From assembly GCF_020520425.1 (NCBI RefSeq), contig NC_079487.1:49824719-49888718 (forward strand): 64,000 bases of DNA, given 5' to 3'. Positions within the stretch are counted from its first letter, which is position 1; every line of letters starts with the position of its first letter. Origin of the DNA: Spinacia oleracea. Taxonomy: Eukaryota > Streptophyta > Magnoliopsida > Caryophyllales > Amaranthaceae. The notes beneath the pieces were generated by a model that did not search any database, had not been told where the DNA came from, and was given only the letters and a program-made list of their open reading frames with translations. Below, one piece after another: positions 1 through 64,000 of the stretch. Made by a program: the position numbers and the translations under genes.

Positions 1-660
1 TATTGTATGCAAGACACAGTCACGCGATTTCGTGGATGGAAATTTCTCACGCTTCCCTCGTCCTAACTCCGTATGAGATGTGGGCGCAAAATTACCCGCA
101 GCGCGCCCTCTTCCACACTCCGTATGAGATGTGGGCGCAGCATTACCCGCAGCACGTTGTACATCATATGTGCCCGCATCACTACCCACAATAGGCTTCC
201 CATCAACACGATGCACATCACCTGTGCCCGCAGCACTGCTCGCAGCTGGCTGCAACTCGCTCGTAGCCCCATGGCTATGCTGATGTGCTTGCATCTCGCC
301 CAACACCTCATGCAGCGCCTGCCAATGTACATTACTCACCTCACTCAATTCACGTTGCAGAGCTTCATTTCCCTCATGCAACGCATCACAAAATGCCTCA
401 CGCGCTTCACTACTCTCATGAAGCATCTCACTTAGCGCCTCTTGCGCCGGAGCATCTGCCGCACCAAGCAGACCACAACCTTGCCTGTGCACACTCCCAT
501 CTCCCAGATGCCATTGCTCAAACTCACCCTCACCACCTACTACATCTACATCCATCCCAACACTATTTTGCGAGTCTAACACCCCATCGGATGAAGTCAT
601 AAATGAAAACACTCGTTCATGGAATTGCACATCACGCGAAACAAAAAACTCCCGTTTCTC
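1..660 (-). pseudogene. Copia integrase C-terminal linker with internal repeats
   Basis: Downstream of the integrase core, the minus-strand frame reads through a stretch with FFVSRDVQFHE, the usual Copia motif just after integrase, then a long hydrophilic region rich in Glu, Ala, His and Ser with heptad-like LHE/LSE spacing. Near the left edge two copies of a 51-bp repeat (66-116 and 117-167) encode similar peptides of the type AGNxAPTSHTE. This hinge region between integrase and reverse transcriptase varies greatly between Copia families. No independent gene is supported here; open frames on the plus strand are shadows of this repeat. Confidence 0.6.
66..167. repeat. Two-copy 51-bp tandem repeat
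   Basis: Two adjacent copies begin with ACTCCGTATGAGATGTGGGC at 66 and 117. The unit length is a multiple of three, so it duplicated in frame in the Copia linker. Confidence 0.75.
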
Positions 661-675
661 TAAGTCATACACTTT

Positions 676-1350
676 TCATCCTTTTTTCCCAAAAGGATAT
701 CCAAGCAACACACATTTTCGACTCCGTGATTCAAACTTGTCTCCCTTACTTTGTAGACTATATGCATAGCACAAACAACTAAAGACAAAAATAGGTGTAT
801 ATGATGGCAATTTTCCAAACAACATCTCATAAGGGGTTTTATTTCCAAGAAGGGGAGTAGGGGTACGATTAATAAGATAACAAGCAGCCATGACACATTC
901 TCCCCAAAACTTTTAAGCCAAATTTCCTTGAAAATGTAACGCCCTCCCGACATTCAGAATATGTTGATGTTTTCGCTCTACTCTCCAATTTTGTTGAGGA
1001 GTCCCAACACACGACGATTCAAACAACATCCCAAGTTTAAAGAAATATCCTTGCAGACAGTTAAATTCAGTACCATTGTCACTTCTAGCAACTTGATGAC
1101 TTGATTGAATTGACATTTGACCATAGCAACAAAATTAAGAAACATCGACTCAACCTCGGTTTTATTATTGCTAATTAAATACATCCACACACCTATTGAA
1201 AAATCATCAACAATCGTCAAAAAATAATTCGCACCACATGACGACGGAGTTTTGTAAGGACCCTATAAATCAATATGCACTAATTCAAACATTCGACTAG
1301 CATGATTACCACTAACTGGAAAACTCTCTCTACATTGTTTTGCACGCGGA
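676..1350 (-). pseudogene. Copia integrase core (broken)
   Basis: Minus-strand fragments in more than one frame give the Copia integrase core: a DDFS segment (VDDFSIGVW), ARSDNGTEFN, TPQQNWRVERKH with the conserved glutamate, and then NRTPTPLLGNKTPYEMLFGK and VLLGYPFGKKG, the usual post-core GYP motif. The Asp of SDNGTEF and the Glu of VERKH are present. Stops and frameshifts around 905-920 and 1090-1110 break the frame. In a live element this domain would insert the cDNA; here it is a fossil. Confidence 0.85.
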
Positions 1351-1386
1351 CATACATCGCAAATTGTATTATTCTTCCTACTAGTA

Positions 1387-1574
1387 TTACTCACAGGGGG
1401 GGAGTGACTTTAATATCTTCTCTGACGGATGTCCCATTCGTTGATGCCACAAGTCAACCACACATTGCACGACTAGCACCCTCACTTGCGGAACTCCCCG
1501 GAAAAAATATAGTCCTTCCTGTCTGTCACCCACGCCAATCACCATCCTCTTCAAATGGTCCTGAATCACACACA
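1387..1574 (-). pseudogene. Copia GAG-pre-integrase (zinc-binding) domain
   Basis: The frame contains CVIQDH, then GVGDRQEGLYFF, then DLWHQRMGHPSEKILKSLP. The His residues of LWHQRMGH belong to the HHCC zinc-binding domain at the start of Copia integrase. The region ends exactly at base 1574, where the Helitron begins. The peptide continues in frame from the protease fragment on the other side of the Helitron, which ends at FTNK. The CxxC half (VCDVCPRAK) lies near 1330-1350 in a shifted frame. Confidence 0.8.
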
Positions 1575-1617
1575 TCAATACCTAGTATTTAAAAAACATA
1601 ACCATCTCTATTTTAAG

Positions 1618-1689
1618 GACACATAAGAAACATCATTTTGAAGACATGTGGCGGATACGTAAGAAACATCATTTCGAAGACACGTGGCC
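1618..1689. repeat. 36-bp tandem duplication with G-box-like core
   Basis: Two copies of a 36-bp unit (GACACATAAGAAACATC... and GATACGTAAGAAACATC...) start at 1618 and 1654. The second copy ends in GACACGTGGCC, containing the palindrome CACGTG. Confidence 0.7.
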
Positions 1690-2313
1690 TTCATTCCTCC
1701 CTTTCAGCTTCTATAACCTCCAAATTTAATTCAATTTAATTCAATGAAGTAATGAATTAATTTCTTCAATTCCTAATCTTCTCCTCTTCTCCCTCCACCT
1801 TCCCTTCCAATGTAACTGAATTGAGATTGTCATTTAACTTATAACATCACTTACAAATTCAACATGCCTTATAAGTACCTCATTTGCCAATACTCACTTG
1901 GATTGCATTTCTCATACCAAACTATCAAGGCACAATTGAACGTTGTCGGCTGCCTCAAGATCTATGGTGACTTTCTATCTATTTCACTCTATTTTAAGTT
2001 GAATTCCATTTATATGTATATATGAGCAGTTGATAGTTGATATTGTTACTGTTGGTTTATAATTATTATTGAAATCAATGTGCAGAATTCAGCAATAAGA
2101 TATTCTATCAAAGGATTGGATTATAAGGTGAAAAGGGACCATGTTATACAAGGGGGTGATGAGAGACTATTTTAAATTTTTGGAAAATGGTTTCAGTTAT
2201 GAGAGACTATTTTCTACAATTGTAGACAACAAATTTATTGATCCATCTTAGATGAAACTATTCTTTTGCGGGTTTAAATTGTCATTCTCTTTGTAAATGT
2301 ATGCATTCGTATG

Positions 2314-3401
2314 CAGGGCCGTCTTAAACATTTAGGAGCCCTGTTCTAATCTTGTACTAATCTTAAAAATGGGGCCCTAATACAAACAAATGTACGATAA
2401 TCAAACTACGGAGTACTACTTCACGAGCATTGCGATTTTGTTCCTACAAATTGAAGCATAAAAACTCAACAACTTTATTTAAATTTCAAATAACATCCCA
2501 ATAAAAACTCAATCAATGCTGCAATTAGCCTCGATCAGAAATAAAATGCTACAATTAGCCAGTTGAATTAGAAAAAAAAAGGTAATTAATTAATTAAAAA
2601 ACGAAATTGCATCACTAATTAAACCCAAAACGATTCAGAAATTTCATCACTAATTGCATCATAAGTCAGACCCCGGTCATACTAATCGACTAACAAGTCT
2701 GCTTCAACCAAATCCAAAAGCTGTACTTCAAAATTACAACAATAAAAATCCAAAATTACATCATTAATTCAACCCAAAAAACGAAAATAAGAATAGAAAT
2801 TGTAATCCATGAATGCAAAATTACCTCATCAAGTTTGTTGATTGATTTTCCTTCAACACATCCCCAAATTCCACTACTTCCCGATTCCCAGAAAATAGAG
2901 CATACCACTTAAAAATTAGAAATCTTAATTTTGAATTGAAGAGAGAAAATCCCCAATCTGATTTTTTTTTCTTGAAATGAATTTGATGAATGAGTAGAGA
3001 AGAAGGGTAAAATATGTACTGGGTAATCTATTTGGTAGAAGAATAGATGATTAGTTGAGAAAAAATCGGAGAAATTCTTCACAAAAAGTGCCATTGTTAT
3101 AACTGATGAAGATTGAAGAGTTTTGAAAAGGCTTGATTAGAAATTTAGAATAGTGAATGAATGAAGATTGTGGGAATTGAGATAAATATTGGAAACAAGG
3201 AATGAGTATTAATTGGTGAAGAAAAAGAGGAGAGGAGTTGATTAACTTGATTTACACTGCGTTATGGGGGAGATGAATCACACTTAATCTCTGGCAAAAA
3301 ATACTTTCATATATTTATATTGGGCTCCGAGATATTGGGCCCTCAAATTTTCGGAGGCCCTGTGCTATTGACCATGATGCACGGGGCCTTTACCGGGGCT
3401 G
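2314..3401. mobile_element. Non-autonomous hAT element with 8-bp target duplication
   Basis: The element begins CAGGGCCGTC and ends ACCGGGGCTG, so the termini are imperfect inverted repeats of the hAT type (CAG...CTG, rich in GGCC). It is flanked on both sides by the 8-bp direct repeat TTCGTATG (2306-2313 and 3402-3409), the duplication length made by hAT transposases. Subterminal GGGCCC/GGAGCCC motifs repeat near both ends. The 1,088-bp interior is AT-rich and lacks a transposase, so it would need one supplied in trans. It is younger than the Helitron that contains it. Confidence 0.85.
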
Positions 3402-3573
3402 TTCGTATGTAGATTGCCGTTATTTTTTCTTTTAAGCATTATAATAGCAGCTTCTGCAATTGTGCTTAATGTAACTTATCATTCGTTTGAAAAATTGTAG
3501 TTTCTCCCTCAAGAAAATAGTTTTAAGTTTCAAGTGAATAAAAGCCCGTGCGAAGAACGGGCCCAAAAGCTAG

Positions 3574-3966
3574 TTACAATTCAAAACTTAATCCTCCACT
3601 CTAAATTATAACTCCGAATTGAATTCCGGCTAACGGTGTCGAAAAATAATGTCATTATTATTATGAATTATTAATTATGAATTTAAATTTAAAATATAAG
3701 CATTTAAAAAAAAAATACTCCATTTTTTTATACTACATTGATTTCTGTGTTTTTCCCCAAATCAGACCCTTTTTTTTCTTTTTCTCTCTCCTCTTCCCTT
3801 TTGTGTTCATCTATCGCAACAATGGTGGTTCATGCATCTACAACAAAAAGAAAAGGGAAAATAAAAAGGAACATCCAATCTTCTTCTTCACCATCAATTT
3901 CTCTCTCCAATGTCTATGAACCCTAATTCATAATTCACCTTAATTCATCTATAAATAAAGCAAGAA
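3574..3966 (+). other. Sequence captured between two Helitron units
   Basis: This 393-bp stretch lies between the internal Helitron 3' end (3573) and the internal Helitron 5' end (3967). It resembles a gene start: AT-rich DNA, a CT-rich leader (3770-3805) and a short ATG-led frame at 3822 rich in Lys/Arg and Ser. I recognise no protein. If the read-through model is right, this is host DNA that lay between two neighbouring Helitrons. Confidence 0.45.
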
Positions 3967-4382
3967 TCAATACCTGGTATTTAAAAAGGAAAACCATGGA
4001 TGAATAGATGACACGTGTCATTGATCCCCATCTTTTATCCACGAATTTTATTTTTTGGGATTTTTCCTTTTGTTTTTTTGTTATACGAAGTACTCCGTAC
4101 GCAATTTACTACTTCTAGCGCCTCTTCCACTTCATCTTCCTCATCCAACATCAATTCACCATTTTATATATTCATTCACCCCCTTCCATCTCATCTCCCT
4201 TTTTAACACTCAATATTAATTCACCATCTAATTTAATTTTTAAAACTTTCAAATTTCACTTCTATATAAATCATAATTATATTTCCACTAAAATTACAAA
4301 TCCTTAACAAAATTAACACTTTAAAAGGCGACTTAATAACCACTATATACTTGTCTGTTCTTTGAACGGGCTCAAAAGCTAG
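3967..4382 (+). mobile_element. Second, 416-bp Helitron unit
   Basis: It starts TCAATACCTGGTATTTAAAA, nearly identical to the outer 5' end at 1575, preceded by A, and it ends with the outer CTAG at 4382. The 3' hairpin is of the same family as that of the first unit. A palindromic GACACGTGTC lies 45 bp inside the 5' end. At 416 bp it looks like a minimal non-autonomous Helitron. Confidence 0.7.
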
Positions 4383-4782
4383 TTTTGTTAGTAAATTGAG
4401 CGAAACAATTTAATTCGTCACTTAATTGAGTTACATAAAGTAAATTGCAGTTTAATTTAGACACAAATAAAACATTATCCTGGACTAATCCACCCTCTAA
4501 CGTTACGGATCCGTATTGGTTTGAATTTGTCATTTGGCCATCCTGTAACACAACCGGACAATTTACAGATGTCGTGATATTTCTCAAAGTCGAAATGTTA
4601 CCCGTCACATGATTAGAGGCTTTGGTGTCAACAATCCATCGTGATTCTATGTGACCTTGCAATTTGGTTCTAGGTTTAGATAGAATATCAACAATCTGCT
4701 GCCCTTGTTCATTAGTAACTCCAACGAGTCCTTGGTGAGTTGTTGCCCCATCTCGTAGCTTCATCTCGTCACCTCCTGCCAT
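4383..4782 (-). pseudogene. Copia aspartic protease fragment
   Basis: The minus-strand frame starts with a Gag-pol junction-like segment (GQQIVDILSKP), then RWIVDTKASNHVTG, the Copia protease active-site region in which the usual D-S/T-G-A is DTKAS, so the active-site glycine is replaced by lysine. NISTLRN, QDGQ, VLFVSKLNCNLLYVTQL and NCFAQFTNK follow as in other Copia proteins. The frame runs into the Helitron at 4382 and resumes at 1574. Nothing resembling the Gag zinc knuckle is found upstream, so the element is truncated here. Confidence 0.85.
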
Positions 4783-4940
4783 GTGAATATGGAAGGCAAA
4801 AAATAAATATCTGACTTTTGGTTCTCTAGCAAACCAATTAAAGTGCTTCTCTCACGTTACTCTAGCAAACGATTGAGGTGTCTGCTTTCTCAAATCTCCT
4901 GAATTTGTGAAATATATATATATATATATATATATGCATA
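4783..4940. other. Spacer with TA microsatellite
   Basis: No gene is visible. Bases 4913-4935 are a TA dinucleotide tract. The matching tract on the other side of the Helitron (7514-7524) shows that the Helitron landed within or beside a TA microsatellite that also flanks E1. Confidence 0.7.
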
Positions 4941-5089
4941 TCTCTATTATATAAGCCAGCTTCTGAGGGCATTTTAGTAACTTAACTTTTCGTGTCCACT
5001 TACAAAATGACTAAAACACCCTCCCACACCCCCGAATACAGGTACTTCCATTCCCATCTTCCATCAAAACCGTCCACCCAAAAATTTCG

Positions 5090-5114
5090 CCCCCCCCCCC
5101 CCCCCCCCCCCCCC
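5090..5114. repeat. Poly-C tract
   Basis: An uninterrupted run of 25 C. Length is likely to be variable or uncertain in an assembly. Confidence 0.9.
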
Positions 5115-5976
5115 GCAAAAACCTAAATCCCAAAATCTTCAGTTCTCTCTCTCTCTCTCAAATCAGCTCTCAGATTTTTTTTGCGTTTTTTTCCCCTCTC
5201 TCTCTCAGATCTTCAGTTCTCTCTTTGATCTATGTAGGATCTCAAATCTTCAGTTATACATTTCTCTCTCCTAGGGATTTTTTTGTCTTCAAAGATCTCC
5301 GCCATCTCACTGCCATTTCCCCTAAACGAAGTCCTTTTGGGGCGGGTATTGGGTCAGATTCTGGGTCGGGATCGAGGTTGTTGATGAACGGTGGGTTCGG
5401 TTTGAGAGAGAGAGGGTGGTTGAGGAGGAAGAAGAGAAGAGTGTGGTGGAGCAGGAAAGAGATTCCGATGGTGGTGGGTGGGTAAAGGTGGAGGATCTGA
5501 CCGTCGGAATGGGTTCGGGTTTGGGATATCCTGGAAATTCGCTTTTTTTTTTGGCAATAATGCCAAGTTCTTGATGATCGGCGTTGTTTCGTCGCTCCAC
5601 AGCCTACCAAGCTAAGGTATGTTTCATGGTTGTATTCAAGAAATTGGGGTTTTATAAGTAATTAATTGATTATTCGAGATTCGGTAATTAAATGATGCTT
5701 TTGATAGAATCTGAGATTTTCAGATGAGAGGGATGAAGGTGTGAGTGTTGTTCATCCATGAAATTGACATCTTTAATTGTACTGGAAATGTTAACAAATT
5801 AATTAAGAAACAATATTTGTTCAAAGATCGAGCAGGTTTATAAGGTTTATAAGGTAAAGTTTTTATATGTTTTCCTTTGTGTAATTTATTTATGAGGCAT
5901 GTTTGTTTTTTTCCCTTAATTTTTAGTTTTAGTTTTAAATTTGAGGAATTAATTTGATTTTAATTGATCATTTTAT

Positions 5977-6082
5977 GGTCCTTTGAGAAAAGAGGTACAG
6001 ATTATGAAATTTAACGGTTGCTTTGGTAAGGTCCTTTGAGAAAAGAGGTACAGATTATGAAAGATAACGGTTGCTTTGGATT
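5977..6082. repeat. 53-bp tandem duplication
   Basis: GGTCCTTTGAGAAAAGAGGT begins at 5977 and again at 6030; the two copies differ by only a few bases. It lies inside the second Helitron. Confidence 0.85.
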
Positions 6083-7524
6083 AAAGAAAATGACCGAGAA
6101 GTCGAGAACTAATTAGTTGGCGCTCCCTTGAGAGAGAAGGTATTGTACTTTACGCATTTTTGGGAGGATTGGACTCATATGAGAGGGCAAAGAGAGCGCA
6201 ATTGGGGTTTAATGATATGGAGAAATGAAGAAAGGAAGAAAGGGCGGGGAATTTGAGTGGATGACTTAGCGAGCCTTGCCTTCTTGGATAGTGCTAACCT
6301 ATAGACCAGGAATTTGGTCCTGATTCACTATAAACCAGGAGTGGATGATTTAGTTTAGAAAATGATGTGCAAATTCACTGTCTAATTCTGTTAAAATAGT
6401 CCAAGAGTGTGCCGGCTACATGCCAAATTTCCGTTCACATGTTGGATCGCAGGAGTAGCACTGAATTTTCCTAATTTTCTGCATCATTATGCTTACTGTT
6501 TATTTCAGAGCTAGCTTGCTGTTTATTTCAGGATGCCTGCTTTTTCATTGAAATGTTTGACAGTTGCAAATAGTTATGAAACTCTATTTGAAATGTTTGA
6601 CAGTTGCAAATACTTTCCAATTTGATAATGTGCACGAAAACGCACCTTCTTTATTATAGTTGATGGTTTTTATGTCAAGTATTGATAATTCAACATTTCT
6701 GCAGAAGTCAAATCATTGTGAAGCTAACATCGTTAATGATAGAATGGTTCGTAGTATGAATATGATTATGAAGCTGAACCATTGTGAAGCTGAACCAAAA
6801 GAAAAAGAAAAAACTATGAATATGACAAGAGGCTCGCCGGCTGTGGCTCATTTAAAACTCGGGTTTTCTTCAAATACAAGCTCTGTTGCATGAACAGAAG
6901 GTTACAGAGATGGCATTGCAGCTACATCGTTGAGGTTAGTGGCACCTGGTACCTTTGCAGCGGAGTAAACTTCGGTTGTTTTGGATTTGAGCAAATCGAT
7001 TTTTTATATCCTATTTTCACAATTATCTTAATCAAAGCTGCAGTTCTTAACTATGTTGTTGTACAAACAATGGAACACCACAGATGACACCAAACCTGTT
7101 CTTCAAGACCCTGCAATTAATCTTCCTCTCTTTCACTAGACCCTGTAATTTGTGAATTAATTTGATTATTGTTTTTGTTTGTTTTGGTAGTCATGGAGTT
7201 CAGACCCTACTCAAGTTGTACAAGCAGTGTTGCGGTTGCCACCATTTCCCTTCAAATCAAATGATCAACTCAATGAAGTATTTTAGGATGAATTTTCTTC
7301 ATGTACGAGTTTTTCAGAGTTTTTTCTTTTCTTTTTATTGTAATTTGCATTTCTGAAATAATAATACAATGATTCTCATATGTTCTGAAATAGAAATTGT
7401 AATTCCCTCAAACTCCTGTGCCCATGGAGTATATTTTAATGCTAGATTGCAAGTTTATTGATATAATATTTAGTTTTTAAATATCCGCACGCATCGCGTG
7501 CATATAAGACTAGTATATATATAT

Positions 7525-7620
7525 GGGGTCACCTTTCAATTAGAAGATCCTTATAATGAGAAGAATGAGAAGAGATCACGTCCGTGCACTCGAGATAATC
7601 CGACGGATGACGTGATGACC
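7525..7620 (+). repeat. E1 left terminal inverted repeat
   Basis: Aligns with the reverse complement of 13545-13640 through AATGAGAAGAATGAGAAG followed by a GATCACGTCCGTGCA-like segment (AATCTCGTGCGTTG at the other end). The match is imperfect beyond the shared 18-mer. Confidence 0.65.
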
Positions 7621-8146
7621 GACCGTGCAACAACAACATCAACTCCATCAAGGCATTAAAATTTAAAAGCAGAAAAAACAAAACAAAAATCAGACCCACC
7701 CCCACCTTTTCTCTCTCCTCCAATTTATACCTCCACAACCTTCTTCTTCTTTCAATGGCAGCAATAATTAATTTTCTCCACAACATCTTTCACTCTCCTC
7801 AAACACACTAAAACTGTAGCAATAATAATTTCATCTTATGATGAAAATCTTCTTCTAAATTTTTGATTGTTGGAGAGAAATTTGATGAATATCATCTTTA
7901 GAATTGCAAAAGTAGGCTTTCGAAATTATTGAATCAATTACAACTTGATTGCGAAATCGGATTAATTAGTAAAATTTTATTGTGAAATTGAATACATACA
8001 AAATTTTAGGTTTGATGTCGTCAATTTCATTTAATGTTTCAATTTCTACATCACTTGGAAATTTCGGTCAGTTATTTTCAAATTGTAATGTGATTGTGTT
8101 TTATTGCTGGTCATTTTGATGTTGTGTTGCTATAAAGTTGGTCTTT

Positions 8147-8398
8147 TTATTTTTTGAATTCCATAGGAATGGGAATGCCAATGGCAGAGCTAAACGAGAA
8201 GATTGGGTGTCGTGGAGGGTTTACGACGATGCCGGTGAAGGTGGCATCCCTGGTCTCTGATTCTGTAAACGTCAAGATTTTGACGTCCTTGATGGAGACA
8301 GTGGGTTTTATGGGTTTGTAAATCAAGTAGAAGCAGACGGCGGCGAGGATGAGCAAATTTTCGATAATGGTGGTCCATATCCATCTGGACCACCTCAT
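8147..8398 (-). pseudogene. Fragment of an NDR1/HIN1-like (LEA_2) membrane protein
   Basis: The minus-strand frame begins near MRWSRWIW, continues with a hydrophobic segment (IIENLLILAAVCFYLIY, a likely membrane span) and then KPIKPTVSIKDVKILTF, the pattern of plant NHL/LEA-2 proteins where a single membrane helix is followed by the start of the extracellular domain. It stops after about 80 residues, so only the N-terminal part was captured. The family call rests on this pattern and is tentative. It probably represents host sequence picked up by E1. Confidence 0.4.
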
Positions 8399-8454
8399 GT
8401 CTATTGTTTGTCCACCACAACGTTTATGTTGTGCCTCCAGACTTGTTTGCTCAT

Positions 8455-10555
8455 CTTGTTCAAAATTAGTGTAATTGTATAAATGAGCAAATAAAATACA
8501 TTAGTTATTTTTTCCGGAAATGGCAATAATCCAGAAAAACTTGCGGTGATTAGATCTGTTTTTCTTATCGTTCTGGTATTTAGTAGTACGAAATCTCGAA
8601 AGGAATAAGAAGAGTTTGAGAAATTTGCTCGTTTCGGACGAATGATAAAAAAATTAAATGAACAAAAAAAAGAGCAAAAAACAATTAAATGAGCAAAAGT
8701 ATTTCAAAGATTACTTTGAAATGAGCAATGTTTTTGAATGTTAAATAATGCGAGATTTTAAAATATTTGCTCATTTAGACGCAATGCGCAAAAGTTTTGA
8801 ATATTAAGAAAGCCGAACTTTAAATTGTATAAATGAGCAAAACTATTTGCTCATTTGTGTAAAGTATAAGAAATGAGCAAAAATATTTGCTCATTTGTGT
8901 AAACTATAAGAAATGAGCAAAAATATTTGCTCATTTGTGTAAACTATAAAAAATTAGCAAAAATAACTAACAAAAATAGCAAAAATATTTGCTCATTTGT
9001 GTAAACGATAAAAAATGAGCAAATATTAAAGTTGAGATTTTAAAGTTTTACTCATTGTGTCTAAATGTGCAAATATTAAAATCCGAACTTTACACTTTTG
9101 CTCATTGTTTCTAAATGAGCAAATATAATATAGTTTCGATTTTAAATTTTTGCTCATTGTGTCTAAATGAGCAAAAGTTTATTAACAAACACGAACTTTA
9201 AAATTTTAAAAATAAGCAAAAAATATTTGCTCATTTATGTAAACTAACAAAAATGAGCAAAAATATTTGCTCATTTGTGTAAAATATAAAAAATGAGCAA
9301 ATATTAAAGTTCGGATTTCAAAGTTTTGCTCATTGTGTCTAAATGAGAAAATATTAAAATCCAAACTTTACACCTTTGCTCATTGTTTCTAAATAAGCAA
9401 ATATTATAGTTTCAATTTTAAATTTTTGCTCATTGTGTCTAAATGAGCAAATATTATAGTTTCGATTTTAAATTTTTGCTCATTGTGTCTAAATGAGCAA
9501 ATATTAAAGTTCGGATTTTAAATTTTTTCTCATTGTGTATAAATGACAAATATTAAAGTGCGGATTTTGAATATTTGCTAATTATTTTTAAATGAGAAAA
9601 TATTAAAGTTCGGATTTTTAATATTTGCTCATTGTTTTTAAATGAGCAAATATTAAAGTTCGGATTTAAATTTTTTGTTCATTGTGTCTTAATGAGCAAA
9701 TATTAAAAATGAGCAAAAATATTAAATATTTGCTCATTGTTTTTAAATGAGAAAAAAATTAAAGTTTGGATTTTAAAGTTTTACTCATTGTGTCTTAATG
9801 AGCAAATATTAAAATCCGAACTTTACACTTTTGCTCATTGTGGCTAAATGAGCAATTATTATAGTTTCGATTTTAAATTTTGTTCATCAAATATTATAGT
9901 TTCGATTTTAAATATTAAACTATACTCCCTCTGTATTTATTTATGAGATACACTTGCCTTTTCCGGCCGTATTTATTTAAGAGATACACTTGTCATTTTT
10001 AGTAACTTATCAACCCCACCATCTAATTAAATAATCTATCTACACCCCACCCCCACCCCCATTCCTCTAAAATGACATGGTCCCCACTTGTTTTACTTAT
10101 TAAAATATATACCCAACCCCATTTGTTTTATTACTTTATTTCATTCAATTCTTTTTCTTAATACCCGTTCCCGACCAAGTGTATCTCTTAAATAAATACG
10201 GAGGGAGTAATATTTGCTCATTTAGACACAATGAGCAAAATTTTGGAATATTAACAAAGCCAAATTTTAAAATTGAGCAAATAAGTTATAAAAAATGAGC
10301 AAAAATATTTACTCATTTGTGTAAACTATAAAAAATGAACAAAATTTTTAAATGTTAAGTAATATGAGATTTAAAAATAATTGCTTATTTAGCCACAATG
10401 AGCAAAAGTTTTGAATATTAACAAACCCGAATTTTAAATTTTAAAAAATGAGCAAAAATATTTGCTCATTTGTGTAAATTATAAAAATGAGCAAATTTTT
10501 TTAATGTTAATTAATCTGAGATTTCAAAATATTTGCTCATTTCGACACAATAATG
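8455..10555. repeat. Array of short hairpins, TTTGCTCATT / AATGAGCAAA
   Basis: The motif ATGAGCAAA and its complement alternate many dozens of times. Two unit types are clear: about 40 bp (AATGAGCAAA, AATA, TTTGCTCATT, then TGTGTAAACTATAA), best seen at 8830-9010, and about 50 bp (TTTGCTCATT, GTGTCT, AAATGAGCAAATATT, then AAAGTTCGGATTTTAAA), best seen at 9020-9850. Each unit can fold into a hairpin of 9-11 base pairs. A Stowaway MITE interrupts the array at 9925-10207. Scattered copies also occur at 11237-11283 and 12718-12790. Confidence 0.9.
9925..10207. mobile_element. Stowaway-like (Tc1/mariner) MITE
   Basis: The termini CTCCCTCTGTATTTATTT and AAATAAATACGGAGGGAG are inverted repeats and are flanked by TA on each side (9923-9924 and 10208-10209). 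The CTCCCTCCGT terminus and TA target are typical of plant Stowaway MITEs. About 283 bp, no coding capacity. Confidence 0.9.
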
Positions 10556-10636
10556 TTAGGAGCTCTGATGTTTTATAGCAATTTAGCACAGTATGGTGGA
10601 ATGGTCATTTATTATTATAAGTAATTCTTGATTTGC

Positions 10637-11075
10637 AGATTCAGATTGTGACTTTGTGAGTGAGTAAGACAGTCACCATACCACTCTCTCCAATTCAGAA
10701 GCAGCAACAGATGTCAGCTTCAAACCAATTCAAAAAGGATAAGAAAGAAGAAGTGAAGAACCCAATTGTTTTGGCCAACTCCAACTCTACACCTTCTCAC
10801 TTAAGTTTGAGTGTGCAAGAGAGTCAGAATTTAATGGCTGAGAATTTAACTAATGCTTCATCAGAATCGTCGTCGTCGCCGTGACAGCAATTGAATCCCC
10901 CATGAAAAATGTACTCAGTAGATTATTTTGTTTTAGTAGCGCTTGTAAAGGAAGCCCGACTTTGAGACTTAGAAGGCGGCTTTGTGGTGACGTTGAGGAG
11001 GACTTTCAATATGCAAGCTCTGGTAGAAAACGAGAATATAACCTGAGAAATTATACTTTGCAACTAAAGAAGTAG
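10637..11075 (+). pseudogene. Exon-like open region in E1, unidentified
   Basis: After a strong acceptor-like TTGATTTGCAG at 10636, a frame at 10660-10884 encodes a hydrophilic peptide rich in Ser, Gln, Asn and Lys (SPIQKQQQ, FKKDKKEE, SESSSSP). An overlapping frame (10881-11075) encodes a short Arg-rich peptide (TLRLRRRLCGD, GRKREYNLRNY). I recognise neither. They may be two exons of a captured or ancestral gene, or chance. Confidence 0.3.
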
Positions 11076-11144
11076 TAAAAGAAAACTATTAAAAGTAAGA
11101 ATAAAGACCCGGCTCAAAATGATTAGAACAAAAAGTAAAGATTG

Positions 11145-11214
11145 ACCTACATGGGATTCGAACCCACATCTTTTGTGCATTTGCACAATGCTCTACCTAT
11201 TGAGCTAGTAGGCT
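11145..11214 (-). ncRNA. tRNA-like sequence in E1
   Basis: On the minus strand a cloverleaf can be drawn: acceptor GCCTAC/GTAGGT, D arm GCTC-AATAGGTA-GAGC (A box TAGCTCAATAGGTAGAGC), anticodon arm TTGTG-CAAATG-CACAA, T arm GTGGG-TTCGAAT-CCCAT (B box GGTTCGAATCC). A T5 run follows about 10 nt downstream, as for a Pol III terminator. The anticodon loop has 6 nt rather than 7, so it is unlikely to decode. E2 carries a related sequence with the same odd loop. I see no CCA-adding evidence at DNA level. Confidence 0.7.
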
Positions 11215-11283
11215 AGTGTTTTTAAATAGAATAAAATGAGCAAAATAAATTTACGAATTTTTTGCTCATTTGATCAGATGAGC

Positions 11284-12997
11284 AGAAACTAAATAGTCAG
11301 AACAAGCTCTCTGCTTGACAGCTTAGAGATTCATTCTTGATGAACTCGAAGCAGCAATGTTAGAGAAACATGGTGTCACGGTAATCCATATCAACAAATC
11401 AATGATCAATGCTTACAGATAGTTGTGACTAGAAACCTTTTATTGGTCCACAGTCACCTTCAGTTTTCCAGAAATGTAGTTGCAGCATCTAGTTATAAAA
11501 CTATATCTACCAACAATGATCCCATATCATTATCTTTGTAGTCTTTGTTAAAAACTCTAATTTGAATTTAAATCTAAAAAGGGCACCACTAGTGACTAAC
11601 AATTGAAGCGACATCAAATTCTTCAATCCTACAAAGACAGCCTTGATTTTTTACTTTTGTTATCATTATTGCCACTGTGTTTCTAAATATTACACAACTA
11701 AGAGTTAACCCCTCAAAATCTGTGTTAGTTAATAGCATCGAGACATCAAGATGTCCACAACAGCACACAACTTTTTTTTGTAATGGTTGCAAAATTTATA
11801 TGATCAACTAAGAACATCACCATTCCTCTGAATGGAGTGGACTGGACTACTCGAGTACAAGACAAACCAGAAAAAGAAAGGAGACATCAAAGATATTCAT
11901 CTTTGAAGCGGGGAGCAGAAACCCACGTATAGATCAACAAACTCCAGCCAATTGTCAACTATACGGATAATTAGACCTACCAACCTTAGAAAGTTAGCTC
12001 TCTAAGCTAATGAAATTAGCTGATTCTAAAATTAGAAGGAATTCCTTGTCAATTGCATGAGCAATCACCCATAAAAGATGTGATTCCAAAGTTCAACCAA
12101 TTCCAAAGTTCAAGCAATTACATACACGAAAAGCTAGATGCAAAGAATACAATTCCACTTGATTTAGACTGTGAAGCTCACCTCATAATAGCCATGGTGT
12201 AAAGCATAGCCAACACTTCCTCTGATTTTGAAGCTCCATTACTAAACCCCTCACTAAAATCCAATAAACAATGAGCAATTATAACAACCACTAAGCTAAA
12301 CAATCACGAATTCAAATCAACAAATTCTCAGATTTAGATAAACACCTGAAGTGATGATCTTTTTGCTGAATTTCAACAATCGAAGCCGAAACTTCAATCA
12401 CAACTGGTAAACTTCAATCACTAAAATATACTACCCCTCCATTCTCAGTTAATAAACATTATTTGCACAACTTTCTTAAAAAGAAAGAACGATACATTGT
12501 AACCCTGACCTTAGCTTATAGGTCTGGGACCATTATTAATGTAGTTTTGGAACAGAAAACACATTTTCATAACTTATTGTGGCACCTGGTATTTAAGCTA
12601 TTAATGGGGACTCATAACCATGTACCAACTGGGGTAAATATTAGTCTTACAAGGAGTATCTAACAAAGAGGTTAATATATCTCCAGATCAACCAGTTTCA
12701 GAGTAAACTCTGAAAGTATTTGCTCATCCATGTCAACAATCTGAAATGAGCAAAAAATTGAGGAGAGGAAATGATGATAACTGAGCAAACATTTATGGAG
12801 CTTCACTTTAATCAATTAACCAATTTAACTAAACAACACTGTAATTATCAACACAAAATCACAGGAAAAAACTATCAACAAGCTGCTAAACAGCAGAAAA
12901 TTTCGACAGGAACGAGAATTAGACATAAGTAACTCATTAATTATCTAACCCTAAAATTTTAATTAAAAACTAAAAACAACTCACCAGAAGAGAGGGC
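11284..12997. other. E1 interior, no gene seen
   Basis: AT-rich sequence with only short frames. A segment at about 12428-12658 begins TACTACCCCTCCATTC and ends AAGGAGTATC, possibly a degraded Stowaway-type MITE, but the inverted repeats are too weak to be sure. A few ATGAGCAAA motifs recur near 12718-12790. Confidence 0.4.
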
Positions 12998-13115
12998 GAA
13001 GATATGGTGGCGGTCGACGGAGTGGTAGTAGTCGGCGAAGTGGTGGCGGTCAGCGGAGTGGAGTTGGAGTGGTGGCGGTCGGCGGAGTGGTGGTGGAGTG
13101 GTGGCGGAGCTTTGG
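12998..13115. repeat. GTGGTGGCGGTCGGCGGA minisatellite
   Basis: Imperfect copies of GGTGGCGGTCGGCGGAGTGG repeat in a GC-rich block within AT-rich DNA. On the minus strand it would encode a Pro/Thr/Ala-rich tract, perhaps the end of a captured 5' exon. Confidence 0.65.
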
Positions 13116-13289
13116 ATTTTGCGAGAAACTTTTCACAATTTCTTCAATTCCTCCCTAATCGCATATAGCAAGTGAATAATTGAGTATTGCAGTATTCTTC
13201 GCATGCAAACATCAAAATCGAAGCTGAAAATCACTAAAAAATTGCATAACCCTCTAATTTACAGAAACCAGCAAAAAATTCACTCACAA

Positions 13290-13470
13290 ATTGAAGAAGA
13301 GAAGACGATGCGTGGATGATGGCAGCGTGGAGATGGTGGCGGCGCGATGGTTGCAGCTAGGAAACAGTAGCGGTGAGGAGAGAGAATCACGAAGGAGAGC
13401 GAAAATGGAGGAGAGAGAATAAGGGGCTTGTGAGAGAAACTCACGAGGAGAGAGAAAATGAAACAGGTTT
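13290..13470 (-). other. Leader-like CT-rich segment pointing inward from E1 right end
   Basis: On the minus strand it reads TTTTCTCTCTCCTC, TTATTCTCTCTCCTCC and GATTCTCTCTCCTC, like a plant 5' untranslated leader. The left end of E1 has a matching plus-strand segment (7705-7765, TTTTCTCTCTCCTCC). The symmetry suggests that each end carries a promoter and leader reading toward the centre. Confidence 0.45.
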
Positions 13471-13639
13471 CTGAAAGTCAGGAAACAGAAAATATTTGGT
13501 CATATTTTTTTAAAATATTTACGGTTTTGCCATTATTAAACCGCGCTAGGTAGATTCTTAGAGTTGTTAGATCTGATCACAACAACGCACGAGATTGCTT
13601 CTCATTCTTCTCATTTTAAGTCACCTTCTCATTTGAGTG

Positions 13640-13640
<1 letters not shown>

Positions 13641-13673
<33 letters not shown>
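13641..13673. repeat. TA microsatellite between E1 and E2
   Basis: About 16 TA units separate the right end of E1 from the left end of E2. Confidence 0.9.
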
Positions 13674-13676
<3 letters not shown>

Positions 13677-13775
13677 AAGGGATCCGGTGAAAATAGGTCC
13701 CTATGTGAGTATACTAGTATATATGAGAATGAATCTAATCCGTAGGATTAGATGAAAATCAACGGCTAGGATTAA

Positions 13776-14168
13776 GGGCGTGTTCGGCGGTAGCTTTTGA
13801 GGTAGCGGGTAGCGTTTTGACCGAGTCAAGACGCTACTTGTAAAATTTGTAAGTGTTTGGCGAGGTAGCGATTTAGGTAGCGGTTAGCGGTAGAGGTAGC
13901 GGTTGAGTAGCTTTTATCAAACGTTAAAATTAGTAGCGTTTAAGGTAGCGGGTAGCGTTTGACAAATTTATAATAAAGTTTTAAATAATATTTCACCTTT
14001 TATTTTATTTTATAATATCAACCGCTACTTTTACCGAACACTCATATCAGTTACCCGCTAACTTTGACAGCTAACCGTTACCCGCTACTATTGACCGCTA
14101 CCCGCTACTCCAACCGTTACCCGCTACTGAACCGCTACCCGCTACCGCTACTTTTGCCGAACAGGGCC
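13776..14168. mobile_element. Harbinger/Tourist-like foldback MITE
   Basis: The ends GGGCGTGTTCGGCGGTAGC and GCCGAACAGGGCC are inverted repeats and are flanked by TAA on both sides (13773-13775, 14169-14171), the 3-bp target of PIF/Harbinger elements. The interior consists of GTAGCGGGTAGCG repeats on the left and their complements on the right, so the whole 393 bp can fold back. It sits 100 bp inside the left end of E2 and is therefore younger. Confidence 0.88.
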
Positions 14169-14989
14169 TAAAAGCAAGTAATGGAAATAATTTAAATAAC
14201 CTCCCACACACCAAATAATAAAAAATAAAAAAACAGACGTTTCTCTCTCTAAAAATATTGTACAGCCTCTCCCAAATTCAACCCCCTTCCTCTCTCTCAG
14301 ACTTTTCTCTCTCCTCTAAAAACTGTCATTAAAGCTTCAAAAATTGTCGATGAAGCTTCAATTCACTCGATTTAGTCGTTGATTTCAAATAGTTCTTGGT
14401 GAATTCTTCTATATCTCTTCTCTTCTTCAACAGTTTCGTCTATTTTAACCTAATTTTTTGTATTCGTTTAAGATTGGAGATGAAGGAAGCAGAAAAATCC
14501 AAAAAAACAAGCCGAAAAAGCTAGGAACGAAGAAGGTAATACAATACACGAATTTCACACTATTTTCTTGTTTTTAGATCTTGATTTAGGTTAATTTGTG
14601 TTTATTTTATAGTGTAAGGAAAATTATGAAAAAGAAGATGAAATTGTGTAAAAACGGAAGAAAAACACATATCACATTCAGAAGATCGCGAAGAATCTTA
14701 TGTAAGTAATTGATTGGATGTTCTATTTCATGATTTGATTTTTCTGAAATTTTTGTTATTATTTTTTGAAATCATAATCAGTTTATTCTTAATATTTGTG
14801 ATTATTTTTTGAATTAATTGTTCATGTTTCTAAATTATTTGGTGATTAGTTTTGAATTTCTGAATGTTTAGGTGATTAATATCTGACTTTTTTAATTAAT
14901 TTGTGAAAATTTTCTATATTTTTGGATTTACTGATTTTATGAATTAATTCATGATGTTCTATAACTTATAGTTATATGTTCTGAATGTT

Positions 14990-15115
14990 TGAACAGAGAA
15001 AATTCAAATGTCGGAAATGAGATCAAACGCGCCCAAACAACAGAGTTATATCGCACTGGTAGTTCTATTGCCGAACAAGCACTTGTGAATGACGTCCTTG
15101 TAAATGTTGGGTAAT
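14990..15115 (+). pseudogene. Exon-like frame A in E2
   Basis: It follows an acceptor-like TTTGAACAG and runs to a donor-like GGGTAATAT. It encodes a short hydrophilic peptide (NEIKRAQTTELY, SSIAEQALVND). Unrecognised. A related frame lies at 15385-15451, and the DNA after both is similar (TAATATTTTATA, then TTTAGAACA and GAAGGTT), so the exon with its following intron seems to have duplicated. Confidence 0.35.
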
Positions 15116-17340
15116 ATTTTATAATCTCAATTCTTTAGAACATGAAGGTTCAACATTTAGAACATGAAGGTTCTCTATTTAGAACAAAAATGTTTAATGT
15201 TTAGAACATGAAAGTTACCTTTTAGAACACCAAAATTTAGGTATAGTGATGGTTCAATTATTGAGAAATGAAAGATATTTGAAAGAATTAGATCTTATTT
15301 GACTACATTTACCATATTTGAACCTTGTGCATGACTATGTCATCAAACTAACTATTTTTGGCTTTTGTGTCTAATAATAAACGCGCCAAATCTACGGAGC
15401 CTATTGTCCCTCCATCACTTCTGAACGACATCATGAACAATTTAGAGTAATATTTTATACTCTCAATACTTTAGAACACGAAGGTTAAGAATGTAGAACA
15501 TCATAGCTCACTGTGTAGAACATCATAATTTCATATGCTCTAATTATAAGTGCACATGTTCTGAATTTGATGAGAATAATATTTCTCCCAAACATATTAA
15601 CTTTTGATCAAAGGATTTTCATATATTCTTCTTGCCTCTATGTCAAACTTGAGTTTCGTTCTTGAGTAGCTACTGCATTCCCTAGGACTAGTAGTCTAAC
15701 ACTCCTAGCATGGAGGATTACTACTTAAAATTGTTCAAATCTATCATGTATTTAGGATTACATTTCTTCATTCTACTCTCTCTATTAGGACCATGAACCC
15801 AAAGCATGTAGTTGTAAGAATTCAAAAAGACAAAATTCTGAATTAAAAAAGTATGCGAGTGAGAAGCTGTTGATGAGGTATGCCTTGAATTCAAAAAGTA
15901 AATGTTTAGTTGATGAGGTATGCTTTGGATAGGTTTATTGTTTGTTGATTACTGGGAGAAGTTGTTGACAAATGGTGATTTTTTTCTCGAATTAGGCTAA
16001 ATACTTTAAATTTGTTTGTGTTTGCTTAGGATTGTTAGGTTATTGATGAATAGTACCCCGCATTGCCAGGCATCAAATCCTTGATCCCATTCTTATGCAT
16101 TTTTTCTGACTTTTCTTTGGATGTTAAGAATTCTAGATGCACTTTCTTGTGAAATTTCTGCATGATCTGCATTGAAACTATTAGTCATAGAAAGTAGAGA
16201 ATTTTGTGTAGATTCTCAACATATGTTAGTCACATGCTTCTTAGAAGTTAAGGTGTTTCTTTCATGTACAATCTCTTACTTTTCATGACAATAACAATTG
16301 AGGTTACGTGGGTTAACTGATTGTTGTACGTATATCAACTATTTGAGAATTAGAAAGTAAAGAACTGCCACAAAGAAAATTAGGTCATACTTTCATGTTC
16401 TTTGTTCTTAGGAAACAATTAATTCCTTTATCTGCTTCAATTTTATCTTTTACCAATTTATGAAAGGTGAGATTAACAGAAGATAATACTCATAGTTCAC
16501 TGGAAAGGACAATTGTTCATTGCTCAAGCCTTCTGATGTACAAACTTTGTGGTTCTTTTTTGAAGTGATTATGCAATTAGTTATTACCGTCATTAAAGTT
16601 CTCAAGTCTAAACTTATTTATTTGGTTTTCCGAAGGAATTGCCTACAACAATTGAAATGGTCATCTTATGCAACTTGTTTTGTTTGCAAAGATGTAAGCT
16701 CATGTTTGATGCTTCTAATGCATTTGTTATTATCAGTGGTTATATTTTTTGTTAGAACATATAGTTGAACTGGTAAGAACATGTAACTTAACCAATTAGA
16801 ACATATAGCTTCATAGGCTGGAACATATAAATTCAATTGTTAGAACATATAACTTATCTTGTTAGAACATGTTGGTTCACTAGTTAGAACATATAGTTTC
16901 GTTGGTTAGAACATGTAACATATGTTGTTTTTGATATAATATCCATATTATAAACATAACTAAATTTTGGTTGCGTTTGGTTTAAAGGAATTACCTTCTA
17001 TGTTGATATTTGGTTATGGTTGTTAGCTGCTGTGATCTGTGCAATTGAGCTTTAGGTTTGGCTAGCAGTTAGTCCGAAAGTAAATTAAATCTCTCAAATA
17101 GTAAACAAAATCTCTCTAAAAGTAAACTAAATAACAATGAAACATCATCTCTCACTGTGTTAGAACATATAGCTTAACTGCTTAGAAAATGTAGCTTAAA
17201 TGATTAGAACATATAGGAATAATGTATAATGGTAACAATCCAAAGAAAGGCGAGAGAAGCCATTAAGGAACATTAAGCCTATTTTATTTTTTCCAGTTTT
17301 CCTTTATGTTGTGTGTCTTTTTTAAGGGATTTGTAATTAA

Positions 17341-17363
17341 GGGGGGGGGGGGGGGGGGGGGGG
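17341..17363. repeat. Poly-G tract
   Basis: An uninterrupted run of 23 G inside E2; the exact length is doubtful in any assembly. Confidence 0.9.
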
Positions 17364-18481
17364 AGTGAGTATGCAGGCATGTTGATTGTATTAGGTGAAA
17401 GTGGGAGAGTAGAGAACCTCTTGAACGTTCTCAAGCAATACATGTTTATAAGCTTTAAGCATTTATCAATACAAATTACAATCTTTCATTTAAATATGAG
17501 TTTGAGTGAGTGAGTTTGTTGCATGATGACAAAAAGAACCACCTGAACATTCCCATTTGGATAACAAAACCAGGTTCATAAGACCATTATCCATTTATTG
17601 CTCATGTTAGTAACCAATTTGGGAAGAAAAATAAGTGTATCAGTGTAGATAAAGGTACAAAAATCTTGCAGGACAAGTGCAGTGGTCTGTTTTTCTGTAT
17701 TCTAATGGGCTAGTTCCCAGATGAGTGTAATGGATGTTCAACAACGTAACAGAACATGTACTTTGTTAATGCAGAACATGTCCCTTAACTAGTTAGAACA
17801 TATTGCTCAACTTGTTAGAACATATAAGTTTAATTGTTAGAACATATACTTTAGTTGTTAAAACATGTAGGTTTAATTATTAGAACAATTAGATGAAATG
17901 CATAGAACACATGGTATTGGTCCTTGGTACTTATATTAAATGAGTTCAGAACATAATTTTAATTACTGCAGAACAAAAGATAAGTAACTTAGAACATATA
18001 TACTTTGTTAATGCAGAACATGTTCCTTAACTAGTAGAACATATTGATCAACTTGTTAGAACATATAAATTTAATTGTTAGAACATTATATGCATTATTT
18101 AAGAATATTTCTGTTCTAAATTTCATAACAAGATGTTCTGAAACTAGAAGGATATGTTCCAATATTATTTTCTTGTATCTAATATGTTCATGAAGTTGCT
18201 TTGGGTCTGATTTTATGCCTATTTTTATGACAATTTTGGCCAGGTTAGCTATGTTGTGTTTTCATGTGCGACATTATGGGCTAGTATATTTGTTTCAAAG
18301 ATTGGTGTTGGTCTTAAGTTGTTGCATAGTTGCTGGTGTAGGCTATTTGTTTTGCAGGGAGGGTTGTTGCAGGTCAGTCTAGGGTGGGAAGTGGTTCTGC
18401 TCTGTTTGGTTGTTGCTATAAGCTTTGTGTGTGTGGTGCTGTTGTAAGTAATGGTCGTCAATGCTTGATGTTTTGGGACAA

Positions 18482-18551
18482 TGCCTATTATCTCAATTCG
18501 TAGAGCTTTGTGCAGTTTCACAATGATGTAGGTTCAAATCCTACATAGGCA
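18482..18551 (+). ncRNA. tRNA-like sequence in E2
   Basis: The cloverleaf is acceptor GCCTAT/ATAGGC, D arm around CTCAATTCGTAGAG, anticodon arm TTGTG-CAGTTT-CACAA and T arm GTAGG-TTCAAAT-CCTAC. It aligns over 70 nt with the tRNA-like sequence of E1 at roughly 70 percent identity by eye. Acceptor (C-G to T-A) and T-stem (G-C to A-T) changes are compensatory. The anticodon loop is again 6 nt. The D loop has lost its GG, and no T run follows closely, so Pol III expression is doubtful. Confidence 0.65.
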
Positions 18552-18900
18552 ACTCGTTTCAAATCACGGTATTTATCCATGAACACATACGAGATTGTGA
18601 TGTCTTCAGTTATGTGTTGGGTGTAGTTATGCATATTGTGTTTGTTACTTGCATGTGTCTGTGCTCGGTCTTTCATGTGTATCTGCGTCAATTCATAACA
18701 TTTAGTTTCCGAATTCATAAAGTTTAGCTTAGGAATGCAGAACATTTAGTTTGGGAACTCATAACATCTAGTTTAGGAAGTCAGAACATTTACGTTGGGA
18801 ATTCAGAACATCGAATTTGTGAATTCAGAACATCTACTTTGTAAATGTAGAACATATGATATTTTATTGTTTCTAATATTCAAAATTTAATTCACTGCAG

Positions 18901-18992
18901 TTTGAGCAAATGAAGAGATTGAGGCTTGAGTATTGTGGCGAGATATTGGCACACAAGAAAAATGATGAACATCATGTTATGGTTCCGAGTTA
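18901..18992 (+). pseudogene. Exon-like C-terminal frame in E2
   Basis: After an acceptor-like TTCACTGCAG at 18900, a frame reads FEQMKRLRLEYCGEILAHKK and on to a stop at 18990-18992. The pattern faintly recalls the C-terminal helix of plant ULP1-like (C48) peptidases carried by some transposons, but 30 residues are too few to assign it. If real, it is the last exon of a gene once encoded by E2 or captured by it. Confidence 0.25.
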
Positions 18993-20966
18993 AGGAAATG
19001 GGAAACAAAGAATCAAATTTAACGGGATCATAATGTCTTTGTAACATCAAATGTTGAATTTCTTGTAAATACTTTATGTTGAATTCGTAAAATTAGTAAA
19101 CCATCAATTTATATTGGATGGTTTTGATCAACTTGTAATAGATTCATTTGCTTGAAGTTTAATTTGACTAATAGACTTGTAATGTGATATGCTAATGAAT
19201 CTATTAAAAAAGAAGTCAATTACTTCACAAGTCTACTAGCTAAACCATGTTCAAAAGATCGGTAAAAAATATATTCTATTTTTCTATGTAGAACAAAAGA
19301 TGTGAAAATTTAGAACATGATCAACAACACGTAGAAAAAAAAGGTGTTTAATTTTAGAACATGGTCAACAAAACCAAAATACGGTTATAATAAAATATAT
19401 AAAATTTATACAACAATTTGAACCGTAACACTATGTCCATCCAGAATGATAATTAAAATGTAACACTAAAAATAAGATATAAAAAAATAATGTAAAAAAG
19501 AGTACAACGTACATAATTTTTCAAAATTAAAAATACAAAACATGTAACAAATAAAATCATAAACTCTAACTGCACGACAAATATTGAAATCGAGTTTTGT
19601 TTGAAGAAAACGAATCAATGACAATGTCCTGAAAATAACAAAAAGGATTAGTGTCAAGACAACTAAACAAAAAATAATAAAGCTACTATACAAATTAGAA
19701 CATTATATATGTATATTTTTTAGAACATGATGTATATTGTTTAGAACAGTAAGCATGTTGTGTAGAATACAATGAAAAGTTTCCTAGAACATGTTGTGTA
19801 AAGTTTAGAACATGTTGTATATTGTTTAGAACATGTATATTTTTTAGAACACGATGTACATTTATTTCGATCATGAAAGAAATAAAAACAGTTATCTAAA
19901 TATTCAAATCATATTATAAAAAAGTTATAAAGTTCACTTCACTTTTTCCGGGAAATTTCGAATATCATGGTAACCAAGATCCTCACATCCTCTATATAAC
20001 CGAATCTATACAAGAATGTGAGAAAACAGTTCATAACATATATAATAATAACATAGAACATATGAATAAAAGTGCAGAACAAAAAGAGCAATTATTCAGA
20101 ACATCAACATTGTCAGTTGCATTGTAGTTCAGAACAAAAACATCGGTTATTCAAAACATTTAAAACAATCATCCAGAACAAAATGAACAATTATTCAGAA
20201 CAGTAAACTGGAGAAATATTAATAAGAAAACGCACCAGATTCAGTGATTGACGATTGCGGACTATGAAAACTTCTAATTACATAGCACAGATAGATAACA
20301 TAAGGATTAATGTGAAATTAAAAAGCATGAAAAACACAACAATGATCAGACAATATACATAATCGAATCAAAGAACAATATGATTTCGAATATTGCACAA
20401 TTACATGAATTCACAAATCCATGTTTGAAATTCAAACAATACGATTTCGCAAAATATGATCGAATTCAAATAAAAAACAAAAAATTAAGAAGGAAATTGA
20501 ATCAGAGAACAAATAATCTTTCCAAAACACAATCCAATTCAAAAAAACCGTTCTAAAATCATAAAATTAATCACAGATAATCATGAAAATAAAATTTGAA
20601 AAATTAAACAAGAAAATGAAATAATACCTTTAAACTCATGAAATCTGGAAATTTGGTGAATATATTTGAGAATCTGGAGTGAAATCGCAGCTATTAGGCC
20701 GAAAGTGAAGTGAAATTCGACCTTGATTGAAGCTCTAATGGTGGCACAATGAAGAGAGAAAATAGAGGTTTATAGTTTTTTAGAGAAGCAGTGAGCGTGA
20801 AAAGGGAGGAGAATGGCTGGGTAATAGTTTAATAAATTTACAAATATGCCATTACTAATCCCTTGATTTTGAGCTGTTAGATTAGAAAAGATCCAAAGGC
20901 TCAGATTAATTCTCACATAAGATTGTGTTCTCACATAGAAGGGGTGTTCTCACATGAGCCTTACTC

Positions 20967-20979
20967 TATATATATATAT

Positions 20980-21026
<47 letters not shown>
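20967..21026. repeat. TA/TACA microsatellite
   Basis: Compound TA and CATA repeat bounding the right end of E2, about 0.6 kb downstream of the stop codon of the RNase H gene. Confidence 0.9.
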
Positions 21027-21027
<1 letters not shown>

Positions 21028-21639
21028 CATCATAGGAAAGCTATTTAGGTAACTTAATATATCTAGAATATTAACAATATATTAACACCATATACATATC
21101 GTAATATCATCCATTAAAGCATATGACACTTTGGTCATTCTATTACTGTTCCATTATAGAAAAACCCCATCACAAATCAATACTGCTTAAGTAATGCGGA
21201 AAAAAGTTGAGACAGAAAGAGAGTATATAATTGTACACTATATACATCTAGTAACTTAGGTCATATTAATGTAAACTATATACATATTAATTACACGGTA
21301 ACACCCTGAAATATATTTCCAGTATTTGGCTTTGTTTCTCCAGTTGAGAATATCACCCTAGCTTGTTGGCTTGTTGCTTTCATGGAGCCAATTCTAGCTA
21401 GACATATTTACCAACAAATACCTAGACATGTCACTATTACGTATTTACAAAGTTTTATGTCAGTCACAGGGCCAGCGATTTTGATGATCAGCCTCAAAAG
21501 CAAATTCATATAAAATTTGTACCGTTGCCACGATGTTTTTTTGGTTGTTGACAAAAAGAATGGAAGCCAAAGAGTGAAAGAGGATTGCTGCTGCAGTCTG
21601 ATTCTCCTACCAAGGTACCAGAAACTGACTTTGCAGAAT
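21027..21639. other. 3' flank of the RNase H gene
   Basis: No gene seen. The first part, adjacent to the stop codon at 21640, probably contains the 3' untranslated region. No unambiguous polyadenylation site could be chosen by eye. Confidence 0.5.
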
Positions 21640-24600
21640 TTAAGTTAAAACTTCTTGTACTTGACCATCTGTGCGTAGCAGCAGATAACTGGTCAGCAAG
21701 TGAAAATAAATAATATACTTCGTATAAAGATCAGAAAACAAGTGTAACTCACCAGCAAGTTGAGCGGCAAGTTTTGCTTGTTTATCAGCATCAGAGTTCA
21801 ATTCCTACAAGTAATCATTTTACATTTGCATATATTAGTCATACTAGCAAAATTATTTAGCCTGATCAATTTTTGTACGGAAAAGCCACTATGAAAAAGA
21901 CTCTATAATATATATATAAAAAATCCACTACTTTTGAATGTCAATTGTATGTTTCTGGTAATTGCATAGCACCTACACTCGAAACACAACGAATTTTGTC
22001 CAGCAAACTAGTGTGTAAGGCTAACTCTAACTATACTCTAAGCATTAGGATGATCATAAGATCATTAACCCAACGGCTGAATGCACAAGGCATAAACCAA
22101 ACAAGGAACAAAACAATAGATGTCGCAAAAAAGTTATTAAGCTCTAAGACTTGTCAATGGCAGCATATATACCCTTAAAACATGACTGATCTTCACAGAT
22201 AAGAACTGTTTCATGAGTCTGCTTGCTTCTGCATGCAAGTCAGACATGTTTTGACTCTTTACTCTGCATTCACCCTTAAGCTGCATTCAGAGGTAAGGTC
22301 AGCTTCTAAACAAATAGAGAGTCGGGAAAATCAAGCAAAAAATTAGAATATTACATGAACAAGTCTCAGAAAATACAAGTTCCATCTTTAATCAACAGGA
22401 AGTTGCAGTACAAGTTGTACATGTTCACTAACAAAGTAGGCAACCAGTAAACATGTTTCAAGATTTTTCCAAAAGCACTAAATGTGTTAAATAGTAAGTT
22501 ACAATGCAGAAACAAAACCGACATTGAAGGCCAAAATTGATAATATGCTACGGTTCTAAATCATAAAGCCTCCTTACTGGCGCCCATGGTAAAGCAGCAG
22601 GAATGTGAAACATCAAGAACAGAAGTTGAAGAATAGAAAGCAACATTAAGTGCTTGTTATATCGGGTAAATATTACTTAATCTGTCATTTCCATAGCTAG
22701 GATTCAAAAGTACGTATGATCCCTAGTAAAATAAATTGCCATTACTCAGGGTTGGAAAAAGTAGTTACATAGAAGTCATACTGACATCCCTCTTTCTTTT
22801 CTCAACCAAGAAGAGCGAGTAAAAGATATAAAAGATGACAGTAAGTCACTCTCAAGAAAATTATAACAACGTGAAACATCTTGTTGAAAGAGAGAGGTAA
22901 AAACCTGCATGCAGACAATTTTGTTGTCACCTTGCGCTTGAATCCTTGTACAACCCATCTCAAGAGCTTTTTTTAATCCTAAAATAAAAGCTCGATATTC
23001 AGCAACACTACTGGTGGCATTTCCCAAGCCTTGACGTATTCTACAAATCTGTTAAAATCTTACATCAGAGAAAAAAAGCAACATCTGAAAGTTGGAAAAT
23101 AAAATTAAAATCAATAACATTAACTTTATACCAAGTTTCCATTAAGTGTTCGAAGCACAGCTCCAGCACCAGCTCGTATAGGATTTCCTTTACTGGAACC
23201 ATCAAAATGAAGAATGCAGGTTTTCTGTTCATCACAAACAGGTTAAGGGGATCAGGTTTCAATGCAATATCTAATTAAAATAAACATCATAAAATATTCC
23301 ATTTCTGTGCTTCATGCAATCAGTTAGATCAAGGTATAAAAAAGAAAGTCTTTAATGTTCGGTCTGGAGCAAAAGTTGAACTATACAGCAATCATAATTC
23401 ATTCTCGAACTCCAACCAACACAAACACACTGACACTTTCAGAAGACAAATGATCCAACTGCTGAAGCTAGAAACTAAAATTTAATTTCCAATTTAAAAA
23501 ACAACAATATCAAAGTAGCCATTTATGCATCATCAATTCGTTAGAGTTTTCACAGGGGTGTGGGTGGTAAAATGAAAATTACATTCAAATAATATGGTTC
23601 ACAGCCTAGTAAATGAGGACCTGAAAACACGATAGTGGAGCAAAAAGTGCAAAAAGTGCAAAAAGTTACAGATTAACCCTGTTCTCTTCAACATAAAAAC
23701 TAGAGATAAAAAATAATCAATTTAAACAATAAAATAAGTTTCAATAATTAAAATTCAGTTCTAGTCAGTAAAAACCAGTGACATCATACAACAAAAAAAC
23801 ACTAGTGGATCAGCGAAAACCAGTTTAAATATGTGAAAATCATTTGTAACCAGTATCTCAGTTTAATCAGTAAAAATATTCACTTCAATTTACATCGGGT
23901 GAAGAGAACATAGAGATAAACTCAAACGAAAGTTGAACCGAACTTCAAGAAAGAAGTCCATTTCTTAGAAATCTATATAAAATTCATCAAGCAAATACAT
24001 TACAATTCAATCTGTGTAAAACTTCTCCCCAAAATTACCATCTGCTCTGGCAATGTCACCTCAATAATCAGTAGGTTATCCAAGGTGCCTCTATTCAATG
24101 CTTAATTTCCCGGTAAGTACTGCATATTTCCTTCAAGTTCGTGATACTCAAGAAGCAAACTTTGACAACTGAACAACAGTACTCCCAGTGTGGTTAAGCA
24201 TGATACTATAGCAGGCAGACACCAGTGAATAAGAACATTATGTCATGCCTCAGTGGCGCATCTTCTGTACATTGTAGAGTTCCCCATCAATGACAGAAAA
24301 ACGAAACAAAAGTACAAAAAGAAAACCTGCATGTAGCTAGATTCTTCTGAGTTTCTTTTTCCAAATAAATAGTATATAACTGAAATAAAGAGTACAAAAT
24401 TAAGAGACAAGTTTTCCTCTAAGCAAGTAAGCAGAACAAAAATAAAATATTCGATCCAGTTTCTTTTAACTTCCCTAATTGAGTAACACCTAAAAGTCCC
24501 AACCGCCTAGCCCATACCGAAGCTAAATAAGTGACTTTGTCCCATATTAATTGAGAAAACAGAGAGATATCTGAAAACAATCTTAAATTCAACTCTAACT

Positions 24601-27600
24601 GCACACGCCACATAATTGCCATAAAAGTTCTGTGCAGCCCTTGCCATAACAGTTTCTTCTTCTTACACATACAAAACCCTCGAAATCTCATCTGTGGCCA
24701 ATCACGGCCTCTGATGGGAAAATTCGACATGCTTCATGCAAAGAGTAAACATCTTTCTAGAGGTACCTTGCCACGTCACAGTGTAGAAATACATGTGAAC
24801 AATTCTCACTAGCAGCTCGACAAAACATACAAATATCTGGTTAAATAACCAAACCCCGCTTGCTTTTTGCCTTTTGAAGCATGTCATTAGTATTAATCAT
24901 ACCCAATGCAAAAATCCACACAAAAGCTCTCACTTTGAGAGAAACCCTCGTATGCAGCTAGATTCTACTGAGTTACCATGTTGTATTTGCCAGTCACCTG
25001 CACAATTAGATTAACAAGTTTGCAGTATGTATGGGTTACAAAGGTGGTTCAGGTATGTTTTATGTACCACAAGGGAAGGTGGGAATGGAAATTATATTTC
25101 ACCAATATGCTTCTGTTTCCTATTATAAGTTGTCTGTTGTCTACTTATAGTGCAGCTACATAATTCATACCTCATGGGTAATTTGATATGATGGGGTATT
25201 TGGTAGAATGTTTTTGTCTAGTTATGGGATTCAACTATAAATGAAGTATAAGTCAAAGATGTAATTCCTAAGACCACTCTTTATTATCCAAAACCCTTAA
25301 TACATCTGAGGATTCCAACACTGACACCCGTTTAAGTTATAATTAAAGAACTTCTTTTAACGCCATAGATTGAAATCTGCGATTTTGGCTGTCTATTCTT
25401 TCTCCTTCCCCAACATCTAAAAGTAGTGTCAGACAATCCGATTAGCTGGCTTGAGAGTACCATATCACATTCCCCATCTTATCAATACCGCGACCGAGAG
25501 ATCATATGCCTGCCCTAAAAATACATAGCCAAGCCACAAGGGACTGTGTAGCTATCTAGGAAACCATAACATGCATGAGACTCCACCACATGGTTTGAAT
25601 GATCTACAAGATATATTGAAGGAAATCCTTGTTATTGAGCACCGTGGATGGAAAACATACTGGCACGTACAAAGCTAGACAATCCTCCCTATGTACATGG
25701 TAATTCAAGAATCGGTCATGCAGAAAAGGAAAGATCCTATGTACTGGGGCAAGACTGCTGATTATTTACTTAAACATCACTTAACTAGTCAAACACTTCA
25801 AGTAAGAACAATATTGATAATACAAGCAGGAAACATCCATGCAAAAGAGAAATTTTACTCAATATTTACCACTACACTATTGAGTTCCAACTAGTCTAAC
25901 CTCAAAAGGACAAGGTACAATTTTGCCAAAAGGACAATCTTTCAAATCAGAGGCTTTGATGGTATAGAGAGCATTGTGAAGCCCACGGGACGCAAGATAT
26001 TCCTCAGCATCCTTAGGCAAAGAATTTCCTTTATAAACAGTAGCTGAAAGGTCTGATACCTGCACCATTAAAAAGAACAGTAAGCTGACATCATTTTACT
26101 ATCCTTTGAGTATCAAAAACGAAACTAACAAACGGATAAAGAGAGTATATGAAAATGGTATTTATTTTTCCTGTCTCAATACAGATGATATCAACCTAAA
26201 AAGTGCAGTGTATATACCAAGATTTTAAAAAAAAATTAAAAAAAATTAAAAAAAAATAAAGAAAAAGGCTTAGATGACAGAAATCAAAGGGACAAAGTAA
26301 GAAATTACAACCTTAGAAAAAAGAAAAACTGAATAAAGGTATAAGTGAACTAGTAGGGCATATTAGTGACAGCCCTGGCAGGCATACCCCCATAAACAGC
26401 ATATAGACTTTTAAAATAATTTCCTGCGAAAAAGTCCCTAAAACTATCACTTAACTCCTTCGTAAAGCACAATTTCACATCTCCATAAGGCCATACACTA
26501 TGACACTTTAGAGCCACGAATAACTTATCGGTATGTGATAGACGGGGGGTGGGGATTGTATTACTTAAAAATATGAACATTTTTTTCTTCAATATGCACA
26601 TTTCCTAGTGGATTTTATGATTATGAGATTCTAGATGAAGGCCTACAGATCTCAGCAGCTATCTGCAATACGCCACTAAAAACCCACCTTTTGAGGAATT
26701 TAACAAATGGTAAAACCCCTAAATCACTCTTATCATTAAGCGAAAGCCTAAGAAAAGCTAACTTCTAATGCAAATATCAGTGCAACAACCATCAACGTTG
26801 GGGAAGAGCAAGCTAATAAAACCAGCTTTCTCTAAATTATACGCTCATACTTCTGCTACTTTCAAAGTTTTAACCATGAATGCATGTAAGTTGTAACCTA
26901 TCTTGTTGTAAATATGGGGTTTTCAAGGCAAAATAAATAAGTACGAGATGTATGCCCGCCTTGAAAACGAGATTTGGTGCCACCGGGGTTTGTATTCACC
27001 GATTCATTCCCTAAGGTTAACACACTACTCAACTTGCAAAGGCACGTTTGGATGATGAGATGGAGCCACTTAAACCTATGCCCTAAAGAATAAGGTGTGT
27101 CAAAAAGGCTAAAGGAAAATATGAGTTATCATCTATCAATGATGTCCATAATTCAACTTATAACACAAGTACATATGTAATGTTGTGTGTATTTTTCAAT
27201 CAAAGAAATGAGAGAATATATATAATTCGTACATATATATGAGGTTTAGTGGGAAAACCAAACACCCTAAAATGTCAGAAGATCAAGAGTCAACAATGAC
27301 AATCAAAAGAATTAACTCATGATGATGAAGACTTTTGTTACATCCTTAAACAAGGATAATAACCATCAATTGACACATCAATATCAGAAAAGGAGAAGAA
27401 GGGGAAGAATCAAGTTGTAACAACCAAAAATGACCAAAAGTCATAAGATAACAATGTCATTAAGAGCGAGTAATGAAGTGATTAACTCAAGAATATGAAA
27501 AGCATGTAACCCAATAATAAAAAAGGGAATACCTTGATTACAAGCATCAATCAATCAAAGAGTTTAATCTCATAAAAACCAAATAACTATGGTTTTTACA

Positions 27601-30600
27601 TAAAGCATCTCAAGCAAGAGAGAATCACAACGGAAAACTGATTGGGGGCCTCTGCCCGGTTTCGCCCACTAGAGCGGGCGCCTCAACAGAAAACCAACAA
27701 GTGTATTCCCCCATTTCGAGCGATTTAACCTTTCATGTTTTCTTTGTACTCGCGCCCGGTCGGGCCACTCCGCCCGGTATTTACCGGGTGAAGCTCTTTT
27801 CCAAGCTTTGCTTTCAACAATTCTTTAATTACCAACTTATTGTACACACATTTCCTACAAAATGAGTTTAATATACTAATGAAATCTCTTTGATTCAATG
27901 TATAAGCTGTTGCAGCCAATTTCTTTTAATCTAAAATATAAGTCATTCTACTGCCTTTTTACGTATAGACCCTAATCAAATCCACGGCAACAGTCCATTT
28001 TATAAGGCAATAAACCCCCCTTACTTATCCCCTTTTCTATCAGGCTTCCAGTCCAATATACAAAATGTACTTGTCAAGTTGTTTCCAAGGATTACTACTG
28101 CAGCACTGCCTCCCACAATCTGAATGTTGGTCTAGACTCTTCATCCCTTCCCTCTCCTCCTTCATGTATGTACAGCTTGGGAAAAAATCAATATAAGATG
28201 TTATTTTATAATGTACACAACATTATAAGTCATTACGTGATACAATACAGTATTCCATACTGCTGATAATTTTATTTAACCAAATTATATGTGCATTGGC
28301 AAAAAGGACTAATTTTTTGGACTGGGAGTAACAATTTCTTAAACGGTGTCCTACAAAATATATTAAAACAGATGTAATGACAAAAACGTAGTTTACACAT
28401 CGAATGAAAAACACCAAACAAAAAGATACTTATAAAAAGGAATATAAGTAATAAAGAAATGACAACAAAGGCAGGTAAGAAAATTCACCGAAGAGCCAAC
28501 TTGAGCTTGACATTCACTCAAACTCTTGTAAACACCAACAATATCCCCCTTTCGGACCACGAAATACGCCCCCTTCTCTTCTTCCATTACTGCCTTCGGT
28601 TTCAATTTTTGCTTCCCAGAAGAGTTGCTCTTGGACGAATACCACTGAACAACACCAAGACATAGGAACACAGACGTTGATGAACTCAAACTAATGGATT
28701 TAACAACCAGTTGATTAATACTCCATTTCTGAGATAAATGAACATGAGCTCCAAACCCTGAGTTAATTCGTGCATGATGAGGTTTACCACTTCCAGTCTC
28801 TGCAGCAACAACTGCGTCATTTTCTGATAGTATCAATGGTACGTAAGCAGCCTGGATAAGACGATAAATTATAATTAACATATAATACCTCATAAAGTAT
28901 TTGACCTGGTCTGACAACTGAAGATAATACTCAGAACTGGATAGTTTTGTTCATGACAGTTTATAATCTACAGTCTGTACTTATTGTTGTGGTAAAACCT
29001 AGGCACTTCCTTACTTCCCTAAAACTTACTATTTATTGTAAATTCAAATTAGTTGTCCCTACGCTAAAATTTATCTGTACTTTATTTAATTGCGAACTTT
29101 AGAAAAAATACCTTTTAATGAAAGGAATTTGACTACATCAAAAACAAATTCATACTATATGAGACAAAGGCATAGATAGGATTTATCATTCAAAACGAAC
29201 GTGCTAAACCACATCAAAAGTTCTAGATGGATCCACTTTAGCATGCTAATTAGAGAACATTGATTTACCCAAAAGGGGCATAGTTCGTTATGAGTACGGT
29301 AGTGCAAAGTTGCAAACAACACCATTCCACACAATCACAAGACTCCGACACAATTGCATAGTTCGTATAAAACTATTAATTGGAGACAAACCTATTTAGT
29401 CCGTTCAAACGCAAAGCTAATTTTTTCCCATCAGTCATCAGTGGGGACAGTACATTTGAAAGGATCCAACATCTTCTCAATGTTGCAGTGACAAAATAAA
29501 GTATGTTATATGAACAACCCGAAGGTTGTACAAGGTGCAATACGGATTAGCAAGATTGGAGCGCGGTTCCATATACAAGGAAAACTAGTTCTGTCTCCAT
29601 CCCAAAATTCTTGCTACATTTGACTTTCAATAACTTCCAAGGCATGCTTTTCAGTTTTGATCATTAAGATCTTTTTATGTTGTTACTTAATATAAAATGT
29701 TGACACATTGGAAACACACAATAAAACAAATCCAACGTATCCCACTTGAAAATATTTTTCCTTGTATGTTAACAAATATGGACAAAGTTTATGAAGTTTG
29801 ACCTTGAAAAGTAAAATCTAGCAACTTTTTTGGGATCGGGGGAGTATAATCAGCTAAGGTGTATGTTTTACAGTTTATACAACATCAATTATATGATAGA
29901 AAGCAATGTTTGGGATTGTCTACATCAATACACTAATGAACCATGCTGGAATGCGAGTATGCCACTACAAAATAAACTCCAACTTGATGAAGTTGTCTTC
30001 CTACATCCAACATTGTACAGAGAATTCCAATTCAGATCCCTTTCTAATTATAGAAACCTCGTAAAGTTTAACGTGCTAGCGGTGACAAAGAGTTGAAAGG
30101 CGAACACGCACTACGTAGTTGAAGGAAATTACGCTGATAAACTTAGCAAAATGTTATCTGACCTATATGGCTATATGTAACTTGGATTTAGTCAGGTGCA
30201 AGTCTTGTAAGAGAAGACAGCACCCTCAGTGCTATTCAAGCTGAATTGAGAATCGACAAAGATCTAAACCAGTTTCAGTAGTAAGAAAGAAAGGAACTCC
30301 TACATTCAGGGACAGAGTTATTAATCAAACAGCACAAAAAGACCTCCTGTCTTACAGGTGCAGTAGATTGACTTGAATTAAATATAAAAAAGGTATAGCT
30401 ACCACCTTCAAGAAAACTTATCCTTTTCCAGATCAGAATGCAGTGATTATCATGATAATCTAACAGGCTATTCCAGAAGGAAATGTACCAACTATTGAGT
30501 GTCAGGCTAGCAACCAAGGAACAAAAGAAAGAAAAGATGTAGGTAGCAGTATCATTAACATGTTATGATACAAGGATGTCCCTAAGTAATTTCTGCAGAC

Positions 30601-31637
30601 ACATGCAGCATCTAACTAAACAGCGCCCTAGGGGAATCAAGCAATAGCTTAATAAAAAGAGTCACATGATGACAAGTTTTATACTTGTAGAATTCATACA
30701 TGTCTACGATTCAACGGGACGCCTTAAGGGGGAAAAACAAGGCGGGATGCCAGAGCTGAGAGATGAAATATGTTCTTCCTTCTTTGCATGAGAAAAAGAG
30801 GACTATATATATTTATGATTCAAAAGTAACCAGGCACAGCAAAGGATTGTAGTTCAATAGATATTTTCTCATGCAAAGGTTGCAAATCATTATCATAGAC
30901 TCTTCATGATCAATAAAGGAATCTGTGGAAGAAAACAAAATGCCAAATGCAAAATGCAGCAAAGATGTCAATTCACCGTCTTTCATATCAAAAGCTAAAC
31001 AATATTGCGAAAGTTTGCAATAATTAACATCACTGAAAAATCTTTCAGCTCAGAACTTCGCCCTATCTCTCGATTTTGAACAATAAGTGGTTATCAACAA
31101 TCATTCGTCATTTCTTAACTAATTTGGCCAATTACTTGTGAAAATGTTCTTACTACAAAGTTGACTGAGAACGCCTCACTTGAAAAACAAAATTCGAACA
31201 TGCATTGATCAAATAGGCTAGTAAATGCATACAAAATTTACAATTTCTATTCATCAAATTCTTACCAAGCCAAATGCCAATTAAAATTTCAAACTACCCA
31301 TAATCAATAAAGCAAAGACCAAGAAATCCCCTCATCAATTCCCAGATATTCATTAAATTAGAGCATGAGAGAGAAGCAATACGACCTGAGTTAAAGAGGG
31401 TTTAGAAAAACCAACATTGGAGAGAGACCGAGAGTGTTTCTTAGATACATCAAGAGAAATCCATGAAACGGCGTCGTTAGCACTACTACTAGTGCTGTCG
31501 CCATTGTTAGCAGCTTCAGAAGTTGCAACTGCGAGAGCTTTAGCAGCATGGAAAATGGTGAAGGCAAGTTTAGCGGGTTGAGAAAATGGAGGAGATGGAA
31601 TTGAAGATTGTCTGCATAATTTGAAAACTTGTTGCAT
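21640..31637 (-). CDS. Chimeric gene: DEAD-box helicase N-terminus fused to plant RNase H1
   Basis: Exons inferred by eye (minus strand): 31637-31386, 28851-28489, 26059-25901, 23224-23132, 23048-22905, 22280-22173, 21804-21753, 21668-21640. All have GT donors and AG acceptors and join in frame to 399 residues. Residues 1-84 are Ser/Ala-rich, suggesting an organelle transit peptide, and end in a helicase Q motif (VGFSKPSLTQ); 85-107 hold AAETGSGK, the helicase Walker A start. From about 108 the protein is RNase H1: viroplasmin/RNase H1 N-terminal domain from 179 (YFVVRKGDIVGVYKS, ECQAQVGSS, then VYKGNSLPKDAEEYL) and an RNase H fold with FDGSSKGNP (D266), AEYRA (E306), QGDNK (D330) and NSDADKQA (D380), the full catalytic set. 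It should cleave RNA in RNA-DNA hybrids, perhaps in an organelle. Introns carry a LINE relic and a MITE. Expression is not shown by sequence. Confidence 0.82.
24354..24951 (-). mobile_element. 5'-truncated LINE relic in an intron
   Basis: The minus strand encodes the C-terminal zf-RVT region of a plant L1-type LINE: FALGMINTNDMLQK, then CMFCRAASENCSHVFLHC with the CxxC-H-C pattern, then WDKVTYLASVWA and the protein tail, with several stops. It is flanked by 23-bp direct repeats at 24331-24353 and 24952-24974 (core AGCTAGATTCT, two mismatches), the target duplication of the insertion. It lies between exons 3 and 4 of the RNase H gene and in the same orientation. Confidence 0.85.
26060..28488. 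other. Intron 2 of the RNase H chimera, with LTR-like GC-rich block
   Basis: No exon seen. Around 27640-27800 a GC-rich block contains GCCCGGTTTCGCCC and GCGCCCGGTCGGGCC, unlike the AT-rich surroundings and similar in style to variable GC-rich motifs in LTRs elsewhere in the window. A solo-LTR fragment spanning part of 26900-28000 is possible, but no ends were defined. Confidence 0.4.
28783..31637 (-). CDS. Helicase-derived part of the chimera (RH22-like exons 1 and 2)
   Basis: Exon 1 and the first 69 nt of exon 2 match the start of plant DEAD-box RNA helicase 22-type proteins: variable transit-like N-terminus, Q motif with GF and PSLTQ, then AAYVPLILSENDAVVAAETGSGK. The next helicase residue should be Thr (GSGKT) but is Pro, and the sequence then becomes the RNase H1 leader (SGFGAHVHLSQKW). 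The remaining helicase motifs (DEAD, SAT, HRIGR) are absent from the window. The segment therefore supplies promoter, start codon and perhaps targeting, not helicase activity. The breakpoint is near 28782. Confidence 0.75.
28852..31385. other. Intron 1 of the RNase H chimera
   Basis: A 2.5-kb intron between the two helicase-derived exons. Apart from the MITE at 29589-29847 nothing coding is recognised. Confidence 0.5.
29589..29847. mobile_element. Degraded Stowaway-like MITE in intron 1
   Basis: The left end CTGTCTCCATCCCAAAATTC and the right end on the minus strand (ACTCCCCCGATCCCAAAAAA) are similar and followed by similar sequence (TTGCTACATTTGACTTT; TTGCTAGATTTTACTTT). Length and terminus type fit Stowaway. 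The target duplication is no longer clear. Confidence 0.6.
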
Positions 31638-33071
31638 TTTTATTTGATTAATTGATGATCATAACCAAATTGGCAGGAGAGAATGTTTGTATCACCATGC
31701 AATGCTTGCTAAAATTCTCTCCTCTTTTCTTTCCTCCCTTTACCCATGGATTCTCTGTCTCCACCTACATATTCTAACTATGCACCTTTTTTGTTTGGCG
31801 GAAAATATTTTTGGTTCCGTGTAAAATATTTTCTGTTTAAAATATTTTTGAAGGAAATATACAATTTTAAAATAGTTTTTCTTGGTTTGATTTCAGAAAA
31901 TTCATAGGGAAAAAGAAAACAACAGGTCATGCATGGACAAGGCAAAATGATTGATACGTATAATTTACAATATAATAAATCCGGTCTCTGCTAAGTTAGC
32001 TTGGACCAAGGTATTGTAGTCTTTGTGTGTCTTGTATCGTGGGTAACTGCTGTTTATGTCAAAATTCGTCTAGGGGCGACACTTGGCTTGGGTCGACATT
32101 AACTAAGTAAAAAATGCAAAAACCGATAAAAAGAGAGGTGACACAATGAGATGTTGACGCGAAAAACCCAGGAATAAGGTAAAAAACCGCGGTTAGTTAT
32201 GAGGCTATCAGTCCACTAAGTATCCTAAGAATATGACTAAGTAAATGAATGTGCTTTTGTAAAAACAATAAACGAGTACAATGATTGCTTTAATGTCTAA
32301 TGTATTGCTCTGATATTGCTTGAGTGCTTGAATTAACTTGCGCCTTCTAAGGTCGCTGCCCCCTATTTATATATGCGAAGCCCAACGGTGTTATTAGTTG
32401 ATAGGATCCCTAAAAGATATGAATTAGTTGGCGACCGTTGTCTCCACGTTCTTTGCTCGTCTTCAACAACCTCCGAGATCCTGGGTGGCTCACTTGACCA
32501 ATTCTGCTTGTTCGACGGCGCTGCATATCTTGGGCCTTGGCCTTGGATCTTGACCTATTATCTCTTAAGTGATTATCTGTCGTCGTTGGTCACTCGTCGG
32601 CTATCCCTTGTCGTTGGTCTTCTGTCGTCTATGCCTCGTCGCCTGATGCTGCGTCCGACCTGTTCATCCGACACGACGCTACCTGCGACAAGAAAGTACC
32701 TGGTCGACACGACATGATCAAACGTAAAAGCAGCTATGTCGTCAGTCCAAAAAGTGGGATAATAGTTTGCCTGCAATTGTGATTTTGCGGGGTCTTGCGG
32801 AGCAAAAATAACAATTTAAATTTCAAAAAGAAACTGCTTCAACTGCCTCGATCGTGGGAAACCGCTGTGAATTAAAAGTCAATAAATAAGAATCAAAAGC
32901 ATGCAATAAATTTTTCACACAGAAAACTTCGAGAATTTCCAGATCTAAACACAAGAGAAGGAAAGGAAGAGAAAAAGAAGAAGTGGAATCATTTTCCCGT
33001 TTAACTTCGCCCAAGTTCAGGTAAATTTCAGCATTTTTTGCTTTTTTTTTCTTTAGAATTTCATAGAAACA
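31638..33071. other. Intergenic: promoter of the chimera and flank of a Gypsy element
   Basis: The first 200-300 bp left of 31950 should hold the promoter of the minus-strand chimeric gene. From about 31970 the base composition changes and short unrelated frames appear (32373-32776). This may be the leader or eroded LTR of the Gypsy element starting at 33072, but I found no second LTR copy to prove it. Confidence 0.35.
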
Positions 33072-33961
33072 ATGGCTAGATCTAAGTCGGTGGCGGTTAA
33101 AGAGAAGGAAGAAGCCGGGTCTAGCCGGGTTAAATCAATCAATCCGTTTTATTCCACTGTTGAGAGTTCGGTGGCGTTTATCAAGCTCCCTGGTTTGCCG
33201 CCGTCGGCGGAGGTTAAAATTCCCGGTCAGGAGGATGAGGCCCTTCACTGCCCCGAAGGATACGTGGTTCTGTATGAGTATCCGTTTACGCTTGGCTTCA
33301 AGTTTCCTTTTACGCCTCTGGCTAGATCTTTTATTGAGGTGTTCCACTTGAGCCCAGGTCAACTAATGCCTCAGATCTGGTGAATTTTTACTGTAGTGCA
33401 AAGGGTTACCTCATATTGGCAGGTGCCGTTTGATTTGGCCGATTTGATGTACACCTACGACTTGGCGCTTAAGGAGTGTAGTCGTTATACTCTGGTCACA
33501 AGGAAGGGGATGAAAAATTTGGGTATTGGCTTAAGTGTGAACGACATAGGGTGGCGAAGTCGTGTTGTTTATGTTAACAAGGATTCCCTGGGGGACAAGG
33601 GGAGTTTCTTGGTTGAAGGGTGGACGACAGAAGGTAATTTTATTACTCATTTGTTGTTTCTGCTATTTTACTGAACGTCGCCTTACTTGGCTTTGTTTTG
33701 CAGTTGTCAATACGTCGCTGGTTGGGCTGAACTCGGATTCTCACGACAAGACTCTCAAGTTTTTGGGGTGCTCCGTCGTCGAGAGGTCATTCCATCGTGA
33801 TGATGGTTGCTTGGAAGGTCAAGAAGGAGATCGATCAGGTGACGTCGACGAGGAGGAAGTGGAAGAGGAGTCAAGTTGTTTGACTCGTCGACGTAGGAGG
33901 GTGGATCTGCTTGACGAGGTAGTAGCAAATTTTTTCGTCGTCTACCAAAGGGGAGGAAGGT
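33072..33961 (+). pseudogene. Gag-like 'putative gypsy type transposon' protein (Transposase_28-like)
   Basis: The first exon (33072-33383) begins MARSKSVAVKEKEEAG and contains YVVLYEYPFTLGFKFPFTPL and HLSPGQLMPQIW, the signature of the plant Gypsy-associated domain once called Transposase_28. A stop at 33381-33383 and a frame change at about 33396 break it. The continuation (VPFDLADLMYTYDLALKEC to GSFLVEGWTTEG) ends at a donor-like GGTAATTTT at 33634; an acceptor TTTTGCAG at 33703 leads into VVNTSLVGLNSDS and an acidic then Arg-rich tail to 33961. It would form the capsid of the element. Now non-functional. Confidence 0.65.
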
Positions 33962-34047
33962 GACATGGCCGACACTTCAGGTATTTTACCGATTTTTGGT
34001 TTATCGTGTTTGTGTTTAAATGGTGGGGGGTTTTATGGTGATATGTT

Positions 34048-34575
34048 GTGTTTTTTGGTGAAGAGCACACTTTGTCGTCCAAACTTGTGGCAAGGATGTC
34101 GCAGAGTGAGATACAAGAACGTGCGAGGAAACGGTTGAGATCGTCTACTGCTTCTGGTGGGCAAAGCTTGCCTATCGTTCCTCGGTACTCTAAGATAGGT
34201 GCGTCGCCTGAGACGCCTGTCATTATCGGGGCTGAAGGTTTTCATCCCATTGCGTCGTCGTCGCCTCCAACGCGTTCAAGGCGTCGTCGACTGCTATCAC
34301 CCTTGGCAAGGCTCCTGCTGCGTCGGCCAAGAAGTGTTCTGCTGAAAAAAGTACTAGATCCGCAAAAATTCATACTCGAAAAACCCGCCTTGAGCGGTCG
34401 TCTGTCACGATGGTTAGACCTCCTCTCAGAATTCGACCTGAAAGTCGTACCCGAGAAATCCATCAAAGGCAAACCAGTAGGTGACTTTCTGGCAGAACTC
34501 TCTATTAACAAAAACACCACCATAGAAGCATATCTCCTCCCTGATGAGGAACTTATGATGATAGAGGATGAATAA
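34048..34575 (+). pseudogene. Gag tail fused to the end of Gypsy RNase H
   Basis: One open frame starts with Arg/Ser-rich Gag-like sequence (SEIQERARKRLRSS, PPTRSRRRRL) and passes at about residue 100 into KFILEKPALSGRLSRWLDLL and EFDLKVVPEKSIKGKPVGDF, the C-terminal end of the Gypsy RT-RNase H module. The junction near 34345 marks the deletion of protease and RT, and happens to keep the frame open. Confidence 0.75.
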
Positions 34576-35002
34576 CAGCGCATCTAACCAAAAAGGATGT
34601 GGTGTCGGAGTACTCCTCGTCAACCCAGAGAGTGCACATGTTCCAATTTCTATCAAACTAGGCTTTGAGGCCACCAACAATGCCGCAAAATACGAAGCCT
34701 GCATAGTCGGGCTGGAATCCGCGGCGAGCCTTGGAGTCAAACACCTCCGAGTCTTCGGCGACTCACCCTTAATTATAAATCAAATATCAAGGAAATGGAA
34801 GGTGCGAAGCACGAGTCTCTCAATGTATCAAGCTCACCTAGACCAAATAGCTGAGAAATCCGAGGAAATTGAATTCACATACTTACCAAGAGACGAAAAT
34901 CAATTCCCGGATGCACTAGCCAAGAAATCCTCCATGCTCAACATCCCGAATGAAATGGACGGAATGAAACTCCTTGTCGAAAGGAGAGAAGAACCAGCCT
35001 AA
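34568..35002 (+). pseudogene. Archaeal-type RNase H domain of the Tat element
   Basis: SASNQKGCGVGVLLV, then FEATNNAAKYEACIVGLESA, RVFGDSPLIINQI, KWKVRS, and DENQFPDALAKKS give the second RNase H of Tat/Ogre elements. Of the four acidic residues, the first (usually DGS/DGA) is Asn in NNSAS and the second (usually AEYEA) is Lys in AKYEA; the Asp residues of FGDS and FPDA remain. The loss of two catalytic positions indicates inactivity. Confidence 0.8.
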
Positions 35003-35099
35003 TGTAGCATCATTGACAACGAACCCGAGCCAGTGGCAGAGGAACCTTGGTACACGGACACACTCCGCTACAAAACAAACGGAGAATTCCCACCAGACA

Positions 35100-36190
35100 C
35101 GTCGCCACGAGCAAAACGCTCTCTACGAGTGCTGACTTCACACTATGATTTATGTCTAGGGTAGTTATACAAATATACACCCAACAAAATCAAAATGTTA
35201 TGTGTCCATCAAGAACAAGCGAAACAATTGATGGAAGAATACCATAGCGGCGTATGCGGCCTGCACATGAACGAGAGAATGCTAGCTAGAATAATATCGC
35301 GTTCATGGTAATACTGGACCACTTTCACATCCCCTTGAAATTTTCCACCTGGGGCATTGACATAATTGGCAAAATCACACCAACAGGTGTCGGAGGACAT
35401 GAATATGTCCTAGTCGCAATAGATTACTTCACCAAATGGGTAGAATCATGCTCATTTTCCCAGATAACGGCAAAAAATGTCGCAAAGTTCCTAGAAAGAA
35501 ACATTTTTTGCAGATAAGGAGGTCCACACGAGCTCATAAGCAACCAAGGTTCCCACTTTAGGGCCGAAGTCCAAGAATTACTCGAAAAATACCGAGTTAA
35601 ACATCACAAGTCATCACCGTACAGACCCCAGATGAATGGAGCGGTCGAATCGGCTAACAAAAACCTCAAAGTTATAATTGAAAAAATGGCCGAAAATTAC
35701 AAAGATTGGCCTGACAAGTTGCATATCTCTCTAGAACCTCTATCCGCACATCTATAGGGGTAACGCCATACTCCCTGGTATATGGAATGGAAGTTGTTTA
35801 ACCCGTAGAATCAAAAATCCCTTCTCTTCGCATAGTCTTGGAAAGTAAGCTACCCGAAGCAGAATGGGTACGAGCCAGATACGACGAACTCACCTTACAT
35901 GACGAACGAAGATTAAGAGCTCTACACCACGTACAAGTATATCAGAAACACATTGCGAGGCAATTCAACAAAAAGGTTAAACCTCACAACATCAAGGAAG
36001 GCGATTTCATACTTAAAGAAGTCCGTGCACCAACCAAGGACCCTTGAGGAAAATTTCGACAAAATTGGATCGGGCCATATTTCTTGAAAACATTCCTCCT
36101 AGGAGGAGCGGGAAAGCTATCAGACATTGATGGGGGCAGAGTTCGCAAACCTCACTAATCTAGACCAGCTAAAGAAATATTATGTCTAAG
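35100..36190 (+). pseudogene. Gypsy integrase, broken
   Basis: Pieces in shifting frames follow the integrase order: zinc-finger remnant with HQEQAKQLMEEYHSGVCGLH (35203-35275), core with FSTWGIDIIGKITP and VAIDYFTKWVES, then HELISNQGSHF and SSPYRPQMNGAVESANKN with the conserved Glu, and a C-terminal tail (EWVRARYDELTLHDERRL, KKVKPHNIKEGDFILKEV). Stops at 35516, 35756 and 36045 and the missing His of the finger confirm decay. Confidence 0.85.
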
Positions 36191-36414
36191 AACAAGACCA
36201 AGACGAAGATCAATTCAATGAGCAAACAATCATAACTTACACCCTTTCCAAATAATTCAATAAAAAATAACCAAAGAATTTTTTTAGCAAACCAATTTAC
36301 AGCAAGGCATTCAATGAAACTGTTCAGACTTCATAGGCTAGACTCGCACATTTTGAAGAAAATAAACGCTAGGAGAAATGTGATATAAAAGACATCAAGC
36401 ACTAGAATATTCCA

Positions 36415-36545
36415 GCGCTCTAAGAACAAGCACTAGAAAATTCCAGCGCTACCCAGCCGCGCGCTACAATATTCCGACGCTCCGCTTTTGAGCGCTGGAA
36501 TATTTCAGCGCCCTACTCAAGTGCTCCGAAGATTTCCTGCACGCC
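36415..36545. repeat. GC-rich inverted motifs AGCGCTGGAATATTCCAGCGC type
   Basis: AATATTCCAGCGCT, AAAATTCCAGCGCT and GAGCGCTGGAATATTTC recur within 120 bp, so the strand can fold into several alternative stems. The surrounding DNA is AT-rich. A matching block lies at 37385-37470. Confidence 0.75.
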
Positions 36546-36959
36546 AACTGGAAAACTTAAAAACACTTAGGGGGACAAATCATACGCAATCCCTGTGCGC
36601 AACATATCTATAACTACGCCTGATCTGATTCTGAACTAAGATTACTTAGGACGGATACGTGAGGCAAACCAAATATAACGGATCCGGTCCCTATAATCTG
36701 CAAAATTTTATTTAAAGCAACAAAAGAATATCCATACGTTTCCATAAGGTTCGGAATAATAAAAATTAATTAACAACACAAGTTTATTATCAATGCAATG
36801 ATTCTAAGGGCATTCCTTAACAAGCTAAGGAGCACTTTTACTCTTAGACCTACATCACCAAAAGGGGAGTGTACGCTCAAACTCTGTAAAATTCGGATCA
36901 GCACGGGGCGCCATCACCCGTAGATATGTAGCCCGACTCTCGAGAAGCCGCCAAGCCTT

Positions 36960-37292
36960 CTACAAATGCATCCACGTCTTCCTAAAATTCATACTCCTCA
37001 AAATAATATGTAACCACAAGCGCCAGCGGAGAGGGAGAGCTCCAACCTTGCGAAAGCGAACTTTGTACCAGATCATAGGCCTTCTACTTTTCTTCACAAG
37101 AGGAACGCGATCATAAAATCTTAAACCACGGTCCACACTTTCAGAAGCTCTCAGAGGAAGAGCACGGGTTCGATACATGAACCAATGCCTCTCACGCACC
37201 AAAGCCTGCATCTCATCCGCAAACTCAAGAAAAATACCATCAATAAACATGGCGCGAAGTAGAGAATAAAGTGAGATAAAAATCAGGGGCAC
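36960..37292 (-). CDS. Antisense ORF downstream of the Tat pol region
   Basis: A 110-codon frame opposite to pol: MPLIFISLYSLLRAMF, EFADEMQALVRERHWFMYR, DRGLRFYDRVPLVKKSRRP, IWYKVRFRKVGA. It is strongly basic and aromatic. Tat/Ogre elements often carry an extra antisense ORF between pol and the 3' LTR; position and orientation fit. I do not recognise a catalytic domain. It may be part of the same antisense unit as the mobile-domain gene to its right, or independent. Confidence 0.5.
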   Translation of the reverse strand: MPLIFISLYSLLRAMFIDGIFLEFADEMQALVRERHWFMYRTRALPLRASESVDRGLRFYDRVPLVKKSRRPMIWYKVRFRKVGALPLRWRLWLHIILRSMNFRKTWMHL

Positions 37293-38068
37293 ATCTACCC
37301 TCTATTTATGGCCACGCCTAGCAGAAATTCGAGTTTAATTAAAACAGATATACGCATATGTAATTCCGTCGAAAAAGAAACCAATGCTGGAAATTTCCAC
37401 CGCTGAAAATCTTGCGCTGGAATATTTCGGCGCTGCCAAATCGAGCGCTGGAAAATTCCAGCGCTGGCAACTCAATTTCGCATAAACTCCATCAGCCACA
37501 CGGATTCCGATTTTTAAGCTTAATTAGGCTCCTAATCTTGTGTAAACTTTGTTATAAGACTACCTATTCTAGGACAACTAGGATTGTACTATTTTCTTAA
37601 AAATTCTGTACTCGAGCTCGTTTCCAAATAAGAATTTTACCCTGACTAAGATTTTGATAAGAATTGTTGACCCTAAAACTTAAAGCGCATCATTTCTTGT
37701 TATGTGTTTTCCGTTTTCTTTTCCATTTAGGTGAGTCGGTATACCTGAAAAGGAAATACCTCCGGCTAAGGCAAAATACTGCAAAATACAGAAAATTGGC
37801 CCATTTTTCGCAAAAATCGATGCACGCACAAACAAACAAAACAAACTAAAGCATGAAATGCAACAATATACAAGTGTGTAGCATGATACAAAAAATGATA
37901 CATGTCAGAAATACATGTACACGGCCTAGTGAGGCTCATCTTGATCACCATGAGCACCGTTACTCGTGCCAGCACCCTGTGAACCCTACTATGCGTCTGC
38001 GCCACAGGCACCCACCCGGGACGGGAAGGTTGCTGGAATGGTTGAGGCTACCAACCGGTCTGAAACGA
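37293..38068. other. Spacer with a second GCGCTGG palindrome block
   Basis: At 37385-37470 GCGCTGGAATATTTCGGCGCT and AGCGCTGGAAAATTCC occur. The remainder is AT-rich with no recognisable coding sequence; it may be LTR or untranslated sequence of the Tat element or the 3' flank of the mobile-domain gene. Confidence 0.45.
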
Positions 38069-39870
38069 CTAGAACAAAGGGGCCTGCCAACCTATCTGAG
38101 ACTGAGGCACCCCGAACGGCCCACCATAGCTCATCCTAGGCCCAGTCGACGGTCGCATGGGCCTCTCACCCAAACCAACTTCCGAAAAGCACGGCCTAGC
38201 ATGCGATCCAGAGGCACCACGATCGCCCTCGAACAAATGACGATCCCTTAGAGGAGTCCGCATCGGCTCTGACATACGACCCTGTGGAACACCAGTATGC
38301 AAATTTCAGATACAAGTCAGCACATACATAAACCAGGCTGACAAAATAAAGCAAAGTTACCAAACACAATACCTGAATCGAGGTCGGGTTACTATAAGAG
38401 AGAGCCGCCTGAGCCGAGGACAGCGCAACCTTTAGCCGGTTGACTACACGCACCACCTGGTCGACCATCCTAGCAGGCACCTGAAAAACAATATAATGTT
38501 AACAATTATATGTGAAAATCTGCAACAAGTATGGTTACAAGGCAAGTAAATAACATACCACTCGGACATCTGCAAGAACCAACGGATGACGCCCCTCCTC
38601 ATCAAGAATCATAAGCACCTCCTCTAAGATCCTGCATCCACCCGCCGTAGTATAGCAGATCGTGTAGTCAGGTGGCACCCAACCGCCAAGATCAGTGGGC
38701 TCAGGCTGCAACACAGCCAAATAATAAGTCAAAACACGACCAAAAGTAATTGAAAGAACATACATGCATATCAATAAAGTCACAAGATTACACGTACCTC
38801 GACGATAGGTGTAAGCAAAATCGGGAGCTGCACAAACTCAGGAGAGCTGTGGTCGAGCAGCACAAAGTCGCCCGCGGGCATACCCTGCCGCAACACTGCT
38901 CGACGGCTAACAAGGATACCCGTAGGACGCAGCATGCTGGAAGGACCCCTAGGACCCTGGTACAAGATCCGACACTGAGACTCGGGAACCCGGAGGAGCT
39001 CCGTAGTCTGCCGGAGTACCCGCTCCCCCAAGAACCAAGCAGGACCCCTAGGACCATGGTACAAGATCCGACACCGAGACTGGAGCCGGGCCTCCCTCAA
39101 CTCCTCTGTCTCCTCCAGTCCGGCCCAACAAGACCAACTCACTTGTTCGCAAAACCAAAAAATGACAGATTTAGTAACTCGCATAAAACGAGATGAAAGT
39201 AAGCAAGGAAAAAACTAAGAATACTTACCGATTCAGGTCTCCCAGCTGCAATCACGTCCCAGAAGTTCTTTATGGCTGGGCGTTTCTTCATCTTCCCAAC
39301 AGTACCCCACCAGAAAGCAGCAGGGTAACCCCCAGCCACTCTACCTGACCGAGGAGCAAAGAAGGGCAAACGCTTGAAAGCCCACAACTGCAAAAACAAA
39401 ATAGTACAAGCATATGCGTAAGAGTACACAACTCCTTTAGCACTCCTAAACGGCAACATCAAGTACGTACCTCAAGGAGTCGCGACAAGGCACACAGAGA
39501 AATTGGCCGCATGAGCTTATCTGGACCGTCCAAGGCCCGCACAGCCACAACCATATGGCTAATCAGGTTTGCATAGGCTGCCTCGCCCCATCAGTAAAAA
39601 CCTAACTCAGATAAGTCGCTGACCAATAAGATCAGCCAAGTGTCCACCCTCTCAGAACGGTTCGACAAGAACGTCGAACTCAAGAACATCAAGTAGAATA
39701 CGCGAGCATACCTCCTTGCGGAAGCACTGGACGGGCGACCAGCCGCCAAAAAGTCCACTAACAAGGAGTAAGGCATCCCCTTATCTTTGTACTTGGCCAC
39801 CTCTTCGACCAACTCCTTCCCAATGCATGATAGGGCATTTTTCGATCGTTGAAACGAACTCCGCCTATCA
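38069..39870 (-). pseudogene. Plant mobile domain (PMD) gene, 5' truncated, with a stop
   Basis: Exons read by eye on the minus strand: about 39870-39471, 39387-39229, about 39148-38798, 38705-38559, 38480-38373, 38281-38069, all phase 0. The order matches the MAIN/MAIL1-type plant mobile domain: RYARVFYLMFLSSTFLSN, WLILLVSDLSEL, WGEAAYANLISHMV, LWAFKRLPFFAPRSG, ERVLRQTTELLRVPE, ending in a Pro/Gly/Arg-rich tail. The N-terminal third of the domain is missing beyond 39870. An in-frame TGA near 39591 lies between LGFY and WGEAAY. Exon 3 contains a 99-bp in-frame duplication. PMD genes occur both as host genes linked to silencing and inside Gypsy-type elements; adjacency to the Tat element makes a TE-borne origin possible. 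Confidence 0.65.
38943..39140. repeat. 99-bp in-frame duplication in the PMD exon
   Basis: GGACCCCTAGGACC starts at 38943 and again at 39042, followed each time by TGGTACAAGATCCGACAC (one base differing). The peptide CRILYxGPRGP occurs twice as a result. The second unit is incomplete. Confidence 0.8.
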
Positions 39871-40139
39871 AACAATATTTATAAACCACCTAAACAAACC
39901 AACTATATTGACTATAGTGGCAAGCATAGGGATCGTCCCAAGAGAAAGGATATATTTGACTTTTTAAACTATTTGCACTCACAAGCTAGCTCAAGCGGAA
40001 AAAGTATGTATGTATGTATTTATGAATCTATGAAAATCAAAGAAAAGTAAATGAATAATCTAGGGAATTGGGGATTGGCTTGGCTTTATTAGGAAAGGTC
40101 GAAGTTCAACCAATCAACATGGCAAGGAAATGATAATTA
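39871..40139. other. Unassigned segment left of the Copia-type element
   Basis: No gene. It contains GGATCGTCCCAAGAGAA at about 39930, a sequence style seen in plant retrotransposon LTR and leader regions, and a TATG microsatellite near 40005. It ends with the 5-bp target AATTA (40135-40139). Confidence 0.4.
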
Positions 40140-40449
40140 TGAAGGAAATAATGCCCTTGGTCCAAGTATGCATTCTATGTTAAGTCTAATAAATGCGGTT
40201 CAGTATTAATTAACAAGTTAATAATTCAGTGAGATCAAGTGAGCTGAATGCCTAGCTAGAGGCCGCTTCAGTTCAAGTGGAATTAATGATATTAATCCAC
40301 AGCTTACTCTTGACTGAACCCGTAGGGTCACACAAATAGTACGTAAACGGATCAAGTATTTAATGGCATTAAATACTCCATCTATGGATATTCGGAATCG
40401 ACGGATCTTGGTTTCAGTGGGAGCTGAGATCGTCACAGGCAAGAAATGA

Positions 40450-40760
40450 ATACTCCGGAAACGATGATATTGCCGGAAACGGAAATATGGATCGTATCGG
40501 AAATATAAATATTATCCAAATCGTAGATGTTGCCGGAAACGGAAACATGGTACGTATCGGAAAATATTATCGGAAATGGAAATATTGCCGGAATCGGAAA
40601 TATTGCCGGAAACGGAAATATTGTCAGAATCGGAAATATTATCGGAATCGGAAAATAATTCCGGAAACGGAAATATTAAATATTTGTTCGAAACGGAAAT
40701 TAATTCCGGAATCGGAAATATTAAATGTTGTTCGTATCGGAAATGAATTCCGGAATCGAG
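40450..40760. repeat. GCCGGAAACGGAAATATT array in the LTR
   Basis: About 17-18-bp units alternating ATCGGAAATATT and GCCGGAAACGG repeat through 300 bp of the LTR U3 region; the same array occurs in the 3' LTR at about 54432-54742. They could serve as repeated protein-binding sites; no factor can be named from sequence. Confidence 0.8.
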
Positions 40761-41137
40761 AATTTAATCGGAAGCGTATCGTACGAATTAGCATCGGACG
40801 AGGCCCGCTAGACGAAGGCCCAGCACGAAGCCAGGCCATCGCCCAGCGAGCCGCACGCAGCAACGCACGCCTCGACCAGGCCCAGCGCAAGGCCAGGCCC
40901 AGCCAAGGGCGCGCGCGCGCAGCACCGCACATGGGCTGTGCGCTTGTCGTGGGCCGCAAGGCCTGCGCGGGTGCACGGCTTGTACGATGCGTGTGCGGGA
41001 AATCCTAATCCTATTAGGATTCGTGCGAAGATTAAAATCCTAATCCTATTAGATTTTCTTTGTTATTTAGAGTCCTAATAAAGTTCTAATTAACAAATCC
41101 ACATCCTAGTAGGATTACAATTCCTTTTCCATACCTC

Positions 41138-41145
41138 TATAAATA
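41138..41145 (+). promoter_or_regulatory. LTR TATA box
   Basis: TATAAATA in CTCTATAAATAAGGGCC, with the repeat copy in the 3' LTR at 55122-55129. The transcript would start about 30 bp downstream. Confidence 0.6.
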
Positions 41146-41499
41146 AGGGCCTAGGGTCATTATTTGTATATACGATTCAAATATTCAAAGTGATTTTTGA
41201 GAGCAAAAATTCAGTCATACAATTGCCTACAATAGCCGAAAATTCTAAGTACCTTAAGGGCGATCCTAGTTGGTCAAGCTTAAGGCGGATCCGGACGTGC
41301 TGTGGACTATCTACGGAGGGACGACATTTGGAGTCCTAAAGACTTGTTCTTGTTCGGTTCGGGCGCAGCTAGGGAAGGCACGCAACAAAGTGTATGCATC
41401 TAAACTATGCTAAATGATTATGTGTAAATAATATTCTTTCCTGGCTTTATGGTTTTTCCGCATGATTTATGAATTGTCATATGTATCATAACCTAACAG

Positions 41500-41512
41500 T
41501 GGTTTCAGATCC
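41500..41512 (+). other. Primer binding site (initiator-Met-like)
   Basis: TGGTTTCAGATCC lies one base after the 5' LTR. The standard Copia site is TGGTATCAGAGC; two mismatches are present. Confidence 0.75.
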
Positions 41513-42050
41513 TCTTATTATTTTCATAATCTAAATTGCATGAACATGGTTAAATATTACAAATTTCCAAGAATTAAAAGGGGTGATTAATTTTCGTAAT
41601 TGTTAATTAATTGCAAATTGCGTTTATTTAATTATACGTACGCAGTTTTTCGGCAGTTTCTTCGTTACTCATCCAAATCGAGTGATTTTTGTGTCAATTC
41701 CGCATGTAAAAGGCATTCTAAAATTTTGACAAAAACAGAATTTTTCGGCCGAACCCAGAATTCTCAAATTCGAAGCCTAACTATGACTTTTCGGAGGTTT
41801 TAGTTTTTCGAATGCAAAATTTCGTAAATTTAAGATGTTAAATTAAATATTTGCGATTCTTGTTGATAAATCTTGAATTTTTTATTGACCAACTGTATAT
41901 GTTTAACAAGTTTGAATGCCTAGCCTTGTTAATTATGCCTAGCCTTGTTTCTTTTATTTTTATGGTAATCAAACTAAGCTTGATTAAACTCTCTCCTCTC
42001 TCTCGAGCTGGGCGCACGTTAAGGGATACTACTAACGTACACCAACTCCA

Positions 42051-43427
42051 TTGATGGCGAGGAAGAAGAAAGCAATACTGAATATTTCTACGACGAAAGT
42101 TGCAGCGAAGTCTCCCTCAGTAAGTTCTCACACTTCAGGCACCAGTACTACTCAAAATGATGCCCAAAATGCAAACCCAGATGCTCTGGTTTTTGACTCA
42201 GATGGCGAGGAGCTGATGCATTCTCCTCTAGTCCACCCTTCGGCTGGTATGATTCCACGCAAACTTCGTGATACTATTTTGTTATTGGATCAGAATTTGG
42301 GGGTTGGTCGTAATAATACTGTGGGTGGAACTAACCCTTAGGGGAATGGAGAATCTGTTGATATTGGGGATATTGGGGGAAATAACACTGAACCTGGGGT
42401 AGTTGAACCTCCGATTGTTAAAGAACCATGGAAAAATCTGTTCACTGGATCTAAAATGGCTTCAAAAGGGGCGTCCCTATCATTTGTTACACCTGTGCTG
42501 CAGGATGGGAAGAAAATTGCTCAATTGCAGGAGGATGAAATGAATGAACTCACTGAGAAATGGAAATCATCTATGGTGATGTATGTGGTAGGGGATTCCC
42601 CTACTATAGCTTCTGTGAAAAGATATATGGAAGGGATGTGGAATTCTGTTGCTCAGCCTCAGGTGTTTTACCATGATGATGGTTACTTCATCATCAAGTT
42701 TGTGAACATGAAGGACAGAAACCAGATTATTGCAGGAGGACCTTATACATTTTATGGGAAACCAGTTATCATTAAACCCTGGACAGCAAACTTTAATTTC
42801 TATGAAGAAGTACTTAGGGTTATACCTTTGTGGGTGAGATTTCCTAATCTGCCACTCAATTGTTGGGGGTGTGATTCACTAAGCAGGATTGGTAGTCTGT
42901 TAGGGGTGCCACTCTTTGCTGATGAATGCACTACTAGGCAAGATAGAGTATCTTTTGCTCGAGTGTTGATAGAAATGGATATTACTAGCCCATTGCCTGA
43001 TTGTGTCTGGATAGAGGATTCAAAGGGTGGGATGTTCAAGCAAGCTGTTACTTATGACTGGTTGCCACAATATTGTAAAGTTTGCTGTACTGCAGGCCAT
43101 GATTGTACTAAAAAGACTAAACCACCAGTACCAAAACCTGTAGCCAAAAAGGTGTGGGTTCCTAAAGCTGTCCAACAAGCTCATCCAATGTCAGAACAAC
43201 AGGAGCAACCTAATGCTGTGCACACTCCTGAGATGCCTGTTAACAATGTATCTGATCCTACTCCATGGAAAATTGTGACAAGACGGACTAAGGGATTGTC
43301 TAGAATGAGGACTTTGAGCCCTAGCAATCCATTTACTGTGTTGCCTGCAGAATTGGGTTTCAAAGAATTAACAGGAGGTGATATGGAGATGCAAAATACT
43401 ACTGAACCCCCTGATGAAGAAGGTTAA
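42051..43427 (+). pseudogene. LINE ORF1 (DUF4283 plus zinc knuckle), one in-frame stop
   Basis: The frame begins MARKKKAILNISTTK and would run 458 codons but for a single TAG at 42339-42341. After the stop an internal ATG at 42456 opens a 323-codon frame. The DUF4283 RNA-binding domain covers MYVVGDSPTIASVKRYMEG, DDGYFIIKFVN, GGPYTFYGKPVIIKPW and LPLWVRFPNLPL-like segments; QYCKVCCTAGHDC is the CCHC-type knuckle. It should coat the LINE RNA. The stop removes the N-terminal 97 codons from the main frame, which may or may not abolish function. It overlaps ORF2 by 14 nt. Confidence 0.85.
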
Positions 43428-46400
43428 TCTTTGCAGCTGGAATGTGAGGGGACTTAATGATCCTATTAAGGTCCCAGAGGTAAAACACCTTATTCATACC
43501 CATAATATTCATGTTGTTGCTTTGCTAGAAACTAGAGTTAAGGAAAGCAATTTCTCTAGAGTAGTCAATAAGTTTGGGAGAAATTGGAAATGGGAAAATA
43601 ATTACACTGCAAACCCCAGAGGTAGAATTTGGGTAGGCTGGCTTTATCAAGAAGTTGATATCCATGTGTTACAGGTGCATGAACAATTTATTCACTGTGA
43701 AATTAGGGATAGGTATGGTGTGGTGGAATTGTATGTTACTCTGGTGTATGGTCTTCACTCCATTGACACTAGGAAGAATTTGTGGAACTCTCTTACTACT
43801 CTTGCCTCAAGTGTAGGTAGCTGTCCTTGGGTCATTACTGGTGATTTTAATTCTCCCCTGTTTGCTGATGATAGAATCAATGGTACTCCTGTTTCAGCAA
43901 CAGAAACCAAGGATTTTGATGAGTTTATTACAAGTAATGGGCTGTGTCCTGTAAAGAGTGTAGGACATTATTTCTCTTGGCACAAAGGCACTGGTGAAGG
44001 TAAAATTGCTAGCAGGATTGATTGGTGTTTGGGAAATGATGAATGGATTCATAAATTCAGTAATGTTCAGGTTGAATACCTAAACCCTTCCATCTCTGAC
44101 CACTCCCCTTTACTGATAAACTGTCTGCCAGACAAGGTGGAGGGAGGTAGACCTTTCAGATTTCTCAATTATTTGGCTGATCATAGTAGTTTTTCTGCTA
44201 TTATTCAGGCAGCTTTTACTGAAGTATACCATGGCACTCCTATGTTTAAGCTCTGGTGTAAGCTGAAAAAAGTCAAGGCTGAACTCAAGAAGTTACATAG
44301 AGAAGACTTCTCTGGTATTACTGAGAAGATTACCATTGCTAGAAGTGAGCTTGATAAGGTTCAACAGAGTTTGCAAACTGGTAGATCTCCTGCTCTTCTC
44401 AACCAAGAGGTGGTTTGCATTAAACAGCTTAGGCATTGGCTGAGAATTGATGAGATAGCATTGAGACAAAAATCTAGGATCCAATGGCTAAAACTAGGTG
44501 ATTCTAACAACCACTTTTTCTTTTCCACTGTGAAAGAAAGAGTTAGATTCAATAGCATTGCCATCCTATATGATGATAATGGCACTAAATTGGTTGATCC
44601 TGATCTAATTCAAACAGAAATTCTGAGTTTCTACAAAAAGCTGCTTGGCACTTCTGCAAACACTCTTCCCTCTATTCACATTCCAACAGTGAGAAATGGC
44701 TCTAGGCTAAATAATGATGCTAGACAGGATCTGTGCAGGGATGTTACTGATGATGAGATTGATTTGGCATTAAATGGGATTGGCAATGATAAGGCTCCTG
44801 GTCCAGATGGTTTAAATGCAGTCTTTTTCAAAAAGGCTTGGCCTGTCATCAAACAGGATATTTATAGAGCAGTGAAGGATGTGTTTGTTACCAATTTCAT
44901 GCTTCCCCAGTACAACTGTACATCTATTACTCTCATTCCAAAAGTTCCTAATCCTACAAGAGTTAAAGAGTACAGACCAATTGCATGCTGTAATGTGGTG
45001 TACAAAATTGTTTCAAAAATTCTAACTACAAGAATGCAAGGGGTGATTGGACAGGTTGTTAGTGAATGTCAATCTGGGTTTATTCCTGAGAGGCAAATTT
45101 CTGACAATATTCTGCTTGCTACTGAGCTCATTAAGGGCTACACTAGAGCCCATCTTTCACCCAGATGTATGCTCAAGATTGACTTAAAGAAAGCCTATGA
45201 TTCAATTGAATGGCCTTTCTTGATCAGTGTTATGGATGCTCTTGGCTTCCCTCATAGATTTGTGCAATGGGTGTACACATGCATTTCCACTGTATCTTAC
45301 AGTGTGCTCATTAATGGGAAACCTTGTACACCTTTCAAAGCTAAAAAAGGGCTAAGACAGGGAGATCCCTTGTCTCCTTTTTTATTTGCTATTGGCATGG
45401 AATACTTGTCTAGACATCTCCATCAGTTGCAGACCAAGCCTGATTTTAACTTTCACCCAAGATGTGCTAAACTGGCTCTTACTCATCTAATGTTTGCTGA
45501 TGATTTGCTTCTATTCTGTAGGGCAGATCTAATCTCTATTGACATGATGTTGGCTTCTTTTAAGAAGTTTTCTCTAGCTTCTGGTTTGGAGGCTAATATG
45601 GATAAAAGTAACATTTATGTTGGGGGTGTTTATGGTCAAGATAAAGCTGATATTCTCAATGCAGTTTCTACTCCTGAAGGTTCCTTTCCCTTCAGATATT
45701 TGGGAGTTCCCCTCTCAACTAAGAAGTTGAAGTATACTCAATGTAGACCCTTAATTGAGAAGGTGTTGGCTAGAGCTAAAGTGTGGACTGTCAAGCATCT
45801 ATCTTATGCAGGTAGGCTCCAGTTGGTTCAAACAATATTGCTGAGTTTACAATCCTTTTGGTGTCAGATTTTCATCTTGCCAAAGAAAGTGATCAAAGAA
45901 ATTCAAGGGTATTGCAGGGTGTTCCTGTGGACAGGCAACACTGACCCTTCAAAAAAAGCTCTGGTTGCTTGGCACAAGCTTTGCTTGCCCAAAGTTGCTG
46001 GTGGTTTGAATCTGAAAGATATGTGCTGGTGGAACAAAGCAGCTGTTGCTAAACTCCTCTGGGCTATAACTTATAAGAAGGATAGACTTTGGTGTAAATG
46101 GGTTCATGCTTACTACATAAAGGGGAGGGATGTTGGGAGCACTCAATGGCCTGTTAACATGTCTTGGCCTTTGAGGAAAATTCTGAACTCTCAGAGTTTA
46201 ATAGATAGCATTGGAGGGTGGAGTGCAGTGAGTAGGGGAGGTGTCTTTTCCATCCAAATCATGTATCATCTGCTGATGGGGCCATGTGATAAAGTCAGCT
46301 GGAGGAGAATCATTTTCCATAATAAAGCTTCCCCAAAAAGTTTGTTTGTCTCTTGGCTTGCTGTTTTGGGAAGATTGCCTACACTGGATAGACTTCTCAA

Positions 46401-46770
46401 GTGGAAAATTGTGGACTCTAATGTGTGTCCTTTATGTTCTTGTATGCCAGAGTCTACTCAACATCTGTTTTTTGAGTGTAGCTACTCTGCTGCTATCTGG
46501 TCTTCAGTTCTTGCTTGTTTACAGTTTCACAGACCTGTTTCTCAGCTTGATAATGAAGTGGTGTTGATGACAAGAGCTGCCAAAAGAACTGGTGACAGAT
46601 TCAAGTTGCTTCTGATGTTCTTTGCTGAATGTCTTTATGGAATATGGCTGCAAAGAAATGCAAAAGTCTACACTCATTCCTGCAGAAGTCCCCTTGATCT
46701 TCTTAGAGATATCAAATATCGAGTGGCCTGTAGAGCCACTGATCAGCAAAGAAACTTGCTCTTGATGTAA
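43414..46770 (+). CDS. LINE ORF2: endonuclease, reverse transcriptase, zf-RVT
   Basis: I choose the ATG at 43414 because VNLCSWNVRGLND, the usual start of the endonuclease, follows at once. The protein has 1,118 residues without a stop. Endonuclease: LLETRV, WVITGDFNSPL, SRIDWCLGN, ISDHSPLL. Reverse transcriptase: KAPGPDGLNAVFFKKAW, EYRPIACCNVVYKI, SGFIPERQISDNIL, LKIDLKKAYDSIEW, GLRQGDPLSPFLF and the catalytic MFADDLLLF, then YLGVPLS. C-terminal zf-RVT: SWLAVLGRLPTLDRL, NVCPLCSCMPESTQHLFFEC. All catalytic motifs are intact. It would nick target DNA and copy the LINE RNA there. Overlap with ORF1 suggests translation by reinitiation or leaky scanning. Confidence 0.95.
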   Translation: MKKVNLCSWNVRGLNDPIKVPEVKHLIHTHNIHVVALLETRVKESNFSRVVNKFGRNWKWENNYTANPRGRIWVGWLYQEVDIHVLQVHEQFIHCEIRDRYGVVELYVTLVYGLHSIDTRKNLWNSLTTLASSVGSCPWVITGDFNSPLFADDRINGTPVSATETKDFDEFITSNGLCPVKSVGHYFSWHKGTGEGKIASRIDWCLGNDEWIHKFSNVQVEYLNPSISDHSPLLINCLPDKVEGGRPFRFLNYLADHSSFSAIIQAAFTEVYHGTPMFKLWCKLKKVKAELKKLHREDFSGITEKITIARSELDKVQQSLQTGRSPALLNQEVVCIKQLRHWLRIDEIALRQKSRIQWLKLGDSNNHFFFSTVKERVRFNSIAILYDDNGTKLVDPDLIQTEILSFYKKLLGTSANTLPSIHIPTVRNGSRLNNDARQDLCRDVTDDEIDLALNGIGNDKAPGPDGLNAVFFKKAWPVIKQDIYRAVKDVFVTNFMLPQYNCTSITLIPKVPNPTRVKEYRPIACCNVVYKIVSKILTTRMQGVIGQVVSECQSGFIPERQISDNILLATELIKGYTRAHLSPRCMLKIDLKKAYDSIEWPFLISVMDALGFPHRFVQWVYTCISTVSYSVLINGKPCTPFKAKKGLRQGDPLSPFLFAIGMEYLSRHLHQLQTKPDFNFHPRCAKLALTHLMFADDLLLFCRADLISIDMMLASFKKFSLASGLEANMDKSNIYVGGVYGQDKADILNAVSTPEGSFPFRYLGVPLSTKKLKYTQCRPLIEKVLARAKVWTVKHLSYAGRLQLVQTILLSLQSFWCQIFILPKKVIKEIQGYCRVFLWTGNTDPSKKALVAWHKLCLPKVAGGLNLKDMCWWNKAAVAKLLWAITYKKDRLWCKWVHAYYIKGRDVGSTQWPVNMSWPLRKILNSQSLIDSIGGWSAVSRGGVFSIQIMYHLLMGPCDKVSWRRIIFHNKASPKSLFVSWLAVLGRLPTLDRLLKWKIVDSNVCPLCSCMPESTQHLFFECSYSAAIWSSVLACLQFHRPVSQLDNEVVLMTRAAKRTGDRFKLLLMFFAECLYGIWLQRNAKVYTHSCRSPLDLLRDIKYRVACRATDQQRNLLLM

Positions 46771-46969
46771 ACTTGTAGTTTAGTTTCAGTTTAGGCCTTT
46801 TGGCTTGCTGTGGGTGTTGTTGTTTTGACCTTTGTTTCAGTTTTGGCCTTTGTGTTTTCTGTTGCTCTCAGTGGCTCAGTTGGTTTTGGAGCTTGTACTG
46901 TTTGTAAGCTAGTTTGCTAGCTTCCTCTTAGGTAATAATAATATATTATTTGCCAAAAAAAAATTATGC

Positions 46970-49900
46970 AATCTAATTTGTAATTATGATTAATTTGTTG
47001 AAAATTGGAATAATTTAGAATTAATTTGATTTTCATAACTAGTTATAATTTAATTAGATACCTATGATTAAAAACCACCATAAAAATTGTAAATTTATGT
47101 TAAATTTAAAATTTTTATGACCTAGACTTGAATCCATGTTAATCGGAAATCAATTAAATAATAAATTTTCGATTTTTCGCCCTAAAATTATGAAATTAAT
47201 ATTATTTATTAATTTGTCATTAATTTTGAATATAAATTTTTAATTTTATGCGACTCGCTCATATAACTTGCACGCACAAAGCAATGGACGCTACGTGTTA
47301 CCCTTAAGGGGTGTTGTATAGTGCGGGCATGCGACGACGAGCAAGGGAGCTCGTCGCCCATGCGGTACGAATGCAGCGAGCAAGGGCATGGTGCACGAGC
47401 ACAAGGCAGCAGCCCTGCCTTGTGTCGTGGGCTGTGAGCAATGGGCGTGTGGGCAGGGGCGAGAGCAAGGCACGAGCAGTCGCGTGTGGGCAGCAAGCGT
47501 GCTGCGCCACAGCGCGCACTGCCTCGCGCAAGCATGCAGAGCCTCGCGCGCAGCGAGCGCAAGCTCGCGTGCCACGAGCGCTACGCACAACGTCGATGGC
47601 TCGCGCGCAGCGAGCGCCAGCTCGCATACTGCTGCCTCGTGCGATGAGCGCAAGCTCGCGTGCGGGAAAGGCAGGCGCGCAACGAGCGATGGCTCGCATG
47701 GATCGAGCGCTGGCAAGCGAGCGCAACGAGCGATGGCTCGCGTGCATCGAGCGTTGGCGCGCGCAGCGAGCACCAGCTCGCGTGTTCGATTGATGCCTTG
47801 CGATGGTGAGCAGCAGCGATGCGATGCAGCACATGGGCTGCGCGCACATGGCCAGCGATGGCTGTGTGCGTGTGGCCCATGGGCGTGCATTGCGTGGGGT
47901 TGTTGCGTTGCGATTAGATCGTTTTGAAATTTTAATTTGAAAATTTCAGTTTACGTAATTTTAATTAATTTTAAAATTAATAATTTAAATTATTTTCTTG
48001 GATTTTAATTTTGAATATTGTAATTATAATAAATTTTATTTATTCTAATTATTTTACTAAAATTAAAATCATGAATTAATTTAAATACGACTGAAATTAA
48101 ATTAAACTTTTTGGATTCAATTATAAATTTATATGAGCTTTAAATTTTAATTAAATTTGTATGTTTCCGGTTAGACTAGAAATACATTTTTATGTTTAAA
48201 ATTAGTAAAGCATATGAATTTATTGGTTTAAGTGGGAGCCCTTTTTAGTCATAAACTCTTGATTAGGTCTACAAATCCTTAAGGTTAAAACAACTTGATT
48301 AGAATTAATAAGGACTGAATAATATGTAGATTATTGGTGCCCTTGATTAATTACTGCAAATGTTTGTGTGATGCATAATGTGTTTCACTAACCAGCTATG
48401 TGGGCCATTCATGATAATGAATGGGTGAATGGTATATATTGTATATGTACTGTTTTGCAGGTTATGAAGTGACTAGTATGGCCCAAATAGGATAGAAAAT
48501 ATGGTCTGCGTACCATTAATTTGATTGTAATTGGTCTAAAGTACCAAAGTTGTTTTTCAATTCAAATATGGTCTGCGTACCATCAAATAGTTGTAATTAG
48601 TTTTAATTATAGCTTATCCTATTTGAAGAAAATGGTGCCTCCCACGGAGATTTTCAAGACGGACTTTGAAGTTAAAGCTTCAAGATGAAGTCGGGCCATA
48701 CTAGATCACATTTATCTTATGCATGTTTTAAGTTATTTATTGCTTTTAAATATGTCTTAAAATGCATGAGATCAAAAGCTTGATTATGTTGCATGATTAA
48801 GGATTTTAGTTCACTTAAAATCTAACCAACATAGTAAGAGCCTTAAGTTCCAAACTTAAAAATTGAGTTAAAAGGTGCCATGCCAAAATATACACTTGCT
48901 TGGATATCCTTTACATCAATCTAGTAATAGTTTTCGCTCAGCGAGGTGTTACTTATTGGTCCTAAAGGGGCAAGGTACACAAATAATTGTGAGTACATGT
49001 TAGTTTTGGTGAAACTCAACGATATAAGTAAGGAGTCCTTTTATGTCGTGGCAAAATCGATAGGTTTACCTAATAAGTTCTTAGACGTACCTATCAACCA
49101 AGAGTAGTTTCTAGACTATTAGAAAAAAGGCTTTTGCTTACCTAAAATGTTTTAGAATTGAGTCGACAAACTGTGCTTAATTCTTCAATGGTTTTAGGGT
49201 CTTGGAATCATTTTATTCACACCTGCCGGAACACATAATTCGAATAAAATGCTAATGACTTGTTTAAATTGCATGATTGCTTTCATTTTCAAGTTATTAT
49301 TCATGATAAATGTTTAGACTTTGCATGCTTCAATGTATGTTTTTAATTATTGTTTATAATTAAATATCTTGCACTGCAATAAATCCTTTTAGAAAGGTAA
49401 CAGTAAATTTCCTTGATTGGTAATGAATCCAAGAACGATTCACGGAAATGAGAGAAAATGAGCAATTTAAATGTACGTTTCTTTTAGCGACTTTTATGGT
49501 TGTTTTCGAATATCAAAGTCGAATGGCAAACCGATTGGTGCTTGTGAATTCAAAATACAATGTAGTTTTGAGATCATAAAGCATTGAGTTTAAACGCTCA
49601 GCTTTACCAATGGTTAACAACCTAATATCTTTGTCCATTTAATTCTCGAATGAGTCTAGTCCCTAGACATTCGAATAGATCAATGCTTAGAGAACTTTAG
49701 AAGCTTCTGGTAAGATCATCTAGTTGAAACAAAATATTCAACATAAATTAAATGGTAAGAACTTTGTTGGAGTGACATTGGACATGTCTAACAAAGTATA
49801 AAAGTCAACACTAGAGAATTCAATTCTTAAAACTATAAGAAAGGGTACAAGAAATAGGAAAACAAGGAACAAATGAAAGGAATTTAAGATTCCGTTTCTA

Positions 49901-51640
49901 CCTATAAGTTTATGTTTAAAGAGAAGTGACCTAGCAATCAAACTTCCTTGGTATCATAAACCGCTTGAGGTTCTTACTTCGGTAATAACTCAAACAATGG
50001 AAGCTAGGATACACTAATGACCTACAAGTGGGAAATGAAGCATGGCAATGCTACATTAGTTGTAGGGTCATCTAGTTTGTTTTAAGTCCTTTCAAAGGCT
50101 GGAACTTAATGGCTATTTTGTTCCATAATCAGCATACCTAAATTTCTGCTTCAAACACAGAAAGACTCACATTCAGAAGAACGAAAACAATGCTTGTTTG
50201 TTTGTTTGTTTATTTGAATGAAATGGTCATTTACGGTTTGAGTCAATATGCTTGATTAAAACAAACAACTCTTTAAATAAAAACTTTACTAGGTTCAAAT
50301 CAAACCCTTGATTTGAGTTCCATTAATCTTTGGCATTGTTGCTTAGACCATATCAACAAGTTAACATTCACAAGCTCTATTTTAATGGACTTTTGAAAGT
50401 TGGTTGATTTCTAGATCAACTTAAGACAAGCTAGTCTTACTTGTTGAAAGTAACAAAGAATATGAACTATTGTTAGAACGCCTAGACGATAGAGCTCAAA
50501 GCTAAAGAAAGGTTTTATGACTTTATTATTTCACACAGATTTGAGTGAATATAGGTTTATTTACTCAATGTGATATAAGTTTGAATCTGTTTGGCTAGTT
50601 CAAAGATTCAGAAGTATAAATCCCACTTGGCAAGAAATCATAAAGATCTAGGTTAAGATCATGTTGATGATTACTTAAGTCAAGAATGATCATCAATGAT
50701 TGTGTGTAGTAAAATTCACAATCTACTCCATAAGATATGGCATATCTAAGTTGGAATGATCGAAGTCGATTAGTAATTGATTCGATCAATGATGAATCAT
50801 AAAGACTTTTCCTATAATTTCTAAAACAAAATGCTCAACTACCACCAACTAAACCAAATTCGTCAAAGCTATTGAAAAGTAATATCAGAATATCTTTTCA
50901 AATATATATATCTAGAGAGTTGCTAGACTCAGTGGGAGCTTAGTGTTTGTCATTCAATAAACTAAGGCCCAAGTATAGATATATGTTTCATTGTGATTTA
51001 TTCAAATGAGACACAAGCGTATTGTTTCTACCACGAATTTTTGAGAACATAATGTTTGTTCGCTCGAAATAATGTCCTTTTGGAGATTCGTTTCCAAAAT
51101 GACAAGTGGGAGAAAATAGACCTCGAAAGTTTTCGAGGCGAACAACAAACATAAACGGACATTCAGGAGGCTTTTCGAAGTTCTTTAGAAAACCCGAACA
51201 TGTATTCTTCAAGGACTTTAGAAGTGGCTTTAAAGAATAAGACATCTCTTAGAAGACTTTACAAGTGCTTCAAGGAGAACAGAATATTTAAAGAACTTTC
51301 AAGTGGCTATTGATATTCTATTGTTTGATGTTCTATACCCAAGTAGGCATAGAGTTCAAATCACTAAAACTATGCAATTCTTCTATTAGATAGTGAAGAA
51401 ACCTACAACTTGCAGTCAAACTATTATCATGTAGATTAATGAGTTTGTGACCTGTAAGAAAGCTATGATGAAACCGAGATTCCCGAAAATGGTTAGAGGC
51501 CATATATAGACTCAAATGTTTTAAATGGTTAGAGGCCATAAAACATACTCAATGTTTTGATGACAAAATTGAAATTTTGTTGATTTGCAAGAATAGTTTC
51601 ACACCTATTGGTTGCAAGTTTGTTTTAAAGGATAAAAACC
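46970..51640. other. Non-coding interior of the Copia-type element
   Basis: AT-rich DNA with one strongly GC-rich island (47280-47900, separate entry). Two copies of ATGGTCTGCGTACCAT lie at about 48500 and 48565. No frame longer than about 85 codons with recognisable similarity. I read it as eroded gag and pol or replacement DNA. Confidence 0.55.
47280..47900. repeat. CpG-rich island of GCGAGC/GCTCGC repeats
   Basis: Imperfect copies of GCGCGCAGCGAGCGCAAGCTC and CGAGCGATGGCTCGC recur about every 25-45 bp. The motif is self-complementary (CGAGC...GCTCG), so hairpins are expected. Open frames on both strands here (up to 199 codons) are Ala/Arg/Ser/Cys-rich low-complexity and result from the base composition. 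Confidence 0.8.
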
Positions 51641-51644
51641 ATCA

Positions 51645-51880
51645 AACATTGAATTGTGTTCACACACAAAGCTAGATTAGTTGCTAAAGGTTACAAGCAA
51701 ATTCATGACATGGATTGTGTTGAAACCTCATGCATAATCGTAATGCTCAAGTCTATAAATCAAGCAATGATTGCATATTGGTACATATGGCAATTGGATG
51801 ACAAAACATATTCCTCAATCAAATGTTGGAAGAAAACTATGTACATGGCATGTCATAGGATTTGTGGATCCAAATAATGC
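51645..51880 (+). pseudogene. Copia reverse transcriptase remnant
   Basis: THKARLVAKGYKQIHDMDCVET is the N-terminal Copia reverse-transcriptase motif (KARLVAKGYxQ), followed by a frame-shifted IWQLDDKT, corresponding to the usual WELHQMDVKT-like segment. The upstream DNA also fits (GCKFVLKDKN-like at 51615-51640). Everything after is frame-shifted. It places the element in the Copia superfamily. Confidence 0.7.
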
Positions 51881-54107
51881 TTGAAATGAATGCCAGCTTA
51901 GGAAATCTAAGTACAGATTTAAGCAAGCAATTGGGAATTGGAATTGTATTTTAGTGAAGCTAATAAGTATTTTAGTTTCATAAAATATACATGATTCTTA
52001 TAGATATATAAGAAGTTTAGTGGGAGTACGTAAAACTTAATTGGTCCTATGTGTATCACACACATATCTCTCTATTGTGAAATAACATTCAAATGCTAAT
52101 GACTTAGATTTGAAATTATTCATCAATGATGGACCATGGCGAAACTTAGTACATACTGGGTATTAAGATCTATTTACAAAGATCTTATGATATTGTTTTG
52201 GATTAAGTAATGGCATTTACTAAATCAAACACGAAAGACTCCATTGGAGATATTCGACCCATATGAATAAATCTAAGTAAAGGATGTTTGAACTATGTAT
52301 AAGCATTTACTAAGTTAAACATCAAAGAATCTAAGTAAGATTCTTAAACCTATATTATATGTCAAAGAATTTAGCTGGATTTAGTATCTACTGAAACTAG
52401 ATGAGCTAAAGTTACATGAATAGAATTCAATTGGGAATTATTCTGCAAAAGAATTTATCATGTATGATATATTATGAGGATCGCCAAAAACGTATCGTAT
52501 GACTTTAGCCATGACGAACATATACCAATCTCTATTGATCTAAGTAAAGATCAACTAGATTGAGATCAAGAATACTTATGGTACTTGAAAAGGTACATAG
52601 GAATAGTTCTTGATTCAAGGAAATAAAGATATGCTAAATATTGATGCTACACGCATAAACACTGGCAAAGGATCAAGCAAGACCCTTTGGAGTTAAACAT
52701 TGATAAGGACGAGCTATAGAGCATCGTGTTTTGAAATGGCAACATGGATTGGAGACCATGAGTTGTTGCGTGGGAAATTAAAATAATAATTTCTATGTTC
52801 TAAGATATAGTTGGAGAGTCTTCCACATATCTATGAACTGCTTGGATAGGTAAATCCAAACAAAGCATCACTAGCAACCTATACAGTTGAAGTAAAAGTA
52901 ATTATTGCCTAAGAAGCAATAAAACAGGGTTGTTTAAAGTTCTTCACTGAACTTGGGTAGATCACCTATCTGCTGGCTTGATGGTTCTTCATTGAAAAAT
53001 GCGTAGAACCACTCTTGAAGCAAGAAAAACGTCTGCGAACTTGATGGTTCTTCATTGCAAAATGAGTAAAACCACCATCAAAGTAAGAAAGACTAGATCA
53101 CATAATAAACAAACTCGAAAAGATCTTATCATCATATCTCGAAGAACATTCGATGAAAAAGATATTAAGATTGGCAAAGCATGATAACTAAAACTATGCA
53201 ACAAGTGAGAAGCAACACTCACATTGTAGCACTGGAAATCAAGCGTAGCTTTGAATTCCATGAACTGTTTTAAAGATGGGTTTGAGGCCCATGGTTGTAA
53301 AACATTGGGGTTGAACATTTGTCATATATGAAATGTATTTTCATATTCCATTTAATCTTGGTTTAGTATTAAATGATGAGTCCCTTCAAATTTGACGAAA
53401 TATTCAAGATAGACTGTCAGGACCAGTCCTGTGACTAAGAAATGTCTATCAAGTGAACTTGAATGTCAAAGGTAGAAAATGGTCCCTAGTCGGAGTTTTC
53501 TATAAAATTGGACGAATAGAAAATGTTAGACGACTAGAATGCAAGATGACTAGTAGTTCTGTTTCTTGAACTATGTGGACATGGCAATGTCATAATCATT
53601 TGCATAGATACTTACTTTGGGAAGACTAGTATCGGACAAGACCTATGAAACTTTACTGTAAGAGATGAAAATCTGTCATAAGTAAATTTCATTAAAATTA
53701 TTAGACACTAAATCCTCAATACCTGAGTGATTTGAGATTACTTGTTTGAGAACTGGTTGCTTTGACGTTGACCAACCGTCGCACCGTAAAAGGAGGCTAT
53801 AAAGGAAAGCTCAGGTAATCACCTATCAAACGAAGTCTAATCTCAAGATCGCAAGATTGGGATTGTCCTCCCATAAATCGGGATGAGATGCTTAAAAGTT
53901 GTACAAAGCCACTCGGAGAGCTAGAAACTGTGAAATGCATGGCCGTGCTCGGATGAATCATAGGCTATGATTATCTGTTTATTTGATCAGTTTAACTCTG
54001 AAACCGAGGAACACCTCTGGACATAATAAGGATGACAACTCTTACCTTATGTTCAAGAGCAAGCATCGAGCGACAAAGGAATTAGGAAATGCACACTTGT
54101 CCCTAAG
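51881..54107. other. Eroded 3' half of the Copia-type element
   Basis: AT-rich sequence with repeated short phrases (CTTGATGGTTCTTCATTG... at about 52976 and 53040) but no intact domain. It leads into the polypurine tract. Confidence 0.5.
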
Positions 54108-54121
54108 GACAAGTGGGAGAC
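54108..54121 (+). other. Polypurine tract
   Basis: GGACAAGTGGGAGAC immediately precedes the TG of the 3' LTR, as in other plant Copia elements. Confidence 0.8.
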
Positions 54122-55482
54122 TGAAGGAAATAATGCCCTTGGTCCAAGTATGCATTCTATGTTAAGTCTAATAAATGCGGTTCAGTATTAATTAACAAGT
54201 TAATAATTCAGTGAGATCAAGTGAGCTGAATGCCTAGCTAGAGGCCGCTTCAGTTCAAGTGGAATTAATGATATTAATCCACAGCTTAATCTTGACTGAA
54301 CCCGTAGGGTCACACAAATAGTACGTAAACGGATCAAGTATTTAATGGCATTAAATACTCCATCTATGGATATTCGGAATCGACGGATCTTGGTTTCAGT
54401 GGGAGCTGAGATCGTCACAGGCAAGAAATGAATACTCCGGAAACGATGATATTGCCGGAAACGGAAATATGGATCGTATCGGAAATATAAATATTATCCA
54501 AATCGTAGATGTTGCCGGAAACGGAAACATGGTACGTATCGGAAAATATTATCGGAAATGGAAATATTGCCGGAATCGGAAATATTGCCGGAAACGGAAA
54601 TATTGTCAGAATCGGAAATATTATCGGAATCGGAAAATAATTCCGGAAACGGAAATATTTAATATTTATTCGAAACGGAAATTAATTCCGGAATCGGAAA
54701 TATTAAATGTTGTTCGTATCGGAAATGAATTCCGGAATCGGGAATTTAATCGGAAGCGTATCGTACGAATTAGCATCGGACGAGGCCCGCTAGACGAAGG
54801 CCCAGCACGAAGCCAGGCCATCGCCCAGCGAGCCGCATGCAGCAACGCACGCCTCGACCAGGCCCAGCGCAAGGCCAGGCCCAGCCAAGGGAGCGCGCGC
54901 GCGCAGCACCGCACATGGGCTGTGCGCTCGTCGTGGGCCGCAAGGCCTGCGCGGGTGCACGGCTTGTACGATGCGTGTGCGGGAAATCCTAATCCTATTA
55001 GGATTCGTGCGAAGATTAAAATCCTAATCCTATTAGATTTGCTTTGTTATTTAGAGTTCTAATAAAGTTCTAATTAACAAATCCACATCCTAGTGGGATT
55101 ACAATTCCTTTTCCATACCTCTATAAATAAGGGCCTAGGGTCATTATTTGTATATACGATTCAAGTATTCAAAGTGATTTTTGAGAGCAAAAATTCAGTC
55201 ATACAATTGCCTACAATAGCCGAAAATTCTAAGTACCTTAAGGGCGATCCTAGTTGGTCAAGCTTAAGGCGGATCCGGACGTGCTGTGGACTATCTACGG
55301 AGGGACGACATTTGGAGTCCTAAAGACTTGTTCTTGTTCGGTTCGGGCGCAGCTAGGGAAGGCACGCAACAAAGTGTATGCATCTAAACTATGCTAAATG
55401 ATTATGTGTAAATAATATGCTTTCCTGGCTTTATGGTTTTTCCGCATGATTTATGAATTGTCATATGTATCATAACCTAACA
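54122..55482 (+). repeat. 3' LTR of the Copia-type element
   Basis: 1,361 bp, TG...CA, aligned throughout with the 5' LTR. Followed by the AATTA target duplicate at 55483-55487. Confidence 0.95.
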
Positions 55483-55487
55483 AATTA

Positions 55488-55593
55488 GGGGGAAAACCAA
55501 CAAATATTGCATTTGCCACCTCTCGGATAGAGCACATTGAGTTGCCTAATCCGAAGGAGAGCTCTCGCATGACGTCTAGACTAGGCACCTACC
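55488..55593. other. Spacer between two LTR elements
   Basis: About 100 bp without coding features. It is what remains of the locus between the AATTA target of the Copia-type element and the left LTR of the next Gypsy element. Confidence 0.5.
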
Positions 55594-57586
55594 TGTAGAC
55601 ACCTAATTTGTGTCTCCCCTTTGGGATGATGACGACACCATGATCCTTGTTAGGCGATTGGAGTAACTCCAGGCCGAAATCCCAATTGCTAAGAACACCT
55701 CCAAATTCAAGATCCAAAATCCAATCCCCGAGACCATTCCCCTCCCGGAACTCGGTACAAAATACAACTTCAAAAATCCAATTTCAAAATCCAAGTTCAA
55801 TCTCAACTAGCGGACCATCCCATTGGTCTTACTAGGCCTTTTCCACTCAAAATCATATAAGGCAAGTCAAATTCGGGCGCCGACCCACAAAACCGAGCAT
55901 GCCGGGCCCCGCCCCGTAAAACCGGAATTCAAAAACCCGAGAAAGGTTTGTTTTTATTTGCAAATTCAAGCCTTAACCTCCAAGCAAAGACTACAAGCCA
56001 AACATCGTACTATTTGTACGAAGGTACACCCATACAAGACAAATCAAGGACGGCATCTTTCCGTCCTTTTTGGCGGCATTCAGCCCACGTCAACAGCGCC
56101 CAGCGCTGGACTGGCGCCAGGCGCTGGCGTGTGCTGGCGTTTTGCACCATTTCCCTCCTATAAATACCCCTCATTTCCATCGAAAAAGGGGAGCACAACA
56201 CATACAACGTCGTAATTTCGACATTACTCCACACAATACAAACTTTAAAACTCCTCAAAAACACCTACAAATTTCCAAAATTCCAAAGCAATTGGGAGCT
56301 CGTGCCTAAGCCTAACTAGGTAAATCCGAATCCCATTTCAATCAATCATGCTATTTTGATTTCAAATGATTAGCAAGTTGGTGTTTTTTGCCATAAAAAA
56401 CACCACTTGCAACAATCATACATGCTTTTTCAAAAATACAAACTTTTTCAAAATACAAAATACAAACTTTCAAGATTCAAGGATGTTCAAAGTTGCTTGC
56501 ATTCATCTCTTTGAACTAGAATCACCTTCAAGCATGGAGTAATCAAAGATGACACCTTTTAGCATTTAAAGGTTTAATCTTTTGAGATTCAAAACTCCAT
56601 TTTTCAATATACAAGTTCAAGTCTTCAAATTTCAATATACAAGTTCAAGTTTTCGAATTTCAATCATTTCAAGTTCAAGTTTCAATCTTTCCAAGTTCAA
56701 ACCTTTCAATATTCAAGCTTTCAATTTCAAGTTCAATATGCAAAATCTAGGACATTTGGGTTGAGCAACCTCTCCCAAGTTGAGATTTTTGGCTTTGAAT
56801 TCGGTCGGGCGCACTTATTTTTAAGGAGCCTCTTGGCGTTCGAATCTCTTGTGCCCAAGTACAAATTTCAATATCGCAATTTCAATTATGCACCTTTCAA
56901 TATCGCAATTTCAATATCGCACTTTCAATATCGCACTTTCAATACCGCAATTTCAATACAGCAATTTCAATACCGCAATTTCAATTTCGTACTTTCAATT
57001 CCGCACCTTTACTTGCCTAGTCCATTTTTAGGCAATGTGGACCTACTCCCTAGTCCTTTTCTAGGGGGTCTTGTATTTACTAATTCCGCACTTTATTTAG
57101 CATTGTGATGTTGCTTTATGTGCTTTATCGCTTTCATCACCAACATGCTAAATACAACAAAATACAAAGGTTACATCACGCTTAACGAAGATATTTTTGG
57201 ACAAACCCGCCTTAGGTTCCTTAAATCAATCTTTAAAGCAAAGTGACCACCGTACAATTAGAAATTCTATTTTGCTCTAAATTTCAAACCCACATAGTCT
57301 AATCTTAGGGTTTATTTTCGAAACAATGTTGTGCCAACGTACTTGAATATTTCTAAAGCTCGCCAAATAAGCATTTTCGTTCCCGAGCCCGGATCTCACC
57401 CATCCGTTTCAAGGATTCAAGGCCTTATCCAAAAATAGAGTCATTTTGCGGTCTTCCCAAAGGGACCTAAAATAAAGTTTGGTGGCGACTTCTTCGAGGT
57501 GCAAAAACAATTCAACGGTTCTCTAAACGAACCGCCGCGTCCCAACCCCCTTTGTAGGAAACGGGAAACACAAAAAACCCCCTACA
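55594..57586 (+). repeat. 5' LTR of the second Gypsy element
   Basis: Begins TGTAGACACCTAATTTG and ends CCCCCTACA. A GC-rich palindromic stretch (GCGCCCAGCGCTGG, GGCGCCAGGCGCTGG, 56094-56135) lies 25 bp upstream of the TATA box TATAAATA (56159-56166). Downstream are short tandem arrays of TTCAAGTTTCAA (56590-56740) and CAATATCGCACTTT / CAATACCGCAATTT (56865-57005). Confidence 0.8.
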
Positions 57587-57591
57587 ATTCC

Positions 57592-57609
57592 TGGCGACTC
57601 TGCTGGGGA
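57592..57609 (+). other. Primer binding site of the second Gypsy element
   Basis: TGGCGACTCTGCTGGGGA begins five bases after the LTR end. This type of site is characteristic of Tat/Ogre elements (tRNA-Arg has been proposed; I could not verify the tRNA). Confidence 0.75.
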
Positions 57610-58490
57610 CTTTTCTAATTTCAATTTCGAAAAGAGAGCAGATTTCGAGCAACCAGCCACTGATCTGCCGAAGTACTGGATGCCAGCATTGGCTCCAGGC
57701 GCAGCCCCTGCGCCCAACGCCGCTTCCTGCATCCAGGACAGTGGCTCACAATGGCTTGTCGCCCACTTTTCCTCAACTTTTCGTGTTGGGAGTTAGTCTG
57801 TTTTGCATCTGGAAGGACGCTCCCAAGCCTCGTGAACGAGTGCCGAAAAACGGGCTTTACAAATACAAATTCAAGTACGATTTCAATTTCAATTTCTAGG
57901 CATTTCATGCATTTTTCGAAAACCATATTGTGCAAAATGAATTTCTACCCTTGCCCATACGGATGCGTTCTACATTCTGGCTAGCCCCGGGGGCAACGAA
58001 ATGGTGACTCTCCATACGGTTCCCGACCAAGGTGTGTGACCATTTCCGCGCCTACCGAAACTTGGCATTTTCTTGACGTTCCCGATGTCAAGTATGGAGG
58101 CCGTCTGCCGACACACACTTCCCTTAGGCGGAACGTGAATGCTTGTCGCCGGATCCGTCTCTTAGCCAAGTACCTTTTGACACCCAAAGCCGACCACTTG
58201 CATCATACAAAAACTTAGACCGACCTTAGGTTGAGAACTTTGCATGTCGCATTCATATTCATGATTAGTGTGACAACGTGCTACTTGTGCATTGTGTGGG
58301 CGTCTTTGCACGCGTGAATGGCTAACCTCGAGTTCTAGCTTGCCAAAACCAATTAGCCTCCAACTAGGAAACCAAACCCCTAGGAGCATCATTCAAACCT
58401 CATGCATCTAAATTGCCGATTTTAGGGTCTTTAGGAGTGTCACTCCATTTGATTCAAAACCCTTAAACACGCCTCACGCACAAATGCCAA
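57610..58490. other. Leader of the Gypsy element, first part
   Basis: No intact coding region. Short frames on both strands are not recognisable. A GCGCAG/GCGCCC-rich stretch lies at 57695-57730. Confidence 0.5.
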
Positions 58491-58494
58491 ATTC

Positions 58495-59460
58495 ATGTTC
58501 AATCCAACGGCGTCATAATGCCGGATTTTCAAGTCCAAGCTACAAATTCAAAATTCAATCCAACAGCGTCATAATGCCGGATTTTCCATTTCGAATTCCA
58601 ACTTTCAAGTTCAAAATTTAATCCAACGGCGTCATAATGCCGGATTTTCGAGTCGAAATTCCGAGTTTCAAGTTCAAAATGCAATCCAACGGCGTCATAA
58701 TGCCGGATTTTCTATTTTCAAAACCTCAAATTTCCAAGTCAAGTCCAAATCCAACGGCGTCATAATGCCGGATTTTCTAGTCCGAATTCCGAGTTTCAAA
58801 GTTCAATCCAAAATTTCTAGTCCAAAACCTCAATTTTCAAGTCTAAATCCAACGGTGTCATAATGTCGGATTTCCTAGTCTTCAAGCTTCAAGTTCAAAT
58901 TCAAACTTTCTAGTCCAAAACTTCAAATACAACCCAACGGCGCCATAATGCCGGATTTTCTAGTCCAAATTTCGAGTTTCAAGTTCCAAGTCAAGACTCA
59001 ATCCAACGGTGCCTTAATGCCGGATTTTCTAGTCCAAATTTCAAGCTTCAAACTCCAAAGTCAAAAACCACAAATCCAACGGCGTCATGCCGAATTTCCT
59101 ATTTCAAACATTCAAGTCTTCAAGCATCGAAGTCAAGTTGCCAATTCCAAGTCTCAAAGTTCGAATGCCAAAGTTCATGACCGGCGTAATGCCAACTTTT
59201 CAACTCCAACTTTCAAACCTCAAATTCCATGTCAATCTTTCGAATTTCAAGTCCTATGCTCAAAACTTCAAATTCCAAATACATGCCGTCGTAATGCCGA
59301 TTTTCAATTTCGTATTTCAAACCTCAAGCTCGAAGTTCAAAAATTCCAAACCTTCAAATCTCAAGTCCTACCCTCCATGTCCCCGGCGACATAATGCCGG
59401 ACTTTCAAGTTCCCAAATTCAATGCCTCAAATCCACGGCGACATAATGCCGGATTTTCCA
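58495..59460. repeat. Tandem array, CAACGGCGTCATAATGCCGG units
   Basis: About 13 degenerate copies, unit 50-100 bp, each with a conserved core CAACGGCGTCATAATGCCGG followed by ATTTTC and a variable CAAG/TTCAA-rich spacer. Starts near 58505, 58560, 58625, 58688, 58752, 58850, 58936, 59003, 59076, then more diverged copies to 59450. The core contains an inverted CCGGC...GCCGG-like pair. Confidence 0.85.
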
Positions 59461-59539
59461 AATACGAAACTTCATGTTCTACATACAAAATGCGTCCTTT
59501 CCCATTTCAAAATTCAAACTTCGAGTCAAACTCAAAATT

Positions 59540-60015
59540 CAATCGGGTTGAAAATCCCCTGAAATAATACAAGTTCAAATCCAATGGGTTGAAACTCCCC
59601 TAAAATATTGACGGGTTGAAATTCCCTTTAAATAATACAAAATCAATCCCTTTCAATTGGGTTGAAATTCCCTTCAAATACTCCATTCCAATGGGTTGAA
59701 ACTCCCCTAAAATATTGACGGGTTGAACTTCCCTTTTAAATAATACAAAACCAGTTCTCTTTCAATTGGGTTGAAATTCCCTTCAAATATTCCAAGTCCA
59801 ATGGGTCGAAATTCCCTTGAAAATTCAATTTCCTAGTACAAGTCCAATTTCCAAGTCCTAGAGCAGGTTGAAATCCCCTTCAAATAAGTCCAATTTCCAA
59901 TAGATCGAAATACTCTTTTTCGACATTCCAAGTCCTAGTACAAGAGCCAACTTTCACAAAAGAATGAACGCTCCTCTTAAACATTTCCGACGGGTTGCAA
60001 ATCCCGAATACAAGT
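59540..60015. repeat. Tandem array, GGGTTGAAATTCCC units
   Basis: About ten copies of TGGGTTGAAATTCCCTT or CGGGTTGAAACTCCCCT separated by 20-45 bp with AAATA-rich spacers. Each core is a short imperfect palindrome. It follows directly on the previous array in the leader. Confidence 0.85.
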
Positions 60016-60076
60016 ACAAAATCCAAAGTCCCGAATCTTCGGAGTAACACATAGAGTCAAGTCTAGGTCTCATTCA

Positions 60077-60487
60077 TTGCATGCATATCATATCATGTGT
60101 CGGGAAGTTCAAGTTCTAAAGTTCAAAATCATGTCCAAACTAGGTGCTCAGATTCCTCTTCTCAAGATCCTACTCAAGATGACTTTACTAGCAGTAGCTG
60201 TAGCAGAGCTCTATGAACGTGTCGAGGAAGCTGAGGCTCGCATAAGGGCTCTCGAAGACAATCAAGAAACTCTTTTCCACGCTGTGGGCCCATTCGAGGT
60301 AGAGGAAATATTTCATAATCAAGGGTCTGTACCACACTTTCTGCAGCCAAGTGAAAACTCGAAATCTGGGTTACCTCAAGGAGACATTAGCGGGATCTGG
60401 GCCAGCAATGATGAAGACACATATCAGGACCCTCCTGTTGAAAACATCTTTGACGATGAATGCCGAGAAATTATAAGCGCCGACTAG
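60077..60487 (+). pseudogene. Truncated Gag-like frame with coiled coil
   Basis: A 136-codon frame; likely translated part starts at an internal ATG. ELYERVEEAEARIRALEDNQ is a coiled-coil-like heptad region known at the start of Tat Gag proteins. The rest is acidic, ending at a TAG (60485-60487) in the same frame as the next ORF, separated by only one codon. The large central capsid part of Gag is missing. Confidence 0.55.
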
Positions 60488-60490
60488 TAT

Positions 60491-62110
60491 TTGGACCCTA
60501 AGGCAGAAAACAGTGTTCAAGTCATGACTAGGTCTGGTCGAATTCAAGAGCTAGCCAACAGAACGGCACCAGCAACAGATGTTCCTCTACCCACCGAGGA
60601 GAACCCTCTAATTATGCAATTGAAGCGCACTAAGGCAGAGGTTAATATTCGGCAACTCATGGCTTCCTCTGTGGAGCACCGCACTTCTCTTATCAATGCT
60701 CTGGTCAAACTGAATGTCACCCCAGAAGTCACTCCTGACGAATTAATCGGGTTGCTTACAAATCTGGAAGAAGGAATCACCTTTACTAATGAAGACCTCC
60801 CACCCGAGGGGGCGGGCCATCATAAGGCTCTCTATCTGACTGTTGAATACAAAGACAAGATCATCCCCATGACTCTAGTGGATAATGGATCGGCCATCAA
60901 TGTGTGTCCTCTCCGCACTGCCGAAAATATGGGTTTCACCCCTAGTGACATTTCTAGTTCCTCCCAAGGTGTTCGTGCCTATAACAATACTCGTCGGGAA
61001 GCAATGGGAACTCTCACTCTACTACTCCGCACAGGGCCAATCGAGCGGAAAGTGAGCTTTCAAGTGCTCAACATCAAAGCAAGTTTCAATCTCCTACAGG
61101 GAAGACCTTGGATCCATGACCTCAAAGCAGTGCCATCTTCACTTCATCAGAAAGTCCGAATGGAGGTCCAAGGAAATGTCATTACCCTGCACGCGTCTCA
61201 TACAAGGACCAAGATAGCCGACAAGGCTCTGATATTAATCGAACATGATGACAGGGACGAAGACCTCTGGGGATTCAGTGCTGAAGTTGGGGCCATCGAA
61301 TCCCGAATGAGTCCCATGACAAAACGCATGATGATCAAGCGTGGGCGTTTCCTGGGCACTACTCTGCCACCATCCACTGAATCTCCCTTCAAAGCCCAAG
61401 GACAGACCAACTGCTGCGGTCTGGGATACAAGCCGACTAAGTTCGATGACAAGCAGCAAAAGGCTAAGCTAAAGGCCCGTCGAGGTGGCAAAGATCAATT
61501 CAAAATACCTCCTCATCAACTCACACTCAATGGGCAATTCGTGAAAGAAGGAGAGGATGACTTATATTTCGACTTCCCAGAACCATTCTATGACTCTTCA
61601 AAGGGGGTTCTCTACCCCGGATTCGAGATCTTTCAAGACTGTCACTTTCTAGAGGATGCTCCTCCAATACAAGACAAGGCCTCCCCTGAATGCCTTGATT
61701 CCTCAGCTTTCGGTCTGCTATTTGGCCAGGAGATGACCCCAACCATTTCCGAAGACACCATGGTTCAAATGATCTCTCAAATCGAAGACTTCGACCCATC
61801 TAAGATGATTACTCCAAGTGAGAAGATGGTCAATGGCTGGAGAAAGTCTCTCAAGATAACAGCTCCAAATGGCAAAATGTTCAAGATTACTGTGGGCGAA
61901 GGATCTATGATGAGCGAGTCCGAGTCTGAGGATGAGTCTGGATCTGAGTCTAGCAATGAGTCTAAGTGTCTAGAACTAGAGTCTTGCATCAATCAAGTGC
62001 CTCTAAAGGCCGAGCTACAAGTCAAAACAGTCGATGTAATGATTGCTGATTTCAATAACACTTCAATTTCTACTTACTCTTCGAGTCCTAATTCAAAATC
62101 AAAATCCTAA
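60491..62110 (+). pseudogene. Gag-protease polyprotein of the second Gypsy element
   Basis: 539 codons in the frame of the preceding ORF. After VMTRSGRIQ (the usual start of this region) come KAEVNIRQLMAS, then the retropepsin-like protease: LTVEYKDKIIPMTLVDNGSA with active-site DNGS (normally D-T/S-G) at about residue 130, and LLQGRPWIHD. A GLGYKPT segment resembles the G-patch tail found in Tat proteins. A serine/glutamate-rich stretch follows. A frameshift at about 62045-62110 separates it from reverse transcriptase, which continues in another frame. Confidence 0.8.
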
Positions 62111-62618
62111 TCCACACAACTTTGCTTCACAAGAAACTGACTTTGAATTTCTAAAAGCTATCGAAAATCATGAAAACAGGACGCCCATAATTGAGGAAAC
62201 AGAAAAAATCAACCTTTCTAACAGCAGTGATTCAAAACTAGTTCAGATTGGTTTAATTCTTTCTCCATCAGAGCGGGACGATCTTATCAAGCTAGTTTCA
62301 GAGTATGTAGACGTCTTCGCATGGTCCTATCATGATATGCCAGGGGTTGATCCAATCATCGGTCAGCATACAATTCCCCTTATTCCAGGGTCAAAGCCCA
62401 TCAAGCAGAAGCTCCGTCGCATGAAACCGGATGTTTCCCTGAAAATTCAAGAAGAGGTCTCCAAGCAGTTAGAGGCCGGGTTTATTCGAGAAGCAAAATA
62501 TCCAGAATGGATCGCAAATGTCGTCCCAGTTCCAAAGAAAGACGACAAAGTACGAATGTGTGTGGACTACAGGGATCTTAACAGGGCCAGCCCTAAAGAC
62601 GGCTTTCCATTGCCTCAC
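62043..62618 (+). pseudogene. Reverse transcriptase N-terminal part, cut by an LTR
   Basis: LSPSERDDLIKLVSEYVDVF, WSYHDMPGVDP, KQKLRRMKPDVSLKIQEEV, EAGFIREAKYPEWIANVVP, VPKKDDKVRMCVDYRDLNRA and FPLPH are the opening motifs of Gypsy reverse transcriptase. The protein ends at FPLPH because the next bases are the TGTAGACACC of an inserted LTR. The catalytic YxDD lies beyond. Non-functional. Confidence 0.88.
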
Positions 62619-63960
62619 TGTAGACACCTACTTTTGTCCCCATTCCCGAAAGGGAAGGTTCGGTGATGAGAACATAAATCTCCACTTGGCAACGCATCTC
62701 CTATAAAATAACGAATCTCGATCACCCTTTTCATTTCAGCCAAACCTGCTATTTATAGAAACCTGCTAAAAATGGTAACTGCCGTAAGAAGTAGTTGTTA
62801 AAAGTGGCAAGACATAAAAGATAGAAATCTGTCAGAATTAGGTGTTGCACTCCAACATAAGTCCTAAAAGAGATAGAATTGGCAAAAGGAATTCTATTCC
62901 TGTTATGATTCGAAAATAAGAGTTACGTATTGATTAAATTCCTAACGAACCTAGAGTTCGTAACGAGCCCAGACGCATTCCGTCATAAGTTGATACGCAC
63001 TAAGAAACTCGGATAAGTCTCAAAATCTCCGTGATTAAGAGTCCAAATCTGACAAAAGGCTCGGCTCAGACCCTATTTTCAACGCCTGGGTCTGGGCGCC
63101 GAAATCATCGGCGCCCAGCCCTGGGCGCTGAAAATACCTGGGGCCGTGTCGTTTCCGAATTCTCTTTGGGTTCGGATTCTAAAGATCTATCTTTTCACAA
63201 AATCTTTCCCTATAAATACAGCCTCATAATCGACGAAAAACAACAGAACACACAATTCATAATCTGAGTATTGACTCCAACCCTGAGCCTAAGCCTCACG
63301 CTGCGAAATTGATCCCGTGTTCTGTCGCAATCGACCCAAAAGTCGAACAGAACGTATCCTGTCCCTTGTAGCTGATGAATTAAGCCTATATACTGGAACA
63401 CTGCTCAGAAACCCGAGATTCGTTAAATAAAATGAGAAATAGCAAGGCCAAGTGGTTAGTTTTCTGAGAACCGTGACGCACCTCTCAAGGGTGCGTCGTA
63501 ATGTGTCCCTTCGCATGATTTCTTTCACCACCCTTTTATAAAATTGTTAAACTATTAATCTGATTGTTCTATCACGCCTAATAAAGATAATATCTTGGAC
63601 AATTGAATTATCATGCTAGGTACCTTAAATCAATCTAAATAAGATAATCACGATCGATTTAGTATTTTGTGTTGCATATTGCTAAAATCAATTCAGAATA
63701 GCTTAATAGTTTAAACGCATGTCCCTTCAATTATTTATGCTGAGCTAGTAAGGATAACCTGCCTCTGGAATTATCGATGAGCACTCCTCTCGGTAGTTAC
63801 AGTCCCCCGAACTCTCAATCTCTGCCATGCGGGTGTATGTTGAGCGATCCCCACACCAGGGATCACAAGGGAACCTATGGCCGTCGTGGTCGAACATAAT
63901 TGCACTCCCTTTATGTCACGATAACCGGATTTTGTCAGTTTTTCTCATTGTCGTTAAAAA
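62619..63960 (+). repeat. LTR of a third, related Gypsy element
   Basis: Starts TGTAGACACCTACTTTTG, similar to the previous LTR start, contains GGGCGCCGAAATCATCGGCGCC (63095-63120 region, palindromic), TATA box TATAAATA (63211-63218) and shares R-region phrases with the LTR at 55594. TGGCGACTCC at 63966-63975 looks like its primer binding site, so this is the 5' LTR of an element whose body continues past 64000. The right end is approximate, since no clear CA terminus was found. Confidence 0.7.
63211..63218 (+). promoter_or_regulatory. TATA box of the third LTR
   Basis: TATAAATA followed by CAGCCTCATAATCGACGAAA, corresponding to TATAAATA and CCCCTCATTTCCATCGAAAA in the LTR at 55594. Confidence 0.6.
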
Positions 63961-64000
63961 CTGAATGGCGACTCCTATATTACTAGTCGATTGGGTGTAA

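What the first reader, a model, noticed from the sequence alone, without database searches (positions are those of the whole stretch)
11145..18551. A tRNA-like cloverleaf with an odd 6-nt anticodon loop is conserved between E1 and E2
11145-11214 (minus) and 18482-18551 (plus) align over 70 nt. Acceptor stem GCCTAC/GTAGGT versus GCCTAT/ATAGGC and T stem GTGGG/CCCAT versus GTAGG/CCTAC differ by compensatory changes, so the fold seems to have been under selection. Both anticodon stems are TTGTG/CACAA around a 6-nt loop, unlike decoding tRNAs. The surrounding element sequences are otherwise unalike. Possible roles: Pol III promoter, replication primer, or structural RNA for mobility.
Basis: partly seen in the sequence, partly recalled or inferred. 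Interest (0 to 1): 0.88.

Follow-up and report, generated by a model that had tools for sequence, protein, structure and literature searches.

The report
Paired tRNA-like modules in plant transposons
A plant genome holds hundreds of copies of a small tRNA-shaped sequence that cannot decode; it sits inside jumping genes that pick up pieces of host genes, next to the piece picked up, and its shape has been kept while its letters changed, so it probably acts as an RNA signal.

Summary
The window's assembly (894 Mb; probably spinach, my inference) holds two subtypes of a non-decoding cloverleaf: A (E1 type, 85 matches to its core) and B (E2 type, 109). Instead of a 7-nt anticodon loop they have a 6-bp stem with a free 3-4-nt loop; window E2 is a decayed B copy. 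In 57 distinct sequences, 7 of 22 stem pairs show changes on both sides (24 cells; 4.1 in shuffles). The modules belong to TA-microsatellite-targeting, gene-capturing, non-autonomous Mutator-like elements (MULEs). A member with the same A-end codes a FAR1-type MULE transposase and lacks the cloverleaf. Fullest plan: end, captured DNA, A pointing inward, TGAGCAAA array, B pointing inward, captured DNA, end. Genome-wide 24 of 85 A cores have a listed B within 12 kb, all 24 facing each other (0.29 expected). Best reading: an RNA module at the inner end of each arm that ends or processes cargo transcripts through RNase P and RNase Z, like plant mitochondrial t-elements. A Pol III unit or insulator is the main rival. 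No transcript data were available. The paper searches listed nothing like it.

The parts
7523..13645 (-). E1: non-autonomous TIR element of the TGAGCAAA family; B-type end about 7523-7605, A-type end about 13571-13645; no B cloverleaf found in it
   Evidence: End matches and inverted similarity; boundaries good to a few bases only, because they run into TA repeats
11144..11214 (-). Cloverleaf A (E1 type): acceptor, 4-bp D stem, 6-bp anticodon stem with AAAT loop, 5-bp T stem; two changes from the A consensus
   Evidence: Rfam tRNA 48.5 bits; R1 model 91 bits (this copy is in the model); fold; differences
11215..11235 (-). Conserved upstream flank of A (ATTCTATTTAAAAACACT)
   Evidence: Alike in most of the 22 A copies printed; extent of similarity
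11129..11143 (-). T-run just 3' of A (AATCTTTACTTTTTG), a possible Pol III terminator
   Evidence: T5 within 40 nt downstream in 18 of 22 A copies against 12% of background windows
8830..10550 (.). TGAGCAAA/TTTGCTCA array of E1 (with a MITE-like insert at about 9930-10210)
13644..13673 (.). (TA)n microsatellite shared by the right end of E1 and the left end of E2
13674..20966 (+). E2: TIR element of another family (end motif like TGTGAGAAC, array motif TTAGAACAT); copy L029 is 99.15% identical over 6.8 kb
   Evidence: Ends 64.5% alike in inverted orientation over 110 nt; L029 and L030
18482..18551 (+). Cloverleaf B (E2 type), a decayed copy: five changes from the B consensus; first D-stem pair and sixth anticodon-stem pair lost; box A and box B consensus lost
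   Evidence: Rfam tRNA 43.7 bits; R1 85.1 bits (this copy is in the model)
15133..19862 (+). Arrays of about 22-bp units with TTAGAACAT in E2, on both sides of cloverleaf B
13775..14169 (.). Insert in E2 that is absent from copy L029
   Evidence: Gap in the E2-L029 alignment

Best explanation
The cloverleaf is a conserved, non-decoding tRNA-like RNA module of gene-capturing, non-autonomous MULEs that insert into TA microsatellites. SHOWN: copy number, fold conservation and covariation, position and inward orientation, captured host-gene fragments beside it, and a member with the same A-end coding a MULE transposase. INFERRED: each end drives transcription inward through the captured DNA, which often lacks its own 3' end; the cloverleaf at the inner end of each arm folds in that transcript and is cut by RNase P and RNase Z, giving the cargo RNA a defined 3' end and keeping the two convergent transcripts from running into each other across the central motif array. 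It would work like plant mitochondrial t-elements or the mascRNA of MALAT1, without being a member of either.
For: Whole-cloverleaf covariation, with a C-G, U-G, U-A series in copies L050 and L039 and an anticodon-stem pair 27:42 that is A-U in 14 of 79 further copies where U-A is usual. The anticodon loop varies freely (12 tetramers in 96 copies) while its stem is kept (93 of 96 with at least 5 of 6 pairs). A and B consensus differ at 7 stem positions with all 22 pairs kept; random placement keeps all pairs with probability about 1e-4 (0.01 if 80% are transitions). The module is better kept than its surroundings: B 95.3% (11 loci chosen for A, not for B) against 64% and 68% in its 70-nt flanks, 67% in the first 60 nt of 7 B-ends and 55.6% for random 70-mers. 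For B, alignment upstream ends a median of 9 nt from the module. A lies inside of and points away from its end in 16 of 16 cases where the end was found. A and B face each other in 11 of 11 loci holding both and in 24 of 24 pairs found genome-wide (the two sets overlap). 16 of 39 exact A-ends have an exact A core 1.5-4.5 kb inside, all 16 in the same orientation. Cargo between end and cloverleaf: Peptidase_C1, PAS_2, IPK, GTP_EFTU and Pyr_redox_2, four of the five in sense with the cloverleaf. MULE, FAR1 and SWIM domains in L091/L094. t-elements are cut from mitochondrial mRNA ends, CCA-tailed and not charged (PMC11658184, passages seen).
Against: No RNA data. The G-U against A-C count meant to show which strand is folded was inconclusive (23 against 14 cells, p 0.19; 12 against 11 pairs). 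In one search slid versions of the structure reach up to 5 pairs with changes on both sides, so that single measure is weak (cells: 24 against at most 7). The conserved boxes and the T-run behind A fit a Pol III unit equally well. The transposase-coding element lacks the cloverleaf, and 18 of 39 exact A-ends have neither an exact A core nor a listed B inside, so the module is not needed for mobility as such. In 9 of 20 A-chosen loci no B was found within the 10 kb held (for L018 one lies just outside). The Peptidase_C1 cargo of L009 lies antisense to the presumed transcript.
Confidence: 0.45

Rival explanations
1. Pol III unit or insulator: the modules are transcribed by Pol III on their own (box A, box B, T-run), and the bound factors block read-through or silencing between the arms and the central array.
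For: Box A consensus in 55 and box B in 43 of 58 sequences; T5 within 40 nt behind 18 of 22 A copies against 12% background; a conserved TATTTAA-like flank upstream of A; position on both sides of the array. Class C copies lost most of the anticodon arm but kept the D arm and T arm, which fits this rival.
Against: A promoter role alone does not need the acceptor and anticodon stems, yet these covary. B has a T5 in only 3 of 12 copies, T4 in 8 of 12 against 34% background. Box B is also the T loop, so its conservation is ambiguous.
Confidence: 0.3
2. DNA-level element: the palindromic stems act as DNA (cruciform or single-stranded fold), for example as a boundary where gap repair switches template when host DNA is captured.
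For: The module lies at the inner edge of captured DNA; pair-keeping changes also fit folded DNA, and the strand test was inconclusive.
Against: The fold is that of a whole tRNA with D loop and T loop kept, more than a DNA hairpin needs.
Confidence: 0.12
3. Passive SINE or tRNA fossil: a tRNA-derived sequence was caught by an ancestral element and merely copied with it.
For: tRNA-derived heads with degenerate anticodon regions are typical of SINEs (recalled knowledge).
Against: Covariation; conservation far above the flanks; inward orientation in 24 of 24 pairs; no shared body beyond a median of 35 nt up and 17 nt down for A; sharing by element families with unlike ends and arrays.
Confidence: 0.07

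Closest known systems
MuTAnT / SaTar / Micron: TA-microsatellite-targeting MULEs (PMC4486113, PMC5907723; passages seen)
   Same: Imperfect TIRs, insertion in (TA)n, unlike elements lined up in one microsatellite without nesting (as E1 and E2), MULE transposase in a related element
   Different: Here 5.5-9 kb with captured host DNA and a central motif array; the word 'tRNA' does not occur in the main text of either paper
Pack-MULEs
   Same: Non-autonomous MULEs carrying host gene fragments between their ends
   Different: Here the cargo is bounded inside by a tRNA-like module; the one paper of the library holding both 'tRNA-like' and 'Pack-MULE' has them in unrelated passages
Plant mitochondrial t-elements; mascRNA of MALAT1 (PMC11658184, passages seen)
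   Same: Non-charging tRNA-like folds, cut from longer transcripts by RNase P and RNase Z
   Different: Those lie in mitochondrial genes or a human lncRNA; here a nuclear DNA transposon, and cutting is not shown
VANDAL MULEs with VANC target motifs (PMC5735166, passages seen)
   Same: Family-specific short motifs that evolve as tandem arrays in non-coding parts of MULEs
   Different: No VANC was recognised; the 276-aa second ORF of L091 had no Pfam, NCBIfam or protein match; no 'tRNA' in that paper's main text
tRNA-derived SINEs (recalled)
   Same: tRNA-like head with box A and box B
   Different: No body or tail seen; fixed place and orientation in a DNA transposon

Membership tests
MULE (TA-microsatellite-targeting) | Terminal inverted repeats | tested here: met
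   A-end and B-end share inverted ATGAGAAG blocks; the two ends are otherwise unlike
MULE (TA-microsatellite-targeting) | Insertion in (TA)n | tested here: met
   TA tracts beside most ends printed (tracts listed); ends of L011, L012 and L025 and one end of L028 lack a long tract
MULE (TA-microsatellite-targeting) | MULE transposase in a member with the same ends | tested here: met
   L091 with L094: exact 42-nt A-end, B-end 84% like that of L015 over 70 nt; PF10551 100.5 bits, FAR1 57.8, SWIM 31-32 bits (the two loci overlap there)
MULE (TA-microsatellite-targeting) | 8-11 bp target site duplication | not tested
   Hidden in TA repeats; not sought in the few ends outside them
Pack-MULE | Truncated host-gene fragments inside a TIR element | tested here: met
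   Five Pfam domains above the curated cut-off, each partial, in 4 of the 20 loci (L009, L015, L016, L027), among 20 ORFs submitted; parent genes were not looked up
Decoding tRNA | 7-nt anticodon loop on a 5-bp stem | tested here: not met
   0 of 100 listed of 124 places; the pattern favours the 16-nt arm by its spacing and is not counted here
SINE | Own body and 3' tail | tested here: not met
   No common sequence beyond a median of 35 nt up and 17 nt down for A
SINE | Single retroposition with target site duplications | not tested
   Duplications around single modules were not looked for
   No RNA data
VANDAL-type motif-array MULE | Dense family-specific motif arrays in non-coding parts | tested here: met
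   TGAGCAAA 17.2 per kb between A and B against 0.59 outside, 11 loci
VANDAL-type motif-array MULE | VANC anti-silencing protein | tested here: inconclusive
   276-aa ORF of L091 without any match; no VANC sequence was compared

The most novel reading that the evidence does not exclude
A family of gene-capturing DNA transposons carries its own tRNA-like 3'-end signal, a nuclear counterpart of mitochondrial t-elements, at the inner end of each arm, so that any host fragment caught between end and cloverleaf becomes a transcription unit with a ready-made processed end, and the two convergent transcripts do not form double-stranded RNA across the array that would call in silencing.
Probability: 0.35. 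Interest if true: 0.88.

Novelty: new variant of a known kind. Interest (0 to 1): 0.74.

Why it matters
Pack-type transposons make new chimeric genes, but a captured fragment needs a transcript end. A conserved tRNA-like module at the inner edge of the cargo is a concrete, testable answer, and it would be the first case known to me of a DNA transposon keeping a structured, non-decoding tRNA-like RNA in hundreds of copies. It is also a warning to annotators: the Rfam tRNA model scores such copies above its threshold.

Tried and rejected
Copies outside the window's own genome: core patterns gave 0 in viral contigs and 0 in genome contigs. Those collections are not plant genomes, so this says nothing about other plants.

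Strand test by G-U against A-C cells: inconclusive, so it is not used for the RNA reading. Slid-structure control for the number of pairs with changes on both sides: up to 5 against 7, so I rely on cells, percentage paired and the subfamily-level changes.

Considered and rejected: ordinary tRNA gene decay; plain SINE (see rivals); Helitron (the elements have inverted ends and a sister codes a MULE transposase). A likeness of window ORF 8150-8500 (minus) to an NDR1/HIN1-like protein was my recollection only; Pfam gave no family. A note says 10 of 20 loci have a B; the recount is 11.

Rows dropped: A1 used 20 of the 34 module copies (count). A2 used 30 of the 40 pattern-chosen B copies (ten left out, near-duplicates and the indel copy L070), 7 other B copies and 6 A copies. 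A3 added 15 of the 20 pieces, leaving out the four class C copies L080-L083 and L085 (same module as L079). One search also dropped L075. The loci L009-L028 were 20 of the 40 best hits and so are biased to well-kept A modules; B, the ends and the cargo in them were not selected. The B pattern fixes the anticodon arm and one side of D and T stems, so in that sample mainly the acceptor stem is unselected. The 20 pieces were picked by me for unusual anticodon arms. The B list is 100 of 109 places plus 43 further places out of the 100 listed (of 136). L091-L093 were 3 of the 18 A-ends without exact A core or listed B.
Full report
Check of the observation. ARAGORN reports only the first, without an anticodon. 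The claimed stem changes are real. The first look for the E1 70-mer gave 593 candidates and for the E2 70-mer 643, of which 40 each were scored. Core patterns match 85 A places, all identical, and 109 B places (with six free positions), with 0 for the reversed control patterns.

The fold. A and B are separate subtypes. Their consensus sequences differ at 12 aligned positions, 7 of them in stems; all 22 pairs stay standard, three by changes on both sides and one by a wobble. Placing 7 random changes keeps all pairs with probability about 1e-4, or 0.01 if 80% are transitions; three or more kept double changes come up with probability 1e-4 and 6e-4. With 58 sequences (57 distinct), 7 pairs show changes on both sides (shuffles 2.8 +/- 1.1; 1 of 500 as high), in 24 cells against 4.1 +/- 1.7 in shuffles (0 of 500); sliding the partners gives at most 7 cells, 5 such pairs and 50% of cells paired, against 96.6% for the structure itself. 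Shuffles ignore kinship, so the number of independent events is smaller: A against B gives three; the first acceptor pair also flips in the group L071-L073 and in L031 and L089; L039 has U-A and its flank-sharing sister L050 the U-G intermediate at pair 4:68; L033, L073 and L071 each add one. The count of G-U against A-C mismatches, meant to show which strand folds, was inconclusive (23 against 14 cells; 12 against 11 pairs).

The anticodon arm. The common form is a 6-bp stem with a tetraloop. A pattern that fixes the B-type D arm and a TG after 17 free bases has 136 matches, of which 100 are listed. Ninety-six carry the 16-nt arm; 93 of these form at least 5 of 6 pairs and 79 all six, while the four loop positions take 12 different tetramers. 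Four copies (class C) have only an ATCAAAAGAT-like stretch there, an A type that lost most of the arm. Because that spacing favours the 16-nt arm, a second pattern fixed the D arm, left 18 bases free and asked for no G at the next (124 matches, 100 listed). Of these, 79 form the 6-bp stem with a 4-nt loop, 12 with a 3-nt loop, 9 neither, and 0 a 5-bp stem with a 7-nt loop; in the 79, pair 27:42 is U-A 62 times and A-U 14 times, a further change on both sides. These are not decoding tRNAs, and no decoding parent with this D arm showed up in the listed places.

Where it sits. Twenty 10-kb stretches around A copies (chosen from the best hits, so biased for A) were fetched. Nineteen of 20 hold TGAGCAAA repeats. 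Fifteen of the 20, and window E1, show the A-type end, in each case upstream of A so that A points inward, 1.5 to 4.5 kb from the end (16 of 16). Eleven of the 20 hold a B copy, in each on the opposite strand and downstream of A. B-type ends lie 1.1 to 1.8 kb upstream of B in the four loci where both were seen. Between A and B lies the array: 17.2 motifs per kb against 0.59 outside, in the 11 loci. Seven elements had both ends found (L009, L013, L015, L022, L027, L028 and window E1); three of them hold B (L013, L015, L028), four do not. Genome-wide, 24 of the 85 A cores have one of 143 listed B places within 12 kb, all 24 facing each other; random placement gives 0.29 on average and at most 3 in 1000 trials. 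Starting instead from 39 exact A-ends, 16 have an exact A core inside on the same strand, 12 have a listed B on the opposite strand further in, 18 have neither, and one of these has a B outside the end. Exact patterns make these lower bounds: L092, one of three fetched A-ends with neither, holds an A copy of 91.9 bits.

What is conserved. In the A-chosen loci the B module is 95.3% identical on average (11 copies), its 70-nt flanks 64% and 68%, the first 60 nt of 7 B-ends 67%, and unrelated 70-mers 55.6%. A is 99.5% identical (selected for it) with flanks of 74% and 73%; the first 60 nt of 16 A-ends are 90%. The alignable stretch around A runs a median of 35 nt upstream and 17 downstream; around B, 9 upstream and 103 downstream. 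So the variable DNA reaches almost to the 5' edge of B and to about 20-35 nt before A. A T5 lies within 40 nt behind 18 of 22 A copies and 3 of 12 B copies, against 12% of background windows.

What carries it. Ends in (TA)n, imperfect TIRs and unlike neighbours sharing one microsatellite fit the MuTAnT and SaTar MULEs (PMC4486113, PMC5907723; passages); E1 and E2 themselves share one TA tract. The space between end and cloverleaf holds truncated host domains: Peptidase_C1 (L009, antisense), PAS_2 and IPK (L015), GTP_EFTU (L016) and Pyr_redox_2 (L027), the last four in sense; Dirigent in L013's B arm is below its cut-off. Most of the 20 ORFs submitted had no Pfam match above the cut-off. One element with an exact A-end and a B-like end (L091 and L094, about 12.2 kb) codes a transposase with MULE (100.5 bits), FAR1 (57.8) and SWIM domains, read inward from the B-end, and a 276-aa ORF of unknown kind read inward from the A-end. 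It has TGAGCAAA repeats but no cloverleaf (best hits 12.3 bits in L091, none in L094). L093 carries an ORF that begins with the same residues and has no cloverleaf in its 8 kb (best hit 13 bits). So the superfamily is MULE, and the module belongs to the cargo-bearing partners as far as these few elements show.

E2. E2 is another family: other end motif, other array motif (TTAGAACAT), with a copy 99.15% identical over 6.8 kb. Its cloverleaf has five changes from the B consensus and no longer matches the box A and box B consensus. Other B copies with nearly the same upstream flank as E2 have an intact cloverleaf (L043, L059, L062, L078 and others), so the window's E2 copy is a decayed branch. 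That families with unlike ends and arrays share a module about 93% alike points to exchange of the module or to strong constraint.

How it most likely works. In the transposase-coding sister both long ORFs read inward from the ends. In the cargo-bearing partners captured DNA stands in that place and the cloverleaf at its inner edge, pointing inward. A fragment of a host gene often brings no 3' end of its own. A tRNA-like fold there would let RNase P and RNase Z end the transcript, as t-elements do for plant mitochondrial mRNAs and as mascRNA is cut from MALAT1 (PMC11658184, passages), and would keep convergent transcripts apart. The position, the conserved whole cloverleaf and the free loop are shown; transcription, cutting and benefit are inferred. 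A Pol III unit or insulator explains the boxes and the T-run behind A and is the main rival; the two could act together.

Novelty. Searches for tRNA-like with Mutator-like element, Pack-MULE, spinach with SINE or MULE terms, RNase P and RNase Z with DNA transposon and cloverleaf with transposable element gave listings in which I saw no title or abstract start describing this; searches list only 15 of 20, 12 of 35 and 8 of 10 papers. The library holds open-licence papers only. MULEs, gene capture, TA targeting and motif arrays are known; a paired, conserved, non-decoding cloverleaf inside them is, as far as I could see, not described there.

Noticed in passing
L080-L083 (150 nt each): Class C modules: A-like cloverleaves whose anticodon arm is cut down to an ATCAAAAGAT-like stretch, with a T-run or T-rich stretch behind; L081 lies about 0.2 kb from an A core.
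   Followed up: partly
L091:1631-2458 (+) and L093:5552-6379 (-): A 276-aa ORF inward of the A-end with no Pfam match in either copy and, for L091, no NCBIfam or protein-database match; by position a candidate second gene (VANC-like role?) of this MULE family.
   Followed up: partly
window 40495-40908 and 54477-54890: Two stretches with the same repeat pattern, 13,982 bases apart, perhaps the two LTRs of a 14-kb retrotransposon.
   Followed up: no
window 9930-10210: A MITE-like insert with ends CTCCCTCTGTATTTATTTA.../...TAAATACGGAGGGAG inside the TGAGCAAA array of E1.
   Followed up: no
window 13775-14169: A 395-bp insert in E2, absent from copy L029, rich in TAGCGGGTAGCG-like repeats.
   Followed up: no
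L010:6754 (+) and L017:2268 (-): Ends of what look like further element families (GGTGAGAAG motif) in the same TA tract as the elements studied; no cloverleaf found in the parts held.
   Followed up: partly
E1, E2 and relatives: The array motif resembles the end motif of the same family (ATGAGCAAA with ATGAGAAG; TTAGAACAT with TGTGAGAACA), as if ends and array were bound by one protein.
   Followed up: no
One search places such as C1:98315805 and C3:28773750: Further anticodon-arm subtypes: ATGTGC/GCACAT stems and 3-nt loops, suggesting more subfamilies than A, B and C.
   Followed up: partly
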